A DNA stretch of 64,000 nucleotides from NCBI GenBank assembly GCA_024958715.1, contig JANWUS010000021.1, positions 62,001-126,000 of the forward strand. The letters run 5' to 3'. The DNA comes from Cyanobium sp. FGCU52. Lineage in GTDB: Bacteria > Cyanobacteriota > Cyanobacteriia > PCC-6307 > Cyanobiaceae. Positions 1 through 64,000 of this stretch are shown one piece after another; within the stretch, counting starts at the first letter, position 1; each line of letters begins with the position of its first letter. The notes beneath the pieces were generated by a model. It did no database searches, was not told the origin of the DNA, and worked only from the letters and a program-made list of their open reading frames with translations. Made by a program: the position numbers and the translations under genes.

Positions 1-2
1 AG

Positions 3-527
<525 letters not shown>

Positions 528-567
528 CCCCCGGGCCCACCGCTCAGGCCCCGGGGCCCCTCAGGGT

Positions 568-1056
568 TCAGGGGCGGTGATCGGGCAGATCGGGCGTCTG
601 GTGCAGGAGGCGGTTGAGGCGCAACCGATCGGCGTTGAGGGGATCGGGGGCCAGTTCGCCGGCCAGCTCGCGGAACTTCTGCTCCACCTCGTCGGGAACG
701 CGCACGTCGAAGACGCGCTCCATCAGGGCTTCGATCGAGAACAGGTGGGCGTTGATGTTCTCCAGATCGGCCATGGCCTGCTGGATCGGCTCCGACTCGG
801 CTGTGGCGGCGGCGGAGCCCGCATCGGCAGGCGCTGCGCCTGCAGGGCCCTCGGGGGCGTCGCCGTACTGCTTCTGCAGCTCCTCAAGCACGCGCCCGGC
901 CAGGGTGCGGAACGATTGCAGGGCCGCCCAGTTGAGCTCCTGCTGCTGACGCAGGCTGGGATTCTCGCGGATCAATCGGTCGTGTTCCCGATAGAAGCGC
1001 TGGCAGTCAGGGCATTGGCAGGGCTCTTCGGGCACCGCGTTCCCTTCTCCGATCAA
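568..1056 (-). CDS. Conserved hypothetical protein, CxxC near N-terminus
   Basis: This 162-residue protein converges on glgP. Near the N-terminus it has a CQCPDC cluster that could bind metal, then a charged, probably helical body (QQQELNWAALQSFRTLAGRVLEEL) and an Ala/Pro-rich linker near residues 70-90. There is no signal peptide or membrane segment. I do not recognise the family; the composition and length suggest a small soluble cyanobacterial protein of unknown function. Codon use looks normal for the host and the frame is free of stops, but a similarly long frame lies on the other strand, so confidence is moderate. Its upstream side abuts the remains of a broken vapC. Confidence 0.6.
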   Translation of the reverse strand: MIGEGNAVPEEPCQCPDCQRFYREHDRLIRENPSLRQQQELNWAALQSFRTLAGRVLEELQKQYGDAPEGPAGAAPADAGSAAATAESEPIQQAMADLENINAHLFSIEALMERVFDVRVPDEVEQKFRELAGELAPDPLNADRLRLNRLLHQTPDLPDHRP

Positions 1057-1107
1057 CTCCCATCATGGCATTGAAACGGGTCCGGCTGCCTGAGTCCCGG
1101 TTCAGTC

Positions 1108-1313
1108 CATAGACGCTCCCAGGCTTCCGCAGCGGTGAGAGCCCCTGAGCGGGCCACCTTTCAGAGAACGTCGGCCACCTCCACCATCTGGAACGCCGGA
1201 GCCAGAACCTGCCCTGCCTCTTCGAGCCGATCTGCCACCTGATCCACCCCCTCCTGATCCAACAGGAAACGCACGGCAGCCGATGCATCGAGAACCAGAC
1301 GCTCAGCGGTCAC
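1108..1313 (-). pseudogene. VapC-type PIN-domain toxin, broken by an in-frame stop
   Basis: Starting at a GTG (1313-1311) that overlaps the antitoxin stop, the minus strand encodes the N-terminal half of a PIN ribonuclease: LVLDASAAVRFLLDQEG with the first catalytic Asp, then APAFQMVEVADVL. An in-frame TGA at 1163-1161 follows, where the family usually has Trp. The homology continues past it in the same frame (KVARSGALTAAEAWERL). After that the C-terminal half, with the remaining acidic residues, is missing and the sequence runs into the neighbouring gene. The toxin should be inactive. The start overlap and order match FitA/FitB-type TA modules. Confidence 0.75.
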
Positions 1314-1545
1314 GGACCGCACGAATCATGTCCTCGGGACTCTGCTCAAGCACGACGGAAGGGCGATCAAGCCGGGCCCGCCAGTGGGCGAGGGCGGCGC
1401 GCCGGCACTCCACCCGATCAGCCTGCGCCACAGAGGTGAGATCGACGATCGCCTGCTGGGCAAGGCTGCGTCGATGCAACTGAGCTCGCCGCAACAGGTG
1501 GTTGTACACAGCGGCAGGAAGATCGCAAATCTGCAGGGAGGGCAT
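1303..1545 (-). CDS. FitA-like ribbon-helix-helix antitoxin
   Basis: This 80-residue protein begins MPSLQICDLPAAVYNHLLRRAQ, a pattern of the FitA/VapB ribbon-helix-helix antitoxins: a short beta strand followed by two helices (HRRSLAQQAIVDL). Its C-terminal tail (SPEDMIRAVRDR) is the usual toxin-binding extension. The ATG at 1545 is preferred over the ATG at 1593 because the family starts at this MPSLQI. The stop overlaps the GTG of the partner vapC, which is broken. The antitoxin itself is intact, so it may persist as an orphan that could bind its own operator or a related toxin elsewhere. Confidence 0.75.
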   Translation of the reverse strand: MPSLQICDLPAAVYNHLLRRAQLHRRSLAQQAIVDLTSVAQADRVECRRAALAHWRARLDRPSVVLEQSPEDMIRAVRDR

Positions 1546-1610
1546 CTCCGAAACAGGCACGAACCTATCGGGCATATTCACTCGCGTGTGCAACTTGCCT
1601 GCGCGCGCCC

Positions 1611-1943
1611 TCAGGCCGCCAGGGGCCCGGCGCCGGCCTGGGGGGGGAGGCCTTCGTCGTCGATCCCGGCCGCATCGGGCAGGGGGATCTCGATCGAACT
1701 CACCACGTGAATCACATCGCGCAGCCGCATCGAATCGGCGAACCAGCCCATCGCCTGCTCCACATCCCCGCGGCGCTCGGCGTCGGTGGCCTGCTCCTCG
1801 TGGGCTTCGGCCAGCAGGGCGAGCCAGCAGAGGCAGCGGGCCTGCACCACCGAAAGGTCGAGCTCATCGGGCTGGCTGTCGGCGATGCGCTCGCTTTCCT
1901 GCTGCACCAGCAGCCGCAGGCGCAGGTCGTGAAGCTGGGTCAT
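1611..1943 (-). CDS. Hypothetical protein, helical
   Basis: This 110-residue soluble protein starts MTQLHDLRLRLLVQQESERIAD and is rich in Glu, Ala and Leu, probably all helical (QARCLCWLALLAEAHEEQATDAERRGDVEQAMGWFADSMRLRDVI). The spacing of the hydrophobic residues suggests a TPR-like or four-helix fold, but no known motif is clear. The start at 1943 is chosen because the longer frame back to 2066 has a composition unlike coding sequence. Function unknown. It sits between two broken TA loci. Confidence 0.55.
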   Translation of the reverse strand: MTQLHDLRLRLLVQQESERIADSQPDELDLSVVQARCLCWLALLAEAHEEQATDAERRGDVEQAMGWFADSMRLRDVIHVVSSIEIPLPDAAGIDDEGLPPQAGAGPLAA

Positions 1944-2096
1944 CCGGGCGGCGACGACTGGACCCACGCTAGCGGCGGTGCCCGAAATCCAAAAGCCGCC
2001 ATCCGTAGTGCCCGCTACCGGAACGGAACGCTCCGGCTGCTGCCGATGGCAAGCCGTTGTTCCCATCCGGGGCCATGCGTCGAAAGGCCTGAGGCG

Positions 2097-2366
2097 TCAG
2101 GACCGATAAACCTCACGGCGATGGCCGATCTGGAGCACCAACAGCACCAGCCGATCGTCCTCGATCCGGCAGATCATCCGGTAGTCCCCAACCCGGTAGG
2201 GCCTGAGGCCTGCGAGATTCGCAGTCAGTGGTTTGCCACGACCCCGTGGATCCTCGGCCTACTGCAGCAGTCGGCTCAGGTAGCGCAACAGGGTCTGAGC
2301 GGTTGAGCGATCCAGCTTCTTGAGCTGTCGTTTCGCCGTCTCAGAGATCAGCAGGGTCCAGGCCAA
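2097..2366 (-). pseudogene. RelE/ParE-family toxin interrupted by an amber codon
   Basis: Read from a TTG at 2366 that lies inside the antitoxin's 3' end, the frame gives AWTLLISETAKRQLKKLDRS and then LLRYLSRLLQ, followed by TAG at 2261-2259. The same frame continues without further defects as AEDPRGRGKPLTANLAGL and then YRVGDYRMICRIEDDRLVLLVLQIGHR, ending at a TGA at 2099-2097. The second part holds the conserved RelE core (dPR.GK.L...YRVGDYRiiC with the terminal GHR). Only one substitution separates it from a complete toxin of about 89 residues, so inactivation is recent, or the codon is read through. Confidence 0.8.
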
Positions 2367-2577
2367 GGTCAGCCACCACCTCATCGAGGCCGTACGTTCG
2401 CTCCTGGCCCAGGCGGACCCTCTCTGCCACAGCTGCACCGAGGTAAACGTCCTCAAGCTCTTCGAGGCCATGCTCGATCAGGACGCGCAGGTAGAACGCC
2501 TTGGTTCGGCCGGTGGCCTCGGCCAGGTGATTGAGGCGCTCCTCGATCTCAGGCTCCAGCCTCACGGTGGTGGCCAT
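2341..2577 (-). CDS. RelB/CopG-type ribbon-helix-helix antitoxin
   Basis: This 78-residue protein has MATTVRLEPEIEERLNHLAEATGRTKAFYLRVLIEHGLEEL, a CopG/RHH DNA-binding fold: a strand, then two helices with the turn at TGRTK. The acidic tail (LDEVVADLGLDPADL) would wrap the toxin. The ATG at 2577 is chosen because the family begins at MATTVRL. Its 3' end overlaps the TTG start of the broken relE by 26 bases, indicating translational coupling. Intact, although its partner carries a premature stop. Confidence 0.8.
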   Translation of the reverse strand: MATTVRLEPEIEERLNHLAEATGRTKAFYLRVLIEHGLEELEDVYLGAAVAERVRLGQERTYGLDEVVADLGLDPADL

Positions 2578-2642
2578 GCAGTCACCTGAATACACCGGTG
2601 CACTCTAAGCTCATCCCAACGCGGTAAGCTCCGCGAGCCCAT

Positions 2643-2792
2643 GGGCTTCTTGCAGAAGTCGGCCGGAACCCGAAGGATCTCCAGGCCGACGGCGACAGGG
2701 CCATGGCCTGTATGGAAGCCGATCTGCCGCTCCTGTTCAGTGACCGCGACTTCCGGCCCAACGTGGACCACCTGGACTTGAGGGTGGCCTGA
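2643..2792 (+). pseudogene. C-terminal fragment of a VapC PIN-domain toxin
   Basis: An open frame ending at the TGA at 2790-2792 encodes MACMEADLPLLFSDRDFRPNVDHLDLRVA. This is the last strand-helix of a VapC toxin: the motif DLPLL.sDRDF carries the C-terminal acidic residues of PIN enzymes. Nothing upstream encodes the rest of the domain, and no antitoxin is adjacent. I read it as the surviving 3' scrap of a deleted vapBC module; it should have no function. Confidence 0.65.
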
Positions 2793-2871
2793 AGCCACGT
2801 GAGGCCGCACGGCGCTGACAGGACACCGTTGGCGACATCACAGGTCCGACGTTTGCAGCATCAACCACGCA

Positions 2872-4179
2872 ATGAATGCCGCACTAGCCTGCCGCCATTC
2901 ACCGCATCGCTGCGCCCACTTGGCCTCTGCCCCCTACATCCCGCGCATCGCCGATGCCGAGCTGGCCGCTGCCCTGGGCGCCGCGGGCGCCGTGGTGATC
3001 GAGGGCCCCAAGGCCTGCGGCAAAACCCGCATGGCCCAGCAGCGGGCCGCGTCCACGGTGCTGCTGGATGTGGACCTGGCGGCGCGGCAGGCGCTGGCCG
3101 TGGATCCGGCGCTGGTGCTGCAGGGCCCACGGCCCCGGCTGCTGGATGAATGGCAGGTGGAGCCTCAGCTGTGGAACCAGGTGCGGCGCGCCGTGGATGC
3201 GGCGGCGGCGCCGGGTCAGTTTCTGCTCACGGGTTCGGCGGTGCCGGCGGATGACGCCGCACGGCACACGGGAGCGGGGCGCTTTTCCTTTGTGCGGCTG
3301 CGACCGATGACCCTGATCGAAGGCGGCGCAGGCCGGGGCGGGGTGTCGCTGGCGGCGCTGCTGGGCGGGGAGCCGCCCCAGTGCGCGGATCCGGGTCTGA
3401 GCGTGGCTGATCTGGCCGAGCTGGTGTGCCGCGGAGGCTGGCCGGGCCAGCGCACCAGCCCCCTGAAGGCCGCCTGCCGGGCCGCCCGCGACTACCTGGA
3501 GCAGGTGCGACAGGTGGATGTGCAGCGACTGGAACAGCACCGCCGCGATCCGCAGCGGCTGGGCGCTCTGCTGCGTGCGCTGGCCCGCAGCGTGGCCACC
3601 GAGGCATCGCTCAACACGCTGGCGGCGGATGCCGGCGGCGGCGATGGGCCCCTAGATCCGCGCACCGTGGCCCACCATCTGCAGGCGCTGGAGCGGCTCA
3701 TGGTGCTGGAGCACCAGCCGGCCTGGCGGCCCCATCTGCGCTCGAAGGCAGCGATGCGCCAGGCACCCAGGCGCCATTTCTGCGACCCCTCACTGGCGGT
3801 GGCAGCCCTGGGGGCCAGCCCCGAGCGGCTGCTGACGGAGCTGGCGTGGATGGGCCAGCTGTTCGAATCGCTGGTGATCCGCGACCTGCGTGTGCTGGCG
3901 CAGGCACTCGATGGCGAAGTGTTCCACTACCGCGACAACTACGGCGTTGAGGTGGACGCGATCGTGCAGCTGCGCGACGGCCGCTGGGGCGCGATCGAGA
4001 TCAAGCTTGGCGAAGGCCAGGTGGAAAGCGCAGCCGCGGCACTGCTGCGCTTTCAGAAGCAGCTCAACCTGGAGCGCACAGGCGCACCCGCCTTTCTGGC
4101 GGTGGTGTGCGGCAAGGGCTACGGGTATCGCCGGCCCGATGGCATCGACGTGGTGCCGGTGGGGGCGCTGGGGCTCTGA
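2872..4179 (+). CDS. AAA-like ATPase with DUF4143 domain
   Basis: This 435-residue protein belongs to the ATPase + DUF4143 family. A P-loop, GPKACGKT, lies near residues 45-52, a Walker-B-like LLDEWQ near residues 96-101, and a sensor-like LLTGSA follows. The C-terminal half holds the DUF4143 region, including FESLVIRDLRVLAQ, a nuclease-like block EVDAIVQLRDGRWGAIEIKLG and a short C-terminal strand. The D...ExK pattern there resembles restriction-endonuclease-like folds. Family role is unknown; members are common in accessory regions near TA genes. The start is uncertain by some 20 residues. A partial copy of its 3' end occurs at 9056-9103. Confidence 0.85.
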   Translation: MNAALACRHSPHRCAHLASAPYIPRIADAELAAALGAAGAVVIEGPKACGKTRMAQQRAASTVLLDVDLAARQALAVDPALVLQGPRPRLLDEWQVEPQLWNQVRRAVDAAAAPGQFLLTGSAVPADDAARHTGAGRFSFVRLRPMTLIEGGAGRGGVSLAALLGGEPPQCADPGLSVADLAELVCRGGWPGQRTSPLKAACRAARDYLEQVRQVDVQRLEQHRRDPQRLGALLRALARSVATEASLNTLAADAGGGDGPLDPRTVAHHLQALERLMVLEHQPAWRPHLRSKAAMRQAPRRHFCDPSLAVAALGASPERLLTELAWMGQLFESLVIRDLRVLAQALDGEVFHYRDNYGVEVDAIVQLRDGRWGAIEIKLGEGQVESAAAALLRFQKQLNLERTGAPAFLAVVCGKGYGYRRPDGIDVVPVGALGL

Positions 4180-4186
4180 GGGCACC

Positions 4187-4576
4187 GCGAACGGTGATCT
4201 GCTCATTCACACCTGCCCCAGCCAGCGAGGCCAGGCTCTGCTGCGAGCCCTCAGCGACGACGACACCCTGGCCATGTCGTTCATCACCTGGGCCGAGCTG
4301 TTACGCGGCGCGGAAGTCAGCCAGCGCCGGAAAGCCACCCTGCAGCAGCTGGAAGGCCTGATGCGGCTTGTGCCGGTGCTATATCCGCAGGGGCCGGGCA
4401 TCTGCCAGCACGATGCCGTTCAAGCCAACGCCTTGAAGCGCCGTGCCACGCCCATGGGCGCCAACGATCTCTGGATCGCCCGTCAGGCCCTGGCGATCGG
4501 CGCCACCTTGGTCAGCCACAACGTCGGTGAGTTCAGCCGGATCGATGGTCTGCAGCTGGTCGACTGGGCCGCCTGA
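4187..4576 (+). pseudogene. VapB'-VapC' remnant created by an internal deletion
   Basis: The frame reads NGDLLIHTCPSQRGQALLRALSDDD, which matches the middle of a VapB-type antitoxin, and then without interruption TLAMSFITWAELLRGAE, the second part of a VapC PIN domain. It continues to the usual PIN end (GANDLWIARQALAIGATLVSHN...FSRIDGLQLVDWAA). The antitoxin C-terminus and the toxin N-terminus with its first catalytic Asp (LDTN) are absent. The simplest reading is one in-frame deletion across the vapB/vapC junction. The antitoxin N-terminus is also missing. A fragment at 9104-9265 retains a slightly longer version of the antitoxin piece. Confidence 0.75.
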
Positions 4577-4828
4577 ATCGGCCAGAGGCCAGAGCCCCCG
4601 CCAGCCTTTGCCTCCACACTTGGGCCAGCGCTCGTCGACCTCATGCTGCAGCCCTTCTGAGGGTTGAGGGCTTCGGGCCCCGTTCTTCAGGTCAGATCCA
4701 CCGGGAGGTCGATGAGAAACATGGCCACTGAAAAGCCTTGAAGATCTCAGGAGATGCATGACTGGCGAGGGCCTGAGCGCAAAGCCAAGCCATCTTCTAA
4801 TTTGAAGCAGGTTTGAAGTTCATCGCAC

Positions 4829-6154
4829 TTGTCCGCCCGGCTGCCCCGCAAGCCCCCTCCTCTCCAGGAACTGCTGGAGCGCTGCGGCGGGCTGCAGGAG
4901 ACGCTGCCGATGCTCTCCTGCCTGGCCACCGCAGCGGAGGGAGATCGCTACCTGCACTGGGATGAGCTGCGTCATCGCCCCCCGCCGGAGGGGCTCAACC
5001 ATGAACAGTGGTGGCTGGCCGAGAAGCTCTCCCGCCGGCCCACCCCGCTGCCGCTGCTGGCAAGTGACGGCCAAGCCTTCTGGTTCTCGCATCCTTCGGT
5101 GCTGCTGCAGGGGCTGCATCAGATCGACCTGCAGGCCGGTGCAGGCTTCGTGGCTCCCGAGGCTGTCACCACCCGCTCCACCAGGGATCGCTATCTGTTC
5201 AGTTCGCTGATGGAGGAGGCGATCACCTCCTCGCAGATGGAAGGCGCCGCCACGACGCGGGATGTGGCCAAGACGATGATCCGCAGTCGCCGGCCGCCCC
5301 GGGACCGCTCCGAGCGGATGATCCTCAACAACTTCCTGACGATGCAGCGCATCCAGGAGCTCCAGAAGCAGCCCTTGACACCGCAGCTGGTGCTGGATCT
5401 GCACCGGCTGGTGAGCGAGGACACGCTGGATGACCCTGCCGATGCCGGCCGGCTGCGCCCAGCCGGCAAGGAAGTGGTGGTGGATGACGCCTACGGCACC
5501 GTGTTCCATGTGCCACCACCGGCTGAGGAATTGCCTGAGCGACTGGAGGCGCTCTGCCGCTTTGCCAATGGCGAGACCCCGAAGGTGTTCATCCACCCGG
5601 TGGTGCGGGCCATTGCGCTGCACTTCTGGCTGGCCTACGACCATCCCTTCTGCGATGGCAACGGCCGAACCGCCCGGGCACTCTTCTACTGGGCGGTGCT
5701 GCATCAGGGCTACTGGCTGTTCGAGTTCGTCTCGATTTCCTCGGTGATCAACAGGGCCAGGGGGCAGTACGAGCGCTCGTTCCTGCTCAGTGAGAGCGAC
5801 GACAACGACCTCACCTATTTCCTGCTGGCCCAGGTGAAGGTGATCCAGCAGGCCATCGCCAATCTGCATGCCTATCTGGAACGCAAGGCCGGTGAGGTGG
5901 GGGCTGTGCAGCAGCGGCTGGAGGGGATGGACGGGCTGAACCACCGCCAACTGGCCCTGCTGCGCCATGCCCTTCGGCATTCCGGCTTCCGCTACACGGT
6001 GCTCTCCCACCAGAACAGCCATGGGGTGAGTCATCAGACCGCCCGCAGCGACCTGCAGAAGCTGGCAGCCCGTGGGTTGCTGCTTCCCGGTAAGGATGGA
6101 CGGCGAGACATCTTCAAGGTGCCTGAGGATCTCTCGGCACGGCTGCCGGGCTGA
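4829..6154 (+). CDS. Fic family protein (predicted AMP transferase) with internal inhibitory helix
   Basis: This 441-residue protein has a complete Fic active-site motif, HPFCDGNGRTAR, at residues 272-283, and the upstream flap segment DDAYGTVFHVPPP. A class II-type inhibitory motif (S/T)xxxE(G/N) is present as S134-SQM-E138-G139, which normally blocks ATP binding and keeps the enzyme self-inhibited. The N-terminal half is the Fic_N-type domain and the C-terminus has a winged-helix-like segment (SHQTARSDLQKLAARGLL). The start is a TTG at 4829; the next ATG is at residue 28. It sits among TA genes but has no separate antitoxin gene. Likely activity is AMPylation of a protein target that I cannot identify. 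Confidence 0.88.
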   Translation: MSARLPRKPPPLQELLERCGGLQETLPMLSCLATAAEGDRYLHWDELRHRPPPEGLNHEQWWLAEKLSRRPTPLPLLASDGQAFWFSHPSVLLQGLHQIDLQAGAGFVAPEAVTTRSTRDRYLFSSLMEEAITSSQMEGAATTRDVAKTMIRSRRPPRDRSERMILNNFLTMQRIQELQKQPLTPQLVLDLHRLVSEDTLDDPADAGRLRPAGKEVVVDDAYGTVFHVPPPAEELPERLEALCRFANGETPKVFIHPVVRAIALHFWLAYDHPFCDGNGRTARALFYWAVLHQGYWLFEFVSISSVINRARGQYERSFLLSESDDNDLTYFLLAQVKVIQQAIANLHAYLERKAGEVGAVQQRLEGMDGLNHRQLALLRHALRHSGFRYTVLSHQNSHGVSHQTARSDLQKLAARGLLLPGKDGRRDIFKVPEDLSARLPG

Positions 6155-6248
6155 TCTGTCCGGCGACGATGAGATAGGCGCCCGCCTGCGTCGTTGCCGG
6201 ACACGGTGGGGACGATCGTGGGGCTGATGGCCGGTGGCAGCTGCCGCC

Positions 6249-6656
6249 TCAGCCGCCACGGTGAGCCATGGGCAGCAGCTGCACACCCACCCCGGTGGAG
6301 AAGCGCTGGTCAAAGCTCAGCACCGGCAGCGCCCCCGCCCGGGAAGCACGGGCCAGGATCAGGTGATCCGCCAGGTCGCCGCCCTGGCGGAAGTGCTCCA
6401 ACGCATCAATCACCGCATCGATGTCATCCACCACAACGCCACGGGTACGCACCAGTTTCTCGAGAAGCTGAAAACGGCAAGGGCGCTCCAGCTCATATCC
6501 CAGCAGCACCCAGGCCACCTCCGCGAGCACCACGTCCGGCAGATACACGCCACCTGTGGCGATGGCATCGAGGAAAGCCCGTTCGGCGATCGGCGTCTGC
6601 TGCGGGTCGTCGCCGATCAGCAGCCGCACCGCCACGTTGGTGTCAAGGGTCCTCAT
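6249..6656 (-). CDS. vapC: VapC family PIN-domain ribonuclease toxin
   Basis: This 135-residue PIN protein starts MRTLDTNVAVRLLIGDD with the catalytic Asp at residue 5. It continues through LPDVVLAEVAWVLLG (conserved Glu) and a C-terminal DLADHLILARASRAGALPVLSFDQRF with the remaining acidic residues, so the active site looks complete. Its ATG overlaps the 3' end of the AbrB-type antitoxin gene by 14 bases, the usual coupling. The ATG at 6656 is preferred to 6674 because of that overlap and the family start. A broken second copy of the same gene lies at 9315-9469. Confidence 0.88.
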   Translation of the reverse strand: MRTLDTNVAVRLLIGDDPQQTPIAERAFLDAIATGGVYLPDVVLAEVAWVLLGYELERPCRFQLLEKLVRTRGVVVDDIDAVIDALEHFRQGGDLADHLILARASRAGALPVLSFDQRFSTGVGVQLLPMAHRGG

Positions 6657-6888
6657 GGCCAACGGCGGAGGCAATGGCGTGCTCCATGTCCTCCCGGCTC
6701 ATCGTCCGCCGCACGGCTGGCCGATTACGGAACAGGTCTTCGGGCTCGTATCTCGCGGGCACAAGCACAAGCCGACCCTGCGGGTCAGTGCTTGCCTGCA
6801 GCCTGGTGCCAGGCGCCAGACCCAGGGCATGGCGCAGCCGCCTGGGAATCGTGAGCTGACCCTTGGAGCTGAGCGTGACAATTTCTAT
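6643..6888 (-). CDS. vapB: AbrB/SpoVT-type antitoxin, non-standard start
   Basis: The frame encodes VTLSSKGQLTIPRRLRHALGLAPGTRL, the swapped-hairpin AbrB DNA-binding fold, then a toxin-binding tail (YEPEDLFRNRPAVRRTMSREDME). No ATG, GTG or TTG lies in frame between the coding core and an upstream in-frame TAA. The codon aligned with the ATG of the paralogue at 9693 is ATA (6888-6886), followed by ATT at 6882. Either a rare AUA/AUU start is used or the start has been lost. The gene is otherwise intact and overlaps vapC. A palindrome just upstream is the probable autoregulatory operator. Confidence 0.75.
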   Translation of the reverse strand: MEIVTLSSKGQLTIPRRLRHALGLAPGTRLQASTDPQGRLVLVPARYEPEDLFRNRPAVRRTMSREDMEHAIASAVGHEDP

Positions 6889-6897
6889 CCGGCGATT

Positions 6898-6916
6898 GTA
6901 AGGCGACTCGCCTTAC
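6898..6916. promoter_or_regulatory. Palindromic operator candidate for the AbrB/VapC locus
   Basis: GTAAGGCGA-C-TCGCCTTAC is a perfect 9-bp inverted repeat around one base, 9 bases upstream of the likely antitoxin start, in the 111-bp gap to the divergent phd gene. The paralogous locus at 9703-9721 keeps the same element with one mismatch, which supports selection or recent common origin. VapB antitoxins of this class usually bind such sites to repress their own operon; here it could also affect the divergent phd-vapC pair. Confidence 0.6.
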
Positions 6917-6999
6917 ACAACGACCTCAAACGGCCGGAACCTCCTCCTGTTGGTCCACAAGCGGACTAATCTCAGGGGTGCTCGGCCCGTTCCTGCGCC

Positions 7000-7263
7000 A
7001 TGGACATCCCCTCCCCTCGAACCGTGAACGTGCACGAGGCCAAGACGCACTTCTCCCGCCTGATCGATGCCGCCCATGCGGGCGAAACGATCGTGGTCGC
7101 CAAAGGCGGGCGGCCTTGGGCGCGGCTGATGCCGCTTGAGCAGCCCATGCCCCAGCGACAGCCGGGCGTCCTGGCCGGCCGCATCCCCTTGCCGCCGCCC
7201 AAGGCGCTGCTGGAGCCGCTACCGGAGGAGGAACTCGCCGCGTTGGAGCAGCCCCTGCCGTGA
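7000..7263 (+). CDS. Phd/YefM family antitoxin
   Basis: This 87-residue protein has the Phd/YefM signature at residues 7-35: VNVHEAKTHFSRLIDAAHAGE followed by IVVAKGGRPWARL. The N-terminal domain binds DNA and dimerises; the C-terminal part (PPPKALLEPLPEEELAALEQPLP) should occupy the toxin groove. The ATG at 7000 fits the family start. The stop overlaps the GTG of the next gene, so the two form one operon. Confidence 0.88.
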   Translation: MDIPSPRTVNVHEAKTHFSRLIDAAHAGETIVVAKGGRPWARLMPLEQPMPQRQPGVLAGRIPLPPPKALLEPLPEEELAALEQPLP

Positions 7264-7652
7264 GAGCGGAGTATCTGCTCGACACTCACGCCCTGCTCTG
7301 GTGGCTGGCCGAACCTGATCGCCTCTCAGAGGCAGCCTATGCCGCCATGGCCGATCCCACCGCTCGTGTCGTCGTGAGTGCAGCCTCCGGCTGGGAGATC
7401 GCCACCAAGGTGCGCCTGGGCAAACTGCCTGCCGCGGTTGAGCTGCTCACCGGTCTACCGGAGCTGCTGGCAAGCCAGGGCTTCGAGCTGCTGCCGATTC
7501 AGTTGCAGCACGGCCTGCGCGCCGGCGGCTACCCGATGGCGCACCGGGATCCTTTCGATCGCCTGCTTGCCGCCCAGGCGGAACTGTCCAACCTCACCCT
7601 GGTGAGCCTGGATCCAGCGCTGCAACCCTTCCCCTGCCAGGTGCTCTGGTAG
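7260..7652 (+). CDS. VapC-like PIN-domain toxin, partner of Phd
   Basis: This 130-residue PIN protein starts at a GTG that overlaps the antitoxin stop. It contains EYLLDTHALLWWLAEPDRLS, the DTHxLLWW subgroup that pairs with Phd-type antitoxins, then SAASGWEIATKVRLGKL and the C-terminal MAHRDPFDRLLAAQAELSNLTLVSLD with the conserved acidic residues. All expected catalytic positions are present, so the module looks functional. The predicted activity is cleavage of tRNA or other RNA when free of antitoxin. Confidence 0.88.
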   Translation: MRAEYLLDTHALLWWLAEPDRLSEAAYAAMADPTARVVVSAASGWEIATKVRLGKLPAAVELLTGLPELLASQGFELLPIQLQHGLRAGGYPMAHRDPFDRLLAAQAELSNLTLVSLDPALQPFPCQVLW

Positions 7653-7764
7653 CAGCTGCGATCTGAAGCAGATGTCAACCTTCTGCAGGTGGCCGCACCG
7701 GTGGGCTTCCCCCTGCTTTCAGGGCTGCGATCAGGGCTTCTGAAAGGACCTGATCACTCGCTGA

Positions 7765-8091
7765 TCAGAAGCTCGAGCTGCGTGCCAGAAGCACTGGCAA
7801 CTGCTCGCTGAGGGTGATCCAAACCTCCTCGAGGTCCACCCGGTCGTAAGCGTGGATCAGGACATCCCGCATCCCGGCCATGTCACGCCAGGGGATCTGG
7901 GGATGTTTCTGGCGACAGCTGTCGCTGAGCCGCTTCGTGGCTTCACCAATGATCTCGAGATTGCGTACCACAGCGTCTTGGAGAACCTCGCTGAACAGGA
8001 ACGTCTCGCGATCGGGGACGGCAAAGCCCTCAACCCGGCGGATGGCCGTCAGGATGTCGGCGAGGGCATCACGGTCCCTTGGCTCCATCAC
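7765..8091 (-). CDS. hepT: HepT-like HEPN-domain toxin
   Basis: This 108-residue all-helical protein of the HepT family has the HEPN ribonuclease motif RxxxxHxY at R75-DVLI-H80-A-Y82. Its start ATG overlaps the stop of the nucleotidyltransferase gene upstream, the standard mntA-hepT order. HEPN toxins of this type are RNases that are silenced when the MNT partner AMPylates the motif tyrosine. All key residues are present. Confidence 0.9.
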   Translation of the reverse strand: MMEPRDRDALADILTAIRRVEGFAVPDRETFLFSEVLQDAVVRNLEIIGEATKRLSDSCRQKHPQIPWRDMAGMRDVLIHAYDRVDLEEVWITLSEQLPVLLARSSSF

Positions 8092-8381
8092 AGGGGAATC
8101 GCATCCCGTTCAGCAGAGGCCAGAACTGTTGGCTTGAGGTTGCGCCGGCGAATCAGGTCAACGCGGCAGTGCAGGGTGTCCTCCAGGGCCAGCTTCAGGG
8201 CAATGCGCTCCAGAAGGCCGGTGTGGGGGGGCAGGTCCACGAGGAGATCAAGATCGCTGTCGGGCCCGGCCTGATCACGGACCACGGACCCAAACGCCGC
8301 CAGATTGGTGGCGCCGTGTGCGGCAGCGATGGCCTTGATCTTTGGAGCCTGAGCCAGCAGGTCGATGAGACGCATGGCCAC
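8088..8381 (-). CDS. mntA: MntA-type nucleotidyltransferase antitoxin
   Basis: This 97-residue minimal nucleotidyltransferase has the GSxVR...SDxDLxV signature: G31-S32, then SDLDLLVDL with acidic residues at about 43 and 45. The third acidic position is probably in CRVDLI. This family AMPylates and inactivates the HepT toxin encoded immediately downstream with a 4-base overlap. The start could be 8381 or the second Met at 8375. Confidence 0.9.
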   Translation of the reverse strand: MAMRLIDLLAQAPKIKAIAAAHGATNLAAFGSVVRDQAGPDSDLDLLVDLPPHTGLLERIALKLALEDTLHCRVDLIRRRNLKPTVLASAERDAIPL

Positions 8382-8520
8382 CCAAAAACCATCTGAACTC
8401 TAGGAGCTGCGGCTGAGCTCAGCATGTCGCCTGGTTTCATGACCAGGAACGGCGGCGGCCCTGGGCGCCAGCCCCGAGCGGCGGCTGGCTGATCGGGCCA
8501 CATCGAAGCGTGGTGCCAGC

Positions 8521-8583
8521 TCAGCCGGCGTCGATCTCGCGCTGCAGGCTCTCCCAGCCATGGCGCACGAAAGGCGGGCTCAT
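8521..8583 (-). pseudogene. 20-codon stub, possibly a truncated toxin
   Basis: An ATG overlapping the stop of the AbrB-like gene (ATGA arrangement) opens a frame of only 20 residues, MSPPFVRHGWESLQREIDAG, before a TGA. The tight coupling is what would be expected of a toxin gene behind an antitoxin, so I read this as the 5' remnant of one. No homologous continuation is clear in other frames. It could instead be a real small protein; confidence is low. Confidence 0.35.
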
Positions 8584-8927
8584 GCCCCCGTTGCCTCCTC
8601 ACCGAAATCGACGGTGACCCCGGCGAGCAGGTCGTCGTCCTCGGCGGCCATCGCCTCGGTGTAAGGCACAGGGCCGTCATCGGCCGTGAGCGCCTGGCGG
8701 CTGAGGAAATCGAGGAAGAGCCCGAGCATCAGGCTGTCGTCCTCAGCCTCACCCTCCGACTGTGCAGGCGGCTCCATCCGCAGCAGCAAGGTGGTGTCGT
8801 TCAAGACCTCCACATGGCCAGCGGCGCTGGCGAACTGGGGGTGATCACGGTAAAAGGCGGCCGGCAACCGCAAACCAGAGGAGTTGCCGATCCGGGCCGG
8901 CGTGACGCGGTAAGGGACGGCAGTCAT
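8580..8927 (-). CDS. AbrB-like antitoxin (orphan)
   Basis: This 115-residue protein starts MTAVPYRVTPARIGNSSGLRLPAAFYRDHP, a SpoVT/AbrB-like fold in which GNSSGLRLP is the usual loop-strand. It continues through a second hairpin (AGHVEVLNDTTLLLRM) and a long acidic tail that would bind a toxin. It lies in the TA region and ends in an ATGA overlap with a 20-codon stub, so it appears to have lost its partner. Confidence 0.65.
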   Translation of the reverse strand: MTAVPYRVTPARIGNSSGLRLPAAFYRDHPQFASAAGHVEVLNDTTLLLRMEPPAQSEGEAEDDSLMLGLFLDFLSRQALTADDGPVPYTEAMAAEDDDLLAGVTVDFGEEATGA

Positions 8928-9055
8928 GGCAGGCGTGCCAGCAAGGCCGGACTTACGTTTCGTGAGTCCTCAGCCTAGGGGCGATCCCCGCGTCTGTCGA
9001 AGGTACGCACCACGGCTTCTTCGGCGGTGCCAGGAGCGACCCCCATAGCTCTGTG

Positions 9056-9265
9056 CGGCCCGATGGCATCGCCGTGGTGCCGGTGGGGGCGCTGGGGCTC
9101 TGAGGGCAGCGCGGGGGAGCGCGTGAGTGCAGATCAGCCGCACCCCGAACGGTGATCTGCTCATTCACCCCTGCCCCAGCCAGGACGGCCAGGCTCTGCT
9201 GCAAGCACTCAGCGGCATTGACCCCGACGTTGTGGACGCTGTGGAGCAGCAACAGGCCGACTGCA
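9056..9265 (+). pseudogene. Copy of DUF4143 gene 3' end plus VapB fragment
   Basis: Bases 9056-9103 repeat, almost base for base, the 3' end of the DUF4143 ATPase gene at about 4133-4180 (RPDGIAVVPVGALGL then TGA). After about 25 extra bases, the frame at 9127 gives MQISRTPNGDLLIHPCPSQDGQALLQALSGIDPDVVDAVEQQQAD, which corresponds to the VapB fragment at 4187-4255 but extends further at both ends. The similarity stops near 9265, where fragments of the minus-strand vapC begin. It is a decayed partial duplicate of the 4.1-4.3 kb locus. Confidence 0.7.
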
Positions 9266-9314
9266 GGGCAGGGGTGATCGGCGGGAAGGTCTCGATCGTG
9301 CTGCTGTCACTGAC

Positions 9315-9469
9315 CGCAGAACCCAGGCCACCTCAGCGATCACCGCATCGGGGATGACCACGCCACCCGCGGCGATGGCATCGTGGAAGGCCCGTTCAGC
9401 GATCGGCGTCCGCTGCGGGTCGTCGCCGATCAGAAGCCGCACCACCCTGCTGGTGTCAAGGGTCCTCAT
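9315..9469 (-). pseudogene. Truncated second copy of vapC (6249-6656)
   Basis: From the ATG at 9469 the frame reads MRTLDTSRVVRLLIGDDPQ, TPIAERAFHDAIAAGG and PDAVIAEVAWVL, closely matching the first 51 residues of the intact vapC. The conserved Asn after the catalytic Asp is changed to Ser. Homology ends near 9315 and the rest is unrelated sequence. Toxin activity is not expected. Confidence 0.8.
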
Positions 9470-9693
9470 GGCCAACGGCGGAGGCAATGGCGCGCTCCAT
9501 ATTCTCGAGGCTCAGCGTTCGCCGGACTGCCGGCCGATCACAGTAAAGATCCTCGGGCTCGTCTTTCGCGGGCACAGCATCAGCCGGCCCTGCAGGTCAA
9601 TGCTCGCCTGCAGCCTGGAGCCAGGCCCAGGGCATCACGCAGCTGCCTGGGAATGGTGAGCTGACCCTTGGGGCGGAGCGTGACGGCGTCCAT
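9456..9693 (-). pseudogene. Frameshifted second copy of the AbrB-type antitoxin
   Basis: The copy starts with a proper ATG (MDAVTLRPKGQLTIPRQLRDALGLAPG) and ends with the same overlap into vapC as the intact locus. Relative to 6643-6888 it has a 7-base deletion after the LGLAPG codons and a further single-base deletion downstream (CTTGTGCTTGTGCCC against CTGATGCTGTGCCC), so it cannot encode the full antitoxin. Its ATG shows what the start of the intact paralogue probably was. Confidence 0.8.
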
Positions 9694-9702
9694 CAACCAA
9701 CT

Positions 9703-9721
9703 GTAAGGCGAGTCGCCTGAC
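9703..9721. promoter_or_regulatory. Operator copy upstream of the decayed AbrB/VapC locus
   Basis: GTAAGGCGAGTCGCCTGAC matches the palindrome at 6898-6916 except at two positions and keeps all but one of the nine arm pairs. It stands at the same distance from the antitoxin start. It may still bind the intact antitoxin made from the other locus. Confidence 0.5.
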
Positions 9722-9846
9722 AGCTGGCGGCCTCAAGACGACGCTGGCTTCGGCTGCGGAGTGGCCCTCGGCGAGGATGCCAGGCAGGGCTGCCTCCGCC
9801 CCAGCCACCCCCCAAGAACCATTACTGCAGCAGCATTGATGCGGAA

Positions 9847-9920
<74 letters not shown>

Positions 9921-10071
9921 ACAAAGCTTCAGTATGGACGAGCGCAGCGGGACCCGCCCGCCAGAGCGAGTGCCAATCTGGCAACCGGCTATGGTCAGCG
10001 AATCCCAACCACAAGGATCGTTGACGCCAGCGACCGCCTTCTGTAGAGTTGCGTGGCATAGAGCTTCTTGA

Positions 10072-11025
10072 TTACCCATAAGCCTCCGCTACCCTGAGAC
10101 TCCTTGCCGTGCAAGGCTTGCAGCAGCAGACGGCGTTAGCGATTCGCTCCGTTATCTCCGCCAGCGAGAAGCGCCGGTTGAAGCGGAAGCAGTGGCCGCC
10201 GAGGTACCGCCTGGCGTACTTGTCAAAGTTGAAGGCGTGGAAAGTGCCGTTGAGGCTGGTCTTGAGGTTGCCAAGCACCGTGTTGATCCAGCGAAACTGA
10301 GGAACATCTTTGGGGTGCCTGCCACCGGTGACGATGACCTCGTGGCTGCAACCTGCCGCGGTGACCGAGCGAAAGCAGGCCAGGCCATCAGAGAGAACGG
10401 CGCTGCCGGGAGCCAGGTGATCCCTGGCCCAGGTGGCGATCGCCTCGGAACTGAAGCCAGCCACCGGAGTGATTTTGGCGTGGACCGGGCGACCTGCCTC
10501 GTTCACTGAAACGGCTGCGACAATGGGTATCTTGTTCTCCGATCCGCGACCTGCCTTGCCACCCGGGCGTTCTCCGCCGAGATATGCATCATCGATCTGG
10601 ATCTTTCCCCGCAGCACGTAGGCATCATCCCGATCGCTCATGGCCCTCAGAATCTTGTTGTGAAGTAGCCAGGCCGTGTCATAGTTCACTCCCAGATGGC
10701 GGCTAAGCTCTAAAGACGAAATGCCGGTTTTGGCCTGCCCGATCAAATAGAAGGCCTGAAACCAAGTGGTGAGGGGCAACTTGGTGGCCTGCATGATCGT
10801 GCCGGCCGTAAGAGTGGCCTGATGGCCACAGGTGCGGCACCGATAACGCTTGAGCCGTCGCCCATAAACGAGTCCATGCTCATGGCCATCGCAGCGTGGG
10901 CAGCGGAACCCATCTGGCCAGCGAGCCTTCTCCAACGCAGCCTCACAGTGCTCCTCAGTGCCATAGAGGCGCAGGAACTGGCGCAGTGAGAGGCCTTTCT
11001 GGAACTGGATCGCGCTGCGGGCCAT
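10072..11025 (-). CDS. IS1595-family transposase
   Basis: This 317-residue transposase has an N-terminal zinc ribbon (CPRCDGHEHGLVYGRRLKRYRCRTCG, four Cys) preceded by a helical DNA-binding part (RQFLRLYGTEEHCEAALEKARWPDGFRC). A DDE/DDN-type catalytic domain follows: QIDDAYLGGERPGGKAGRGSENK, LSDGLACFRSV and a final block near FRWINTVLGNLKTSLNGTFHAF. The length and order match the IS1595 group. No frameshift is seen, so it may be active. The start ATG at 11025 lies 5 bases downstream (in the sense of transcription) of a strong hairpin. Confidence 0.92.
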   Translation of the reverse strand: MARSAIQFQKGLSLRQFLRLYGTEEHCEAALEKARWPDGFRCPRCDGHEHGLVYGRRLKRYRCRTCGHQATLTAGTIMQATKLPLTTWFQAFYLIGQAKTGISSLELSRHLGVNYDTAWLLHNKILRAMSDRDDAYVLRGKIQIDDAYLGGERPGGKAGRGSENKIPIVAAVSVNEAGRPVHAKITPVAGFSSEAIATWARDHLAPGSAVLSDGLACFRSVTAAGCSHEVIVTGGRHPKDVPQFRWINTVLGNLKTSLNGTFHAFNFDKYARRYLGGHCFRFNRRFSLAEITERIANAVCCCKPCTARSLRVAEAYG

Positions 11026-11030
11026 GACTT

Positions 11031-11052
11031 GACTGGTATCTGTGTACCAGTC
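11031..11052 (-). promoter_or_regulatory. Hairpin immediately upstream of the transposase start
   Basis: GACTGGTA and TACCAGTC form perfect 8-bp arms around a 6-base loop, ending 5 bases before the transposase ATG. It occupies the place of a ribosome binding site. Transposase mRNAs often carry such structures to block translation from read-through transcripts; that role is inferred here. Confidence 0.45.
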
Positions 11053-11116
11053 TACGGCTGCGTCTGCCCGTGCGCGGAGCGAGCTGGGTAATCAAGTAGA
11101 GCTTTACAGACTCTCC

Positions 11117-11794
11117 ATGTCCCTGCGCATCCTCAAGACCGCGAGCACTGCCGCCCTGATGGGCGCAGGCCTCACTGTGGCCCTAGCCTCTCCCAGTCAC
11201 GCCGCCGTTTCATGTAACCCCCTTGGGTCGGCTATGTTTGGCGCCGGCTACACCTGCTTAGCCGGCGACAAGCTCTACTCAGAGTTCACTATTATTGAGG
11301 ACCCGGGTAACCGGCTGTTTGACGGCTCATATACAATTGCTGACAACGACCCCAGCCACTCGCTGACTGGTAGCGGATCCTTCAGCACAGGTACCTACTC
11401 ATTTAGCTATAGGATGCAGGTCGTTGGACCAAATGCAATCAACCGCGAATTTGGTTCCATTTCTACCAGTGGCTCTTCTTCGGCTATTCCTGGCCCGAAC
11501 ACTTTCTCCAAGACCCTCTCAGCTGAATCTGCCGGGCCCGTCACCACTGGCCCCGCGACAGCTTTCTTCCCTGGTGGACCCAACCCAAGCCCCCTTGCCA
11601 CCTTCTCTCCTGGCGTCAAGGACGCTATCTTCACCTCCACACTCACCGTGACAGGCGGGGTGGCGCAGGTCTTTACGGACGACATTACCCAAACGCAGCT
11701 TGACAAAACCCCCGGGCCTCTCTCTATTCTTGGCGCTGGAGCTGCCTTCGGTTTCTCTCGGAAGATGCGCCGTAGGATCAAGCAAGCGGCTTGA
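11117..11794 (+). CDS. Secreted protein with CTERM-like sorting tail
   Basis: This 225-residue protein starts MSLRILKTASTAALMGAGLTVALASPSHA, a clear Sec signal peptide with cleavage after ASPSHA. The mature part is rich in Gly, Ser, Thr and Asn with beta-strand patterns. It ends TPGPLSILGAGAAFGFSRKMRRRIKQAA: a PGP motif, a hydrophobic stretch and a basic tail, the tripartite form of PEP-CTERM-type sorting signals in a variant seen in cyanobacteria. GC content and codon use are lower than in the core genes. No exosortase gene is in the window. The longer frame from 11042 runs through the IS end and is not used. Confidence 0.75.
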   Translation: MSLRILKTASTAALMGAGLTVALASPSHAAVSCNPLGSAMFGAGYTCLAGDKLYSEFTIIEDPGNRLFDGSYTIADNDPSHSLTGSGSFSTGTYSFSYRMQVVGPNAINREFGSISTSGSSSAIPGPNTFSKTLSAESAGPVTTGPATAFFPGGPNPSPLATFSPGVKDAIFTSTLTVTGGVAQVFTDDITQTQLDKTPGPLSILGAGAAFGFSRKMRRRIKQAA

Positions 11795-11850
11795 TTTTTC
11801 TTGCTCACCTCTCCTCTTTTGTGGCCTCATATATCAGAAGAGTGTCTCTC

Positions 11851-11876
11851 AGCCCCCTTCAAGGGGGCTATTTTTT
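11851..11876 (+). terminator. Rho-independent terminator
   Basis: AGCCCCCTT-CAAGGGGGCT forms a GC-rich stem followed by ATTTTTT. It lies 57 bases after the stop of the secreted protein gene and should end its transcript. Confidence 0.85.
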
Positions 11877-11954
11877 GGCCTTGTGGTTGCCATCAGAAAT
11901 CCAGGCCCATGATGGTAAAATGATTTGACATTATGAATTTCATGCATCCCTGAT

Positions 11955-12692
11955 ATGCCCCCTGAAGATTCTTCCATTGCTTTAAGCAGGCTGAAGTCAA
12001 TGGAAAGCAGCACAGCCCAGGCTGTGTTCATCGGTGGAATTGTGTTAATAGCCACCTTTGCCAACACCCTGGTCTTTTCTTCATTTCCCCTGCAACTGCT
12101 CCGTCCCGACTGGCAGTTGCGAATGGCTGGCACCTTTCTCTCTTTTGGCGCCACCGCGCTGATCGGTGTGCTTATGGTTGCCATCTCCGAACGTGGCCTC
12201 AGTTACCGGGCCAGTTCCATGGCTACTCAGGCAAGGTTGATTCGCAAATTGGCGGTTTGGGCCGCTATCGGTTACATCATCCTTATCCCTGCTCAGGTCA
12301 CAGCTGGGTTTAGGTTTCTCGGCGAGAGGGCTGAGGCCGAGAAACAGCCAATCGTCCTGTGGAGACAATTACGCGGTCGCATCCAGGCCACGGAGACGGA
12401 AGCCCAGTTGCGTGAACTCCTTGGTCGCCTGCCCGAGCTTCCACCCCTTCCCGAGAAGTTTGATCTCCCCTTGGCCAAGGTGAAGGAGGAGTTGATCAGT
12501 TATACCGATTCGAAATTCGCAGCTCGTGACACCCAACTAGAAAAAGCTCGCTCTGAGCGCCTGCAGAACTTTCTGATTGAAGCCATTCGCAACAGCATTC
12601 AATCCTTGCTCCTTGCCGCAGGATTTTCTGCCGTTGCTAAGCGGGGGACGCCTTTAGACGGGCCGGGCCTATTCAACAACCTCATCCCCTGA
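11955..12692 (+). CDS. Membrane protein, possibly HpsJ-like
   Basis: This 245-residue protein has three or more predicted membrane helices in the first half: AVFIGGIVLIATFANTLVF, then LSFGATALIGVLMVAI, then LAVWAAIGYIILIPAQVTAG. A soluble charged segment with coiled-coil character follows (ATETEAQLRELLGRLPELPPLPEK and later). A last hydrophobic stretch is at ARNSIQSLLLAAGFSAV. The block FPLQLLRPDWQLRMAGTFL resembles HpsJ-type proteins linked with cyanobacterial exosortase or polysaccharide-secretion loci, but this is an impression only. Standing beside a CTERM-like substrate makes that link worth testing. Confidence 0.6.
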   Translation: MPPEDSSIALSRLKSMESSTAQAVFIGGIVLIATFANTLVFSSFPLQLLRPDWQLRMAGTFLSFGATALIGVLMVAISERGLSYRASSMATQARLIRKLAVWAAIGYIILIPAQVTAGFRFLGERAEAEKQPIVLWRQLRGRIQATETEAQLRELLGRLPELPPLPEKFDLPLAKVKEELISYTDSKFAARDTQLEKARSERLQNFLIEAIRNSIQSLLLAAGFSAVAKRGTPLDGPGLFNNLIP

Positions 12693-12750
12693 TCCCGATC
12701 GCCTTACGCGATCCGAATGGCGCCATGCCTTCTGCAGCTGCTGTGATTGT

Positions 12751-13045
12751 GGAAGGGAGGCGAGGTGATCGCGGACGGTGTGCTCCATCCCCATCGGGGG
12801 GGCAACCGGCTGAGGAAAGTCCGGGCTCCCCAAGGATCAGGCCTGCCGCATAACGCCCGGTGCGGGCGACCGTGAGGACAGCGCCTCAGAAACGCACCGC
12901 CGATGGCCGTCCGGCCTTGCCCGGCGGCAGAGCCAAGGGTGCGGTAAGGGCGCACCAGCGGCATCGAGAGGTGCCGGCTCGGTAAACCGCGGCCGGGAGC
13001 AAGGCCAGGGCTAGCGGTTGGGCGCTTTCCCGATCCCTTCCCCCT
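12751..13045 (+). pseudogene. Truncated second copy of RNase P RNA
   Basis: This stretch follows the complete rnpB at 13534-13973 through the 5' two thirds: GGCGAGGTGATCGCG near the start, then the conserved TGAGGAAAGTCCGGGCTCCC, the TAACGCCCGGTGCGGGCGACCGTGAGGACAG region, and GCACCAGCGGCATCGAGAGG / TGCCGGCTCGGTAAACC. It stops after about 295 bases. The 3' third, with the ACAGAACCCGGCTTAC block and the 3' strand of helix P1, is missing. The near-universal GCCACAGAAA is changed to GCCTCAGAAA, and the variable helices differ, so it is not a recent exact copy. Not expected to be catalytic. Confidence 0.85.
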
Positions 13046-13066
13046 TGGACCTCCATCCCGGAACAA

Positions 13067-13311
13067 GCCTACCAACCTGGCGTTGCCATGGCCCCCTGAG
13101 AGCAGCTGGAACAGCTGAAAAGCGAGGCCAGCCGTATGGGCATCAGCCTGAACTTGCTTGTTCAGCAACGACTGACTGGGGATTCCCCGCAGCCCCGCCG
13201 GCCCCATGGCGATCTCGATGCGCTGGCCGGTTCTTGGTCTGCCGAGGAAGCCGAGGCCTTCACTATCGCGATCGCCCCCTCGAGCAAGTGGACCCGGATC
13301 CCTGGGTCTGA
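13067..13311 (+). pseudogene. Decayed VapB-type antitoxin
   Basis: The segment encodes pieces of an antitoxin: PTNLALPWPPE in one frame, then after a shift near 13097 EQLEQLKSEASRMGISLNLLVQQRLTG and DLDALAGSWSAEEAEAFTIAIAP. A missing base near 13281 shifts the frame; with it restored the tail would read FEQVDPDPWV and stop at the TGA at 13309-13311, directly before a vapC start. At least two frameshifts mean no full protein is made. Confidence 0.7.
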
Positions 13312-13314
13312 TCC

Positions 13315-13449
13315 ATGCGCCCCATCGCCCTTGACACCAACACCGTCGAGAGCCCACGGATGTCCACCGACACCGCCGATGCCGATGCCCACGTCCTTCA
13401 GGTGGAAGGCCTGCGGGTGATCCGCAGCTGGCAGGAGGCTCTGCCCTGA
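13315..13449 (+). pseudogene. Internally deleted VapC (44 codons)
   Basis: The frame begins MRPIALDTNT, the standard PIN start with its first catalytic Asp, and ends DAHVLQVEGLRVIRSWQEALP, which resembles a PIN C-terminus. About 90 residues between them are missing. It follows the decayed antitoxin by 3 bases, in the usual vapBC order. Toxin activity is not expected. Confidence 0.65.
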
Positions 13450-13533
13450 GTCCGCTCGCCGGCCAGTCCATCGGATCCAACCTGGCCGTCGCTGAAGCCA
13501 GGCGCAAACCGCGCAGCGGCTAATCTCCTCTGA

Positions 13534-13973
13534 GGAAAGCAGGCGAGGTGATCGCGATCGGAGCGGCGGCGGTCTTCGGGCCGTCCGCCGGGTCCGGTTG
13601 AGGAAAGTCCGGGCTCCCCAATGGCCAGGCCTGCCGGGTAACGCCCGGTGCGGGCGACCGTGAGGACAGTGCCACAGAAACACACCGCCGATGGCCCCGT
13701 GGGAGGTTCGCCTCGCCCGGTGCACAGGCAAGGGTGCAAGGGTGCGGTAAGAGCGCACCAGCGGCATCGAGAGGTGCCGGCTCGGTAAACCCCGGCCGGG
13801 AGCAAGGCCCAGGGACAACGGTTGGCCATCTTCCCCGTCCCGTTTCAAGCGAGCCGCTCGAGGCCGCCGGTAACGGCGGTCCCAGACAGATGATCACCCC
13901 CCGCTTCCGCCCCGCGCCCAACGGCCCGGCCGGCGGCAGCGGGGAACAGAACCCGGCTTACGTCCTGCTTTCC
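13534..13973 (+). ncRNA. rnpB: RNase P RNA (complete, bacterial A type)
   Basis: About 440 bases contain all conserved blocks in order: TGAGGAAAGTCCGGGCTCCC, GAGGACAGTGCCACAGAAA, GGTGCGGTAAGAGCGCACCAGCG, GAGAGGTGCCGGCTCGGTAAACCCC, CAGACAGATGATCACC and AACAGAACCCGGCTTACG. The ends pair perfectly as helix P1: GGAAAGCAGG (13534-13543) with CCTGCTTTCC (13964-13973). The RNA is the catalytic part of RNase P, which trims the 5' ends of tRNAs. The start codon of rnc follows only 4 bases after P1. Confidence 0.95.
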
Positions 13974-13977
13974 CCCC

Positions 13978-14691
13978 ATGGACACCGCCCGCCGCCAGCA
14001 GCTCATCGCCCTTCTTCAGGGCCTCGGCGTCGATCCCCCGGCTGAGCTGAACCCGATCGATGAGGCCCTCACCCACACCTCCGCCGGCCTGGCCCGCGAT
14101 CACGAACGGCTCGAATTCCTCGGCGATGCGGTGCTGCGCCTGGCGGCCGCCGAGTTCCTCGAGCGCGAGCATCCCCAGCTGGGCGTGGGCCGCCGCTCAG
14201 CCCTGCGCGCCCAGCTGGTGAGCGACCGCTGGCTGGCGGAACTGGCCGAAACCTGCGCTCTCGAACCCGCCCTGAGGATCGGGGCCATCGCCGGCGGCGA
14301 CCGGGCCGGCCGCGCCACTCTGCGGGCGGAATGCGCCGAGGCCCTCGTGGGTGGCCTCTACGAAGCCTGGGGCGGCGGTTCCGCCGGCCTGGCCGCCGTG
14401 CACACCTGGCTCACGCCCCACTGGCGCCGGGCCGCCAGCGAACTGCTCGCCGATCCCCACCGCCACAACTGGAAGACAGCCCTGCAGGAATGGAGCCAGG
14501 GCCAGGGGCTGGGCCTGCCCTCCTACCGCTGCGAGGAACGCAGCCGCAGCCACGGCGATCCCCGCCGCTTCCAGTGCCAGGTGCACGTGGGGCCGCTGGC
14601 GGGCGAAGGCTGGGGTGGCTCGCGCCGGGAGGCCGAGCAGCAGGCGGCCCGCGCCGCCCTGGGGCAGCTCAGGCCGCCTGCAGGGTGCTGA
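13978..14691 (+). CDS. rnc: Ribonuclease III
   Basis: This 237-residue protein cleaves double-stranded RNA in rRNA maturation and RNA turnover. The signature HERLEFLGDAVL lies at residues 42-53 with catalytic E46 and D50; the later acidic block is AECAEALVGGLYE near residues 119-131. The dsRNA-binding domain follows from about residue 160 (NWKTALQEWSQGQGLGLPSY ... GWGGSRREAEQQAARAAL). The start ATG sits directly behind the rnpB 3' end and no Shine-Dalgarno sequence is visible, so expression probably depends on the rnpB transcript. Its 3' end overlaps the opposing ndhS by 23 bases. Confidence 0.95.
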   Translation: MDTARRQQLIALLQGLGVDPPAELNPIDEALTHTSAGLARDHERLEFLGDAVLRLAAAEFLEREHPQLGVGRRSALRAQLVSDRWLAELAETCALEPALRIGAIAGGDRAGRATLRAECAEALVGGLYEAWGGGSAGLAAVHTWLTPHWRRAASELLADPHRHNWKTALQEWSQGQGLGLPSYRCEERSRSHGDPRRFQCQVHVGPLAGEGWGGSRREAEQQAARAALGQLRPPAGC

Positions 14692-14848
14692 GCGGCAGGG
14701 TCACCAGCTTGTCCCAGTTGCCGCCCTCGAACAGCACCGCCGCCTTCCGGCCACTGATCCGCTGCACGAAGCCCTTGTAGCCGTCGTAGATGGAGGTGAT
14801 GTCGCGCACCACCACCGTGGAGCCGGGGAGGATCGGAGCGGAGGCCAT
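14669..14848 (-). CDS. ndhS: NAD(P)H-quinone oxidoreductase subunit S (NdhS-like)
   Basis: This 59-residue SH3-like protein has ILPGSTVVVRDITSIYDGYKGFVQRISGRKAAVLFEGGNWDKLVTLPL. The LPGxxV start and the EGGNWDKLVT block mark NdhS, the peripheral subunit of the cyanobacterial NDH-1 complex that helps bind ferredoxin for cyclic electron flow. The ATG at 14848 is chosen because upstream sequence in this frame looks non-coding. It overlaps the rnc 3' end on the opposite strand. Confidence 0.85.
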   Translation of the reverse strand: MASAPILPGSTVVVRDITSIYDGYKGFVQRISGRKAAVLFEGGNWDKLVTLPLSTLQAA

Positions 14849-14959
14849 CACGGGGGGCAGGGGCGCGCGGCAATCCTCGCGCATTTCAGCGCCGGTGGGG
14901 GCGCGGCTCGTCGCGGGCGATGATCGGAACCCAGGGCCAGCCGCGGAGCCAGCCACGCC

Positions 14960-15520
14960 ATGACCGACACCCCCCCCGAGCTGCTCGTGGTGGGCCGCCT
15001 GGTGGCCGCCCAGGGCCTCAAGGGGGAGCTTCGGGTGCTGCCCCTCAGCGATTTCCCCGAGCGCTTCACCCGCCCCGGCCCCCGCTGGCTCCAGGCCCCC
15101 GGCGGGCCCGCCCGGGCGGTGTCCCTGGAGGCCGGGCGCCAGCTGCCCGGCAAGGAGCTGTTCGTGGTGCGGCTCAGCGGCATCGACGACCGCAGCGGCG
15201 CCGAGGCCCTGGTGGGCCACGAGCTGCTGGTGGAGGCCAGCGATCGCCCGCCCCTGGGCCCGGGCGAGTTCCACCTGCTCGATCTGGTGGGACTCGAGGT
15301 GCGGCTGCTGGCCGACCAGGCCCGCCCGGAATCCGCCGGCCCTGCGATCGGCCGCGTCAGCGACCTGATCCACGCCGGCAACGACCTGCTCGAGGTGGAA
15401 CTCACCCAGCCCGGCGCCCCCCGGGTGCTGATTCCCTTCGTGCAGGCGATCGTGCCCGAGGTGCGACTCGCCGAGGGCTGGATCGGCCTCACCCCGCCCC
15501 CCGGCCTGCTCGATCTCTGA
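14960..15520 (+). CDS. rimM: Ribosome maturation factor RimM
   Basis: This 186-residue protein has the RimM N-terminal barrel ([29 protein letters not shown]) and the C-terminal PRC-barrel-like part ([14 protein letters not shown] ... [18 protein letters not shown] ... [13 protein letters not shown]). RimM acts in 30S subunit assembly by binding protein S19 and 16S rRNA. Start [12 protein letters not shown] fits the family. It lies between ndhS, which is divergent, and manC, co-directional and 70 bases away. Confidence 0.95.
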
Positions 15521-15590
15521 AACACCGCCCTGGCCGGCCCCTTCCGGTTGAATGGAGCTCCCTCCGGCGCGGCAGCGAACGGCCCTGGCC

Positions 15591-17075
15591 ATGGCATCCA
15601 TCCCTCTCCTCCCGGTGATCCTCTGCGGCGGCACCGGCACCCGCCTGTGGCCCCTCTCCCGCGCCAGCTACCCCAAGCAGTACTGGCCCCTGGCCGGCAC
15701 CAGCGACGACACCCTGCTGCAACAGACCCAGCTGCGCCTGCGCGGACTGCCCGATCTGGGCCCGCCGCTGCTGATCTGCAACGAGGACCACCGCTTCATC
15801 GTGGCCGAACAGATGCGCCAGATCGGCGTGGAACCGGCGGCGATCCTGCTGGAGCCCATGGGCCGCAACACCGCCCCGGCCGTGGCCGTGGCGGCCCTGC
15901 AGGCCACCGCCGGCGGCGAGGATCCGCTGCTGCTCGTGCTGGCCGCCGATCACGTGATCCGTGACGCCGCCCGCTTCCGGGCCACGGTGGAAGCCGGCCT
16001 GCCTGCCGCCCGCGAGGGGCGCCTCGTCACCTTCGGCATCGTGCCCACGGCGCCGGAAACCGGCTATGGCTACATCGAGGCGGCCGCGCCTCTGCCGCCG
16101 GCCGACAGCAACAGCGCCAAGCCCGTGCCGATCGCCCGGTTCGTGGAGAAACCCGACCGCGCCACCGCCGAGGGTTTCCTGGCCAGCGGACGCTTCACCT
16201 GGAACAGCGGCATGTTCCTGTTCCGCGCCAGCGCCATCCTGGCGGAACTGGAGCGGCTGGCGCCCGAGGTGGTGAGCGCCTGCCGCGCCGCCCTCGAGCA
16301 CGACAGCCCCGACCTCGAATTCCGCCGACTCGAGCGCGAGGCCTTCGCCACCTGCCCCGATGTGGCCCTGGATGTGGCGGTGATGGAGCGCACCCACCTC
16401 GGCAGCGTGCTGCCGCTGGAGGCCGGCTGGAGTGACGTGGGCAGCTGGAGCGCCCTCTGGGAGACCGCCGACCAGGACAGCTCCGGCAACGTGCTGCGCG
16501 GCCGTGTGATCGGCGAGGGGGTGCGCAACTGCTACCTGCGCAGCGAGCACCGCCTGGTGGTGGGCCTCGGCGTTGAGGATCTGGTGGTGGTCGAAACCGA
16601 CGACGTGGTGCTGGTGGCCCACCGCGACCGGGCCCAGGAGATCAAGGCGGTGGTGGGCCGCCTGGAGGCCGAGGGCGCCCCCGAGAGCCGCGCCCACCGC
16701 CGCATCTACCGCCCCTGGGGCCACTACGACGGCGTGGTGGAGGGGGAGCGCTGGCAGGTGAAGAAGATCCTGGTGAAACCCGGCGCCAGCCTTTCGCTGC
16801 AGAAGCACCACCACCGCGCCGAGCACTGGATCGTGGTGAAGGGCACCGCCGTGGTGGAAAAAGACGGCATCGAAGAGCTGGTGGGCGAGAACCAGAGCAC
16901 CTACATCCCGCTGGGCGCCAAACACCGCCTCAGCAACCCGGGCAAGATCCCCGTGGAGATGATCGAAGTCCAGAGCGGCCCCTATCTCGGCGAGGACGAC
17001 ATCGTCCGCTTCGAAGATCGCTACGGCCGCACCGAAACCCCCGTGGCATCCGGCACCCAACCCCAGCCCAGCTGA
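15591..17075 (+). CDS. manC: Mannose-1-phosphate guanylyltransferase / mannose-6-phosphate isomerase
   Basis: The protein has the nucleotidyltransferase signature VILCGGTGTRLWPLSRASYPKQ at residues 9-30 and the later blocks LEPMGRNTAPAVA, FVEKPDR and WNSGMF. A C-terminal cupin domain (KPGASLSLQKHHHRAEHW, residues about 403-420) gives the isomerase type II half. The enzyme makes GDP-mannose for glycans and exopolysaccharide. I start at the ATG at 15591, where homology begins; an in-frame ATG at 15552 would add 13 residues. Transcription probably ends at the long hairpin at 17193. Confidence 0.93.
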   Translation: MASIPLLPVILCGGTGTRLWPLSRASYPKQYWPLAGTSDDTLLQQTQLRLRGLPDLGPPLLICNEDHRFIVAEQMRQIGVEPAAILLEPMGRNTAPAVAVAALQATAGGEDPLLLVLAADHVIRDAARFRATVEAGLPAAREGRLVTFGIVPTAPETGYGYIEAAAPLPPADSNSAKPVPIARFVEKPDRATAEGFLASGRFTWNSGMFLFRASAILAELERLAPEVVSACRAALEHDSPDLEFRRLEREAFATCPDVALDVAVMERTHLGSVLPLEAGWSDVGSWSALWETADQDSSGNVLRGRVIGEGVRNCYLRSEHRLVVGLGVEDLVVVETDDVVLVAHRDRAQEIKAVVGRLEAEGAPESRAHRRIYRPWGHYDGVVEGERWQVKKILVKPGASLSLQKHHHRAEHWIVVKGTAVVEKDGIEELVGENQSTYIPLGAKHRLSNPGKIPVEMIEVQSGPYLGEDDIVRFEDRYGRTETPVASGTQPQPS

Positions 17076-17192
17076 GCCCAGGCCTCCGCTGCCTCCTGCC
17101 GCTTCTCATGCGTGCGGGGCGGCAGAACGCAGTGATGCCGGCGATGAACGGCATGCCCCCCTCGTCGGCGTGCCCCTGCTCCCCTGCTGGCC

Positions 17193-17267
17193 GTGTCGTC
17201 GCTCCCCCTGGGGGCGGCGTCAAGCGAGCAACGCGAGCGCTGCCGCCCCCAGGGGGAGCGACGACAC
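17193..17267. terminator. Long perfect hairpin between convergent genes
   Basis: Two 26-base arms (17193-17218 and 17242-17267) are exact inverted copies around a 23-base loop. The repeat ends next to the glmS stop codon (17268) and lies between the 3' ends of manC and glmS. It lacks a strong T-run, but position and strength suggest a two-way terminator or mRNA 3'-end protector. Confidence 0.65.
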
Positions 17268-19181
<1,914 letters not shown>

Positions 19182-19196
19182 AGACAGGAAGGCACG

Positions 19197-19220
19197 AAAA
19201 AGCCCGGCACTGGGCCGGGC
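19197..19220 (-). terminator. Rho-independent terminator of psaC
   Basis: On the minus strand GCCCGGC-CCAGT-GCCGGGC is followed by TTTTT, 28 bases after the psaC stop. It separates psaC from the downstream glmS. Confidence 0.85.
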
Positions 19221-19248
19221 ACGAGCTTATGGGCAGACGGACCGGGAT

Positions 19249-19659
<411 letters not shown>

Positions 19660-19670
19660 TCACCACGGCC

Positions 19671-19913
19671 ATGTCCCAGGAAGCGATCTTCGAGAAAGTC
19701 CGCTCGATCGTTGCCGAGCAGCTCAGCGTCGATGCAGCCGAAGTGAAGCCGGAGTCGAACTTCCAGAACGACCTGGGCGCTGACTCGCTGGACACCGTGG
19801 AACTGGTGATGGCCCTGGAGGAATCCTTCGACATCGAGATCCCCGACGAGGCCGCCGAAGGCATCGCCACCGTGGGAGATGCCGTCAAGTACATCCAAGA
19901 GAAGCAGGCCTGA
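19671..19913 (+). CDS. acpP: Acyl carrier protein
   Basis: This 80-residue acidic protein has the phosphopantetheine site [16 protein letters not shown] with Ser39 as the attachment residue. It carries acyl chains in fatty acid synthesis. The ATG at 19671 is the standard start ([14 protein letters not shown]). The fabF gene follows after 7 bases, forming the usual acpP-fabF operon. Confidence 0.97.
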
Positions 19914-19920
19914 GGCGTCC

Positions 19921-21168
19921 ATGGTGGAGGGTCTCCGCCGCGTCGTCGTCACCGGCATGGGCGCGGTCACACCGATCGGCAACGACGTCGGCACCTACTG
20001 GGAGGGTCTGAGCAGCGGCCGCAACGGCGTCGCGCCCATCACCCTGTTCGATGCCTCGCGGCATGCCTGTCGCTTTGCCGCCGAAGTCAAGGACTTCGAT
20101 CCCGCCGGCTGGCTGGAGCCGAAGGAGGCGAAGCGCTGGGATCGCTTCTGCCAGTTCGGCGTGGTGGCGGCCAAGCAGGCTGTCGCCGATGCCGGCCTCA
20201 CCATCGACGACACCAACCGCCATCGCATCGGGGTGTCGATCGGCTCCGGCGTGGGCGGCCTGCTGATGATGGAGACCCAGGCCCACGTGCTGGCGGATCG
20301 CGGTCCCGATCGCGTCAGTCCGTTCTGCGTGCCGATGATGATCCCCAACATGGCCACCGGCCTGGCGGCGATCGCCCTCGGTGCCCGCGGGCCCAGCAGC
20401 GCCGTGGCCACCGCCTGCGCCGCCGGCTCCAATGCCATCGGCGACGCCTTCCGCACCATCCAGCTCGGCCTGGCCGATGCCATGGTGTGCGGCGGCGCCG
20501 AATCGGCGATCACCCCCCTCGGGGTGGCCGGCTTCGCCAGCGCCAAGGCCCTCTCCTTCCGCAACGACGACCCGGCCACGGCCAGCCGTCCGTTCGACAA
20601 GGACCGCAACGGCTTCGTGATCGGCGAAGGGGCCGGGGTGCTGGTGCTCGAGAGCCTCGAGCATGCCCAGGCCCGCGGCGCCACCGTGCTGGCGGAGGTG
20701 GTGGGCTACGGCACCACCTGCGACGCCCACCACATCACCGCCCCCTCCCCAGGCGGCACCGGTGGGGCCGAGGCCATGCGCCTGGCCCTGGTGGATGCCC
20801 GACTGGAGCCCGAGGCCGTGGACTACGTCAACGCCCACGGCACCAGCACCCAGGCCAACGACAGCAACGAGACGGCCGCGATCAAGTCGGCCCTCGGCGC
20901 CCACGCCCACCGGATCCCGGTCAGTTCCACCAAGTCGATGACCGGGCACCTGCTCGGCGGCAGCGGTGGCATCGAGGCCGTGGCGGCGGTGCTGGCGATC
21001 GGCCACAACCTGGTACCGCCTACGATCAACTACAGCACCCCGGATCCGGCCTGTGACCTGGACGTCGTCCCCAACCAGGCCCGGGAGCACGCGGTGAACG
21101 TGGTGCTCTCCAACTCCTTCGGGTTCGGCGGTCACAACGTCTGCCTCGCGTTCCGACGGATGATCTGA
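19921..21168 (+). CDS. fabF: 3-oxoacyl-ACP synthase II
   Basis: This 415-residue condensing enzyme starts MVEGLRRVVVTGMGAVTPIGN. It has the catalytic Cys166 in ATACAAGSNAIG, the two catalytic His in YVNAHGTSTQ and MTGHLLGGSG, and the C-terminal NSFGFGGHN. It elongates acyl-ACP in fatty acid synthesis. It is in operon with acpP, with tkt 90 bases downstream. No oddities. Confidence 0.97.
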   Translation: MVEGLRRVVVTGMGAVTPIGNDVGTYWEGLSSGRNGVAPITLFDASRHACRFAAEVKDFDPAGWLEPKEAKRWDRFCQFGVVAAKQAVADAGLTIDDTNRHRIGVSIGSGVGGLLMMETQAHVLADRGPDRVSPFCVPMMIPNMATGLAAIALGARGPSSAVATACAAGSNAIGDAFRTIQLGLADAMVCGGAESAITPLGVAGFASAKALSFRNDDPATASRPFDKDRNGFVIGEGAGVLVLESLEHAQARGATVLAEVVGYGTTCDAHHITAPSPGGTGGAEAMRLALVDARLEPEAVDYVNAHGTSTQANDSNETAAIKSALGAHAHRIPVSSTKSMTGHLLGGSGGIEAVAAVLAIGHNLVPPTINYSTPDPACDLDVVPNQAREHAVNVVLSNSFGFGGHNVCLAFRRMI

Positions 21169-21258
21169 GGCTTGATCCGAGGCCCCGGCCTCCGGCCCTT
21201 CCTCCCCTCCCCGGGAACCCCTTCCTTACTCCTTAGTCCCCAACCCCCGCGCCACGCC

Positions 21259-23265
21259 ATGGTCGTCGCCCCCACCACCTCGATCGACACGCTCTGTGTC
21301 AACAGCATCCGCTTCCTGGCGATCGACGCGATCAACAAGAGCAACTCGGGCCACCCCGGCCTGCCGATGGGGGCGGCCCCCATGGCCTATGCCCTGTGGG
21401 ACAGGATCCTTCGCCACAACCCCAAGAACCCCAAGTGGTTCAACCGCGACCGCTTCGTGCTCTCGGCCGGGCACGGCTGCATGCTGCTCTACGCCCTGCT
21501 GCACCTCACCGGCTACGACTCGGTGACCCTCGACGACATCAAGCAGTTCCGCCAGTGGGGCAGCCGCACCCCGGGTCACCCCGAAACGTTCGAAACCCCC
21601 GGCGTCGAGGTCACCACCGGCCCCCTGGGTCAGGGCATCGCCAATGCCGTGGGTCTGGCGATGGCCGAGGCCCATCTGGCCGCCCGCTTCAACAAGCCCG
21701 ACGTGAAGCTCGTTGATCACTACACTTACGTGATCATGGGTGACGGCTGCCACCAGGAAGGCGTGAGCGGCGAGGCCGCCTCCCTGGCCGGCCACCTGGG
21801 CCTGGGCAAGCTGATCGCCCTCTACGACGACAACCACATCACCATCGACGGAAACACCAACGTTTCCTTCACCGAGGATGTGCTCAAGCGCTATGAGGCC
21901 TACGGCTGGCACGTGCAGCACGTGGCTAACGGCAACACTGACGTGGAAGCGATCGCCCGCGCGATCGAGGCCGCCAAGGCGGTCACCGACAAGCCCAGCC
22001 TGATCAAGGTCACCACCACCATCGGCTACGGCTCCCCCAACAAGGCCGACACCGCCGGCGTGCACGGCGCGGCCCTGGGGGCCGAGGAAGCGGCCCTCAC
22101 CCGTGAGGCCCTGGGCTGGAGCTACGGCGACTTTGAAGTGCCCCAGGACGCCTACGACCACTGGCGCCAGGCCGTGAGCCGCGGTGCCGCCGCCGAGGCC
22201 GAGTGGAACGCCGCCCTGGCCGACTACCGCGCCAAGTACCCCGCCGAGGCCGCCGAATTCGAGCGCCGCCTGCGGGGCGAACTTCCCTCCGGCTGGGACG
22301 CCAACCTGCCCAGCTACGGCGCCGAGGACAAGGGCCTGGCCACCCGCCAGCACTCCTACAACTGCCTCAACGCCATCGGCCCCAACCTGCCTGAGCTGAT
22401 CGGCGGCTCCGCCGACCTCACCCACTCCAACCTCACCGACATCAAGGGCGAGAAGGGGTTCCAGAAGGGTGCCGAAGCGAACCGCTACCTCCACTTCGGC
22501 GTGCGCGAGCACGCCATGGCGGCCATCCTCAACGGCCTCGCCTATCACGGCAGCGGCCTTGTGCCCTACGGCGGCACCTTCCTCGTGTTCGCCGGCTACG
22601 CCCTCGGCGCCATCCGCCTCTCGGCCCTGAGCGAGCTGGGCGTGATCTACGTGTTCACCCACGACTCGATCGGTCTGGGCGAAGACGGCCCCACCCACCA
22701 GCCGATCGAAACCTTGGCCAACCTGCGCGCGATCCCCAATCTTCTGGTGATCCGCCCCGGCGACGGCAACGAAACCAGCGGCGCCTACCAGGTGGCCGTG
22801 GCCAACCGAAAGCGCCCCACGGTGCTGGCCCTCAGCCGCCAGGCGATGGCCAACCAGGCAAACTCCAGCGCCGCCGCCGTGGCCAAGGGCGGCTACATCC
22901 TCGAGGACAGCAACGGCACCCCGGACCTGATCCTGATCGCCAGCGGCACCGAGCTGGAACTGGCCACCAAGGCCGCCGCCGTGCTGCGCGCCGAAGGCCG
23001 CAATGTGCGGGTGGTGTCGATGCCCTGCGTGGAGCTGTTCGAGGAGCAGGATGAGGCCTACCGCGAGAGCGTGCTGCCCGCCTCGGTGCGCAAGCGCCTG
23101 GTGATCGAGGCCTCCAGCTCCTTCGGCTGGCACAAGTACACCGGCTTCGAAGGCGACACCGTCTCGATCGACCGCTTCGGTGCCTCCGCCCCCGGCCCCC
23201 TCTGCCTCGAGAAGTTCGGCTTCACCGTGGACAATGTGGTGGCGAAGGCGAAAGCGCTGGGGTGA
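21259..23265 (+). CDS. tkt: Transketolase
   Basis: This 668-residue thiamine-diphosphate enzyme serves the Calvin cycle and pentose phosphate pathway. The blocks seen are [52 protein letters not shown], the ThDP motif region [33 protein letters not shown], and the transketolase motif [17 protein letters not shown]. The ATG at 21259 is the family start. A membrane protein gene of foreign composition begins 7 bases after the stop. Confidence 0.97.
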
Positions 23266-23272
23266 GGCTCTG

Positions 23273-24931
23273 ATGGCTGCGCGGGTGCCAGCGCATCCCT
23301 GGTCTGCGGCAGGCCCCATTCTCCACAAGGTTCTGCAGCAGACCCGCACAACGCCAGAGGTCACACTGGCGTTGTTTGTGTTGGCAGTGATCTCGATGGG
23401 TGGCTTTATTTTCGGCCATACCCTCGGCATTGATGACGAGTTTTCTTTGTTTCCCGAAGGGAATAGTGGTATACCTTGGTTTGGCCAGGGGCGTTTTCTG
23501 ATTGGGCTCATCCAGCTCGTCATCCCCCAACAGGTAACACCCTTCTTCCCCTATCTCCTGCTGGCCTGCTCCTATGTGGCCAGCTATATCCTGCTTCTAT
23601 CGCTGCACGAGCTCCAGCATGGCTGGAAAACTCTTATCGGCTATTTGATCTTTATTCTATTTCCAACGAACTGGCTGTCCCAGGAATTTGTGATAAACGT
23701 TCCCGGATTTGCGGTCGGGCTCTTCCTCTCGATCTTGGCGGCATGGATCACGTCCAACAAGATAAGAGAGTCGCCTAAAGTTGACCTTTCGTCGTTTTCG
23801 CTGACCTCAGTTATTTGCCTTGCCATTGCAATTGGAGGCTTTCAATCTCTGATAACAGTATACCTGGCAATTGGACCGGGATCCCTGCTGCTTCGACTAC
23901 TTTCATCTGGCACACTGAACAAATCAGAGTGCTGTCAAGGCCGCTACCTCACGCGCATTCTTGCCGTGTGGTTCGGCCAAGCCGTAGCAGCGGTTGCACT
24001 GCACACCATAATTTACAAACTATATCTCAGCCTGGGCGATGTCCAAGTTCATCAAATTGACCGATATTTCAGAAGTCCCTACTTCATGCTGAGAACCCAG
24101 CCACTAGATTATGTCAGAGGAAATATAGAGCAGTTTTTTCAGACATACTTTACACCAGGCATTTTTTATGGGCACAGCCTGTGGGCTTTTGCCGCTCTTC
24201 TGTTGGGCGTCCCCATTATCGCCCTGCTCGGCTCACCAATAGCGCCATCTCAGAGCAAAAGCTCAACATCCGCATATCATCCTCCCACGCCCGAAAAGCT
24301 CCAGATCACCTTTGTCCTAACGCTTTTATTGCTAGCTATCCCACTGTCACTCAACATCATCTCCATGCCGTATCGCATACCAATGCGTGCACTGATGGCA
24401 TTACCGTATGTTGCATGGCTTGCTTCCTGTTTGTGGCTTCAAACTAGGCGATCGCGCCTAAATGGTCAATTCCTCAAAATAGGAGCCATATTGTCTACGA
24501 TCCTTATTTTTCAGTTTTTGGTGTGCAGTTCTAACTACTACGCAGCCCGATCATTCAACAATCGCAGTGATCAACTTGTTGCAGCCACCATCGCAGCCAC
24601 GATCAATAACTCCGGAGAATCAAACGTGCCGCCAGTCAAAAGGTTTGGCAGCCAAGGAGCACTCAAACGTGAGTCACCCTATAGAGTAGCATGGTATTCT
24701 ACAGCAGGCTCCTCGTTTTTCAACTGGGACAATGGCAACAACGAACGCATGATTAGATGGCTCAAGGCAATGGGCTTAGACACACTCGCGGCCATCCCAG
24801 CGAATGAGATGAAAAATTATTCGAGTGATTTCAAGCGTATGCAGATATGGCCACAACCTGGATCCATTGCTGTGAAGGGCGAGGTTGTACTTGTGAAGTT
24901 TGGAGAGCCAAGCGTCCTGAAAACAGAATAA
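23273..24931 (+). CDS. GtrII-like membrane glucosyltransferase
   Basis: This 552-residue integral membrane protein has about ten predicted helices. The early luminal block HTLGIDDEFSLFPEGNSGIPWFGQGRFLIGL resembles GtrII-type serotype-converting glucosyltransferases, which use undecaprenyl-phosphate glucose made by GtrB to decorate surface polysaccharide. The helices are followed by a C-terminal outward domain (from about residue 430). GC content is clearly lower than in tkt. It is the first gene of a cassette with gtrB and gtrA. Whether it transfers glucose or another sugar is not known. Confidence 0.75.
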   Translation: MAARVPAHPWSAAGPILHKVLQQTRTTPEVTLALFVLAVISMGGFIFGHTLGIDDEFSLFPEGNSGIPWFGQGRFLIGLIQLVIPQQVTPFFPYLLLACSYVASYILLLSLHELQHGWKTLIGYLIFILFPTNWLSQEFVINVPGFAVGLFLSILAAWITSNKIRESPKVDLSSFSLTSVICLAIAIGGFQSLITVYLAIGPGSLLLRLLSSGTLNKSECCQGRYLTRILAVWFGQAVAAVALHTIIYKLYLSLGDVQVHQIDRYFRSPYFMLRTQPLDYVRGNIEQFFQTYFTPGIFYGHSLWAFAALLLGVPIIALLGSPIAPSQSKSSTSAYHPPTPEKLQITFVLTLLLLAIPLSLNIISMPYRIPMRALMALPYVAWLASCLWLQTRRSRLNGQFLKIGAILSTILIFQFLVCSSNYYAARSFNNRSDQLVAATIAATINNSGESNVPPVKRFGSQGALKRESPYRVAWYSTAGSSFFNWDNGNNERMIRWLKAMGLDTLAAIPANEMKNYSSDFKRMQIWPQPGSIAVKGEVVLVKFGEPSVLKTE

Positions 24932-24950
24932 GTGTTGGCTTGCCTTGCGA

Positions 24951-25955
24951 ATGTGCCATACTAAAATTGATCAATACTCTACACGAACGGGCGTGAGATC
25001 GATTGCTCTGCTGGTGCCCTGCCACAACGAAGCTGAAGGGGCTGGAGAGCTTATTACAGCCATCAACAGCACCATCAATGAAGTGCAGCAGACGATCTGT
25101 CCTAATTCTGAAGGCATCCACTTCAAGATGATCATCGTGGATGATGGAAGTACCGATGATACCTGCCTGCAGTTTGAAAAACTGATCCATGAATCCCCGT
25201 ATCTTGACGAGGGAATAATTATCCGCCTCAGCCGCAACTTCGGCAAAGAGGCTGCTATCTTAGCCGGCCTGTCTCATTGCCTGGCGGATGCCTGCATCAT
25301 CATGGATGCAGATCTACAGGATCCCCCTAGTCTGATCGGGCCAATGATCTCCGCTTGGCTGGATGGACATGAGGTGGTGAATGCTGTACGCAATGACCGC
25401 TCAAGTGACAGCTTGATGAAAAGAATCAGTTCAGAAGGTTTCTATTCACTGTTCTTGCGCCTTAGCAAGCTTGAGGTGCAGTTCAACGCATCTGACTTCC
25501 GTTTGCTGGACAGAGTTGCGATAGAAGCTATTGTTTCATGCCAAGAAAGGGTAAGGTTTTCCAAGGGGTTCTTCGCTTGGGTTGGTTTCAGGCAGAAGAA
25601 TATCTACTTCAAGCGCCCTGCTCGTCGTTCGGGCCAGAGTAAATGGGGAAGCTGGAAACTCTGGAACTATGCTCTGGATGGCATCTTCAGTTTTTCCACT
25701 GCGCCATTGCGGATATGGAGCTATGTCGGCCTTATCGTCACTGCCGGAGCGTTCATCGTTGGCCTTACCGCGGCGATCCGGGTGATTTTCTTCGGTATTG
25801 ACGTCCCAGGTTATGCCTCACTCTTCTTTGCCGTAACCTTTCTTGGTGGTCTCCAACTGATCGGCATCGGAATTCTTGGTGAATACGTAGGACGCTCATA
25901 TCTGGAAACGAAGCGTAGACCCCACTACCTGATCCGAAGCATCGCCAGGGTTTGA
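24951..25955 (+). CDS. GtrB-like polyprenyl-phosphate glycosyltransferase (GT2)
   Basis: The protein has a GT2 catalytic domain: IALLVPCHNEAEGAGELI, MIIVDDGSTDDT, LSRNFGKEAAILAGLSH and MDADLQDPP (DxD). Two C-terminal membrane helices follow (SYVGLIVTAGAFIVGLTAAI and SLFFAVTFLGGLQLIGIGILGEYVGR), then RPHYLIR, the layout of bactoprenol glucosyltransferases. It loads a sugar onto polyprenyl phosphate on the cytoplasmic side. The ATG at 24951 is chosen over the TTG at 24945. It shares low GC with its neighbours; gtrA begins 3 bases later. Confidence 0.88.
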   Translation: MCHTKIDQYSTRTGVRSIALLVPCHNEAEGAGELITAINSTINEVQQTICPNSEGIHFKMIIVDDGSTDDTCLQFEKLIHESPYLDEGIIIRLSRNFGKEAAILAGLSHCLADACIIMDADLQDPPSLIGPMISAWLDGHEVVNAVRNDRSSDSLMKRISSEGFYSLFLRLSKLEVQFNASDFRLLDRVAIEAIVSCQERVRFSKGFFAWVGFRQKNIYFKRPARRSGQSKWGSWKLWNYALDGIFSFSTAPLRIWSYVGLIVTAGAFIVGLTAAIRVIFFGIDVPGYASLFFAVTFLGGLQLIGIGILGEYVGRSYLETKRRPHYLIRSIARV

Positions 25956-25958
25956 GCC

Positions 25959-26351
25959 ATGGATCAGGGCTTTCTGCCACGGATCACCAACCACAGACTC
26001 AGTCGGTTTTGCAGTGTTGGCGTCGTCGCCACCCTGGTTCATGCAGGGGTCCTGAGCTTGCTGCAGGCTGGATTGAATCTGCCCCGATCAGACGCCAATT
26101 TGATGGGCTTTGTGGTGGCTTTTATGGTTTCCATGGCTGGTCAGCAACGCTTCACCTTCAACGATCGCCTGCAGGGAAAACGTCTGAACGCCCCCGGATT
26201 ACTCATTCTCTTCCTGATCAATGCCACAGCCGCATTCGGAATTGGATCCGTGGCAAAGGGAGGATTTTTGATCCTTCTGCCAGTGCTACCGGCAGTCATC
26301 AACTATCTATTGTTGTATCTATTCAGTGGCAGCACCCGCTTTCGCTCCTGA
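25959..26351 (+). CDS. GtrA family flippase-like membrane protein
   Basis: This 130-residue protein has four membrane helices and the GtrA pattern: LSRFCSVGVVATLVHAGVLSLLQAGL, NLMGFVVAFMVSMAGQQRFTF with the conserved FTF, then two more helices ending VLPAVINYLLLYLF. GtrA is thought to move the lipid-linked sugar made by GtrB across the membrane. It starts 3 bases after gtrB and completes the gtrA/gtrB/transferase set. Confidence 0.88.
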   Translation: MDQGFLPRITNHRLSRFCSVGVVATLVHAGVLSLLQAGLNLPRSDANLMGFVVAFMVSMAGQQRFTFNDRLQGKRLNAPGLLILFLINATAAFGIGSVAKGGFLILLPVLPAVINYLLLYLFSGSTRFRS

Positions 26352-26496
26352 AACAGGTTTATCCATAGACGACAACAGCACAAGTCTGTGTCTTTTTCTC
26401 ATAGATGCTTTGATCTTGCAGCGGTGATCCCCGCTTGCCTCTCGAGCGTGGCAGAGCGCAGTAGACTCCGCAAAGATTTGCCTAGTTGCACAGCCA

Positions 26497-27773
26497 ATGA
26501 ACTCATCGTTCGCTGACAGGAAGAGAGGATCGAGCGAACAATCAAAAGCAACAGGCGAAAAGATTTTGAAATATGCCCCACTAACCCTTCTAGTGGCTTC
26601 CATCCTGATTTCTGCAGGCTTCATCCTTATGGATACCGGCGTGGTGCCGGGCTTTCCGATGGATCAACATTTTGTTGAAACTGTCAATCTTGCGCCGCGA
26701 TACCTGAGTGGAAAATGGGCGTTTCAGTATCCATCCCTTCAAAATAGTGGCGGGATTACATCCAGCCTGATTGCAGGTATTTACAAGATTGTGGTGCCGA
26801 CAAATCTCGAGAATCTCAACTGGCACATTCGTATTTTCGCAATGGCAACTTTTCTGATCAGCACTTTCATGCTGATCAGAACATATATATCTGATCGCGC
26901 TGTTGAGATCTTGGCTTTTTTGATCATAGCCTCTTCAGGCTTTCAGTTGCTTCAGCCTTCGAGCGACTTGTTTGCAGGCACATTGTTAAGTCTTTTCTTC
27001 ATCTCGGTGGCGAGAAGTGGCCACGCTTGCTAACTTCGCTATTTCTCGCGGCATTTGGTCTATGTAAAGTAGATATGATCTTGGCAGCTCTCTTGCTCGC
27101 CATCTTTTGGACTTGGTGGGAGCGCCGTGAGGCCAAAAAGAATTATATTTATAGTTTTGCCTTTACTCTATTGTGGCTGATCATCTTTCTGCTCCCGGGA
27201 TTCGTCGTTCAAGGCGCCAGTCCATTCGCAGGTTGACGAAGCATGATTGCCTTCATGAGTGCTTACACAGAGTTTTTTGCCCATCATCAGTTTGCCGGAT
27301 CTCTGCCAGCTGAATTATCCACCTCCATGGAGATTGCGCGTATAAAGATTTTCGGAGGCGCCAGCTCATTCCCAGAAATTGTAAGAGAGTTTCCCACACT
27401 GTATCTCGACTTTGTGGGCCTGTCGGCTGCCAGGAGCCTACCGAATATCGTTAATGCATTCAAGCTGATGCTCATACCGATTGCAATTGTCTTCTTTAGG
27501 CAGAAAAATATACAGCGCAATCGCTTTTTGCTGTGGGGCGGTCTTATTGCATCGGTTTGCGTGATTGTTCCTGCGTGGCTCGTGATCTATCTTCGCTTAC
27601 GCTACGCTGTAAAGATAGCTGCCCCGCTGATCGTAATCCCGCTTTCTGGAAGCATGGAGCTTGGCCAGAATAAACCTCGCTACAAAAAAATGGCCTGGCT
27701 CTGTGGCATTGGCACTATCGCATGGGGGCTATTGTTTTTTGGCGATATGGCACAGTATTCCCACTGGAAATAA
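26497..27773 (+). pseudogene. Broken GT-C-like membrane glycosyltransferase
   Basis: Three frames form one membrane protein. The first (from MNSSFADRKRGS) runs to about 27013 and includes DTGVVPGFPMDQHFVETVNLAPRYL and several helices. One base is missing near 27013-27016; the coding continues in the next frame as EKWPRLLTSLFLAAFGLCKVDMILAALLLAIFW to a TGA at 27234-27236. After that the same frame goes on as MIAFMSAYTEFFAHHQF and then IVIPLSGSMELGQNK to 27773. The repaired product of about 425 residues has the look of a GT-C-fold glycosyltransferase (acidic loop after helix 1). GC is low. One frameshift and one nonsense codon make it non-functional unless they are sequencing errors. Confidence 0.7.
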
Positions 27774-27797
27774 TTGCCGACCTGAGTATCTGCGTGC

Positions 27798-29354
<1,557 letters not shown>

Positions 29355-29384
29355 CATGCAACCTAGCAAGAGAGGCCCGGCCGC

Positions 29385-29999
29385 TCAGGTCTGCAGGGCA
29401 TCGAGGGCCGCCGCCACCACCCGGTGATCCCCATCCGCCTGGAGGCCCTGGAGCAGGGAGCGGGCCGCCGCGGCCTCCTCGGCGCCGGCCCCGGCGGCCG
29501 AACCCTCCCGCACCAGCCGGCCCAGGATCTCGGCCCCCCCCACCCGCACGGTGCCATCCGACGACGGGATGGCCATCCGGGCCAGCTCCAGCAACCAGGC
29601 GGCGCTCATGTCGGGATGCTCGGCCAGGGCCGAGAGAATGCTGCAGCGCACCAACCAGTGTTCGTTGGCGGCGAAGGCCTCGCGCAACGGCGGCCAGGCC
29701 CGCTCCGCCCCATAGCTGGCCAGGGCGTTCGCGGCCTCCGCCCTCACGTTGTCGTCGCTGTCGTGGCGGAGAACCTGCAGCAGGGCCTCCCAGCCGGCCT
29801 CGCTGCGCTTGACCCCGAGGCCGGCGCAGGCCAGGGAGCGCACCAGGAAGGTGGACTGCTCGAGACCCAGCAGCAGCAGCGGAACCGCCTGCTCCTCCGG
29901 CACCTCACGCAGGGCGGCCAGGGCCGGCATCGAGCGGGCGGGATCGCCGGAGGTGATCGCAGCGCGCAGCGCCTCGGGCTCGGGAACGGGAGAGGTCAT
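29385..29999 (-). CDS. HEAT-repeat protein
   Basis: This 204-residue protein is built of helical repeats: DSDDNVRAEAANALASYGAERAWPPLREAF, NEHWLVRCSILSALAEHPDMSAAWLLELA and GDHRVVAAALDALQT are HEAT-type units. There is no signal peptide or membrane helix. In cyanobacteria such proteins are often phycobilin lyases or NblB-like, but no lyase-specific residue is clear here and the function is open. It lies downstream of the DUF3188-like gene on the same strand. Confidence 0.8.
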   Translation of the reverse strand: MTSPVPEPEALRAAITSGDPARSMPALAALREVPEEQAVPLLLLGLEQSTFLVRSLACAGLGVKRSEAGWEALLQVLRHDSDDNVRAEAANALASYGAERAWPPLREAFAANEHWLVRCSILSALAEHPDMSAAWLLELARMAIPSSDGTVRVGGAEILGRLVREGSAAGAGAEEAAAARSLLQGLQADGDHRVVAAALDALQT

Positions 30000-30020
30000 G
30001 GGCTCGGGGCAATGAACCGA

Positions 30021-30299
30021 TCATGACGACATCGGCGGACCAGGCGCCGGCTCGGGAATCCGCTCCTGCCGCAGGGCCCGCAGGATCTCCCGGCGACGGC
30101 GGCGGCGCAGCACCATGCTGGTGAGCAGCAGTCCCACACCGATCAGCAGGGCCGGCACCGCCTGGATCCGATCGCTGCCGGTGCGGTGCAGCAGGCCCAG
30201 CAGGGCCAGCAGGATCAGCAGCGGCGAGGAGAGGGCCAGCAGGGGCGAACGCAGGCGGGCGGGACGTCCGCCTGCGGCAATGCGGGCGGCGGGGCTCAC
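30021..30299 (-). CDS. Small membrane protein (DUF3188-like)
   Basis: This 92-residue protein starts at a GTG that overlaps the stop of the M20 peptidase gene (GTGTGA). It has two hydrophobic helices, LALSSPLLILLALLGLL and QAVPALLIGVGLLLTSMVL, and an arginine-rich segment RRRRRREIL. It resembles the small DUF3188 family of Synechococcus. Function unknown. The overlap indicates translational coupling with the upstream gene. Confidence 0.65.
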   Translation of the reverse strand: MSPAARIAAGGRPARLRSPLLALSSPLLILLALLGLLHRTGSDRIQAVPALLIGVGLLLTSMVLRRRRRREILRALRQERIPEPAPGPPMSS

Positions 30300-31528
30300 A
30301 CCGGCCGCTCCATCCAGCGCAGCAGGCTCAGGGTCAGCACCCGCACCCCCACCTCCAGGCAGTCCTCGTGGGGATCGAAGGTGTTGCTGTGCAGCGGCGT
30401 GCAGCCCCCCGGGCCGGCGACGCCCAGGCGGAACATGGTGCCGCGGGTGCCCTCCAGGAGCTGGGCGAAGTCCTCGGCGCCGAGGGAGGGCTGCTCCAGC
30501 CACTCCACCCGCTCCTGACCCAGAAGGTCGGAGGCGGCATCGGCCACCAGCCGGGTGAGCAGCGGATCGTTGTGGACCGGCGGTGAGATGCAGCGGTAAT
30601 GCACGCGGGCCTCGCCGCCGTGTCCCCGGCAGAGGGCGTGGACCGTGTCCTCGATCCAGCCCGGCAACCGGTCGTGAACGTCGAGATCGAGGCAGCGGAC
30701 CGTGCCCAGCAGCCGCACGTGGTCGGCGATCACGTTGAAGGCCTTGCCCCCCTCGATCCGCCCGAAGCTCACCACCACCGGATGGAGGGGATCGAGCCGG
30801 CGGCTGATCGCCTCCTGCAGGCCGCTCACCACCCGGGCCGCGATCCAGATGGCATCCGTGCTCTGGTGGGGACGGGCCCCATGCCCGCTCTCGCCCAGCA
30901 CCTCGATCTCCAGTTCGCCGGCGGCGGCGGTGAGGCTGCCGCTGCGCACCCCCACCGTGCCCACCGCCAGGCTGGGGAACACATGCACGCCGAACAGGGC
31001 CTGCACCCCCTCCATCGCCCCGTCGGCCCGCATCCAGGCCGCGCCCTGGGCCGTCTCCTCGGCGGGCTGGAACAGCAGCCGCACCCGGGCGGTGAGCCTC
31101 GCGGCCATGCCGCCCAGCAAGCAGGCCACCCCCAGCCCCACGGTGGTGTGGATGTCGTGGCCGCAGGCATGCATCAGCCCCTGGCGGGTGGAGGCGTAGT
31201 CCAGGCCCGTCCGCTCCTCGATCGGCAGGGCGTCCATGTCGGCGCGCAGAGCCACCAGGGGGCCGTTGGCCGGCCCCAGCTCGGCCACCACGCCGGTGCG
31301 CCCCACCCCTTCGCGCACCTGCCAGCCCCAGCGCCGCAGTTCGCCCGCCACCAGGGCGGCGGTCTGCTGCTCGTGGCCGCTCAGTTCCGGATGCTGGTGG
31401 ATGTGGCGGCGCAGCAGGCGCAGTTCCGGCAGCACCTCCTGGATGCGGGCCTCCAGCCCCTGCCGCTGCCAGTCCTCGGGCAGAGGCGGCAGGGCCAGCG
31501 ACGGAGAGGGGGAGGAGCGCAGGGTCAT
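30296..31528 (-). CDS. M20 family amidohydrolase/peptidase
   Basis: This 410-residue protein has the metal-binding pattern of the M20D group: LRLLRRHIHQHPELSGHEQQTA, LRADMDALPI, MHACGHDIHTTVGLG and LFQPAEE. A dimerisation domain and the C-terminal EDFAQLLEG...GGCTPLHSNTFDP follow. Such enzymes hydrolyse N-acyl amino acids or conjugates; the substrate is not known. The start MTLRSSPSPS at 31528 is chosen, as the extension to 31744 is low-quality coding. Confidence 0.9.
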   Translation of the reverse strand: MTLRSSPSPSLALPPLPEDWQRQGLEARIQEVLPELRLLRRHIHQHPELSGHEQQTAALVAGELRRWGWQVREGVGRTGVVAELGPANGPLVALRADMDALPIEERTGLDYASTRQGLMHACGHDIHTTVGLGVACLLGGMAARLTARVRLLFQPAEETAQGAAWMRADGAMEGVQALFGVHVFPSLAVGTVGVRSGSLTAAAGELEIEVLGESGHGARPHQSTDAIWIAARVVSGLQEAISRRLDPLHPVVVSFGRIEGGKAFNVIADHVRLLGTVRCLDLDVHDRLPGWIEDTVHALCRGHGGEARVHYRCISPPVHNDPLLTRLVADAASDLLGQERVEWLEQPSLGAEDFAQLLEGTRGTMFRLGVAGPGGCTPLHSNTFDPHEDCLEVGVRVLTLSLLRWMERPV

Positions 31529-31559
31529 CAGGTCGCGGCGGGATGGGGCCGGAGGGCCC

Positions 31560-32366
31560 TCAGGAGGCCAGGGCCAGGAACTGCTGGAGAGCCTGCACCG
31601 GCTGGGGTGGCCAGCGCCGTATCTGCAGGAGCCATTCTGGTTGGCGGTAGCGGGGATCGAGGCCGGAAGCCGCGGCCCAGTTGCTCTCGGCCTCGCCGAC
31701 GGCGCCGCGGCCCCACAGCAGGGCGGTGAGGCCGGCGCGGGCATCGGCGAACAGGGGATAGCGGCGGATCAGGGAGCGGAACTGCTGCTCCGCCGCCGCC
31801 AGATCCCCCAGCTGATAGGCCGCAAGGGCCGCACTGGAGCGGGCCATGGCGAAGCCCGGGCGGGTCTCCGCTGCCGCTTCGAAGCGGCAGCGGGCGGCGG
31901 CCCAGTGGCCCAGGGAGCCCTCGACGTTGCCGAGGTTGTAGAGCGCAGAAGCGTTGTCGGGCTCACGCCCGAGGATCCAGAGGTAGTCATTGCGGGCCTC
32001 CTCCCAGAGGCCCAGAGCCTCTTCGGCGGTGCCCCGGTTGAGATGGGGATCAGGATTCGACGGAGCGAGATCCATGGCCCGGCCCTGATCGGCGATCGCC
32101 CCCTCGGGATCGCCCAGGGCCAGACGCACGTTGCCGCGGTTGCTCCAGGCGGCGGCATCCTCCGGTGCCAGCTCCAGCACCTGATTCCACAGCGGCAGGG
32201 CGTCCCCGAACCGCCCTTCGCGGCTGGCGGCGAGGGCCTCCTCGAAGCTCCTCTGCAGGAGCCGGGCCTCAGAGGCGGACGTGGCGGCGGCGATGGTGGC
32301 CGCCACGGCGGGTGCCGGAAGAGCGAGAACCACCACCAGCATCAGCAGGGCCAGCAGACGCCTCAT
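31560..32366 (-). CDS. Exported TPR-repeat protein
   Basis: This 268-residue protein begins with a signal peptide ([23 protein letters not shown]). Several TPR units follow: [45 protein letters not shown], then [29 protein letters not shown] and others. It probably acts in the periplasm or thylakoid lumen as an assembly scaffold; no target is known. Its ATG overlaps the stop of ruvB by 4 bases. Confidence 0.88.
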
Positions 32367-33505
32367 GCCGCCCGCGCCCCGCCATCGCCATCCCCGTCGC
32401 CATCGAGATGGGCACGTCCGGCGGCCGTGAGCAGGCGCCCGCGGGAGGTGCGCTGCAGGAACCCCAGCTGCAGCAGGAAGGGCTCCACCACGCTCTCCAG
32501 GGTGGCCGGGTCCTCCCCCAGGCCCGCCGCCAGGGTCTCCAGGCCCACCGGGCCGCCGCCATGACCCTCGAGCAGCAGGCTGAGCAGGCGCCGGTCGCTG
32601 GCATCGAGACCGCGCCCATCGACGCGATGCAGGCGCAGGGCCTCATCCACCAGCTCCGGCCCGATCCGGCCGTGGCCGGCCACGGAGGCCACGTCGCGGA
32701 CGCGGCGCAGCAGGCGGTTGGCGATGCGGGGGGTGCCGCGGCAGCGCCGCGCCACCTCGAGGGCGGCCGAGGGCTCCAGATCGATCGCGAGCAGCGACGC
32801 GGCCCGCTGCACGATCGCCTGCAGATCCTCCAGGTCGTAGAACTCGAGCCGCTGGATCAGGCCGAAGCGATCGCGCAGGGGCGAACTGAGGGAACCGGCG
32901 CGGGTGGTGGCGCCCACCAGGGTGAAGGGCACGATCGGCAGGCTGCGGGTGCGGGCGCCGGCGCCCTGGCCCACGGTGAGATCGAGGCGGAAATCCTCCA
33001 TCGCCGGATAGAGGATCTCCTCGGCCACCCGGTTCAGCCGGTGGATCTCATCGATGAACAGCACCTCATGGGGCTGGAGGTTGACCAGCAGCCCCACGAT
33101 GTCGCGGGGCCGCTCCAGGGCCGGGGCACTGGTGATGCGGCAGCGCACCCCCAGCTCCTCCGCCAGCACCAGGGCCATCGTGGTCTTGCCGAGGCCGGGG
33201 GGGCCGTAGAGCAGTACGTGATCGAGGGCCTCTCCGCGGCTGCGGGTGGCCTCCACGGCGATGCGCAGCACCTGCTTCAGCTCCCGCTGGCCGATGTAGT
33301 CGTCGAGCCGGCGGGGGCGGAGGGTGTCCTCCCGGCCACCTGGCAGGTCCGAGCCACTGGCGGGATCGCCCTCGGCGCCGTCGAGTTCGGAGGCGGCGGG
33401 ATCGAGCAGCCGGGGCGCCGACCCGGACGCCGGGGGGGCCTCGGCAGCAAAGGGGCGGCGCCTGGGGGCGGAGCCGCTCCGCTCGCCGGATGGAACGATC
33501 GCCAT
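32363..33505 (-). CDS. ruvB: Holliday junction branch migration helicase RuvB
   Basis: This 380-residue AAA+ helicase has Walker [10 protein letters not shown] at residues 101-109, Walker B DEIHRL, GATTRAG and the arginine finger region SSPLRDRFG. The C-terminal winged helix contains [16 protein letters not shown]. RuvB drives branch migration with RuvA. The N-terminal extension of about 60 residues, rich in Ala/Pro/Gly, is long for the family, as in related picocyanobacteria. Start at 33505 ([11 protein letters not shown]). It is coupled to the TPR gene; smpB is divergent. Confidence 0.96.
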
Positions 33506-33578
33506 GGGGCCAACCTTACGGGCGGGCACGGGAAAGCGCGATGGGTAGCCTCCTTCCTGCGGCCGAAGGAATCGACAC

Positions 33579-34076
33579 ATGGCGAAGGGGCCCGGCAGGA
33601 AGGGGGGCAGCGCGAAGACCGATCCGGCGAACCGGCTGCTGGCCGACAACCGCTTCGCCCGACACCAGTACGAGATTCTCGAAACCCTGGAGACCGGCAT
33701 CGAGCTCCTGGGCACCGAGGTGAAGTCGATCCGGGCGGGGCAGGTGAACCTGCGCGACGGCTTCTGCCTGATCCGCGGCGGCGAACTGCTGCTGCACAAC
33801 GTGCACATCTCGCCCCACAGCCACGCCGGACGCTTCTTCAACCACGACCCGCTGCGGGTGCGCAAGCTGCTGGCCCATCGCCAGGAGATCGAGCGGCTGC
33901 GCATCGCCCTCGACCAGAAGGGCCTCACCCTCATCCCCCTCAACCTCCATCTCAAGGGCTCCTGGATCAAGGTGACCCTGGGACTCGGCAAGGGCCGCAA
34001 GCTGCATGACAAGCGCCACGAGGAGAAGCGCAAGCAGGAGATGAAGGACGCCCGGGCGGCCATCGCCCGGCTCTGA
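33579..34076 (+). CDS. smpB: SsrA-binding protein SmpB
   Basis: This 165-residue protein includes [57 protein letters not shown] and [15 protein letters not shown] with the basic tail. SmpB carries tmRNA to stalled ribosomes for trans-translation. No tmRNA gene is visible in this window. It is divergent from ruvB with a 73-base gap, and convergent with the kinase-like gene. Confidence 0.96.
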
Positions 34077-34097
34077 CCCCCGGGCCGCCGCCGCTCC

Positions 34098-36224
34098 TCA
34101 GGGCGTGGTGCTCGGCGGGTTCGGGGCCTCGGGCGCCGAGGCGGGCGGCGTGGGCTCGCCGGCCGGCGCAGGGGTCGCGTCGGCGTTCGGGGCGGGAGAG
34201 GGCGTTGTCGCGCCCTCCGGCGGTGGAGCCGGGGGTTCGCCAGGCTCGGGGGGAGGTGGAACGGCCGGAGGAGCGGGCGGATCGGCCCGCAGCGACAGGC
34301 TGATCCGGGCCGGCGCCACCCCCTCATTGGCCACCAGCAACTGCACCGGAGAAGCCTTCTGCGGCCCGAGGCTCACCACCCGCAGGGGGCCCTTGGCCTC
34401 GAGCGCGCTGCCATCGGCGGCGAAGACACTCATCTGCAGCAGCGGCGTGCCGTTCACCCCCAGGGCCAGGGCGTGGCCGGCGGGCAGGCGGATCGCGAAC
34501 AGGCGCGCCCCGCTGGCGGGCACATCCGCGGACACCAGCTGGTTGGTGCGGGAGGGAACGTTGATGGATTCGATCCGCACGTTCGCGAGGATCTGGTCGG
34601 CGGCGGCATACCAGAGCTGGCGGAAGGGCTCCTCGGGCATGGAGTCCTCCAGCCGACCGGGCAGCAGGTTGCTGGCGCTGTCGGAGACCAGCTGGCGCAG
34701 CACCTCGGAGCTCAGGCCCTGGCCCTCGAGGGCCTGGCGGCGGCGGTCCCAGTCGGCGGAACTGAAGCTTCCGAGCCGCTGGCGCAGGGAGAGGGGGAGC
34801 TGCTCCACCCGGGCCAGCCACTCCTCGGCCAGGTCGTTCCACACCTTGCGCAGGGGGGCGTCCTCGAGGGCATCGCTGGGCAGCCGTCCCCGCCGCTCGG
34901 GGTACTGGGCCAACAGGCTGGCGTCCACCAGCCTCAGGAACCAGGCGCGGTCGATCTGCATCGCCCGCAGGCGATTCAGCAGCTGCTGACGCTGGTCGAC
35001 TTCCGCCGGCGGCAGGCTGCTGGGGAGCTCGGTGGCGGTCTGCGGGCCGGGTTCCGGGGGACGCCCCCGCCCCAGCCACCACCAGCCCAGGGCGGTGCCG
35101 GCGATCGCCGACAGCACCAGGGCGATCAGCACGGGCCAGAGCCCTCCCTCGGCGGCCTCCTCCTTCTCCAGGTAGCGCGGACGAAGCATTGGCGGCTCCA
35201 CCGGGGCGGGGGCGGCAGTCGCAGGTGCGGGCGGGGCCGGAGCAGCCGGGGCCTCTGGGGCCGACTCGGGCTCCACCGCCGGCGGCGGCACGGGCTCGGG
35301 CGAGGCCTCGGCAACCGGCTCCGGCACTGGGCCTGGACCCGGCTGCTCGGCCGGCTGCTCCGCCGGAGCGGGCGGCACCAGCATCACCGTGCGATCGGCC
35401 CGCGGCACCGGACCGGTGCTCTCCGGCATCTCCAGCTGCTGGAACGCCACCAGCGCCTGGCCGGCGGACGCGAAGCGGCGGGAGGGATCGGAGCTCAGCA
35501 GCCGTTGGATCCGCTCCCGCAGGGCCGGCTCGTCCTCGAGGCCGGTGGGCCAGCGCCAGTCGAGGGACACGGGATCGAGCAGGGCCGCCGGCTCGTCGCC
35601 GCTGAGCAGCACCAGGGCCACCACCCCCAGGGCATGGAGGTCCATCCAGGGCTGGGCCGGTTCGCCGCGGCTGAGTTCGGGCGGGGCATAGCCGGGCGTG
35701 GCCCCCAGCGGCCCGGCGCCATCGCTGCCGCGCACCAGACCGAAATCGAGCAGCACCGGCAGGCCGTCGCTGTCGCGCCGCAGCAGGTTCGCCGGGCTCA
35801 GGTCGCCATGGAGCAGATCCTGGCTGTGGAGGGCCGCCAGCACCGGCAGCAGCTGACGCAGCAGCAGCAGCACCTCGCCGGCCCCGAACACCAGCTGCCG
35901 CTCGCGACGGGCGTCCAGCAGTTCGGCGTAGGTGCGGCCCGCCTGCCAGTCGCGCACCAGCCAGAGGTCGTCGCCTTCGCTGATGGCCGCACCGATCCGG
36001 GGCACCTGCGGATGGAGCACCCCCTGGAGGCGGGCCCAGAGATCGCGGGCCCGGGCCTGGTCGCGCTGGGGCGGGACGCGGCGCAGGGCCACCGGGGTCT
36101 CAGCCGCCAGCAGGTCGCGGGCGAGCCAGAGCGGGCCCTGATCCTCCGTCTGCCCCAGCCGCCGCTCCAGCCGGTAACGACCGCCAACCACCTGGCCGGG
36201 TTCGGCCGTTGAAGGGGTGCTCAC
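34098..36224 (-). CDS. Ser/Thr protein kinase-like membrane protein, altered active site
   Basis: This 708-residue protein has an N-terminal kinase fold (residues about 16-270), a proline-rich linker, one membrane helix ([26 protein letters not shown], near residue 380) and a C-terminal domain with a Pro/Ala-rich end. Kinase features: the position of the ATP-binding VAIK lysine is Arg (PVALRRV, R48), the catalytic loop is HGDLSPANL (H139-G140-D141) instead of HRD, and the DFG is intact (D160-F161-G162). It may be a pseudokinase or an unusual active kinase. It starts one base upstream of the cysK end, on the same strand. Confidence 0.85.
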
Positions 36225-36225
36225 C

Positions 36226-37245
36226 TCAGCCCTGCTCCACGCGCTCGGGCTGGCTCAGCCCGCGGCCTGCCAGCCAGTCGTGGTCGTACAGACGGGAGCG
36301 GTAGCGGTCACCCCCGTCGCAGAGCACGGTGACGATGCGGTGACCGGGGCCCAGCCGCCGGGCGGTCTCCACCGCCGCCGCCACGTTGATCCCCACCGAT
36401 CCCCCCATGAACAGCCCCTCCTGCCAGAGCAGCCGATAGATCGTGTCGAGAGCGGTCTGGTCGTCGATGCGCACGGCGTCGTCGATCGGCGCCCCCTGCA
36501 GATTCGCCGTGACCCGGCTGTTGCCGATGCCCTCGGTCACCGAACTGCCCTCGCTCACCAGCTGGCCGGTGGTGGCCCAGGAATGCAGCGCACTGCCGTG
36601 GGGGTCGGCCAGCACGCAGCGCACCCGCTCGCTGCGCTCCTTGAGGAACAGGGCCGTGCCGGCGTAGGTGCCGCCGGTGCCGGTGGCCGCCACCCAGGCG
36701 TCCAGCCGCCCTTCACACTGCTCCCAGATTTCGGGCCCGGTGCTGGCGTAGTGGGCCCGGCGGTTGGCCAGGTTGTCGAACTGGTTGGCCCACACAGCTC
36801 CTGGGGTTTCAGCCGCGATCCGCCCGGAGAGCTTCACGTAGTTGTCGGGGTGGGCATACGGCACCGCCGGCACCGTGCGCACCTCGGCGCCGAGGCTGCG
36901 CAGCAGGCCGATCTTCTCGGCCGACTGGGTGTCGGGGATGACGATCAGGCAGCGATAGCCGCGGGCATTGCACAGGTGGGCCAGGCCGATGCCGGTGTTG
37001 CCGGCGGTGCCTTCCACCACCGTGCCCCCCGGGCGGAGTTCGCCGGAGGCCTCCGCCTCCTGGAGGATCCCGAGGGCGGCGCGGTCCTTGACGGAGCCGC
37101 CGGGATTCATGAACTCGGCCTTGCCCAGGATCTCGCAGCCGGTGAGCTCGCTGAGCGCCCTCAGCCGGATCAGGGGGGTATTCCCCACGGCACCGGTGAA
37201 ACCTTCGGTGATGCCGGAGCGGATCGCTGCGGTGCTGGCGCTCAT
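36226..37245 (-). CDS. cysK: Cysteine synthase (O-acetylserine sulfhydrylase)
   Basis: This 339-residue PLP enzyme has GNTPLIRLRALSE, the PLP-lysine motif PGGSVKDRAA (K53), the phosphate loop EGTAGNTGIGLA, and GTGGTYAGTALFLKE. It makes cysteine from O-acetylserine and sulfide. The family alternative, cystathionine beta-synthase, is less likely as no CBS or heme domain is present. It is divergent from egtB with a 61-base gap. Confidence 0.92.
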   Translation of the reverse strand: MSASTAAIRSGITEGFTGAVGNTPLIRLRALSELTGCEILGKAEFMNPGGSVKDRAALGILQEAEASGELRPGGTVVEGTAGNTGIGLAHLCNARGYRCLIVIPDTQSAEKIGLLRSLGAEVRTVPAVPYAHPDNYVKLSGRIAAETPGAVWANQFDNLANRRAHYASTGPEIWEQCEGRLDAWVAATGTGGTYAGTALFLKERSERVRCVLADPHGSALHSWATTGQLVSEGSSVTEGIGNSRVTANLQGAPIDDAVRIDDQTALDTIYRLLWQEGLFMGGSVGINVAAAVETARRLGPGHRIVTVLCDGGDRYRSRLYDHDWLAGRGLSQPERVEQG

Positions 37246-37306
37246 GCCGCTGGCCTGCTGGTGCGTCGGGTGGGCGGATCGTAGGGAACCTGACTAAGGT
37301 CGGCCC

Positions 37307-38584
37307 GTGCGTCAGGACGGCGGGATGGGCCCCTCGGCGGAACCTCGGCTGCGCCCCACCCCCCTGCAGGAGGGCCCGCACAAGCAGCTGCACCAGCGCC
37401 TGCAACGGGTCCGGCAGCGGACCGAGGCCCTGATCGCCGGCCTGGAGCCCGAGGATCTCTGCCTGCAGGGCATGGCCGACGCCAGCCCACCCAAGTGGCA
37501 TCTGGGGCACACCACCTGGTTCTTCGAGGCCTTCCTGCTGGAGCCCCATCTGAGCGGCTGGCAGGTGGAGGATCGCCGCTGGGCCTACCTGTTCAACTCC
37601 TACTACGACGCCGTCGGCGAGCGGCACCCCCGCCCCCAGCGCGGCCTGCTGACCCGCCCGCCGATCGCGGCGGTGCTCGCCTGGCGGCGGCGGGTCGACG
37701 CGGGCCTGGCGGCCCTGGTGGGCGACCTGCCCCACAGGCCCCCGGCCGAGGCGGGCGCCCTGGCCGCCCTGCTGGAGCTGGGACTGCAGCACGAGCAGCA
37801 GCACCAGGAGCTGCTGCTGATGGATCTGCTCGACGGCTTCTCCCGCAATCCCCTGGAGCCCGCGGTGGACTCCGGGCCGCAGGGGGCGGAGGCGGAGTGG
37901 ACGCGGCGCACCGGCGGCGACGCTGCGGCCCGGGGCTGGCGGAGCCACCCGGGGGGACTGGTGGCCATTGGCCATGACCAGGAGGATCCGTGCTTCCACT
38001 TCGACAACGAAGCCCCCCGGCACCGGGTGTGGCTCGAGCCGTTCGAGCTGGCTGAGAGCCTGGTGACCAACGCCGAGGTGGCCGAGTTCATCGCCGACGG
38101 CGGCTACCGGCGCCCGGAGCTGTGGATGAGCGAGGGCTGGGCGGTGGTGCAGGCCCGCCGCTGGCAGGCTCCCCGCTACTGGCGCGGCGATGCGGAGTTC
38201 ACCCTGGCCGGCCTGCGACCGCGGCCACCCGGGGCGCCGGTGCGGCACCTGAGCTGGTTCGAGGCCGACGCCTTTGCCCGCTGGGCCGGGGCCCGGCTGC
38301 CGAGCGAGGCCGAATGGGAGCTGGCAGCCAGCGGCCCCGGGGACCTGCCCATGGCCTTCGGCCTGCTCTGGCAGTGGACCGCCAGTCCCTACCGTCCCTA
38401 TCCGGGCTTCGCCCCGGCCCCCGGCGCGGTGGGCGAATACAACGGCAAGTTCATGACCTCCCAGTTCGTGCTGCGCGGCAGCAGCTTCCTCACGCCGCCG
38501 GATCACGCCCGCAGCACCTACCGCAACTTCTTCCCGCCCGCGAGCCGCTGGATGGCCGCCGGCCTGCGCCTGGCCCGGGGATGA
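37307..38584 (+). CDS. egtB: Ergothioneine/hercynine sulfoxide-forming enzyme EgtB-like
   Basis: This 425-residue protein has the EgtB iron-binding pattern: KWHLGHTTWFFE (H65, H68 from the GTG start) and LQHEQQHQELLLMD. A C-terminal formylglycine-type lectin fold follows, with HLSWFEADAFARWAGARLPSEAEWELAA and GEYNGKFMTSQFVLRGSSF. EgtB joins hercynine to a sulfur donor with O2. The start may be GTG at 37307 or ATG at 37325. It is followed by egtD with a 4-base overlap, so both steps of the pathway are in one operon. Confidence 0.92.
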   Translation: MRQDGGMGPSAEPRLRPTPLQEGPHKQLHQRLQRVRQRTEALIAGLEPEDLCLQGMADASPPKWHLGHTTWFFEAFLLEPHLSGWQVEDRRWAYLFNSYYDAVGERHPRPQRGLLTRPPIAAVLAWRRRVDAGLAALVGDLPHRPPAEAGALAALLELGLQHEQQHQELLLMDLLDGFSRNPLEPAVDSGPQGAEAEWTRRTGGDAAARGWRSHPGGLVAIGHDQEDPCFHFDNEAPRHRVWLEPFELAESLVTNAEVAEFIADGGYRRPELWMSEGWAVVQARRWQAPRYWRGDAEFTLAGLRPRPPGAPVRHLSWFEADAFARWAGARLPSEAEWELAASGPGDLPMAFGLLWQWTASPYRPYPGFAPAPGAVGEYNGKFMTSQFVLRGSSFLTPPDHARSTYRNFFPPASRWMAAGLRLARG

Positions 38585-39564
38585 GACGGCAGCAGCTGAT
38601 CGATCTGCACCCGCAGCCGGCGGACATGGCCAGGCTGGTGGGCGAGGGCATGGCCCGCACGCCCAAGCAGCTGCCGGCCTGGCTGCTCTACGACGCCGAA
38701 GGCTCCCGGCTGTTCGAGGCGATCGGCGAGCAGCCGGAGTACGGCCTCACCCGCATCGAAACCGCCCTGCTGGAGGCGCGGGCACCGGAGCTGGCGGCGG
38801 CGCTGGGGCCCGGGGTGGTGGTGGAGTTCGGCGCCGGCAATGCCCGCAAGGTGGGGCCGCTGCTGACGGCCCTGCGACCCGCGGCCTACGTGGCTCTCGA
38901 CATCAGCGGCGAGCACCTCGATGCGGCCTGCCGGGCCCTGCAGGAGCGGCATCCGGCTGTGCCGGTGCTCGGCATCTGCTGCGACTACACCCGGCTGGAG
39001 GAACTCCCCCCCCATCCCCTGCTGGAGGGGCAGCGGCGGCTGGGCTTCTACCCCGGCGGCTCGCTGGGCAACTTCGATCCGCCGGCGGCCCGCGCGCTGC
39101 TGCGGCAGTTCGCCCGGCTGCTGGGCACGGACGGCGGGCTGCTGATCGGCATCGACCAGCCCAAGGCGGTGGAGCGCCTGGAGGCCGCCTACGACGACCG
39201 GGCGGGCATCTCGGCGGCCTTCGCCCTCAACCTGCTCGCGCGACTAAACCGGGATCTGGCCGGCGACTTCGATCCGGCCGCCTTCCAGTACCGGGCCCGC
39301 TGGCAACCGGATCGCTCCCGCATCGAGATGGCCCTGGTGAGCCGGCGGGCCCAGCCGGTGACCCTGGCGGGCCGCACCTGGACGTTCGCCGAGGGTGAGC
39401 CCCTGATCACCGAACACAGCTACAAGTACACGCCCGGGGCCTTTCTGCAGCTGGCGGGCGAGGCGGGCTGGCACGGGGCCGCCCGCTGGTCGGATCCGGC
39501 GGGGGATCTGTCGCTGCACCTGCTGCGGCAGGCAGACTCGGAGTCAGTACCGGACGGGCGATGA
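38581..39564 (+). CDS. egtD: L-histidine N-alpha-methyltransferase EgtD
   Basis: This 327-residue SAM-dependent enzyme includes LPAWLLYDAEGSRLFEAIGEQPEYGLTRIE, the SAM motif VVVEFGAGNARKVGPLL, and PGGSLGNFDPP, then a C-terminal ITEHSYKYTPGAF with the histidine-binding Tyr region. It converts histidine to hercynine, the EgtB substrate. The ATG overlaps the egtB stop (ATGA), as does its own stop with the next gene. Confidence 0.93.
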   Translation: MRRQQLIDLHPQPADMARLVGEGMARTPKQLPAWLLYDAEGSRLFEAIGEQPEYGLTRIETALLEARAPELAAALGPGVVVEFGAGNARKVGPLLTALRPAAYVALDISGEHLDAACRALQERHPAVPVLGICCDYTRLEELPPHPLLEGQRRLGFYPGGSLGNFDPPAARALLRQFARLLGTDGGLLIGIDQPKAVERLEAAYDDRAGISAAFALNLLARLNRDLAGDFDPAAFQYRARWQPDRSRIEMALVSRRAQPVTLAGRTWTFAEGEPLITEHSYKYTPGAFLQLAGEAGWHGAARWSDPAGDLSLHLLRQADSESVPDGR

Positions 39565-39797
39565 GCAGGGACGACCAGAGGCGGGCCATGCGCGAGGTGC
39601 GCGAGGGTCTGATCGCGGAACTGGAGGAGCTCTACCGGCGGGCGTTCGACCGGATCGGCGACCAGGACCTGGGCGAGGGCGCCATCGCCCGCCTCACCCA
39701 GCTGCTGCTGCGCTCCCGCGAGGCGGCGATCACGCCGCTGCAGGAGGAGATCGAGGCCCCGCTGATCACCCGCGCCCCGGGGGAGGCGGCCCCATGA
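39561..39797 (+). CDS. Hercynine-metabolism-associated small protein
   Basis: This 78-residue acidic helical protein (MSRDDQRRAMREVREGLIAELEELYRRAFDRIGDQ...) starts in an ATGA overlap with egtD. A small protein of this kind is regularly found behind egtBD in picocyanobacteria. Its role is unknown; coupling suggests a helper or regulatory part of the same pathway. Confidence 0.7.
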   Translation: MSRDDQRRAMREVREGLIAELEELYRRAFDRIGDQDLGEGAIARLTQLLLRSREAAITPLQEEIEAPLITRAPGEAAP

Positions 39798-40327
39798 GCG
39801 GCGGCAGCTGGCTCGACGAACTGGAGGCGCGGCTCGACGCCACCCTGCAGTCGTTCCTGCGCGCGAACCCGGCCCAGGAGGCCCTGCTGGCCGAGGAGGA
39901 AGCCCGCGAACGCCAGCGGAACCTGCGGCGCTCCCGGCTCGACCTGCGGCAGGAGGCCGAGCTGCAGCGCCAGGGTCTGCTGCGGCTGGCCGGGGAGATC
40001 CGGCAGTGGCAGGAGCGGGTGGAAAGGGCCCGCGCGGCCGGCGCCGACGATCTGGCCCGGCGCGCCGGCGACCACGTGGCCACCCTGATGGAGCAGGGCC
40101 GCAGTCGCTGGCAGACGCTGGGGGAACTGGGGGAGCGCTTCGCGGCCGTGGAGCGGGAGCTCGCCAACCTTGCGGCACCACCGGCCGCCGGCACGGGCCG
40201 AGGCACCCAGGCCCAGACCCCTGGAACGGCCCCGGCGGCAGCCGCGGAAGGCCATCTCGATGCCGACTGGGCCCGCTTCGAAGCGCAGCAGGAGCTGGAG
40301 GAGCTGCGCCGGCGCCTGCAGCGCTGA
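39794..40327 (+). CDS. Hercynine-metabolism-associated coiled-coil protein
   Basis: This 177-residue charged protein with long helical, coiled-coil stretches (LLAEEEARERQRNLRRSRLDLRQEAELQRQG, then EIRQWQERVERARAAGADD) has an Ala/Pro-rich break and a short terminal helix. It is translationally coupled to the preceding small protein (ATGA). It resembles the protein found with egtBD in cyanobacteria. Function unknown; it may be a structural partner. Confidence 0.7.
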   Translation: MSGGSWLDELEARLDATLQSFLRANPAQEALLAEEEARERQRNLRRSRLDLRQEAELQRQGLLRLAGEIRQWQERVERARAAGADDLARRAGDHVATLMEQGRSRWQTLGELGERFAAVERELANLAAPPAAGTGRGTQAQTPGTAPAAAAEGHLDADWARFEAQQELEELRRRLQR

Positions 40328-40336
40328 ACGGCGCCC

Positions 40337-41134
40337 ATGGAGTTCCTGCTCTCGAAGCTGCTGCCGATCGCGGTCTACCCCCTCGGCCTGGCGCTGCTGC
40401 TGCAGATCGCCGGACTGGCGGCAGGTCGGCGCCGGGGTGGAATCTGGCTGTGCGGAGCAGGCGTCGCCCTGCTCTGGCTGGCGGCGATGCCGCTCACGGC
40501 CCGGCAGCTGATCCGGCAGCTGGAGGACCAGGCCAGCGGACTGACCCCGGATCCCCTGCCCCGGGCCGATGCGGTGCTCGTGCTGGGCGGAGGCCTGAGG
40601 CCGGCCCTGCCCCCCCGCCGCGGCGTGGAGGTGAACGAGGCCGGCGACCGGCTGCTCACCGGGGTCGCCCTGGTGCGGCGCGGACTGGCGCCCGTGCTGG
40701 TGGTCTCCGGGGGCCGGGTGGGGTTCACCGCCGGGGATCAGGCGCCGACCGAGGCCGAGACGGCCGCCCGGCTGGCTGGGGATCTCGGCATCCCCGCGGG
40801 CCGGATCGTGCGCAGCGGAGACCCCCGCAACACCGCCGAAGAAGCGCTGGCCATCGATCGGCTGGCCCGCTCCCGGGGCTGGCGTTCCCTGCTGCTGGTG
40901 ACCAGCGCCAGCCACCTGCCGCGCTCGCTGGCCACCTTCCAGCGCCGCACCCGGCTGCGGATCACACCGGTGGCCACCGATTTCCTGCTGCCCGCCCGGG
41001 GCGCCTTCGGCACGCCCACCCTCGCCAGCGTGGCCCTGGATCTGCTGCCCTCGGCCTCGGCGCTGGATCTCACCACCCAGATGCTGAAGGAGCACCTGGG
41101 ACGGCTGGCCTACCGCTGGCGCGGCTGGGAATGA
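40337..41134 (+). CDS. YdcF/ElyC-like (DUF218) membrane protein
   Basis: This 265-residue protein has two N-terminal membrane helices (PIAVYPLGLALLLQIAGLAAG and GIWLCGAGVALLWLAAM), then a DUF218 domain: ADAVLVLGGGLRPALP, APVLVVSGGRVG, EAETAARLAGDLGIPAGRIV, NTAEEALAIDRLA and LVTSASHLPRSLATF. Family members act in envelope metabolism (ElyC type). It begins 9 bases after the coiled-coil gene and could be part of the operon. Confidence 0.85.
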   Translation: MEFLLSKLLPIAVYPLGLALLLQIAGLAAGRRRGGIWLCGAGVALLWLAAMPLTARQLIRQLEDQASGLTPDPLPRADAVLVLGGGLRPALPPRRGVEVNEAGDRLLTGVALVRRGLAPVLVVSGGRVGFTAGDQAPTEAETAARLAGDLGIPAGRIVRSGDPRNTAEEALAIDRLARSRGWRSLLLVTSASHLPRSLATFQRRTRLRITPVATDFLLPARGAFGTPTLASVALDLLPSASALDLTTQMLKEHLGRLAYRWRGWE

Positions 41135-41150
41135 GGGGCGGGGCCGCGGC

Positions 41151-41414
41151 TCACTTCTTGGGGGCCGGCGGCACCAGGCTGACGCCCTCGGGCGGCGGCG
41201 TGGGGTCGGGATCGGCGATCAGCATGTGCTGCAGCACGATCTCAGGCCGCTCACTGTCGCGCCAGCGGATGCGGTAGGCCGGCATCTTGGTGCCGCGGCT
41301 GGTGGTCTGCTCGACGGGCTCCATCACCCAGCCGCGGCGCGATCGCCCCTGGGGGTTGCGCTTCACCACGGGATCGGCGTGTTTGAAGCGAAAACCGACG
41401 CGCTCGCCGCTCAT
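41151..41414 (-). CDS. Conserved hypothetical protein
   Basis: This 87-residue basic protein (MSGERVGFRFKHADPVVKRNPQGRSRRGWVMEPVEQTTSRGTKMPAYRIRWRDSERPEIVLQHMLIAD...) has a proline-rich tail. The alternating strand pattern suggests a small beta-barrel (KOW/SH3-like). I do not recognise the family. It lies downstream of lysS on the same strand, 42 bases apart, and converges on the YdcF-like gene. Confidence 0.65.
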   Translation of the reverse strand: MSGERVGFRFKHADPVVKRNPQGRSRRGWVMEPVEQTTSRGTKMPAYRIRWRDSERPEIVLQHMLIADPDPTPPPEGVSLVPPAPKK

Positions 41415-41456
41415 GTCAAGGGGGACCCCAGGGAGGGAATTTGCCTACGGGGGCAA

Positions 41457-42977
41457 TTATCCCACTGCACCGGTTCCGTCCCCTGGGCGGGGCTCGGGAC
41501 GCAGCAGGGGGAAGGCGATCACGTCGCGGATGGAAGGACTGTCGGTGAGCAGCATCGCCAGGCGGTCGATGCCGATGCCGAGACCACCGGTGGGCGGCAT
41601 GCCGATCTCCAGCGCGTGCAGAAAATCCTCATCCACGGTCTGGGCCTCCGGATCGCCGGCCCGCCGCCGCTCCTGCTGCTGCTCCAGGCGGGCCCGCTGG
41701 TCCACCGGATCGATCAGCTCGCTGAAGGCGTTGGCGGTTTCCCGGCCCACGATGAACAGCTCGAAACGCTCCACCAGCCCGGGCTTGCCGCGGTGGGCCC
41801 GGGCCAGCGGCGAATTCTCCACCGGGTAGTCGAGCACGAAGGTGGGCTGGATCAGGCTCTCCTCCACCCGCTGCTCGAAGGCTTCCACCAGCAGACGCCC
41901 CACGCTGTCGGCCGTCTCCGGCACCGCCAGATCGGCGGCTTCCATCGCCGCCGCCGCCTGCTCACGGGTGGTGAAAGCGTTGAAGTCGAGCCCGGTGGCC
42001 TGCTGCACCAGCTCGTGCATCGTGGCCCGGCGCCAGGGGGGGGTGAGATCCACCTCCACGCCCTGGTAGGTGATGACAGTGCCGCCGCACACCTGCTCGG
42101 CCGCCGTGGCGATCAGCTGCTCGGTGAGCGCCATCATGTCGTGGTAGTCGGCGAAGGCCTGGTAGATCTCCACCGAGGTGAACTCGGGGTTGTGGCGGGT
42201 GCTCACCCCTTCGTTGCGGAAGATGCGGCCCAGTTCGTAGACGCGCTCGAAGCCGCCCACCACCAGCCGCTTCAGGTGCAGTTCGGTGGCGATCCGCAGG
42301 GTGAGCGGCAGGTCGAGGGCGTTGTGGTGGGTGGTGAACGGGCGGGCGTCGGCGCCGCCGGCCTCCGTCTGCAGCACCGGGGTCTCGATCTCCAGGAAGC
42401 CCCGCTCGTCGAGCCAGCGGCGCATGCTGCTCACCAGCACGGCCCGGCGGCGGAAGGTCTCGCGGGTGTGGGGCGAAACGATCAGGTCGAGGTAGCGCTG
42501 GCGGTAGCGCTTCTCCACGTCGGCCAGGCCGTGCCACTTGTCCGGCAGAGGCTGCAGCGACTTGGTGAGCATCGTCCAGTCGCGCACCTTCACCGAGAGC
42601 TCGCCGCGGTCGGTGCGGCGCAGGGTGCCGTGCACCCCGATCCAGTCGCCGGCATCGGTGAGCGTGGTGAACCGCTCGAACACCTCCGGATCCTCGGGAT
42701 GGGCGGCCTGCAGCGCGGCCTTGTCGATGAACAGCTGGATCGTGCCCGACTCGTCGGCCAGGGTGAAGAAGGCCAGCTTGCCCATCACCCGGCGGGTCAT
42801 GATCCGCCCGGCCACCGCCACCTCCTCCGCCAGCTCCTCGCCCTTCGGCAGGTCGGCATGGGCCTCCTGCAGCGCGGCGGTGCGGTGGCTGGGCGCAAAG
42901 CTCAGGGCATAGGGGGCCCGGCCATGGGCCTGGAGCGCCCTGGCCTTCTCCAGACGGGTCTCGCGCAGATCCGACAA
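41457..42977 (-). CDS. lysS: Lysyl-tRNA synthetase (class II)
   Basis: This 506-residue enzyme has an N-terminal OB domain ([34 protein letters not shown]) and the class II motifs: motif 1 around [27 protein letters not shown], motif 2 [30 protein letters not shown], and motif 3 [13 protein letters not shown]. It charges tRNA-Lys. The start [15 protein letters not shown] fits the family. Confidence 0.97.
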
Positions 42978-43046
42978 GGCAGGCGGCGGGGAAAACGTTG
43001 AGGGCCATCCTGCAGGACCGCCGGACGCCCCACCTACCCCCCCGGC

Positions 43047-43838
43047 TCAGCCCGCGGCGGCCAGGGTGCCGTCGCCCATGCGCTGGGAGGCGTAGCCGGT
43101 GCCGCGCACGGTGAGGATCAGCTCCGGGTTGCGCGGGTCGGGCTCGAGCTTGCCCCGCAGCCGCGCCACGTAGACATCCACCACGCGCAGATCGGCGGCG
43201 CGCCGGGGCGGATAGCCCCAGAGCTGCTCGAGGATCTCGGCTCGCGGCACCACCCGGCCAGGCTCCCGGAACAGCAGTTCGAGGAGGCTGAACTCGGTGT
43301 AGGTGAGGGCGATGCGCTGGCCCTCGCGGGTCACCTGGCGGCGGTTGGTGTCCACCACCAGCTCACCCACCCGCAGCACACCGCTGCCGGAGGCCGCTTC
43401 CCGCGGCTCGCTGGCGGCGGACCCCCGGCCCACGCGGCGCAGGATGGTGGCGATGCGGGCCTCGAGCTCCTTGGGGCTGAAGGGCTTGGGCAGGTAGTCG
43501 TCGGCGCCGAGATCCAGCCCGGCCACCCGTTCGGCGATGGCATCAAGGGCGGAGAGGAAGATGATCGGCACGCAGGATTCGGCCCGCAGGCGCCGGCAGA
43601 CGGCGAAGCCGTCGAGCTTCGGCAGCATCACGTCGAGGACCACCAGATCGGGCTGTTCCTGGTGGAACAGGGCCAGGGCCTCCTCGCCGTCCTCGGCGCA
43701 GACCACCCGGTAGCCGGCCAGCTGGAGACGCATCACCAGCACCCGGCGCACGGCGGGTTCGTCGTCGACCACCAGGACCGTGGCCTTGGCGGCCTTGCCC
43801 ATGGCGGCGCCGGGCCCCTGCCCGTGGGTGTCCTCCAT
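43047..43838 (-). CDS. rpaB: Response regulator RpaB-type (OmpR family)
   Basis: The receiver domain has VLVVDDEPAVRRVLVMRLQLAGYRVVCAEDGEEAL, the phosphoacceptor Asp in LVVLDVMLPKLDGFAV and the Lys in ADDYLPKPFSPKELEARI. The C-terminal winged helix includes ALTYTEFSLLELLFREPGRVVPRAEILEQLWGY. The match to RpaB (Ycf27), the essential cyanobacterial regulator of photosynthesis genes under high light, is close. The ATG at 43838 is one option; an ATG at 43802 or 43901 is also possible. Confidence 0.9.
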   Translation of the reverse strand: MEDTHGQGPGAAMGKAAKATVLVVDDEPAVRRVLVMRLQLAGYRVVCAEDGEEALALFHQEQPDLVVLDVMLPKLDGFAVCRRLRAESCVPIIFLSALDAIAERVAGLDLGADDYLPKPFSPKELEARIATILRRVGRGSAASEPREAASGSGVLRVGELVVDTNRRQVTREGQRIALTYTEFSLLELLFREPGRVVPRAEILEQLWGYPPRRAADLRVVDVYVARLRGKLEPDPRNPELILTVRGTGYASQRMGDGTLAAAG

Positions 43839-43994
43839 GGTGCCGGCCTGCCTGTGCATGGGCAACGTTCCGGATGAACCCGGGTGAAGAATCGCAACCA
43901 TACTGCGGTCCCGGTCCCCGGGGCGACTCCCGGACCCTCTCCGGCAGCTGCGATCTGGGCAGTCTTCACACTTTCTTCAGCTGCGGGTCCCCGT

Positions 43995-45299
43995 TCATGG
44001 CCAGCGGGCTTCGGCGTAGCGGTTCCACTCCTCGGCCGCGGCCAGCAGGGCGGCGTCGCTGTCGAGGTCGCCGAGCATGGCCCGCTGCAGCTGGGTGTAG
44101 ACGATGGACTGCAGCCGCTTGATGCCCGGTGTGGCGGGCACCAGCACCCGCGCCCGCTCGAGGGTTGCCACGGAAAGGGCCCGGGCACGCCGCACCAATG
44201 CCTCGCCCGGCTCCGTCGCACCCGGCGCGGCCAGACGCGCCTCCAGCTGCCGCAGGGCCTCCCGTGACGACGGCAGCACCCGGGCCTCCTCGGCAAAGGC
44301 CAGCTGGTTGACGGCGTCGGTGAGGAAGAGGCCGAAACTCAGCGCCTCCGGCGCCATGGTGCTGCTCTTCGGCACCACCAGATTCATCACCGCCACGTTG
44401 GCGTCACCGTCGGCGCCGGTGAGGGGCGGGAACGGCGCGGTGACGGCGGCGATGCCGGGGGCGTTGGTCTGGAGGTTGCGCAGGAAGTCGGGCCCGGTGG
44501 CCACCTGAACGAGATCGCCGGCCTGGAACAGTTCGATCGCACGGCGATAGCCCTGACTCACCACCTCACGGGGCAGCAGGCCGCGGCGGTAGAGGTCGGT
44601 CCAGAAGGCGAAGGCCCGGCGGCCCGCAGGGCTGGCGAAGGCCGCCCGGCGCCGGCCGTCGAGAAGGCGCACCCCCATCTGCACCATCGCCTCCAGCAGT
44701 TCGGCGGAGTCGTCGGGGACGGCGGTGACGAACAGGGCATAGCGACCGGTGCGCCGCCGCACCCGCTCCGCATAGGCCGGCACCTCCTCCCAGCGCAGCG
44801 GCGGCCGATCCGCACCCGCCTGCTCCAGCAGGCGCCGGTTGGCCATCGTGACCCGGGCGGTGAGATACCAGGGCAGGGCGAACTGGGCAGCGCCCTCCTG
44901 GCCCGCCTCCCAGATGCGCGGCAGGTAGGTGGCCGCGGCTCCGGGGGGCAGCAGCGGGGTGAGATCGCGCAGGCCGCCCTTGCTGGCGAGATTGGCGGCG
45001 AAGGGTGGGTTGAGATTGACCAGATCGGGGGCCGTGCGGGCGAACACGGCCGCCAGCAGCTTGCGCTCCACCGACGACCAGGGCACATCCGTCCAGCGCA
45101 CCGTCACGCCGGGATGGCGGGCCTCCCAGGCGGCGATCACCCGCTCGAGGAAGGGGTTGAACCGCGGGGCCAGATCCAGGGTCCACACCTGCAGCTGCCG
45201 CGGTCCCGAGGCGGGTCGGCGCGCCGCCGGCACGGAACAGCCGGCGGCGGCGAGGGTGAGCCCCAGGAGGCCCAGCACACGGCGTCGGGACAGCGGCAT
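43995..45299 (-). CDS. ABC-transporter substrate-binding lipoprotein (sugar type)
   Basis: This 434-residue lipoprotein starts MPLSRRRVLGLLGLTLAAAGCS; the lipobox LAAAGC has the acylated Cys. The fold is a family 1 extracellular solute-binding protein (VWTLDLAPRFNPFLERVIAAWEARHPGVTVRW, PDLVNLNPPFAANLASKGGLRDLTPLLP). It probably binds a sugar or compatible solute in the periplasm. No permease or ATPase gene is adjacent in the window. It lies between mreD and rpaB, all on the minus strand. Confidence 0.88.
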   Translation of the reverse strand: MPLSRRRVLGLLGLTLAAAGCSVPAARRPASGPRQLQVWTLDLAPRFNPFLERVIAAWEARHPGVTVRWTDVPWSSVERKLLAAVFARTAPDLVNLNPPFAANLASKGGLRDLTPLLPPGAAATYLPRIWEAGQEGAAQFALPWYLTARVTMANRRLLEQAGADRPPLRWEEVPAYAERVRRRTGRYALFVTAVPDDSAELLEAMVQMGVRLLDGRRRAAFASPAGRRAFAFWTDLYRRGLLPREVVSQGYRRAIELFQAGDLVQVATGPDFLRNLQTNAPGIAAVTAPFPPLTGADGDANVAVMNLVVPKSSTMAPEALSFGLFLTDAVNQLAFAEEARVLPSSREALRQLEARLAAPGATEPGEALVRRARALSVATLERARVLVPATPGIKRLQSIVYTQLQRAMLGDLDSDAALLAAAEEWNRYAEARWP

Positions 45300-45303
45300 C
45301 GCC

Positions 45304-45918
45304 CTAGCTCCGCCAGCCGGCACCCAGCTGGCGCCAGAGCAAAAGCTGCAGGGAGCAGAGCATCGGGGCCAGCAGGGCGGTGAGCAGAGTCTGGGCCAGC
45401 ACCAGGTGCAGACCGGCCCCGAGCAGATCGCTCAGGTGCCAGCCAGGCAAGGCCAGGGGACCTGGATGCACCCCCGGATCGAGCACCGCGGCGCCGCCGG
45501 AGGGGCTCTCCGGCGAGGCGATCAGCCCGGCGCTGCGCCACCAGCCCTGCAGCAGCCACTGCAGCACGAGGCTGAGTTCGAGCGCCAGGGTGCCCACCAG
45601 GGCGAGAAGCCCCAGCACCAGGGAGCCGCGCACCGGCGACGCCCGGCGGGCCAGCCGCCCCCACCACCAGCCCAGCAGCACCAGTCCCGGGATCAGGCTG
45701 GCGCTGTTGGGATGCAGCGCGTCCAGCAGCAGTCCGAGCGCCGCACCCGCCAGCGCCCCCGAGCGGGGCCCCTCGCACAGCGCCCACGGCAGCAGCCACA
45801 GCACGGCCCAGGCCGGCGGAACGCCCCCCAGCCGCAGCCAGGCCGGAGCCGCCAGGGTGAGCAACGGCACCAGCAGGGCCGTGGCGGCACACCAGGGCTG
45901 GCGCGAGAGAGCCGCCAT
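45304..45918 (-). CDS. mreD: Rod shape-determining protein MreD
   Basis: This 204-residue hydrophobic protein has about five membrane helices (TALLVPLLTLAAPAWLRLGGVPPAWAVLWLLPWALCEGPRSGALAGAALGLLLDALHPN...), the MreD pattern with a conserved acidic D in LLLDAL. It belongs to the elongasome that guides lateral wall synthesis. It overlaps the mreC stop by one base and follows mreB-mreC in the standard order. Confidence 0.85.
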   Translation of the reverse strand: MAALSRQPWCAATALLVPLLTLAAPAWLRLGGVPPAWAVLWLLPWALCEGPRSGALAGAALGLLLDALHPNSASLIPGLVLLGWWWGRLARRASPVRGSLVLGLLALVGTLALELSLVLQWLLQGWWRSAGLIASPESPSGGAAVLDPGVHPGPLALPGWHLSDLLGAGLHLVLAQTLLTALLAPMLCSLQLLLWRQLGAGWRS

Positions 45919-46664
45919 CAGCGCAGCAGCACCTGCACCCAGTCGACCGCGCCCACCGGGGCGGCCAGCTGCACGATCGCCTCCGGCGCCGGATCGGCGG
46001 ATTCGTTCACCGCCTGGATCACGCCCACCGGCAGGTTGGGGGGCACCAGGGTGCTGGCGGGCGAGGTGAGCACCACGTCCCCCGCCCTCACCTGGGGATC
46101 CTTCTCAAGGAAGCGCAGCAGGGGGCGATCGGTGCCGATGCCGCTCAGCAGCCCCTGGCGCTGGTTGCGGCCCACCCACACGCCCACCCTGCTCACCGGA
46201 TCGGTGAGCAGGGTGACCGTGGCCGTGGTGGGAGTGACGGAGGAGACCCGACCGATCAGACCGCCGGGGGCCAGCACCGCCTGGCCATTGGCGATGCCAT
46301 GGAGCGAACCGGCTCCGAGCATCAACCGCTGCCACCAGCCACCGGGCTCCCGGGAGATCACAGGGGCGGACACACGCCGCTCTCCGCTGGCCCCCTGGAG
46401 CCCCAGCAGGCCGCGCAGGCGCTGGTTCTCGCGCTCGAGCTGACTGAGCCGGGCCTGATCCTCCAGGCGCCGGGCGGAGCGCAGCCATTCCGACTGGGCC
46501 GTGCCCGGCCAGAAGGGCCGGCTCAGCAGGGCGTAGGCGTCGGCGAGCAGGGCGCCACGCGTGAAGCGGATGCCCAGCAGCACCAGGGCCAGCAGCAGCA
46601 GCCAGAGGGGAACCCGGGGGGCGGAGGCGGCGGTGGCGCGGCGCAGCCAGCGAGCTGCCGGCAT
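45918..46664 (-). CDS. mreC: Rod shape-determining protein MreC
   Basis: This 248-residue protein has one N-terminal membrane helix (LWLLLLALVLLGIRF), a coiled-coil segment (SARRLEDQARLSQLERENQRLRGLLGL) and the MreC beta-barrel domain (RVSAPVISREPGGWWQRLMLGAGSLHGIANGQAVLAPGGLIGRV). It links MreB to the periplasmic wall enzymes. It lies directly downstream of mreB. Confidence 0.92.
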   Translation of the reverse strand: MPAARWLRRATAASAPRVPLWLLLLALVLLGIRFTRGALLADAYALLSRPFWPGTAQSEWLRSARRLEDQARLSQLERENQRLRGLLGLQGASGERRVSAPVISREPGGWWQRLMLGAGSLHGIANGQAVLAPGGLIGRVSSVTPTTATVTLLTDPVSRVGVWVGRNQRQGLLSGIGTDRPLLRFLEKDPQVRAGDVVLTSPASTLVPPNLPVGVIQAVNESADPAPEAIVQLAAPVGAVDWVQVLLR

Positions 46665-46668
46665 CGAC

Positions 46669-47712
46669 TCAGGCGACCGGGCGCGAGAAGTCCGGGGTAT
46701 CGAGCACGCGCGAGAGGTGCTGATAGTCCTCGAGCACCATGCCGCAGCCGTTGACCACGCACAGGAGCGGATCTTCGGCCACGTGGGTGAGGATGCCGGT
46801 CTCGTGGCTGATCAGGTCGCAGATCCCCCGCACCAGGGCGCCGCCGCCGGCGAGCATGATCCCCCGGTCGACGATGTCGGCGGCCAGTTCGGGAGGGGTG
46901 CGCTCGAGGGTGCGCTTCACCGCCTCCACGATCACGTTCAGGGGCTCGGCCATCGCCTCGCGGATGTCGCCGGCACGCACGTTCACCGTGCGGGGCAGGC
47001 CGGAGAGCAGGTGCAGACCGCGCACGTCGATCGAGGTCTCGTCGTGCTCGTCGTCGGGGAAGGCCGAGCCGATCCGGATCTTGATGTCCTCGGCCGTGCG
47101 CTCGCCCACCACCAGGTTGTGCACCTTCTTGAGATACACGCCGATCGCGTCGCTGAGCTCATCGCCCGCCACCCGCACCGACTCGCTGATCACGGTGCCG
47201 CCGAGGCTGAGCACGGCCACCTCGGTGGTGCCGCCGCCGATGTCGACGATCATCGTGCCCACGGGCTCGGTGACCGGCAGGCCGGCACCGATGGCGGCAG
47301 CCACCGGCTCGTCGATCAGATGCACGGTGCGGGCCCCGGCCAGGCCCGCCTCCCGCACGGCCCGGCGCTCCACGCCGGTGACGCCGCTGGGGATGCCGAT
47401 CACCAGGCGAGGGGCGATCACACCCCGACCCTCGTTGCCCTTCTGGATGAAGCTCCTGATCATCTGCTCGGCGGCGTCGAAGTCGGCGATCACGCCGTCG
47501 CGCAGGGGCCGCACCGCCCGGATGTTGCCGGGCGTGCGGCCGAGCATCAGCTTGGCCTCATCGCCCACCGCCAGCGGCACGTTGCGCTGGAGGTCGATCG
47601 CCACCACCGAGGGCTCCTGCAGCACGATGCCCTTCCCCGAGACGTACATCAGGGTGTTGGCCGTGCCCAGATCGATGCCGATGTCGCGGGAGAACTGGAA
47701 GCGGCGAAACAT
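46669..47712 (-). CDS. mreB: Actin-like cell-shape protein MreB
   Basis: This 347-residue protein has the actin-ATPase motifs: DIGIDLGTANTLMYVSGKGIV, MIVDIGGGTTEVAVLSLGG, and GIMLAGGGALVRGICD. It forms filaments that position wall synthesis. The start MFRRFQFSRDIG at 47712 is the family start; the ATG at 47745 gives an unlikely extension. It heads the mreBCD operon and is divergent from ssb. Confidence 0.96.
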   Translation of the reverse strand: MFRRFQFSRDIGIDLGTANTLMYVSGKGIVLQEPSVVAIDLQRNVPLAVGDEAKLMLGRTPGNIRAVRPLRDGVIADFDAAEQMIRSFIQKGNEGRGVIAPRLVIGIPSGVTGVERRAVREAGLAGARTVHLIDEPVAAAIGAGLPVTEPVGTMIVDIGGGTTEVAVLSLGGTVISESVRVAGDELSDAIGVYLKKVHNLVVGERTAEDIKIRIGSAFPDDEHDETSIDVRGLHLLSGLPRTVNVRAGDIREAMAEPLNVIVEAVKRTLERTPPELAADIVDRGIMLAGGGALVRGICDLISHETGILTHVAEDPLLCVVNGCGMVLEDYQHLSRVLDTPDFSRPVA

Positions 47713-47867
47713 CAGCAGCGGGTGGCCGGGGCTGCCGCGGATCATAGGGGTGGCCTGCGGCGGCCCCTTCCCGGCGGCTGCCGACCGGGACAGGGGGTGG
47801 AACTGATGGAACGTGGCCCCCGGACCGGGTGCCGCATCATTGTTCGATTCGTACCAGGAGCTGCGCC

Positions 47868-48260
47868 ATGGGCGTCAATTCCATCACCCTCGTCGGCCGG
47901 GCCGGCCGCGACCCCGAAGTCCGCTACTTCGAGTCCGGAAGCATGGTGGCCAACCTCACCCTGGCGGTGAACCGCCGCAGCCGCGACGACGAGCCCGACT
48001 GGTTCAACCTCGAGATCTGGGGCAAGCAGGCCCAGGTGGCGGCCGACTACGTCCGCAAGGGCTCCCTGCTGGGCATCATCGGCTCGTTCAAGCTCGACCG
48101 CTGGACCGACCGCAACTCAGGCGAGGAGCGCACCAAGCCGGTGATCCGCGTGGACCGGCTGGAGCTGCTGGGCAGCAGGCGCGACGCCGAATCGGGCGGC
48201 GGCAGCTTCGGCGGTGGCTACGGCGGCGGCGAGCCCAGCGAGGAGGAAGTGCCGTTCTGA
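47868..48260 (+). CDS. ssb: Single-stranded DNA-binding protein
   Basis: This 130-residue protein has an OB fold (MGVNSITLVGRAGRDPEVRYFESGSMVANLTLAVNRRSRDD ... FNLEIWGKQAQVAADYVRKGSLLGIIGSFKLDRW), a glycine-rich linker and the acidic protein-binding tip EEEVPF. It coats single-stranded DNA in replication and repair. A terminator follows. Confidence 0.95.
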   Translation: MGVNSITLVGRAGRDPEVRYFESGSMVANLTLAVNRRSRDDEPDWFNLEIWGKQAQVAADYVRKGSLLGIIGSFKLDRWTDRNSGEERTKPVIRVDRLELLGSRRDAESGGGSFGGGYGGGEPSEEEVPF

Positions 48261-48344
48261 GCACCACGGCGGCAGCCCCGGATTCCCCCGCGAGGGCTTG
48301 TGCCAGTACCCCAGCCGGGTTATCAACCGTCTGAAGCCAGCCAG

Positions 48345-48367
48345 GGCGCCCCACGGGGCGCCTTTTT
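48345..48367 (+). terminator. Rho-independent terminator of ssb
   Basis: GGCGCCCC-AC-GGGGCGCC is followed by TTTTT, 84 bases after the ssb stop. Confidence 0.9.
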
Positions 48368-48485
48368 GCTGCACACCTGCCGGCCCCTCGCTGCCCCTCG
48401 AGCGCCCTCTGCGAGCCCTTGCAGGTCGGATGCCGGCCCCGCGCCAAGCCATCCGGGCGTGCCTGTGCCATCCCCCCTGCTTATG

Positions 48486-48550
48486 GCGTCCCTGGGCGTC
48501 TGAGCACCGGCGTCGCGCCAGCGTGCCGGCGCTCAGACGCCCAGGGACGC
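48486..48550. terminator. Long perfect hairpin near the dedA 3' end
   Basis: Arms at 48486-48505 and 48531-48550 (GCGTCCCTGGGCGTCTGAGC and its exact complement) enclose a loop that can itself pair (ACCGGC/GCCGG). It ends at the dedA stop codon (48552). It lacks a T-run; a two-way terminator or 3'-end stabiliser is likely. Confidence 0.6.
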
Positions 48551-48551
48551 T

Positions 48552-49208
48552 TCAGTGGGAATCGGTGCGCTTCTTCCAGGTGCGAAGGCCGAGCCAGACC
48601 GCGAAGCCGAGCACCGCCACCACCAGCACCACCTTGATCACCTTGGCCACCGGCTCGATCCACAACTCCACGTTGCTGTAGCCCTCGCCCAGCACCAGGC
48701 CGGCCACGGTCAGCAGCAGGGTCCAGATCAGGCTGCCGGCCGTGGTCCAGATCAGGAACGGCACGAAGGGCATCATCTCGATGCCGGCCGGCACTGAGAT
48801 AAGGGTGCGGATGCCGGGGATCAGGCGTCCCCAGAACACCAGGGCCGTGCCATGGCGATTGAACCAGTCGCGGCTGCGATGCAGTTCCTGTGGGCTGATG
48901 CCGATCCAGCGGCCGTGGCGCTCAAGCCAGTGCTCGATCCGCTCTTCGTTCACCAGCCGGCCGATGCCGTACCAGGGCAAGGCGCCCAGCACGGTGCCCA
49001 GCAGGCCGGCCAGCACTACGGGGATCAGGGCCAGCTTGCCCTGCTGCACGTAGAAGCCACCCAGGGGCATGATCAGCTCCGAGGGGATCGGCGGGAACAG
49101 ATTCTCCAGGAACATCGCCGAGAAGATGGCGCCATAGCCCGCCATCGGGTTCGCCTCCACGGCCGAGCCGATCATCTCGGGGAGCTTCTGGATCAGTTCC
49201 AACGCCAT
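48552..49208 (-). CDS. DedA family membrane protein
   Basis: This 218-residue membrane protein includes MFLENLFPPIPSELIMPLGGFYVQQGKLALIPVVLAGLLGTVLGALPWYGIGRLV and FWGRLIPGIRTLISVPAGIEMMPFVPFLIWTTAGSLIWTLLLTVAGL, the DedA pattern with the conserved E and the FxRxxPGxR motif (here GRLIPGIR). Members are flippases of polyprenyl phosphate or phospholipids. Start MALELIQK at 49208. Confidence 0.92.
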   Translation of the reverse strand: MALELIQKLPEMIGSAVEANPMAGYGAIFSAMFLENLFPPIPSELIMPLGGFYVQQGKLALIPVVLAGLLGTVLGALPWYGIGRLVNEERIEHWLERHGRWIGISPQELHRSRDWFNRHGTALVFWGRLIPGIRTLISVPAGIEMMPFVPFLIWTTAGSLIWTLLLTVAGLVLGEGYSNVELWIEPVAKVIKVVLVVAVLGFAVWLGLRTWKKRTDSH

Positions 49209-49272
49209 CGCAGGGTTGCCAGGGTGATGGGCAAGTCTTCCATGGCCGGGACATCGCAACGACCAGGCACGG

Positions 49273-49296
49273 AAAAGCCCGGCGCAAAGGCCGGGC
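49273..49296 (-). terminator. Rho-independent terminator of ahcY
   Basis: On the minus strand GCCCGGC-CTTTGC-GCCGGGC is followed by TTTT. It lies 72 bases after the ahcY stop. Confidence 0.8.
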
Positions 49297-49368
49297 CAGG
49301 GATGCAGGGGCGAGGGGGCAGCAGAGCGTCAGAGACGGCAGGGCCGACACCCAGGCCTGGGACAAGGC

Positions 49369-50796
<1,428 letters not shown>

Positions 50797-50951
50797 GGCG
50801 GTCTCTCGTGGATGGGCTCGTGGATGGGTCGGAATCAACGATCGGAAGCCGGCCAGGCCACGGGGAGGGGGCCGGAAGCGCGGACGATCGCTCTGGGAAG
50901 ATCTGCGGAGACGCCGAGGCTTCGGGCTCGCGTGAAGGCCAATCTAAAGCG

Positions 50952-51401
50952 ATGCCCGCAAACGCCGCGATCCGCACGATCCAGCTGGCCGATGCCGGGG
51001 CCACCCGGGCCCTCGGCGCCCGGCTGGCCGCCGAGCTCTCAGCCGGTGATGTGCTGCTGCTGCGCGGCAACCTGGGGGCCGGCAAGACCTGCCTGGTGCA
51101 GGGCCTGGCGGCAGCCCTGGACATCGCCGAACCGGTGACCAGCCCCACCTTCGCCCTGGCCCAGCACTACCGAGGCCCGGACGGCCGGGCGCTGGTGCAT
51201 CTCGACCTCTACCGGCTCGAGCTTCCCGCCTCCGCCGACGAACTGTTCCTCCAGGAACGGGAGGAGGCCGAGGCGCTGGGTGCGCTGATGGCGGTGGAAT
51301 GGCCCGAACGGATGAGCCTCGATCCCCCCGGCGCCTGGACCCTGGTCCTGGAAGCCGAAGGCGAGGGCCGCCTCGCCCGCCTCATCCCCCCTGACGCCTG
51401 A
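50952..51401 (+). CDS. tsaE: tRNA t6A biosynthesis ATPase TsaE
   Basis: This 149-residue protein has the P-loop LLLRGNLGAGKTCLVQGL, then EPVTSPTFALAQHY and LVHLDLYRLE, with VEWPERM near the end. TsaE works with TsaB and TsaD to make t6A37 of tRNAs. Its last 20 bases overlap the sugar kinase gene on the other strand. Confidence 0.93.
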   Translation: MPANAAIRTIQLADAGATRALGARLAAELSAGDVLLLRGNLGAGKTCLVQGLAAALDIAEPVTSPTFALAQHYRGPDGRALVHLDLYRLELPASADELFLQEREEAEALGALMAVEWPERMSLDPPGAWTLVLEAEGEGRLARLIPPDA

Positions 51402-52407
51402 GGAAGGCCTCGAGTTGCTGGGTGCTCGGCTGGGGATCGATGGCCCCGGCCCCGAGGGTCACCAGGGCACCGCAGGCGGCGGCACGCCGAACCAGATGCT
51501 CGGGATCCATGGCCGCGACCTCTCCGCTCTGGGGGCCGTTCACCAGGCCGTGGACAAGGCCGTGCAGCAGGCCGGCGGTGAAGGCGTCGCCGGCACCGGT
51601 GGTGTCGACGGCGTCCACGGCGAAGGCCGGCAGGGTGCCGCTGCGGTCGGCCAGGCTCCAGCGCAGGGGGGCAGCCCCATCGGTGACCAGAACCGCCGGC
51701 CGCCTCGGCAGGGATTCCGCGATCGCCACAGGATCGGTGGTACCGAACAGGGCCAGGGCCTCCTCGGCGGCACATTTGATCAGGGCGGCCTGCTCCAGCA
51801 GCGGACGTATCCGGCCCTGCACCAGCGGCGGCGGATCGACGTCGGGATCGAGCCCCCAGAACGTGGGGCGCCAGTTCACATCCAGCGCCAGAGGAGCGCC
51901 CCGCTCGGCCGCAAGGGCCACCAGCGTCTCCAGGGCCTGCGCCGAGGCCGGACTAGCCAGCGGCAGGGTGCCCACGAGCACCCAGGGCGCCCCGGCCAGG
52001 AGCGGCGGCGCATCACTGGACAGCCGGGCCACATCCACGGCCTGATCGGCGAACCCCAGACCCCTGTCCCCGGCGAAGCCACCGAAACGGCGCTCGCCGC
52101 CGACCTCGCGCCGCACCAGCACCGTGCGGCTGGGCCGCTCAGGATCCCACTGGAGGGCGGAGACCTCCACCCCCCGCTCCTGGAACAACGCGGCAAAGGC
52201 GGCACCGATCGCGTCTTCGCCCAGGCGGCCCAGGAAGGCCACAGGCGTTCCCAGGCGGGCCAGGGCGCAGGCCGCATTCGCCGGGGCGCCCCCCAGCCGG
52301 TCCTCCACCGGATGGTCCGCGGTGGCGGGAAGGGATGGATCGCCTCCGGGCGGGCCCAGGCGATCGACGAGCGCCTCGCCGAAGCAGAGAACGCGGGGCG
52401 ATGGCAT
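51382..52407 (-). CDS. PfkB family carbohydrate kinase (fructokinase-like)
   Basis: This 341-residue PfkB kinase starts MPSPRVLCFGEALVDRLGPPGG and has GGAPANAACALARLG, VNWRPTFW and the C-terminal signature DTTGAGDAFTAGLLHG. It phosphorylates a sugar, with fructose the likely substrate. Its ATG overlaps the mutY stop by one base. Confidence 0.9.
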   Translation of the reverse strand: MPSPRVLCFGEALVDRLGPPGGDPSLPATADHPVEDRLGGAPANAACALARLGTPVAFLGRLGEDAIGAAFAALFQERGVEVSALQWDPERPSRTVLVRREVGGERRFGGFAGDRGLGFADQAVDVARLSSDAPPLLAGAPWVLVGTLPLASPASAQALETLVALAAERGAPLALDVNWRPTFWGLDPDVDPPPLVQGRIRPLLEQAALIKCAAEEALALFGTTDPVAIAESLPRRPAVLVTDGAAPLRWSLADRSGTLPAFAVDAVDTTGAGDAFTAGLLHGLVHGLVNGPQSGEVAAMDPEHLVRRAAACGALVTLGAGAIDPQPSTQQLEAFLRRQGG

Positions 52408-53639
52408 CAGGCGGCCGCTCGGCTCTCCCCAGGGTGGCGATGGCCCGCGGGGGCGTCAGCGTCGAGGCGACGCCGCAGGGCCTCGATGATGCGGGCGTTG
52501 GCCGCCGGGAAGGGGTAGGCGTCGAGATCGGCCGGCATCACCCAGCGCACCTGCTGGGAGGCCAGGGGTCGGGGATCGCCGGAGAGCCAGCGGCAGAGGT
52601 GCACCACGAAGCGCAGGCGCTTGTGGCTGTAGGCGTGCTCCACCACCACCAGCTCCTCCTCCACCTCCACCTCGATGGCCAGCTCCTCCTGAAGTTCGCG
52701 CCGGATCGTGGCCTCGATCGGCTCGCCCGGCTCCTGCTTGCCGCCGGGGAACTCCCACAGTCCGCCCAGCAGCCCCTCCTGCAGGCGCTGATCGATCAGT
52801 ACCTGGCCGCTTGCATTCAGCACCACCCCGACGCCGATGACCTCAAAGGGAGCGGGGCGGGGCTGGTCCTTCACGGGGTAGCGGGCGGGATCGCCGGCAG
52901 CGTAGGCAGCGCAGCTGCGGCTCCAGGGGCAGGCGCCACAGGCCGGGGAGCGGGGGGTGCAGACCGTGGCGCCCAGATCCATCAGGGCCTGGTTGAACGC
53001 CCGGGGCCGGCGCCGATCGAGCAGGGACTCGCTCAGCCGCCAGAACCCGGCGTGCGCTCGCCGCGGCGGCAGCGGATGGGCCGTGAGGCGCGCCAGCACC
53101 CGCAGGGCATTGCCATCGAGAAGTGCGGCAGGCCGGTCGTAGGCCGACGAGAGGATGCTGGCGGCGGTGCTGCGGCCGATCCCCGGGAGGGCCTGCCAGC
53201 CCTCGAGATCGCCCGGCCAGGGGTTCCCCTCCCCGGCCTGCGCCCTGTCCCAAAGCAGCCGGGCGCCCTGATGCAGCCGCCGGGCCCGGGCGTAGTAGCC
53301 CAGCCCCTGCCAGAGCAGCAGCACCTCCTGCTCCCTGGCCGCCGCCAGGGCGCCCAGGTCCGTCAGGGTCGCCATCCAGCGGTGCCAGTAGGGCAGCACC
53401 ACGGCGAGCTGGGTCTGCTGCAGCATCACCTCGGCCACCCAGATCGGGTAGGGATCCAGAGGCTCTCCCTCCGCCGGAGGACTCCCGGCCGGGTTCAGCT
53501 TCCAGGGAATGGCGTGGCGGCCGTGCAGCTGCCACCAGGCCAGCAGGGAGCGGCGCAGGGCTGGAACCCGATCCTGGATGGCATCGACTGGATCGCTGCC
53601 GCTCTGCGGGGAGCGGATCCGGCCAGGGGGAAGCGGCAC
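52407..53639 (-). CDS. mutY: A/G-specific adenine glycosylase MutY fused to a full Nudix domain
   Basis: This 410-residue protein. The N-terminal half is MutY: IPWKLNPAG..., VAEVMLQQTQLAVVLPYWHRWM, WQGLGYYARARRLHQGA, a helix-hairpin-helix (LPGIGRSTAASIL) with the following YDRPAALLDGNALRVLARL, and the [4Fe-4S] cluster CTPRSPACGACPWSRSC. The C-terminal half has a complete Nudix box, GGKQEPGEPIEATIRRELQEELAI. MutY removes adenine opposite 8-oxoG; a working Nudix domain could hydrolyse oxidised dGTP. No ATG is in frame near the start; GTG at 53639 is likely. Confidence 0.92.
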   Translation of the reverse strand: MPLPPGRIRSPQSGSDPVDAIQDRVPALRRSLLAWWQLHGRHAIPWKLNPAGSPPAEGEPLDPYPIWVAEVMLQQTQLAVVLPYWHRWMATLTDLGALAAAREQEVLLLWQGLGYYARARRLHQGARLLWDRAQAGEGNPWPGDLEGWQALPGIGRSTAASILSSAYDRPAALLDGNALRVLARLTAHPLPPRRAHAGFWRLSESLLDRRRPRAFNQALMDLGATVCTPRSPACGACPWSRSCAAYAAGDPARYPVKDQPRPAPFEVIGVGVVLNASGQVLIDQRLQEGLLGGLWEFPGGKQEPGEPIEATIRRELQEELAIEVEVEEELVVVEHAYSHKRLRFVVHLCRWLSGDPRPLASQQVRWVMPADLDAYPFPAANARIIEALRRRLDADAPAGHRHPGESRAAA

Positions 53640-53765
53640 GGAGGGGGAACGGAGGAACGGGCGAGAGGGATCCTGCCCGTTTCGGCGGCGGGTGGGAGAA
53701 CCCTGTGGCTTCAGCAGACGATCCGAACCGGTCAGACTCGAACCTTCGCCACCGCCGATCCCCTG

Positions 53766-54029
53766 ATGTCCCCCGCCCTCGGCCTGCCGGCCCTGGTCAC
53801 CGTGCTGGCCCTGATCACCTACCAGGCCACGGCACTCAACGTGGGCCGGGCCCGGGTGCGCCACGGCGCCCTGGGCTTCCTCTGGGTGGGGGGCCGGATC
53901 GCCTACGCCGTGGGCTATCTGCAGGAGGCGAAGAAGCGGGGTCCCGGCTTCGGCATCGCCTTCCTGGCCAGCGCCGTGCTGCTGGTGATGGCCCTGGTGG
54001 GCGCCCTGAGAACCCTGACGGCAGGCTGA
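53766..54029 (+). CDS. MAPEG-like membrane protein, short form
   Basis: This 87-residue protein starts ALGLPALVTVLALITYQATALNVGRARVRHG, continues FLWVGGRIAYAVGYLQEAKKRGPGFGIAF and ends in a helix. Both parts fit the MAPEG family (helix 1 with VGRAR, and WxxGRxxYxxGY), but the segment of about 50 residues between them, with the conserved ERxFRxQxNxxE block and helix 2, is absent. Either a family variant or an internal deletion; glutathione-linked activity is doubtful. It is convergent with the oxygenase gene. Confidence 0.75.
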   Translation: MSPALGLPALVTVLALITYQATALNVGRARVRHGALGFLWVGGRIAYAVGYLQEAKKRGPGFGIAFLASAVLLVMALVGALRTLTAG

Positions 54030-54048
54030 AACGGCGCCGGCGCAGATC

Positions 54049-54894
54049 TCAGAGAAAACCGCCGGGACGGCGGCGGTTGCTGGAAAGGGAGATGTTGCCG
54101 ACCTGGCCAGCGGCAGAGGGGGCCGGGGCCGGTGGCTGGTCACCGCTCACCGAGAACGCCGTCCGAGGCGGCGGCGCCACCGCACCTGCCGGCCGGGGCA
54201 CGGCCACCACGTTGAAGGCCATCGACCAGCGCTCCCCGTCCCCCCGGAAGGGGGCCACCGAATGGGGCTGCCAGGCCGGAAACACGTAGAAGTCGCCTGC
54301 AACCGGCAGCACGTAGTGGGCCATGCCGGTGCGGAAACTCTGGATGTGCCATTCCTCCGGGCCGTGGAAGCAGAGCTGGCCGTCGAAGCTGTCGGCGCGG
54401 ATCTGGGGCGGAACCTTCAGGAACAGCACCCCGGAGAAGCTGCCGCCATGGGTATGGGTGGGGTTGTAGTCGCCGGCGCGCTGCACATTCAGCCACACGT
54501 CGATCATCTGCAGCCCGTAGCGACCCGGAGTCCAGGGCCCCCGGCCCCCGGGGGGCTGGCGATCGATCACGTGGCGGATCCAGCGCTCGCAGGCCGGCAG
54601 GATCTGGCCTTCGCACAGCTCGCGCACCGAGGGATGGTCGGGGCCCAGCTCCCGCTGCAGGGCCAGCTGGCCGGCGAGCTTGGCTGAGGCGTCGGGCCGG
54701 CTGAGGGGATCGGCCGCCACGGCCTCCGCCAGGCTGATCAGTTCGGCGAGCAGGAGCGAGGGCAGCCGTCCCTTGAGCAGATAGCGCGGAAAGAGCTCCA
54801 GCATCTCCAGCGATGCTCCCGCCTCCCCGCCCCCGCCTGCGGGCGGATCGGAGGGCGTTTGGGCGGGCAGGTCGAGCGGGGAATCCGCGCGCAA
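54049..54894 (-). CDS. 2-oxoglutarate/Fe(II)-dependent oxygenase-like protein
   Basis: This 281-residue protein has the double-stranded beta-helix signature: NVQRAGDYNPTHTHGGSFSGVLFL with candidate iron His and Asp/His residues, then FPAWQPHSVAPFRGDGERWSMAFNVVAV with the distal His and the Arg for 2-oxoglutarate. An alpha-helical N-terminal part precedes. Family role is unknown; related proteins hydroxylate proteins or small molecules. The C-terminal 40 residues look disordered. It begins 4 bases before the sigma factor stop. Confidence 0.82.
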   Translation of the reverse strand: MRADSPLDLPAQTPSDPPAGGGGEAGASLEMLELFPRYLLKGRLPSLLLAELISLAEAVAADPLSRPDASAKLAGQLALQRELGPDHPSVRELCEGQILPACERWIRHVIDRQPPGGRGPWTPGRYGLQMIDVWLNVQRAGDYNPTHTHGGSFSGVLFLKVPPQIRADSFDGQLCFHGPEEWHIQSFRTGMAHYVLPVAGDFYVFPAWQPHSVAPFRGDGERWSMAFNVVAVPRPAGAVAPPPRTAFSVSGDQPPAPAPSAAGQVGNISLSSNRRRPGGFL

Positions 54895-54897
54895 CGT

Positions 54898-55941
54898 TCA
54901 GCAGGCGACGTAGGCCTGGACAGCATCGCTCAGACGCCGCAGGCCGGCGAGACCATCGCGCTCCAGGTTGCGCACCCGGTCGCGACTGATGCCCAGGATC
55001 CGGCCGATGCCGGTGAGGCTCATCGGCTCCTCGCCCTCCATCCCGTACCGCATCCTCAGCACCTTCCCCTGCAGCTCCGGCAGCTGGTCCAGCAGCGAAC
55101 GCAGGTCGCCCTTCAGGCACTCCCCGTCCACCATCTCCTCCGGGCCCGCCCCATCGCCCGCCAGCAGATCCAGCAGCTCCGTGTCCTCCCCATCGCCCAC
55201 CTTCGTCTCCAGGCTCACCGGCTGGCGCGCCCGGCACAGCAGATCCTTCACCTCCTCCTCCGGCAGCTCCACCGCCTCCGCCAGCTCCGTGATCGTGGGC
55301 GTGCGACCCAGCTCCTGGCTCAGCTCCCGCTGGCCCTTCTTCAGCTTGTTCAGCGTTTCGGTGATGTGGATCGGCAGCCGGATCGTGCGGCTCTTCTCGG
55401 CGATCGCCCGCGTGATCCCCTGACGGATCCACCAATAGGCATACGTGGAGAACTTGTAGCCCCGGGTGGGGTCGAACTTCTCCACGCCCCGCACCAGGCC
55501 GATCGTTCCCTCCTGGATCAGGTCGAGGAGCTCCATGTTCCGCTTGGTGTACTTCTTCGCCACGCTCACCACCAGCCGCAGGTTCGCCGCCACCATCCGC
55601 TCCTTCGCACGGCGGCCCGCCTGGATACGGCGGCGCAGCAGGGCGGGCGTGAGGCCGGCGGCCTCAGCCAGCTGCTCGTGACTGGGAACGGCGCCCAGGC
55701 GGGTCTGGAGATCGGCCTCGAGCTCCTCGAGGGCCATCAGCTCCTGCACCTGGCGGCCCAGGGTGATCTCCTGCTCGTGGCTGAGCAGGGGGACCCGGCC
55801 GATGTCCCGCAGGTAGGAGCGGACCAGATCGCCATCCACCGACGGCATCAGGCGGCCGACGGCGGCAACGGCAGCGGGTTCGGGGGCGGCCTCGGGGGCA
55901 GCGGAATCGGTGACCGGATCGAGGGAGAGGGCGACGACCAC
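54898..55941 (-). CDS. Group 2 sigma-70 factor
   Basis: This 347-residue sigma factor has region 1.2 ([29 protein letters not shown]), region 2 ([62 protein letters not shown]), region 3 and region 4 ([44 protein letters not shown]). Length and lack of a long region 1.1 point to a non-essential group 2 factor of the SigB/SigD/SigC type rather than SigA. Which subgroup is not clear. Confidence 0.9.
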
Positions 55942-56048
55942 GGGCCTGAGATCTGAAGATGTGTAAAGCCTAACCTGAAGAAGTGTGAATTCCTCTCATC
56001 CGGGGCCGATCCGGTGCCGGAAAGCCTGCCGAAGGGGGTGCCGGCGGC

Positions 56049-57425
56049 TCAGGCCCCGCCGAGACGCACCAACAGCCAGGAGGCTGTCTGGAGGTAGATG
56101 AACACCCCGGCCACGTCGGTGGCGGTGGCGATGAACGGCGCCGACATCAGCGCCGGATCCAGGCCGAAGCGATCGAACAGCAGCGGCAGGGCCGCCCCGG
56201 CGGTGGCGGCCAGGGTGGTGATCGCCACCAGGCTGATCCCCGCGGCCCCGGCCACCACCCAGTTGTGAGAGACGTAGGCCGACCAGGGCACCACCACCAG
56301 CATCATCAGGATCCCCAGCAGCGCCCCGGCCACGCTCTCCCGCCCGATCGCCCGCGCCGGGCCGAGCGCCTGCAGCCGCTGGGTGCTCAGACCGCGGATC
56401 ACCACGGTGGAACTCTGGGCACCGACATTGCCGCCGGTGCCGATCAGCAGGGGGATGAAGGCCGCCAGCACGACCACCCGGTTGAGCACGTCCTGCTGGG
56501 AGGCGATCACCGCCGCCGTGCCGCTGTTGGCCAGCAGCAGCACCAGCAGCCACACCACCCGCCGGCGAGCCACGGTGAACAGATCGCTGCGGAAGTAGTC
56601 GTCCTCGTCGCCGGCCTGCACGGCACCGGCGGCGTAAAGGTCGCGGGTGGCCTCCTGCTGGATCACGTCGATGACGTCATCCACGGTGACGATCCCCACC
56701 AGCCGCTGCTCCCGATCCACCACCGGCACCGCCAGGAAGTCGTAGCGCTGGATCACCCGCGCCACCTCCTCCTGATCCGTGTCGGTGGTCACGTTGACCA
56801 CCTCCCGGGTCATCACATCGCCCAGCCGGTCCTCCGGGTCGGCCGTGACCAGATCCCGCAGCGACAGCATGCCGGTGAGATGGCGGGAGGCATCGGTGAT
56901 GTAGAGGCTGTAGATCGTCTCGGTGTCGCGGGCGCGGCGGCGCACGATCTCGAGGGCCTGGGCGGCGCTGTGGAACTCCTTGAGGTCGATGAACTCGGTC
57001 GTCATCAGACGACCTGCCGTCTCGGGCTCGTATCCCAGCATCTGGGCCGTGACCCGGCGCTCGGCCGGGCTCAGCTCCGAGAGCAGGCCGCGCACCACCT
57101 TGGCCGGCAGCTCATCGAACAGCCGCACCCGGTCGTCGGGCGACATCTCCTCCACCAGCTCCAGCACCTCGCCGGAGCGGAGCCGCTCCAGCAGGCTCTG
57201 CTGCACGTCGGGTTCGAGGTACTCGTACACCTCGATCGCCTGGTCCTTGGGCAGCAGCCGGAAGGCCAGGGCCTGGAGGGTGCGGGGCAGGGTACCGATC
57301 GCCTCGGCCGCATCCACCGGCTGCACCGGCTGGAGCAGCAGCTTGGCGCCGTCGTACAGGCCCGCCTGCAGCAGGCTCTGCAGCTGCTGGGCCACCATGT
57401 CGGCAATGGCGGAGGACTCGCCCAT
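56049..57425 (-). CDS. mgtE: Magnesium transporter MgtE
   Basis: This 458-residue protein has the MgtE N-terminal helical domain (QQSLLERLRSGEVLELVEEMSPDDRVRLFDELPAKVVRGLL), two CBS domains (LYITDASRHLTGMLSLRDLV, FLAVPVVDREQRLVGIVTVDDVIDVI) and five membrane helices with the selectivity PLLIGTGGNVGAQSSTVVIRGL. It admits Mg2+ and is gated by cytosolic Mg2+. It is divergent from gpx. Confidence 0.96.
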   Translation of the reverse strand: MGESSAIADMVAQQLQSLLQAGLYDGAKLLLQPVQPVDAAEAIGTLPRTLQALAFRLLPKDQAIEVYEYLEPDVQQSLLERLRSGEVLELVEEMSPDDRVRLFDELPAKVVRGLLSELSPAERRVTAQMLGYEPETAGRLMTTEFIDLKEFHSAAQALEIVRRRARDTETIYSLYITDASRHLTGMLSLRDLVTADPEDRLGDVMTREVVNVTTDTDQEEVARVIQRYDFLAVPVVDREQRLVGIVTVDDVIDVIQQEATRDLYAAGAVQAGDEDDYFRSDLFTVARRRVVWLLVLLLANSGTAAVIASQQDVLNRVVVLAAFIPLLIGTGGNVGAQSSTVVIRGLSTQRLQALGPARAIGRESVAGALLGILMMLVVVPWSAYVSHNWVVAGAAGISLVAITTLAATAGAALPLLFDRFGLDPALMSAPFIATATDVAGVFIYLQTASWLLVRLGGA

Positions 57426-57504
57426 GGCTCGGGTCCGGTGGCAGCGTCGAGTGTATGGGGCAGGCGGTTAAGGTCCGGCAGCAGAGACCCTTGGGAACCA
57501 GGCG

Positions 57505-57984
57505 ATGTCCGTGAACGTGACTGACGTGCAGATCCGCGATGCCTCCGGGCAGGAGCGCCGGCTGGGCGACTGGAGCGGCCAGGTGCTGCTGATCGTGAAC
57601 GTGGCCAGCCGCTGCGGCTTCACCCGCCAGTATTCCAGCCTGCAGGCCCTGCAGGACACCTACGGCCCTCAGGGATTCGCCGTGCTGGGCTTCCCCTGCA
57701 ACGACTTCGGCGCCCAGGAACCGGGCAGCCTGCCCGAGATCCGCGAGTTCTGCTCCCTTACCTACGGCGCCAGCTTCGAGCTGTTCGACAAGGTGCATGC
57801 CAGCGGCGCCACCACCGAGCCCTACACCACCCTCAACAAGGTCGAACCCGCCGGTGATGTGGCCTGGAACTTCGAGAAGTTCCTGATCGGCCGCGACGGC
57901 ACCGTGCTGGCCCGCTTCAAGAGCAACGTGGAGCCGGATGCGGCGGAACTCAAGGGTGCGATCGAGGCCGCCCTGGCGAGCTGA
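57505..57984 (+). CDS. Glutathione peroxidase-like enzyme
   Basis: This 159-residue protein has NVASRCGFTRQY with the peroxidatic Cys37, FPCNDFGAQEPG (C65), C83 in EFCSLTYGA and WNFEKFLI. Cys replaces selenocysteine, and Asp replaces the usual Gln of the catalytic tetrad at position 67, a change I also recall from cyanobacterial NADPH-type Gpx proteins. It reduces lipid and alkyl hydroperoxides. The start MSVNVTDVQIRDASG fits. Confidence 0.93.
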   Translation: MSVNVTDVQIRDASGQERRLGDWSGQVLLIVNVASRCGFTRQYSSLQALQDTYGPQGFAVLGFPCNDFGAQEPGSLPEIREFCSLTYGASFELFDKVHASGATTEPYTTLNKVEPAGDVAWNFEKFLIGRDGTVLARFKSNVEPDAAELKGAIEAALAS

Positions 57985-58017
57985 GGAGTCAGCAGGCGCG
58001 GGAGGACCAGCGGGCGC

Positions 58018-58374
58018 TCAGATCGACAGCCAGCCCCTCGCGGGTTCTCCCGCCGCCATCACAGCCTCCACCTGAAGCCAGCGGTCATGCGCCGAGCCCC
58101 AGGAGCGCAGCACCCGCAGGGGAACCCCCGGCTCCAGGCTGACCAGCGCCGGAGCCTCCTGGCGGGGAGCACAGCGGAGCGACTCACAGCCCACCGTGAG
58201 CAGGGGGTCGCGAAAGCTCTCCCGCCGACGCACTTCCGGCACCCTGCGCTCAGCGCCACCGGCAGGGAGCGCCGCAGGAGCGAGCATCGCGAAGCCCAGA
58301 AGGGCCGCCAGCCTCAGGGAGGCCCAGCCAAGGCGGTGGTTCCAGGCAGGGTCCATGGAAGGAGCGCCGGCCAT
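58018..58374 (-). CDS. Exported SH3-like domain protein
   Basis: This 118-residue protein has an N-terminal hydrophobic signal (WASLRLAALLGFAMLAPAALPAGGA) and then an SH3-like segment (PLLTVGCESLRCAPRQEAPALVSLEPGVPLRVLRSWGSAHDRWLQVEAV...RGWLSI). Such domains bind wall or protein ligands. It starts directly after the gyrB stop on the same strand. Function unknown. Confidence 0.75.
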   Translation of the reverse strand: MAGAPSMDPAWNHRLGWASLRLAALLGFAMLAPAALPAGGAERRVPEVRRRESFRDPLLTVGCESLRCAPRQEAPALVSLEPGVPLRVLRSWGSAHDRWLQVEAVMAAGEPARGWLSI

Positions 58375-61441
<3,067 letters not shown>

Positions 61442-61461
61442 GAGCCAACCTGCCGTCGTGA

Positions 61462-62064
61462 ATGCCTCCCCGTCCCCGTTTTGACCGCCGTGCTCCCGTG
61501 CGGGAGCTGCCGAACATCAACGACCGCATCGCCTACCCCAACCTGAGGGTGGTCGACGCCGACGGCAGTCAACTCGGTGTGATCAGCCGCGAAGCGGCCC
61601 TCGACGTGGCCCGCGAACGCGAGCTCGACCTAGTGCTGGTGAGCGAGAAGGCCGATCCGCCGGTGTGCCGGATCATGGATTACGGCAAGTACAAGTTCGA
61701 ACAGGAGAAGAAGGCCAAGGAGGCCAAGAAGAAGTCGCACCAGACGGAGGTCAAGGAAGTCAAGATGCGCTACAAGATCGATTCGCACGACTATCAGGTG
61801 CGCATCGGTCAGGCCGTCCGCTTCCTCAAGGCCGGCGACAAGGTGAAGTGCACGGTGATCTTCCGCGGCCGCGAGATCCAGCACACCGCCCTGGCGGAAG
61901 TGCTGCTGCTGCGCATGGCCAAGGACCTCGAGGAGAACGCCGAGATCCAGCAGCACCCCAAGCGGGAGGGCCGCAACATGATCATGTTCCTCAGCCCCCG
62001 CAAGCAGGCCGCCGGCAAGGCCCCGGCCGGTGCCAAGGCGTCGGCGGCCGCAGCCGCCGACTGA
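61462..62064 (+). CDS. infC: Translation initiation factor IF-3
   Basis: This 200-residue protein has the IF3 N-domain ([69 protein letters not shown]) and C-domain ([68 protein letters not shown]). A short Ala/Lys-rich tail extends the end. The start ATG at 61462 ([13 protein letters not shown]) is the family start. Confidence 0.97.
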
Positions 62065-62077
62065 AGCCCGGCTCTCC

Positions 62078-62869
62078 TCAGAGTCCGCCCTCGAACCACG
62101 CCAGCAGTTCGGCCCACCCTGCCTGCGCCGAAACCGGATGGTGGTCGCCCCTGGCCTCGCACAGGAAACCGTGGCCCCCTTCGAGCACCCGCAGGCGGTG
62201 CTCCCGTCCTGCGGGCCGGTCGCGGTTGGCCACCGCCAGGGCCGCCGCGATCACCTCCCGGTCGGAGGCGGGGATCAGGGGGTCCTCGCTGCCGTAGAGG
62301 CACAGCAGGCGGCCGGGGATCGAGGGCACCAGATCCAGGGTGGGAGGACCGCCCCCGGGCCTGCCGCTGGCCACCCCGGCGCCGTAGAAGCTCACCGTGG
62401 CGGCGATGGCGGGCAGGGTTGCCGCGAGCATCGCCACGTGGCCGCCGAAACAGAAGCCCACGCAGCCCAGGCCGGCTCCGGGTCGCTCGAGGGCCTGCTG
62501 CAGCCAGTCGGCCGCGAGCGCCAGATCATCGAGCAGCTGGGGCGTGGTGGTGCGCTCCTTGTGGGAGCGCCCCTCCAGCAGAGCGGCTTCGTCGTACGGC
62601 AGTTCGAGATCCGGGGCGGTGCGGCTGAACAACGGCATCGCCAGGGCGGCATAGCCCTGGACGGCCAGCCGCTCGGCGACACTGCGCACCCAGGCATTGA
62701 CCCCGAACACCTCCGGCAGCACCAGCACGCCGCCCCGGGGCACGGAGGCGGCCGGCCGCGCCCACCAGCAGCGCAGGGGGACCTGCCCGGCCGACCGCGG
62801 CGGGATCGTGCGCCATTCGGCGACGACGGGTGCCGCAGGGGTGGGCCAGTCGGGGACGGAGGAGGTCAA
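62078..62869 (-). CDS. Dienelactone hydrolase family protein
   Basis: This 263-residue alpha/beta hydrolase has VLVLPEVFGVNAWVRSVAERLAVQGYAALAMPLF, the nucleophile-type motif GCVGFCFGGHVAM with Cys, and a C-terminal Asp/His pair (YGSEDPLIP, EGGHGFLCE). Family members hydrolyse lactones or esters; the substrate is not known. It is convergent with infC, 13 bases apart. Confidence 0.9.
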   Translation of the reverse strand: MTSSVPDWPTPAAPVVAEWRTIPPRSAGQVPLRCWWARPAASVPRGGVLVLPEVFGVNAWVRSVAERLAVQGYAALAMPLFSRTAPDLELPYDEAALLEGRSHKERTTTPQLLDDLALAADWLQQALERPGAGLGCVGFCFGGHVAMLAATLPAIAATVSFYGAGVASGRPGGGPPTLDLVPSIPGRLLCLYGSEDPLIPASDREVIAAALAVANRDRPAGREHRLRVLEGGHGFLCEARGDHHPVSAQAGWAELLAWFEGGL

Positions 62870-62997
62870 AGGGCTGGAAAAGACAGGGCTGATCCCATTG
62901 TTCCGGGGTCAACCGGCACACGCTCCTATGACAGGGGGGGAATTGTCACCAGGCCCAAAGCTCCTTAAGGTGGCCACCAGCCCATCTGGCCCCCGGC

Positions 62998-63987
62998 GTG
63001 CGATTCCACATCCAGCAGGAAAGCGACATTCCGGCGTCCACCCAGCTCTACAACCAGATCTGTTTCGCAATCGCGGCGCGCCACTACCCGCCCGGCCACC
63101 GCTTGCCCAGCACCCGTCAGCTGGCCATGCAGACGGGGCTCCATCGCAACACGATCAGCAAGGTCTACCGCCAGCTCGAGACCGACGGCGTGGTGGAGGC
63201 GATGGCTGGCTCGGGCATCTACGTGCGCGACCAGCAGAAGCCCCGCGAGATCAAGCCCCCGCCGGGCCTGCGCAGCAAGGCCATGCCCGACATCGATCGG
63301 GAGGTGCGGCAGAGCGTCGATGGACTGCTCAACGCCGGCTGCACCCTGCAGCAGGCCCGCGAGCTGCTCACCCGCGAGATCGACTGGCGCCTGCGCTGCG
63401 GCGCCCGCGTGCTGGTGAGCACCCCCCGCGAGGACATCGGCGCCTCGATGCTGATCGCCGAGGAACTCACCCCCAACCTCGAGGTGCCGGTGGAGGTGGT
63501 GCCCATGGAGGAACTGGAGGCGGTGCTGGAGAGCTCCAGCAAGGGCACCGTGGTCACCAGCCGCTACTTCCTCCAGCCGGTGGAGGAGATCGCCAAGCTG
63601 CACGGTGTGCGGGCCGTGGCGGTCGACCTCAACGACTTCCGGCACGAACTGGATCTGCTCAAGGAACTGCGCGCCGGCAGCTGCGTGGGCCTGGTGAGCA
63701 TCAGCCCCGGCATCCTGAGGGCGGCGGAGGTGATCCTGCACAGCATGCGCGGCAATGAGCTGCTGGTGATGACGGCCAATCCCGACACGGGCAGCCGGCT
63801 GCTGGCCCTGCTGCGGGCCGCCAGTCACGTGCTCTGCGATCGCCCCAGCCTGCCGCTGGTGGAGCAGACCCTGCGCCAGAACCGGGCCCAGCTGATGCGC
63901 CTGCCGGTGGTGCACTGCGCCCAGAGCTACCTGGGGGGAGCCACCATCGACCAGCTGCGCAAGGAGATCGGGCTGCAGGCGGCCTGA
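62998..63987 (+). CDS. GntR family transcriptional regulator
   Basis: This 329-residue protein starts at GTG. The N-terminal winged helix (PASTQLYNQICFAIAARHYPPGHRLPSTRQLAMQTGLHRNTISKVYRQLETDGVVEAMAGSGIYVRD) is a GntR domain. The C-terminal half (RLRCGARVLVSTPREDIGASMLIAEELTPNLEVPVEVVPMEELEAVLESSS) is not a FadR or aminotransferase type; it looks like a UTRA-like or small-molecule domain. Effector and targets unknown. Confidence 0.85.
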   Translation: MRFHIQQESDIPASTQLYNQICFAIAARHYPPGHRLPSTRQLAMQTGLHRNTISKVYRQLETDGVVEAMAGSGIYVRDQQKPREIKPPPGLRSKAMPDIDREVRQSVDGLLNAGCTLQQARELLTREIDWRLRCGARVLVSTPREDIGASMLIAEELTPNLEVPVEVVPMEELEAVLESSSKGTVVTSRYFLQPVEEIAKLHGVRAVAVDLNDFRHELDLLKELRAGSCVGLVSISPGILRAAEVILHSMRGNELLVMTANPDTGSRLLALLRAASHVLCDRPSLPLVEQTLRQNRAQLMRLPVVHCAQSYLGGATIDQLRKEIGLQAA

Positions 63988-64000
63988 TCTCCGCACCGAC

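Follow-up and report, generated by a model that had tools for sequence, protein, structure and literature searches.

Likely replacement of the RNase P RNA gene by a foreign copy, beside a decaying stump, in Cyanobium sp. FGCU52

The RNase P RNA gene, rnpB, is essential and normally present in a single copy. In the stretch of DNA considered here (the window; 64,000 nucleotides of contig JANWUS010000021.1 of Cyanobium sp. FGCU52), a 3'-truncated second copy precedes a complete one, with the remains of a toxin-antitoxin (TA) pair between them. Which of the two is the resident gene, and how did the other come to lie beside it? The common order in many genomes of the genus is tRNA-Arg, often two genes here called genes 5 and 4, then rnpB and rnc. 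Two genomes recur in what follows, namely G030, which alone of the 41 other genus genomes searched is a close sister, and G038, the MAG Cyanobium sp. CZS25K. The features of the locus are as follows.

9847-9920, minus strand: tRNA-Arg(CCT), which in many relatives marks the region upstream of rnpB
10072-11025: IS1595-type transposase gene, between tRNA-Arg and gene 5
11955-12692, plus strand: gene 4, the resident upstream gene, without Pfam match, directly ahead of rnpB in several relatives
12749 to about 13012, plus strand: rnpB stump (5' two-thirds), assigned from its RF00010 match, its clade with G030 and its changed invariant columns
13010-13020, plus strand: left junction, from resident-type AAGGCCAGGGCT to AGCGGTTGGGCG, placed by eye from the alignment and like the stump of G038; the exact base is approximate
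13013-13099, plus strand: linker common to G038, one frame agreeing at 79% of 28 aa and sharing its stop
13100-13311, plus strand: decayed vapB, weakly FitA-like ribbon-helix-helix; start lost and frame shifted near the end
13315-13449, plus strand: decayed vapC (PIN type in relatives); the first ~10 codons fused to the last codons, the middle missing
13521-13526, plus strand: presumed -10 element of the complete rnpB, TAATCT, by eye; a similar segment lies ahead of the complete gene of G038
13536-13975, plus strand: complete class A RNase P RNA gene (Rfam RF00010, 196.5 bits, E 4.4e-62)
13978-14691, plus strand: rnc (RNase III), resident, 86% identical to that of G030

The complete gene matches the class A covariance model end to end (positions 1-367 of 367), above the gathering score, and stands before rnc as in relatives. 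The first copy is matched at 12813-12999 (+) with 82.7 bits and E 2.4e-25 over model positions 44-222 of 367, a partial match below the gathering score of 100; it is derived from rnpB and is not a working member of RNase P RNA class A. The repeat that it forms begins at about 12749 (31 nt from 12748, 84%). A preliminary description, made from the letters alone, had reported these two copies, the first cut at its 3' side and 0.5 kb ahead of the complete gene, and had named a covariance-model search as the check on the first; that search recovered both. The same description had noted a change in a near-universal block of the first copy and differences in the variable helices, and these are likewise borne out, the block CACAGAAA reading CTCAGAAA in the stump through an A>T at 12886, and helices P3 and P12 being unlike. 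No other rnpB match occurs in the genome at E <= 0.001. The copies lie head to tail, 783-803 nt apart, and share 77% identity over 303 aligned columns. Because they are so diverged, lie on one contig and recur in the same arrangement in a second genome, they are not an assembly duplicate. Since the assembly is 99.93% complete and has no other full-length copy, the complete gene is predicted to process the tRNA precursors of the cell; a promoter scan ahead of it found no promoter-like site. With the 3' strand of P1 and everything past P16 gone, the stump cannot, going by the established structure, work as RNase P RNA.

Of 176 columns without variation in 41 other sequences, the stump differs at 17, where leaving out each of those sequences in turn gives at most 3 such departures and a median of 0. 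Eight of the 17 cluster at a single small deletion (12923-12933), where they are due in part to the local alignment; the remaining nine, the A>T among them, are scattered. The first copy looks like a pseudogene, the decayed 5' part of what appears to be the resident rnpB.

The identity of the resident lineage is given by rnc, whose tree (41 rows, being the window and 40 of 43 loci, with matches longer than 100 aa) joins the window to G030 (support 100/98, starred), at the 86% identity noted above; the 39 others of that search do not exceed 69.9%. For rnpB, 46 sequences were collected. The whole-gene tree of 41 rows leaves out G021, G010 and G007 (cut) along with the two stumps, the 5' tree of 42 rows leaves out G021, the stump of G038, G085 and G058 (the motif not being found in the last two), and the 3' tree of 42 rows leaves out G007, G010 and both stumps. 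Bootstrap values had not settled in these three trees or in the tree without P3 and P12, the 5' tree gives the stump a very long branch, and some tests were named after the tree had been seen.

In the 5' tree of 42 rows the stump and G030 form a clade (98/95, starred), which persists without P3 and P12 (95/85, starred). Searched against the DNA of the 41 other genus genomes, the stump region scores highest with the rnpB of G030 (295 bits; next, 269), and the stump holds two of the four states private to G030 among 41 sequences, of which the complete gene by definition has none. Outside P3 and P12, eight signature columns favour G030, four of them in one motif, with three against and two undecided. 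By plain identity over all aligned columns G030 ranks fifth of 45 (78.5%; top, 78.9%), and it ranks first, at 93%, once P3 and P12 are removed. Gene 4 is followed by the stump after about 60 nt, and by the rnpB of G030 after 63 nt. On these comparisons the stump looks like the 5' part of the resident gene, and the complete gene like a newcomer.

The complete gene behaves differently from the stump. Its union with G030 is rejected for the 5' part (p-AU 0.002; 0.020 without P3 and P12) and for the 3' part (0.017), and not rejected for the whole rnpB (0.24), such that the conflict of gene tree with resident flanks that defines xenologous displacement is found in both parts and not in the whole-gene test. 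Its plain identity to G030 is 84.6% (rank 33 of 43), with 13 others at 90% or above. In two trees its smallest clade comprises G029 and G015 (with G007), at 88/92 and 90/85, unstarred, and rnc rejects a grouping of the window with G029, G015 and G021 (p-AU 0.0001). The disagreement of rnpB with rnc is not general, since some other sister groups of the rnc tree (G029/G015, G019/G039b/G005 and G026/G040) recur in the whole-rnpB tree. The rnpB of G030 is itself a long branch, joining G027, G024 and G037 (98/96, starred); rnc does not place G030 there (at weak forks), and so this gene may have a separate history. The complete rnpB of the window is probably of foreign origin.

The TA remains that the preliminary description placed between the copies are confirmed as vapB and vapC when set beside G038 and the open vapBC pairs that relatives carry. 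The vapC remnant is an open frame of 44 aa built from the two ends of the gene. The VapC of a relative matches PIN well, and the VapB of G038 scores 20.5 bits against FitA-like_RHH, under the curated cut-off of 27. A VapBC system consists of an open antitoxin gene followed by an open PIN toxin gene, and the window holds only the remains of one. The linker could derive from the end of a protein gene severed at the junction; a 29-aa query of it in 42 genomes gave small E-values in the window's own genome (G000) and G038 alone, the best other being 0.024. These remains and the linker are all that is recognised in the 0.5-kb insert. An integrative element at an RNA gene would be marked by an integrase gene and att repeats, and the repeats considered for the latter are the rnpB copies themselves. 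No integrase or transposase was recognised there in the list of open reading frames or by Pfam on one frame, so that the earlier proposal of integration by a mobile element gains no support. As to the terminal inverted repeats and target duplication of a transposon, no repeats bounding the insert were seen in 9-15 kb among the families listed (20 of 23 for direct repeats, 25 of 29 for inverted ones), a survey that decayed ends could escape.

The same arrangement is found in G038, where contig JAUCZB010000018.1 carries gene 5, gene 4, a stump, the linker, vapB, a vapC piece, a complete rnpB and rnc. Here vapB is open (81 aa; 8485-8730 of locus L093), and vapC is likewise a piece. Stretches of 214, 70 and 38 bp in the insert DNA are 90%, 90% and 84% identical between the two genomes; the RNase III proteins are 61-64% identical, and the DNA spanning most of rnc 80% (799 bp). 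Given some 90% identity in the insert despite so distant an RNase III, the stump-vapBC-rnpB arrangement has probably moved horizontally. The stump of G038 is shorter than that of the window, lacking a further internal segment, for which a later deletion is the simplest reading since the break lies at GCCCAG, a repeat within rnpB (by eye). The complete rnpB of G038 likewise disagrees with its rnc, its 3' part grouping with G025 (100/96, starred) in a pairing that rnc rejects (p-AU 0.004, a test named once the tree had been seen).

Elsewhere the unit is scarce. More than 45 bases of the linker occur in two of 400 family genomes, the window's and G038, both at rnpB, with two candidates scored per genome. 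Linker plus vapB DNA is matched at E <= 0.001 in 22 of the 400, and beyond these two genomes the matches are vapB-like at 67-74% (G178, G263, G297, G032 and G237) or pieces of at most 67 bases; pieces at the linker position (G035, G013, G012 and G149) reach at most 43 bases. The vapBC pairs of G178 and G263 (L141 and L142) were set aside as instances of the same unit, their neighbours being genes other than rnpB. A 20-mer of the linker gave 0 stretches in viral_contigs and two in genome_contigs, where the window's own record may be excluded; these are the record of G038 and a Lachnospiraceae MAG, the latter taken as chance.

A search with 100 bases of rnpB, counted by eye with the top two candidates scored and with 48 no-match genomes not listed, gave two matches in G000, G038, G039, G243, G328 and G331 among the 400 genomes. 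Of these, G243 and G331 have one covariance match each and G328 two partial ones. Within the genus, G007, G021, G035, G039 and G038 give extra rnpB DNA matches. In G007 the gene is divided between two contigs, in G021 a single gene is broken, and in G035 the match spans 42 bases (E 8e-4); G039 has two genes, and the match in G038 is the stump. Four genomes (G001, G011, G017 and G034) gave no rnpB, and the region is probably missing from their assemblies, as an rnc match is absent as well. The sole rnpB match of G021, a 99% complete genome (L094, contig C28, 5357-5641), lacks about 148 nt of its middle (positions 84-231 of the window's gene), from either a real break or an assembly fault. In G010 (L095, contig C123, 5161-5520) the 3' part is shortened and joined to the end of the gene, and rnc matches lie on two contigs. 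G039, an assembly 73% complete with 2% contamination, has two complete and different rnpB genes on two contigs (C21, 11239-11654; C30, 8667-9077), representing either contamination or a true second gene.

In a phage collection rnpB matches occur in four of 50,697 records. The two examined further, L189 and L190, score as complete and may be stretches of bacterial DNA that entered phage records. Under the name 'Microcystis phage MaAM05', L189 (MW495066.1, 113322-117518) includes a complete but unannotated RNase P RNA gene of 251.8 bits among bacterial-type genes and is perhaps a mislabelled bacterial contig. Plasmid matches number 26 in 72,556 records, all 60-80% identical, and among the 20 listed, 19 records are of at least 350 kb. 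Among the titles and abstract openings listed from the open-licence literature, none reports a bacterium with a displaced rnpB and its stump. The 'two rnpB' of PMC12390103 are plasmid terminators, and PMC2996960 is Bcheck.

The tests support a mosaic of G030-like and non-G030-like segments, its arrangement in a second genome, and the decay of both the stump and vapBC. We consider it likely, and well short of certain, that these are the marks of a xenologous replacement in which a foreign rnpB arrived with vapBC and left the 5' part of the old gene as a decaying stump. The ancestor would have had a single rnpB after gene 4, of the type still present in G030. Donor DNA from another lineage of the genus, its structure modelled on G038 as a 5'-partial rnpB, linker, vapBC, and promoter with complete rnpB, would then have recombined at the resident gene. 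The left exchange would lie inside the resident rnpB near P15/P16, at about 13010-13020, with the right one falling in the interval that separates the 3' part of rnpB from rnc, given that the former is not G030-like and the latter is, so that the resident rnc was kept. Homologous recombination with such an allele is the probable means, as non-resident DNA is flanked by resident-like DNA, with its left end in rnpB-like sequence and its right end between rnpB and rnc. The resident gene would thereby have been reduced to its 5' two-thirds, the cell living on the newcomer while the stump and the TA pair decayed; that vapBC helped to fix the replacement is speculative. No candidate donor carrying an open vapBC-rnpB unit turned up. 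Of the origin first proposed, a mobile element bringing its own partial rnpB, the arrival of foreign DNA at rnpB survives and the roles of the copies are reversed, as the partial copy looks resident and the complete gene foreign.

Displacement of a resident gene in place by the version of a relative is known in bacteria, and the locus resembles it in its resident flanks and replacement in place. It differs in having an essential catalytic RNA gene as its target and in retaining the 5' part of the displaced gene. Compared with an ordinary class A rnpB, the locus has an extra, 3'-truncated copy ahead, and its complete gene is seemingly of another lineage than its neighbours. Open VapBC pairs, with a PIN toxin and a ribbon-helix-helix antitoxin, exist in the family, whereas here remnants of both genes stand decayed between two rnpB copies. 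Gene fragments are also left behind by islands integrating into tRNA and tmRNA genes, and the fragment of a structural RNA gene adjoining a complete one recalls them; here, however, the fragment is 5', no integrase is recognised, and the complete gene is resident-like in neither tested part.

The main rival, though an unlikely one, is that a mobile unit of vapBC and a whole rnpB inserted into the resident gene near P15-P17, by site-directed means or transposition, and itself supplied the replacement. Both genomes would share the left break near P15-P17 if the shorter stump of G038 arose by deletion between the GCCCAG repeats, and the upstream stretch is rich in TA-type genes, with tRNA-Arg and the IS1595-type transposase gene. 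Against this stand the insert without recognised integrase or transposase and the confinement of the longer linker to two family genomes, at rnpB in each, with two candidates scored per genome; moreover, the donor-type segment begins within rnpB-like sequence, as homologous exchange explains.

Slightly less probable again is an old tandem duplication in the window's own lineage, with vapBC inserted between the copies and the first then decaying, such that its likeness to G030 is only apparent. The head-to-tail spacing fits this, the pairing of the stump with G030 could be long-branch attraction, and plain identity does not single out G030. The duplication first put forward as an alternative is nonetheless disfavoured, as a clade of the stump and the complete gene tests poorly (p-AU 0.014; 0.031 without P3 and P12), two of the four states private to G030 occur in the stump and, by definition, none in the complete gene, and the 90% insert identity with G038 is left unexplained. 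A still more doubtful reading is that vapBC and the complete rnpB form a selfish replacement cassette, which enters by homology, destroys the resident rnpB, supplies the ribozyme and adds an addiction pair; were this true, loss of the cassette would be lethal twice over, and stumps at rnpB would be its scars.

That the stump is a working RNA under selection, a decoy or regulator derived from RNase P RNA, is very improbable. It retains its 82.7 bits and folds more stably than dinucleotide shuffles (z -3.1), but any rnpB remnant would be expected to do the latter. Its changes at invariant columns, its missing P1 3' strand, the hexamer TGCTGT where many relatives have TA---T (by eye), and the further internal segment absent from the stump of G038 all speak against a function. 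An assembly or contamination artefact is scarcely credible, for although the genome is a draft of 87 contigs and some relatives have a cut or broken rnpB, the copies are well diverged on one long contig and the linker recurs in another assembly.

Under the favoured reading of xenologous replacement, the exchange of a ribozyme gene is apparently readable directly, with stump, junctions, newcomer and resident flank within about 2 kb and a second genome alike. This makes testable the pairing of a foreign RNase P RNA with a resident protein, and the role of a toxin-antitoxin pair as driver of essential-gene replacement. It also cautions that rnpB alone is unsafe for phylogeny in this genus.

Several minor observations concern the surroundings. 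Gene 5 (11042-11794) is 69% identical to that of G038 and 45% to that of G030, and being nearer to the former it may also have been exchanged; gene 4, which separates it from the stump, has its closest counterpart in G030 (44%). The stretch 2872-9487, ahead of tRNA-Arg(CCT), looks like an island of TA- and defence-like genes, including a DUF4143/AAA gene (PADLOC PDC-S01) and a reading frame at 4829-6154 that we take to be Fic-like. Its TA-type genes comprise a PIN gene (7260-7652), a HepT-like gene with a nucleotidyltransferase (7765-8381; PDC-S09) and a weak PIN remnant (9209-9487). Farther downstream, a TPP riboswitch lies at 29240-29357 on the minus strand.
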